Shown here piece after piece: positions 1-7,844 of a stretch of 7,844 nt of DNA; the first letter of the stretch is position 1; each line of letters starts with the position of its first letter. The translations under genes were made by a program, and so were the position numbers. The stretch is from assembly GCA_040752395.1 (NCBI GenBank), contig JBFMHD010000132.1:1-7844 (forward strand), written 5' to 3'. This DNA comes from JBFMHD01 sp040752395 [NCBI: Candidatus Hydrogenedentota bacterium] (GTDB taxonomy: Bacteria > JBFMHD01). The notes beneath the pieces are model-generated. The model saw nothing but the letters and a program-made list of their open reading frames with translations. It was not told where the DNA came from and did not search any database.

Positions 1-57
1 CTTCTTTCGTTATCTTTCTTTCCGTTATCTTGCTTCTTGCCTCTTGCTTCTTGCTTC
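1..57 (+). repeat. Heptamer-repeat array (left copy), truncated by window edge
   Basis: This is a pyrimidine-rich array built from 7-nt units such as TCTTGCC and TCTTGCT, with interspersed TCCGTTA and TTATCTT segments. It closely matches, in inverted orientation, the array at 7470-7556, and shares a 34-nt core with 3309-3342. The copies differ mainly by gain or loss of whole heptamers, as expected from slippage or unequal recombination. The array is open in the frame of the downstream gene, so an ORF caller extends leuB into it. The extension is not likely to be real protein. The left limit is unknown because the window starts inside the array. Confidence 0.9.
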
Positions 58-99
58 TACTTGATATTATTATAGTTACAATGTTTTTCAGAGGAGGAT
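58..99 (+). promoter_or_regulatory. 42-nt leader with strong RBS upstream of leuB (left copy of a duplicated cassette)
   Basis: This leader matches the reverse complement of 7428-7469 at 40 of 42 positions; the only differences are at 81-82 (AT here, GC there). It contains an AT-rich TATTATTATAGT stretch that could supply a -10 element, but no convincing -35 at correct spacing, so a promoter is only possible. It ends in AGAGGAGG (90-97), a near-perfect Shine-Dalgarno sequence 7 nt before the ATG at 105. This ribosome binding site decides the start of leuB. Confidence 0.75.
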
Positions 100-104
100 C
101 TTCA

Positions 105-1175
105 ATGGGTAAAACTTATAATGTCGCTGTTATTGGTGGTGATGGCACAGGACCAGAGGTTGTAAGAGAAGGTATTAAAGTCTTAAAATCAGTAGCTAAC
201 AGGTATAATTTTAAACTTAATTTAACTGAGTTTGACTTTGGTGGGGATAGATATCTAAGAACAGGTGAGGTTTTACCACAGAGCGCAATCGAGGAACTAA
301 AAAAGTTTGACGCTATATATCTTGGTGCCATAGGTCACCCTGATGTTAAACCAGGTATACTTGAAAAAGGGATTCTACTTACTCTGAGATTTGAGCTTCA
401 ACAATATATAAATTTAAGACCTGTCCAATTATATCCAGGTGTTGAAACACCGATAAAAGATAAGGGTCCAGAAGATATAGATTTTGTCGTAGTTAGAGAA
501 AATAATGAAGGGCTATATACAGGCAGCGGTGGTTTCTTAAGAAAAGGGACCAGCGAAGAGGTCGCTATCCAGACCTCGATAAATACAAGACAGGGTGTTG
601 AAAGATGTCTAAGATATGCATTTGAATATACAAGAAGGCGGAATAAAAAGAAGACCCTGACTCTCTGTGGTAAAACTAATGTCCTTACCTTCGCATTTGA
701 TTTATGGGAACGAGCTTTTCACGAGATAGGCGAAAAAGAATATCCTGATATTAAACGGGAATACACACACGTTGATGCGACCTGTATGTGGATGGTTAAA
801 AATCCAGAATGGTTTGATGTTATTGTTACTGATAATATGTTTGGCGACATTATCACAGACCTCGGTGCTATGATACAGGGCGGTATGGGGATAGCAGCAG
901 GCGGTAATATCAATCCCCGGGGGGGTTCTATGTTTGAGCCGATTGGTGGCAGCGCACCTAAATATACAGGCAAAAATGTTATAAATCCATTGGCTGCAAT
1001 CTGTGCAGGGATGATGATGCTTGATGAACTTGGAGAAACAATAGCTGCAAAAGCAATTGAAAGAGCAGTTATAAAAGTAACTGGAGAAAAACTTAAGAGT
1101 TTAAGTGCCGGTAAGATGGGTTATACTACAACACAAGTGGGCGATATGGTAGCCCAATTCGCAGCTGAACTGTAA
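105..1175 (+). CDS. leuB: 3-isopropylmalate dehydrogenase (isocitrate/isopropylmalate dehydrogenase family)
   Basis: This is a cytosolic beta-decarboxylating dehydrogenase. In leucine synthesis the family oxidises 3-isopropylmalate to 4-methyl-2-oxopentanoate and CO2, with a divalent metal. The protein has 356 residues, close to the usual family length. Visible landmarks are the N-terminal GGDGTGPE loop (11-18); substrate-site arginines R95, R105 and R131; Y138 in RENNEGLY; K190 in CGKTNVL; and metal aspartates D224, D248 and D252, the last two in the DNMFGDIITD signature. The cofactor loop reads GGSAPKYTGKNVINP (281-295). Its Lys-Tyr pair resembles NADP-dependent isocitrate dehydrogenase rather than the Asp-Ile of NAD-dependent LeuB. 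The ATG at 105 is chosen because AGAGGAGG lies 7 nt upstream; upstream in-frame codons are repeat DNA. No other leu gene is adjacent, so a related activity (homoisocitrate, tartrate or isocitrate) cannot be excluded. Confidence 0.88.
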   Translation: MGKTYNVAVIGGDGTGPEVVREGIKVLKSVANRYNFKLNLTEFDFGGDRYLRTGEVLPQSAIEELKKFDAIYLGAIGHPDVKPGILEKGILLTLRFELQQYINLRPVQLYPGVETPIKDKGPEDIDFVVVRENNEGLYTGSGGFLRKGTSEEVAIQTSINTRQGVERCLRYAFEYTRRRNKKKTLTLCGKTNVLTFAFDLWERAFHEIGEKEYPDIKREYTHVDATCMWMVKNPEWFDVIVTDNMFGDIITDLGAMIQGGMGIAAGGNINPRGGSMFEPIGGSAPKYTGKNVINPLAAICAGMMMLDELGETIAAKAIERAVIKVTGEKLKSLSAGKMGYTTTQVGDMVAQFAAEL

Positions 1176-1455
1176 TATGATTTGAGAGTTGACCAACACA
1201 ATATAAGTGAATGTTAGAACAAATAAGCATTCTTATTATATTATTTATATTTATAGTTTGCTCCTTTACACCCGGCTTTTTTTTCGTAAGAAAATTGGCT
1301 TTATTACCCGAAGAAAAGGTTGTTCTTTCCATGGGTTTATCTTATTTCATTCTCTATCTCGGGTCCTTTCTTTTATACATTTTCAATTTATCTGTAATAA
1401 GTTATTATTCTATCTCAATCATTTTTTTATTAATAACGGGCTATTTATAATAAAT

Positions 1456-1480
1456 GTATCAAAAAATTAATTTTTGATAC
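1456..1480. repeat. AT-rich perfect hairpin inside the decayed gene
   Basis: Two 10-nt arms, GTATCAAAAA and TTTTTGATAC, pair perfectly around a 5-nt ATTAA loop. A second weak hairpin follows directly (TTTGTG 1481-1486 with CACAAA 1496-1501). The stem is nearly all AT and has no downstream T run, so it is a poor intrinsic terminator. It sits just after the point where the membrane-protein frame breaks and may be part of a small insertion or a deletion scar. Confidence 0.5.
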
Positions 1481-1575
1481 TTTGTGTATGTTCCCCACAA
1501 ACAATAAAAAAATATTAGACATAAATAACACTCTTAAATTCACTTTTTTATGAATTTTTATCTTGTATTTTCTGC

Positions 1576-1589
1576 TTAACTATAGTTAA
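1576..1589. repeat. 14-nt perfect palindrome TTAACTATAGTTAA
   Basis: This perfect two-fold symmetric 14-mer lies 62 nt upstream of the glycosyltransferase start. It could be an operator for a dimeric regulator, but the surrounding DNA is very AT-rich, where such palindromes arise by chance. No paired promoter elements support a regulatory role. Confidence 0.25.
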
Positions 1590-1650
1590 AAAATTATATA
1601 CCAATATTTTTTATGATGAGTATAATTATTGCTGGGATATTTTTATTTTT

Positions 1651-3270
1651 ATGTCTATCAGAAAAAGAAACATAATTTTTTGTTTTTTTATATTGATACT
1701 TTTAAGTATCGAAGTCTTGAGCATACAGAAAAATACTCTAACATTTGATGAGATATGGCATTTTAGTTATGGTGTTAAAGTTTTAGAACTTAATCCTTCA
1801 AGGATACTACTTTATCATGACACAGCCTTGCCTTTCTCTTGTTTAAATGCTGCTTTTTATAAAACTTATTGTTTTATATATAGATTATTAAACCCAAAAA
1901 ATTACTCAAATGTAATTAACAGAATAGAACAGGGTAAAATAGCCACAATAATTTTATCACTCATTCTCGGAGCAGTTGTTTTTATATGGAGCGAGAAACT
2001 TTATGGTACAAAATCAGGGTTATTCTCTCTTTTTCTTTTTGTTTTCTGTCCCAATATAATTGCTCATTCAAGATTAATCACAAGTGACCTTTTTGTAGCG
2101 TTAATGGTAACAGTTTCACTTTATTCTTTCTGGCAATATAGAGATCAAGGTTCACAGCAAATTACTCTACCAAAGTTTAAAAGTGCATTCTATCTTGGAC
2201 TTTCACAATTAACAAAGTATTCAAGCCTATTTCTATACCCTATCTTTATTATTATTTTGCTGATACAGGAAAACAAAGCACTGAACTCAAACAAATTAAA
2301 ATCATTTTTAAAAACATCTTTCTTTTATCTTCTGATAAGTTTAATAGTAATAAATATTGGTTTCTTTTTTTATCAATCCTTTACTTTCTTTGGTAATTAT
2401 CAGCTAAAAAGCGCATTATTCAAAAATTTATCCAATTCTGTGCCACTTTTAAAATATATCCCTGTCCCACTACCCTATCCCTACCTCCAGGGTATAGATT
2501 TACTTATCGCACATAGTAAACCAGGTATAACCTGCGGTAATAATTACTTGTTCGGCGAGATACGCAGTGATAAAGGCTTTATGGGGTATTTTTTTGTCTG
2601 TTTTTTATTTAAAGTACCTATCTCTACCCAGATTTTTATAATCTGGGCTTTAATCTTCTACTTAAAAAACATAAACCAGTTTAATTTTAAAAAAAATGAA
2701 ATATTCTTAATTATCCCTGTTATATTCTATAATATTTATTTTAACTTTTTTACGGATAAACAGATTGGTTTTCGATATATATTAATGACTCTGCCTTTAT
2801 TATATATCTTCTGTGGTATTTTATTAAAAGGCGGCATAATTCGTGCTCAGGGATGGGACATTCCAAAATGGGGTGGTAAAAAAGTAATTATGTTGTGTCT
2901 TTGTCTATATCTTGTAATAAGTGTTTTATCATATTTCCCGCACTATATCTCTTATTTCAATGAATTGGTCTATGATAGAAAGATGGCATATAAAATACTA
3001 TCAGATTCGAATATTAACTGGGGCCAGAGCTGCTGGTATCTAATTGAATACTTAAAAACACATCCTGATGCGGTCTTCGAACCTGAAAAACCAACCACTG
3101 GTCATATAGTTGTTTCGATAATTAAATTAACCGGTGTGGCAGAGAGCGAGCGATTTAAGTGGTTACGGGAGAATTTCAAACCCGTTGATCACATCGCATA
3201 TTCTTATCTTGTGTTTGATATATCTGATACTGATTTGAAAGATTTAAAGATTCAAAGATTGAAAGATTAA
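1651..3270 (+). CDS. PMT/ArnT-like GT-C membrane glycosyltransferase (GT39-like)
   Basis: This is a predicted integral membrane protein of 539 residues. The family transfers sugars from polyprenyl-phosphate carriers to lipids or proteins on the outer face of the inner membrane; the acceptor here is unknown. Helix 1 spans roughly residues 7-25 and is followed by FDEIWHFSYG (32-41), whose Asp33-Glu34 pair is the GT-C acidic motif in the first outer loop. Other landmarks are AHSRLITSDLF (138-148), FRYILMTLPLLY (374-385), YFNELV (435-440) and DSNINWGQS (452-460). The last is a conserved C-terminal block of bacterial PMT-like proteins, and the later GVAESERFKWL and IAYSYLVFDI segments also fit. 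The start is at 1651 without a clear Shine-Dalgarno. It overlaps a possible membrane-protein remnant and may depend on coupling. The last 11 or so residues (LKDLKIQRLKD) are translated from an octamer repeat. Confidence 0.8.
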   Translation: MSIRKRNIIFCFFILILLSIEVLSIQKNTLTFDEIWHFSYGVKVLELNPSRILLYHDTALPFSCLNAAFYKTYCFIYRLLNPKNYSNVINRIEQGKIATIILSLILGAVVFIWSEKLYGTKSGLFSLFLFVFCPNIIAHSRLITSDLFVALMVTVSLYSFWQYRDQGSQQITLPKFKSAFYLGLSQLTKYSSLFLYPIFIIILLIQENKALNSNKLKSFLKTSFFYLLISLIVINIGFFFYQSFTFFGNYQLKSALFKNLSNSVPLLKYIPVPLPYPYLQGIDLLIAHSKPGITCGNNYLFGEIRSDKGFMGYFFVCFLFKVPISTQIFIIWALIFYLKNINQFNFKKNEIFLIIPVIFYNIYFNFFTDKQIGFRYILMTLPLLYIFCGILLKGGIIRAQGWDIPKWGGKKVIMLCLCLYLVISVLSYFPHYISYFNELVYDRKMAYKILSDSNINWGQSCWYLIEYLKTHPDAVFEPEKPTTGHIVVSIIKLTGVAESERFKWLRENFKPVDHIAYSYLVFDISDTDLKDLKIQRLKD

Positions 3271-3290
3271 AAGATTAAAAATTCAAAATT
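3232..3290 (+). repeat. GATTNAAA octamer array spanning the glycosyltransferase stop codon
   Basis: Six near-identical units follow one another: GATTTGAAA (9 nt, 3232-3240), GATTTAAA, GATTCAAA, GATTGAAA, GATTAAAA, GATTAAAA, then a degenerate ATTCAAAATT. The array starts about 12 codons before the end of the glycosyltransferase gene and supplies its TAA stop (3268-3270). A two-unit copy in the same sense relative to its gene lies just beyond the stop of the gene at the right edge (7699-7714). Confidence 0.85.
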
Positions 3291-3292
3291 AG

Positions 3293-3342
3293 GAGACAGA
3301 AGACAGACTTCTTGCTTCTTGCCTCTTTCGTTATCTTTCTTT
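3293..3342 (+). repeat. Heptamer-repeat copy between convergent genes
   Basis: Two purine heptamers (GAGACAG, AAGACAG; 3293-3306) lead into a pyrimidine array at 3309-3342 whose tail, CTTTCGTTATCTTTCTT, is the same as in the copies at 1-57 and 7470-7540. It lacks the leader and RBS and overlaps the hemW stop codon by 2 nt. AGAAG (3298-3302) can pair with CTTCT (3308-3312) across a 5-nt loop. That is too weak for a normal intrinsic terminator, and no better terminator was found between these tail-to-tail genes. Confidence 0.75.
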
Positions 3343-4444
3343 ATGGAAACATTTTGTCATAAATATTTTCTATTATTGTATCATAAATACTAAAACTACT
3401 TAATTTCAGATTTATATATCCTGGGTTTATATTGAAATATTTGATATTTTCAGCAATTATATCTTTCAAATAATTTACTATATCTATATCAAATATAGAT
3501 TTAAATCTATCTCTATTTATCCCATAAGTCGTTCTCAGACCTAAAAGAATGTATTCAAAGATAAGGTCTTTTTTTGTTAAATCGATACTCTGATTTATAG
3601 CTATACCATTTTTTTTAATATAAATATCTACATTAGATACATTATCCCAGCGTTTGTATTTTATTCTGGAATGAGCAGAGGCGCCAAGCCCAAGATAATC
3701 TTCACCGTTCCATATCCCGAGATTATGCTTGCATTCAAATCCATCAATACAGAAATTGCTGATTTCATAAATCTTAAAGCCTGCGGCTGATAGTATTTTA
3801 ATCTTTTCATCCCACATCTTTATAGCCATCCCTTCGTCAAGCTCCCAGTCTTGATACCAGTCTCTGTATCGGCTCTTTGAAAATTCGTAAACTGAAAGAT
3901 GTTCAGGCTGTAAATCAATTACTTTATTTAAACTCTTGATAAAACTCTCAATACTCTGTCCCGGGAACCCATAAATCAAATCAACATTTATATTATTAAA
4001 CCCAAGTTTTTTTGCTAATTCATAAGATTTTTTAAAATCAAAAAAGGTGTGTGTTCTTCCTAAAAATTTGAGTTCATTATCCTCTGTAGTTTGCAGTCCA
4101 AAACTAAATCTATTTACTTTATTCTCTTTTAATATTTTTATTTTATCTAAAGAAACAGAATCCGGGTTTAATTCGATGCTTATTTCTTCTGCATTTGCAG
4201 TCGGAAGAATTTTTAATATTTTATCTAATTGAGAGGTATTAAGCAAACCCGGATTACCACCGCCAATATAGACAGTCTGAAACACCGTTTCGCCAGGCAC
4301 GTAAGGGTGCTTGCGAAATTCATTAAAGAGGGAATCAAGATATATATTAATTCTATTATCGTTTTCAAAAACAGGTATCGAATAAAAATCACAGTAATTA
4401 CATTTCTTTTTACAGAACGGGATATGGATGTATAAATGCATCAT
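3341..4444 (-). CDS. hemW: HemW-like radical SAM protein (heme chaperone, HemN-related)
   Basis: This is a cytosolic radical SAM protein of 367 residues, a normal HemW length. The N-terminal YIHIPFCKKKCNYCDF holds the [4Fe-4S] cysteines C11, C15 and C18 in CX3CX2C spacing. The next position is D-F, not the fourth Cys of HemN coproporphyrinogen oxidase, which favours HemW. Other family blocks are NVDLIYGFPGQS (153-164), LSVYEF (183-188), YEISNF (226-231), EYLGLGASAHS-like DYLGLGASAHS (249-259) and LGLRTTYGI (301-309). Known HemW proteins bind heme and are thought to deliver it to respiratory enzymes. Oddities: GGGNPGLL (61-68) replaces the usual GGGTPS, and HNLGIW (240-245) departs from the HNxxYW motif linked to heme binding. 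The gene starts inside the upstream DarT-like gene (35-nt overlap), so translational coupling is likely. The start could be either of two adjacent ATGs. Confidence 0.88.
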   Translation of the reverse strand: MMHLYIHIPFCKKKCNYCDFYSIPVFENDNRINIYLDSLFNEFRKHPYVPGETVFQTVYIGGGNPGLLNTSQLDKILKILPTANAEEISIELNPDSVSLDKIKILKENKVNRFSFGLQTTEDNELKFLGRTHTFFDFKKSYELAKKLGFNNINVDLIYGFPGQSIESFIKSLNKVIDLQPEHLSVYEFSKSRYRDWYQDWELDEGMAIKMWDEKIKILSAAGFKIYEISNFCIDGFECKHNLGIWNGEDYLGLGASAHSRIKYKRWDNVSNVDIYIKKNGIAINQSIDLTKKDLIFEYILLGLRTTYGINRDRFKSIFDIDIVNYLKDIIAENIKYFNINPGYINLKLSSFSIYDTIIENIYDKMFP

Positions 4445-5021
4445 TCTCTACTTGTTTCAGATTAAAAATTAGATTTCTATAAAGTATCAGTCTATGTTTC
4501 CAGGATAGTGAGCCAAAATACTTTACAGATTTTACATATTTTAATGGAACGATATCTTTTATTAGTATCTCTGACATAAGATTTTTTAGTTTTGCTGTAT
4601 CATCATCAATAAACAAATCGCATAATGACTCTAAATTATCTCTGCCCTTTACATTCTCTAACTCCACACCATCGTAAGCTGTGTTTTTTAGTGAAAATAA
4701 TGTATCACTCAAAGCAGCAACCCAGATATCAATCTCAAAAATGAATATATCTCCCCTGTTCTCTTTTTTAATCATACCTCTTGGCAAATTAATTGAGAGA
4801 CAGATATAGGAAGCAAATTCTTCCTGTTTCCCTTTTCTACCCCAGCCATGTAATTTTGTAGGCTGTATATTTAATTCCCTCATTTTATTTCTTGATAATA
4901 GACCGCGGGCTTTAATAATGCTCTTTAGATTTTCTTTTAATGTAAAATGATAAAAACAATTAATCTGACGTCTCTGTAATTCTTCAATAATATTTTTATA
5001 ATCAGGTTTATATTCAAGCAT
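4410..5021 (-). CDS. DarT-like (DUF4433) ADP-ribosyltransferase, toxin candidate
   Basis: The protein has 203 residues from the ATG at 5021. Its landmarks fit the DarT fold order. The N-terminal NAD-site block CFYHFTLKENLKSI (22-35) is followed by GLLSRN (40-45), then YICLSINLPRGM (72-83) in the place of the DarT YVPFYF strand, FIFEIDI (93-99), and near residue 150 SEILIKDIVPLKYV. The Glu of that last block aligns with the catalytic glutamate of DarT. DarT enzymes ADP-ribosylate thymidine in single-stranded DNA and are neutralised by the macrodomain protein DarG. No macrodomain gene lies in this window. A GTG at 5060 would add 13 residues, but those codons are a TGCCTTTG repeat copy, and the ATG has a weak GAG-type RBS (AAAGAG, 5027-5032). 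The last residues overprint the hemW start. The assignment rests on motif order by eye; a related ART-fold enzyme with another target is possible. Confidence 0.6.
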   Translation of the reverse strand: MLEYKPDYKNIIEELQRRQINCFYHFTLKENLKSIIKARGLLSRNKMRELNIQPTKLHGWGRKGKQEEFASYICLSINLPRGMIKKENRGDIFIFEIDIWVAALSDTLFSLKNTAYDGVELENVKGRDNLESLCDLFIDDDTAKLKNLMSEILIKDIVPLKYVKSVKYFGSLSWKHRLILYRNLIFNLKQVENDAFIHPYPVL

Positions 5022-5044
5022 AACAATCTCTTTGTCAACTATGT

Positions 5045-5060
5045 TGAGGCACAAAGGCAC
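5045..5060 (-). repeat. Short TGCCTTTG-type octamer copy at the darT-like 5' end
   Basis: On the minus strand this reads GTGCCTTTGTGCCTCA, two units of the octamer family that is more complete at 7667-7698. It supplies the spurious GTG start and first codons of the longest possible darT-like frame. Confidence 0.6.
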
Positions 5061-5087
5061 AGATGGTGGGTAATTTGCTCTCGCAAT

Positions 5088-5126
5088 ATGGCATAGCAGT
5101 TACCAGATGGCATAACGGTTTAATGG
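5088..5126 (+). repeat. Two tandem ~20-nt imperfect repeats between the GYF_2 gene and the darT-like gene
   Basis: ATGGCATAGCAGTTACCAG (5088-5106) is followed at once by ATGGCATAACGGTTTAATGG (5107-5126). The first eight bases match exactly and most of the rest does too. The pair fills much of the 112-nt gap between these leftward genes. It may be a regulator site or another dispersed repeat family; nothing in the window decides this. Confidence 0.5.
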
Positions 5127-5133
5127 TACTATC

Positions 5134-7422
5134 TCATTCAAATTTTACTGGTTCGGCTAAATCTTTAAAAAATAAGATAGTTTGCTGTTTGATACCTTCT
5201 TCCTCATAAAAACTTGCAGTAGCTAAAGCAGAAACCGCAGATACAAGTGTCAAGCAGGGTTTAAATCGTCTTTCATAAAAGTTTTCCTCACCCTTTGAAA
5301 ACAACGCTTTATAACCCGCAGCAATATTCTCAACTTGAGCTAATAAAGTTCCGATATCAATTACAGCTATCGCCGATGATTTCTCAAAATCATTTAATTT
5401 TATAACATACTGGTTTTTTAAGATAGATTCACCGTTAGCAAAGGTTTCTAAACAGGACTTTAATGAATCCTTTGAGATACTAAAAAGTAAGAAACCATTA
5501 TTTTCTGTAAAACAAGGTGTTATAGCATCTCCGAGCTGTGTTTTCATAATAGTTACTTTTGAACCATTAATCTTTTCTTCAGCTACTTTTATCTGGTTTT
5601 TAGCTAATTTACTTAAATTTTTAAAAAGCTCTTTCAATGTCTGTGTCGGGTTCTCTCCCTCATTAATTTTTGAAGCTATTATTATGTTAACTAAAGGGAT
5701 GACTCCTTCTTGAGTTATTTTAGAGATAGCAAAACTACAGTCTGATGTTAATATCTTTTTTAATACTTTATCAATATCTATACCAAAATTCTGTTTACAC
5801 TTTTCGATTTGAGCCTTAAAAAATTCGACCTGCATCGGATTTGAACTGAATAATGTGACAACATATTCTTTCCAGGCCTCATAATTCCATGAGTTTGTTG
5901 TGAAACAGAGGATAGAATTTTGTGGTAAATATTTGGCGGTATTAAGTTCCTTGCTTTCGCCTTTTTTATAAAGATTTCTAATATATTCTGGTGCATCTTT
6001 TGAGAGCTGTGAGTAGGCATCTAAAATCAATTCTTCATCAATTGTAGCTGCGATTATAGAAAAATCAAAGGCTTTATAAACCTCAATAGCAGTTTTAAAT
6101 TGTTTTACTAAATCCTCTGTTAAAGACTCTTCAAAAAATTCACCTAATTTATTTAAGCCAATATATAGGGTTGAAACAACTTTTTCATCCGCATTAATCT
6201 TCTTTAAGGACTCGGTATATTTTTTCTCAAGTAATGTAACAGACCCTTCAGCTCTTTTGAGAAAAGCATTGGTAAAATTATCTCTGTCACTTGTTAAAAA
6301 CAGATTCTGCGATTTCAGACATATATATAAATCACCTTTTCCTAACATTTGCTCAGGCTTATCTGTTAAAACAAATTGTGGAGCCCCTTTTGTAGAATCT
6401 AAATAAGCTATTTCTTTATTGTTATACTCAACTGATATTTTATAGGTGCCGTCTTCTTTAACAGAGTATTTATAATCTTTGCCCCAGGGGTCAATCAGCA
6501 GTATTTCAAGATAATTTTCCTCAATAAGAATGTTAAGTCCCTCTTCTTCCGATGGATAGACTCCATTGTTATTATAATATGCTTTAATCGCGGTATTAAT
6601 TGTATTTAAATCCATAGTAATCTTCATCTGGTTCTGCATTGATAATGGCCCTAAAACCTCAGATAATTTCTGCATATCAATTACTGGTATATCTTTATAA
6701 ATATAAACCTTCAATCCCCCAATCTTCTCTATCTTAAGCTCTTTTTTCTTTAATAATTCTTTATATCTCTTCATATCAGTATCCTTGACCTTGCCACAGT
6801 ACAGCAACTCAAGCCGTGCTTTATTTGGATAAAACCCTAATGAAAATTCACCAGTAGTAGTTTCTAAAAACATATTAAAAAGATCACTGTCTTTAGACTG
6901 TGTTGTTTCTGATTTTGATTTAATTAAAGGGTCTATACTTTTATAAAAATTACTTTTTTTAAAATTATTTACATAGGGCAAAATATTTTTACCTGAAATG
7001 TATATAAGAGTAGAATCAGGATAGAGTTTAATATATTTATAATCTTTAGATTTTTCAAATATAGCAGATATATCATCCCGGAAATAAAACGTAGCATAAG
7101 AAACACCTGCGATCAATAATAATGCGATGACTCCAATAGTAGTCTTTACGCTAATGAATCTCTTTTCCTTTATTTCTTTTACTTCTTTTTTTTCTTCGGT
7201 GATTTGTGGCTGTGGAACCGCTGGCTGTTCTGTCTTAGTCTCTTGTGCAAATGCATCACCAAATTCTGGCAGTTCATTTATTAAAACCCACTCAGCTAAT
7301 CCCTCTTTCCATATATAATCTTCTTTTCTTAAAGACCCGTTTTTAATCAATCCTTTTATAACATCAATAGTATAAGGTCCTTCTTGTTTTCCGTCAGAAT
7401 ATAAAAAATATTCATCAGCCAT
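5134..7422 (-). CDS. GYF_2-TM-DUF3352-like membrane protein with embedded GspG-like segment
   Basis: This is a 762-residue protein of unknown function. Residues 5-52 form a GYF_2 domain (GPYTIDVIKGLIKNG; WKEGLAEW), a presumed cytoplasmic peptide-binding module. A Pro/Gln/Lys/Glu-rich linker (60-88) leads to one membrane helix (about 93-113), so the rest should lie outside the membrane. Two related blocks start with KLYPDSTLIYISGKN (132-146) and KYLPQNSILCFTTN (497-510), the look of DUF3352. Between them, residues 262-331 resemble the C-terminal part of type II secretion pseudopilin GspG: TINTAIKAYYNNNGVYP, EEGL, then DPWGKDYKY. The methylated N-terminal pilin helix is absent. The ATG at 7422 has AGAGGAGG (7430-7437) 7 nt upstream; a longer in-frame start at 7536 is repeat DNA. 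It is probably first in a leftward unit with the darT-like gene and hemW, though repeats fill the gap. Domain calls are by eye. Confidence 0.7.
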   Translation of the reverse strand: MADEYFLYSDGKQEGPYTIDVIKGLIKNGSLRKEDYIWKEGLAEWVLINELPEFGDAFAQETKTEQPAVPQPQITEEKKEVKEIKEKRFISVKTTIGVIALLLIAGVSYATFYFRDDISAIFEKSKDYKYIKLYPDSTLIYISGKNILPYVNNFKKSNFYKSIDPLIKSKSETTQSKDSDLFNMFLETTTGEFSLGFYPNKARLELLYCGKVKDTDMKRYKELLKKKELKIEKIGGLKVYIYKDIPVIDMQKLSEVLGPLSMQNQMKITMDLNTINTAIKAYYNNNGVYPSEEEGLNILIEENYLEILLIDPWGKDYKYSVKEDGTYKISVEYNNKEIAYLDSTKGAPQFVLTDKPEQMLGKGDLYICLKSQNLFLTSDRDNFTNAFLKRAEGSVTLLEKKYTESLKKINADEKVVSTLYIGLNKLGEFFEESLTEDLVKQFKTAIEVYKAFDFSIIAATIDEELILDAYSQLSKDAPEYIRNLYKKGESKELNTAKYLPQNSILCFTTNSWNYEAWKEYVVTLFSSNPMQVEFFKAQIEKCKQNFGIDIDKVLKKILTSDCSFAISKITQEGVIPLVNIIIASKINEGENPTQTLKELFKNLSKLAKNQIKVAEEKINGSKVTIMKTQLGDAITPCFTENNGFLLFSISKDSLKSCLETFANGESILKNQYVIKLNDFEKSSAIAVIDIGTLLAQVENIAAGYKALFSKGEENFYERRFKPCLTLVSAVSALATASFYEEEGIKQQTILFFKDLAEPVKFE

Positions 7423-7427
7423 TATAA

Positions 7428-7469
7428 ATCCTCCTCTGAAAAACGCTGTAACTATAATAATATCAAGTA
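7428..7469 (-). promoter_or_regulatory. 42-nt leader with strong RBS upstream of the GYF_2 gene (right copy)
   Basis: Read on the minus strand this matches 58-99 at 40 of 42 positions and ends with the same AGAGGAGG (7430-7437) at the same 7-nt distance from the ATG. Identity stops a few bases before each start codon (ATTTATA here, ATCTTCA at leuB), so the shared unit ends at the ribosome binding site and not in the coding sequence. Confidence 0.75.
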
Positions 7470-7577
7470 GAAACAAGAAGCAAGAAGCAAGAGGCAAGAT
7501 AACGGAAAGAAAGATAACGAAAGAAGCAAGAAGCAAGAGGCAAGATAACGGAAAAAGTAAGAAGTAAGAAGTATCAG
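7470..7577 (-). repeat. Heptamer-repeat array (right copy)
   Basis: On the plus strand the units read GAAACAA, GAAGCAA, GAAGCAA, GAGGCAA, GATAACG, GAAAGAA (7470-7511). An out-of-phase segment and a second round of GAAGCAA, GAAGCAA, GAGGCAA, GATAACG (7523-7550) follow, then GTAAGAA, GTAAGAA, GTATCAG (7557-7577). The second round is an internal duplication of about 46 nt that includes the unit sequence GATAACGGAAA. Its minus strand lies in the same relation to the GYF_2 leader as positions 1-57 do to the leuB leader. Confidence 0.88.
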
Positions 7578-7581
7578 GACA

Positions 7582-7637
7582 GGCTACGGGCTACGGACTA
7601 CAGCCGGCTGGAGCCAAAAGCCCAGAGCCTGAAGCCA
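7582..7637. repeat. GC-rich heptamer run, eight consecutive 7-nt units
   Basis: The units are GGCTACG, GGCTACG, GACTACA, GCCGGCT, GGAGCCA, AAAGCCC, AGAGCCT and GAAGCCA, all in one register. The first three share a core and the last four share NNAGCCN. Base composition is much richer in GC than the rest of the window. A tRNA or attenuator fold was considered and not found. Confidence 0.7.
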
Positions 7638-7658
7638 ACATATCATCTTTAGTTTTTC

Positions 7659-7714
7659 ATGCTTTGTGCCTTAGTGCCTTTGTGCCTTTGTGCCTTTCCT
7701 TTGAATCTTTCAAT
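7659..7714. repeat. Octamer block: TGCCTTTG units followed by GATTNAAA-family units
   Basis: TGCCTTAG, TGCCTTTG, TGCCTTTG and TGCCTTTC run from 7667 to 7698. TTTGAATC (7699-7706) and TTTCAATT (7707-7714), the reverse complement of the octamer family at 3232-3290, follow directly. The block ends 4 nt beyond the stop codon (7719-7721) of the leftward gene at the window edge. Confidence 0.75.
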
Positions 7715-7718
7715 TTCC

Positions 7719-7844
7719 TTACTCAATGACTTCTATTTTATAGTCACAAACAGCGCCAGCCATTTTTAACAAATCTTTAGCCTCTGCCGAAACAATCCTC
7801 AGATGTAAAGCATCAGCCGGAAATTGCGAAAGGGCTGCATCTAC
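7719..7844 (-). CDS. C-terminal end of an unidentified protein, cut by the window edge
   Basis: The last 41 codons and the TAA stop of a leftward gene are present. The reading is VDAALSQFPADALHLRIVSA followed by EAKDLLKMAGAVCDYKIEVIE. Balanced composition, an alternating helix/strand look and no stop to the edge all favour a real soluble alpha/beta domain rather than a chance frame. Its codons are richer in GC than the membrane proteins nearby. I do not recognise the family and assign no function. It lies upstream of the repeat-filled region and points the same way as the GYF_2 gene. Confidence 0.6.
   Translation of the reverse strand, partial: VDAALSQFPADALHLRIVSAEAKDLLKMAGAVCDYKIEVIE

What the first reader, a model, noticed from the sequence alone, without database searches (positions are those of the whole stretch)
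58..7469. Same 42-nt leader and RBS, with the same heptamer array behind it, placed before two unrelated genes
Positions 58-99 and the reverse complement of 7428-7469 agree at 40 of 42 bases. Each ends in AGAGGAGG 7 nt before an ATG, and each is preceded by the same TCTTGCT-type heptamer array. The genes behind them (leuB and a GYF_2/DUF3352 membrane protein) are not related, and identity stops at the RBS. This looks like a dispersed, non-autonomous unit that delivers a translation signal, and maybe a promoter, to whatever gene it lands beside. The near-identity implies recent copying or gene conversion.
Basis: partly seen in the sequence, partly recalled or inferred. Interest (0 to 1): 0.75.

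Follow-up and report, generated by a model that had tools for sequence, protein, structure and literature searches.

The report
Array-borne leader copied before two genes
Two unrelated genes in an unidentified bacterium begin with almost the same stretch of about 100 bases (a short-word repeat array plus a ribosome-binding leader), most likely because the control region in front of one gene was copied to the other through the repeat array; whether it is a true mobile element cannot be told from one contig.

Summary
Window 1-108 and the reverse complement of 7419-7526 match at 100 of 108 bases without gaps: array 54/57, leader 40/42; the 150 bases after the shared ATGG match at 43. Both copies carry AGAGGAGG 7 nt before ATG. 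A third, array-only copy (3310-3342, 32/33) reaches hemW's stop codon without the leader, so array and leader are separable. Best reading: an intergenic 7-mer array served as a handle by which one gene's leader and ribosome-binding site was copied in front of another gene. A promoter is only inferred: the sigma-70 scan lists none there. No genome is held; an exact leader pattern matched nothing in genome contigs or IMG/VR; looser searches of 384 and 249 genomes gave one weak 30-nt hit and none, without a positive control. No close relative was found, so copy number and empty sites stay untested. Heptamer arrays, promoter-bearing repeats and upstream-region switching are each known; this combination is a possible new variant.

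The parts
1..57 (+). array part of copy A (7-mers TTGCTTC/TTGCCTC mixed with CGTTATC and TTTC words), cut by the window start
   Evidence: 54 of 57 identical to copy B; Tandem Repeats Finder 28-58, period 7, 4.4 copies
58..99 (+). leader of copy A with the ribosome-binding site AGAGGAGG (90-97), 7 nt before the leuB ATG at 105
   Evidence: 40 of 42 identical to copy B; ribosome-binding site and spacing
62..70 (+). possible extended -10 element TGATATTAT (inferred only)
   Evidence: motif expected 1.93 times per window by chance
105..1175 (+). leuB, 3-isopropylmalate dehydrogenase
3310..3342 (+). copy C: array only, no leader, reaching into the hemW stop codon
   Evidence: 32 of 33 identical to the reverse complement of 7506-7538; the hemW ORF ends at 3341
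7428..7469 (-). leader of copy B with AGAGGAGG at 7430-7437, 7 nt before the ATG at 7422
7457..7465 (-). possible extended -10 element TGATATTAT of copy B (inferred only)
7470..7573 (-). array part of copy B: 57 bases shared with copy A, then a second 46-base unit and further 7-mer words
5134..7422 (-). gene behind copy B: GYF_2 domain, T2SSG-like segment; a transmembrane-like segment by eye only

Best explanation
The contig carries an intergenic short-word repeat of the heptameric array (STRR) kind at three sites. At two of them a 42-nt leader with a strong ribosome-binding site, and probably a start site for transcription, sits at the array's edge. The most likely history: the leader belonged to one of the two genes, and recombination, conversion or template switching anchored in the array copied array plus leader to the front of the other gene, replacing its old 5' region up to the spacer before the ATG. 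The two genes would now share transcription and translation signals. Shown: the identity, its extent, its end at the start codon, the array-only third copy. Inferred: copying through the array, promoter activity, shared expression. Unknown: which gene was the donor.
For: 100 of 108 identical, ungapped, array and leader about equally similar (54/57 and 40/42), so they were probably copied together. Similarity is lost after the start codon (43 of 150), against duplication of a whole gene. The array also occurs alone at 3310-3342, so the array is the wider repeat. Periods 7 and 8 are the only ones found between 5 and 12. Period-7 arrays turned up in 9 of 81 loci fetched with LeuB, by a stricter script criterion under which the window itself shows only copy B. 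A correctly spaced ribosome-binding site is in both copies. Replacement of an upstream region by an unrelated one is described (horizontal regulatory transfer, passages of PMC5890482).
Against: Only two full copies, one cut by the window edge. No relative with an empty or ancestral site was found in the searches made. No sigma-70-type hit in the leader, extended -10 match at chance level, no RNA structure signal (z 0.18, 0.59, 1.30, -0.11), no Rfam match. Of the repeat pairs that one search listed in 27 of 106 loci I read one pair in each of 8 loci: none showed a leader shared by two different genes.
Confidence: 0.48

Rival explanations
1. The array-leader unit is a multi-copy, non-autonomous mobile element that inserts beside start codons and brings a promoter and a ribosome-binding site, much like a Correia-type MITE.
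For: Two copies, both directed at a start codon. The window begins inside one copy, which would fit an assembly break at a repeat if the window is a whole contig (not known). Promoter-bearing MITEs lying upstream of genes are known (PMC10969869, passages).
Against: The array-only copy C has no leader. No self-complementary structure above shuffles in copies A or B. The exact leader pattern matched nothing in genome contigs or viral contigs. An end that falls exactly in the spacer of two different genes is odd for a transposon.
Confidence: 0.2
2. The two copies are inverted repeats that bound a 7.3-kb block of convergent genes. Recombination or gene conversion between them keeps them alike and may invert the block; the spread of the repeat is incidental.
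For: Inverted arms, 7310 nt apart, both pointing inwards; Correia elements can undergo inversion (PMC10969869, passage).
Against: Eight mismatches remain. This does not explain how the second copy arose. None of the five proteins scanned matched a recombinase family in the rows shown.
Confidence: 0.12
3. Assembly or amplification artefact: a fold-back chimera at the contig end created an inverted copy of the leader.
For: Copy A starts at window base 1; the copies are inverted.
Against: The copies differ at 8 of 108 bases, and each is followed at the normal distance by a different gene whose family match begins within five residues of the ATG.
Confidence: 0.07
4. The shared stretch is translated: an in-frame, hydrophobic N-terminal extension fused to both proteins, as with repeat elements that carry reading frames.
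For: The leuB and GYF_2 frames stay open through leader and array in both copies; MITE frames fused to genes are described (PMC2229807, part 1 of 3).
Against: A ribosome-binding site and ATG lie at the family's usual start. The five differences in 1-99 fall on codon positions 2, 3, 1, 1, 2, no sign of selection on the peptide. By inspection, an array of these words gives few stops in any frame.
Confidence: 0.05
5. Remnant of one segmental duplication that once ran into the genes.
For: Such partial duplications exist: in L043 an array, a ribosome-binding site and the start of the gene behind it are all repeated.
Against: 43 of 150 matches after the shared ATGG, and two different protein families.
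Confidence: 0.05

Closest known systems
Heptamer arrays: STRR of cyanobacteria (search listing only) and GGGNATC heptamers of Xanthomonas/Nostoc (PMC4692102, abstract and passages)
   Same: 7-base units in tandem, mostly intergenic, variable unit number, several sites
   Different: Other words (TTGCYTC, CGTTATC), not G-run type; here a leader with a ribosome-binding site is attached to the array at two of three sites
TAACTGA direct repeats of Beggiatoaceae (PMC4679880: abstract, sections 7 and 13)
   Same: Heptamer repeats directed at start codons of unrelated genes; a regulatory role is proposed there
   Different: There most repeats lack a ribosome-binding site (15 of 147 start-directed sets have one) and no shared leader is described in what I read; here a canonical site follows the array
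Correia/NEMIS and other promoter-bearing MITEs (PMC10969869 passages; PMC2229807 part 1 of 3)
   Same: Roughly 100-bp repeats near genes that can bring promoters
   Different: No terminal inverted repeats, target-site duplication or stem-loop RNA shown here; a strong ribosome-binding site lies inside the shared unit
Horizontal regulatory transfer / intergenic-region switching (PMC5890482 passages)
   Same: Replacement of one gene's upstream region by an unrelated one
   Different: Here the two regions belong to two genes of the same contig, with a repeat array as the likely handle

Membership tests
Heptamer (STRR-type) tandem array | 7-bp units in tandem, intergenic | tested here: met
   period 7 at 24-63 and 7461-7503; mean 0.00 hits in 100 Markov sequences
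Heptamer (STRR-type) tandem array | many sites in the genome | not testable with these tools
   no genome held; three sites of the same array in 7.8 kb
MITE (Correia-like) | terminal inverted repeats / stem-loop | tested here: inconclusive
   left end cut by the window; no structure stronger than shuffles in copies A or B
MITE (Correia-like) | target-site duplication and empty sites in relatives | not testable with these tools
   no close relative found
MITE (Correia-like) | promoter within the element (a feature of some MITEs) | tested here: inconclusive
   no sigma-70-type hit; extended -10 match at chance level
MITE (Correia-like) | multiple copies of the same unit | tested here: inconclusive
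   two full copies and one array-only copy
Intergenic-region switching | non-homologous genes share an upstream region that ends at the start codon | tested here: met
Intergenic-region switching | alternative upstream regions of the same gene in related strains | not testable with these tools
   no close relatives found
Invertible segment | both orientations present in a population | not testable with these tools
   needs reads

The most novel reading that the evidence does not exclude
A genome-wide family of array-borne 'start modules': dispersed units of a 7-mer array plus promoter plus ribosome-binding site that end in the spacer before the ATG and rewire unrelated genes by array-anchored copying, so that many genes share one expression signal.
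Probability: 0.2. Interest if true: 0.75.

Novelty: new variant of a known kind. Interest (0 to 1): 0.36.

Why it matters
If confirmed in the whole genome, it would link two poorly understood things: heptamer arrays in uncultured bacteria, and the copying of ready-made start signals between genes. It would give a testable route (array-anchored recombination) by which unrelated genes come under one control. With two copies on one contig it remains a well-documented curiosity.

Tried and rejected
Further copies in the genome: none held. Exact leader pattern in genome contigs and viral contigs: 0; exact array word in viral contigs: 0; the first 140 bases in plasmids: one 27-nt hit, E 0.4, at the start of the coding part.

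The LeuB tree (82 rows) puts the window, end branch 0.25 against a median of 0.11, beside Omnitrophota, Verrucomicrobiota and one Sumerlaeota row at 86/76, not a firm placement. HemW reaches at most 42% identity in 40 genomes (37 with a match) and 40% in 119 (101 with a match), and nothing at E <= 1e-70 in 40, 299 and 295 genomes, a few of them already (the tool warns that an empty answer without a positive control shows nothing). The GYF_2 protein gave weak matches in 3 of 18, 7 of 44 and 47 of 237 genomes, many of the T2SSG segment only. Two protein scans of viral contigs found no relative.

Array word CTTGCYTCTTGCYTC... in 237 Omnitrophota genomes: 4 have it, against 2 for the control (pattern read backwards). 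In three of the four the array overlaps a mechanical reading frame, in G221 a long one; only L110 (G125) is intergenic. So the word is no mark of kinship. In G125 a shorter exact array pattern has two sites (three overlapping matches). Array edge plus leader (62 bases): 1 of 384 genomes of the phylum of G011 (Omnitrophota by title), a 30-nt 87% match that I take as chance, and 0 of 249 of the phylum of G302 (Verrucomicrobia by title). RNA fold and Rfam: nothing. The translated-extension idea was set low on codon positions. Paper searches (and 47 showed part of their hits) listed no paper on a shared leader behind a heptamer array; the library lacks most subscription papers.
Full report
Observation. 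The two stretches exist as described and are part of a longer match. Window 1-108 and the reverse complement of 7419-7526 agree at 100 of 108 bases without a gap. The array part (1-57) agrees at 54 of 57, the leader (58-99) at 40 of 42; the differences lie at 34, 41, 54, 81, 82, 100, 102 and 103. Beyond the shared ATGG the next 150 bases agree at 43, about chance level. The 35-nt leader core occurs twice in the window with up to 3 mismatches, 0.00 expected from 200 shuffles. In both copies AGAGGAGG is followed by 7 bases and ATG (with up to 2 mismatches that short pattern alone is expected 1.37 times). The window starts inside copy A, so its left edge is unknown.

Genes. leuB (105-1175, +) is a clear 3-isopropylmalate dehydrogenase. 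The gene behind copy B (7422-5134, -) has GYF_2 and a T2SSG-like segment; DUF3352 was not found at E <= 0.001. Between them lie a PMT-type membrane protein (1651-3270, +), a HemW-like radical SAM protein (4444-3341, -) and a DarT-like protein. The genes converge, and both leader copies point into the block.

Array. The scan of periods 5-12 finds only periods 7 and 8: 24-63 and 7461-7503 (7), 3232-3291 and 7655-7702 (8); 100 Markov sequences gave a mean of 0.01 hits for period 5 and 0.00 for the rest. Copy B has the shared part and a second 46-base unit of the same words (34 identical bases at a spacing of 46). A third site, 3310-3342, matches copy B's array at 32 of 33 but has no leader and reaches into the hemW stop codon. 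Thus array and leader are separable.

Function. The leader holds a strong ribosome-binding site. A promoter is inferred: TGATATTAT stands in both copies, but the motif TGNTATWAT is found 3 times and expected 1.93 times per window, and the sigma-70 scan lists no site there (32 sites in the whole window against 35.2 in shuffles). RNA folding is no better than shuffles, and Rfam has no match. Both reading frames remain open through leader and array, but the differences within 1-99 fall on codon positions 2, 3, 1, 1, 2, and the family matches begin within five residues of the ATG, so translation of the leader is unlikely.

Relatives. No whole genome is held. The exact leader pattern is absent from genome contigs and viral contigs. 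HemW and the GYF_2 protein found no close relative. Array edge plus leader gave one 30-nt hit in 384 genomes of the phylum of G011 and none in 249 of the phylum of G302. These negatives lack a positive control, as the tool says.

Comparison loci. Nine of 81 loci hold a period-7 array by the criterion, which in the window passes only copy B. In 106 loci (1,085,163 bases) a self-comparison listed dispersed repeat pairs in 27; I read one pair in each of eight. L016 has self-inverted 7-mer arrays on both sides of leuB with no shared leader; L031 has an array-bearing repeat at two places; L043 repeats array, ribosome-binding site and the beginning of the gene behind it, an ordinary partial duplication. 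None shows what the window shows. In an Omnitrophota genome the same 7-mer word forms two inverted arms before a gene (L110).

Interpretation. Array and leader are about equally similar between copies, so they were probably copied together; the coding parts are not related; the array also occurs alone. I therefore favour copying of a leader through its array, with the end set by the need to keep the recipient's start codon (0.48). A transposing multi-copy unit (0.20) needs more copies and defined ends. Inversion or conversion between inverted repeats (0.12) may maintain the likeness. An artefact (0.07) is disfavoured by the 8 differences. Seen of the literature: PMC4679880 (abstract, sections 7 and 13), PMC4692102 (abstract, passages), PMC2229807 (part 1 of 3), PMC10969869 and PMC5890482 (passages); the STRR papers in a search listing only. 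Heptamer arrays, promoter-bearing MITEs and upstream-region switching are each known; the joint of array and ribosome-binding leader before unrelated genes was not in the listings of my searches.

Noticed in passing
3232-3291: An 8-mer array (AAAGATTA-like) encodes the last residues and the stop of the PMT-type protein (ORF ends at 3270), so the array forms or has overrun the gene's 3' end.
   Followed up: partly
7582-7702: The intergenic region upstream of copy B is a mosaic of further short-word arrays: GGCTACG 7-mers within a 77% palindrome, then CTTTGTGC 8-mers; a related GGCACAAA word lies at about 5047-5063 at the start of the DarT-like frame (by eye).
   Followed up: partly
4413-5060: DarT-like ADP-ribosyltransferase (Pfam DarT 2.1e-11; PADLOC DarT 3.2e-6) whose frame overlaps hemW by about 30 bases; none of the five proteins scanned matched a macrodomain (DarG-like) family.
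   Followed up: partly
1213-1449: A 78-codon frame that reads like the start of a membrane protein (by eye), no Pfam match at E <= 1, before the PMT gene; possibly the remnant of a broken gene.
   Followed up: partly
L016:7862-7938 and 9058-9134: Self-inverted 7-mer arrays (CAGAATA words) stand on both sides of leuB in a MAG titled Chlamydiae bacterium, one 20 bases before the next predicted frame.
   Followed up: partly
L053:2677-2862, 9626-9812, 12362-12476: A palindromic MITE-like repeat built of short words (CCACAGAG, ATCCACAGATTA) in three or more copies within 17 kb of a Nitrospirae MAG.
   Followed up: no
L043:1091-1233 and 2008-2149: Partial duplication of an 8-mer array, ribosome-binding site and 5' end of the gene after leuB.
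   Followed up: partly
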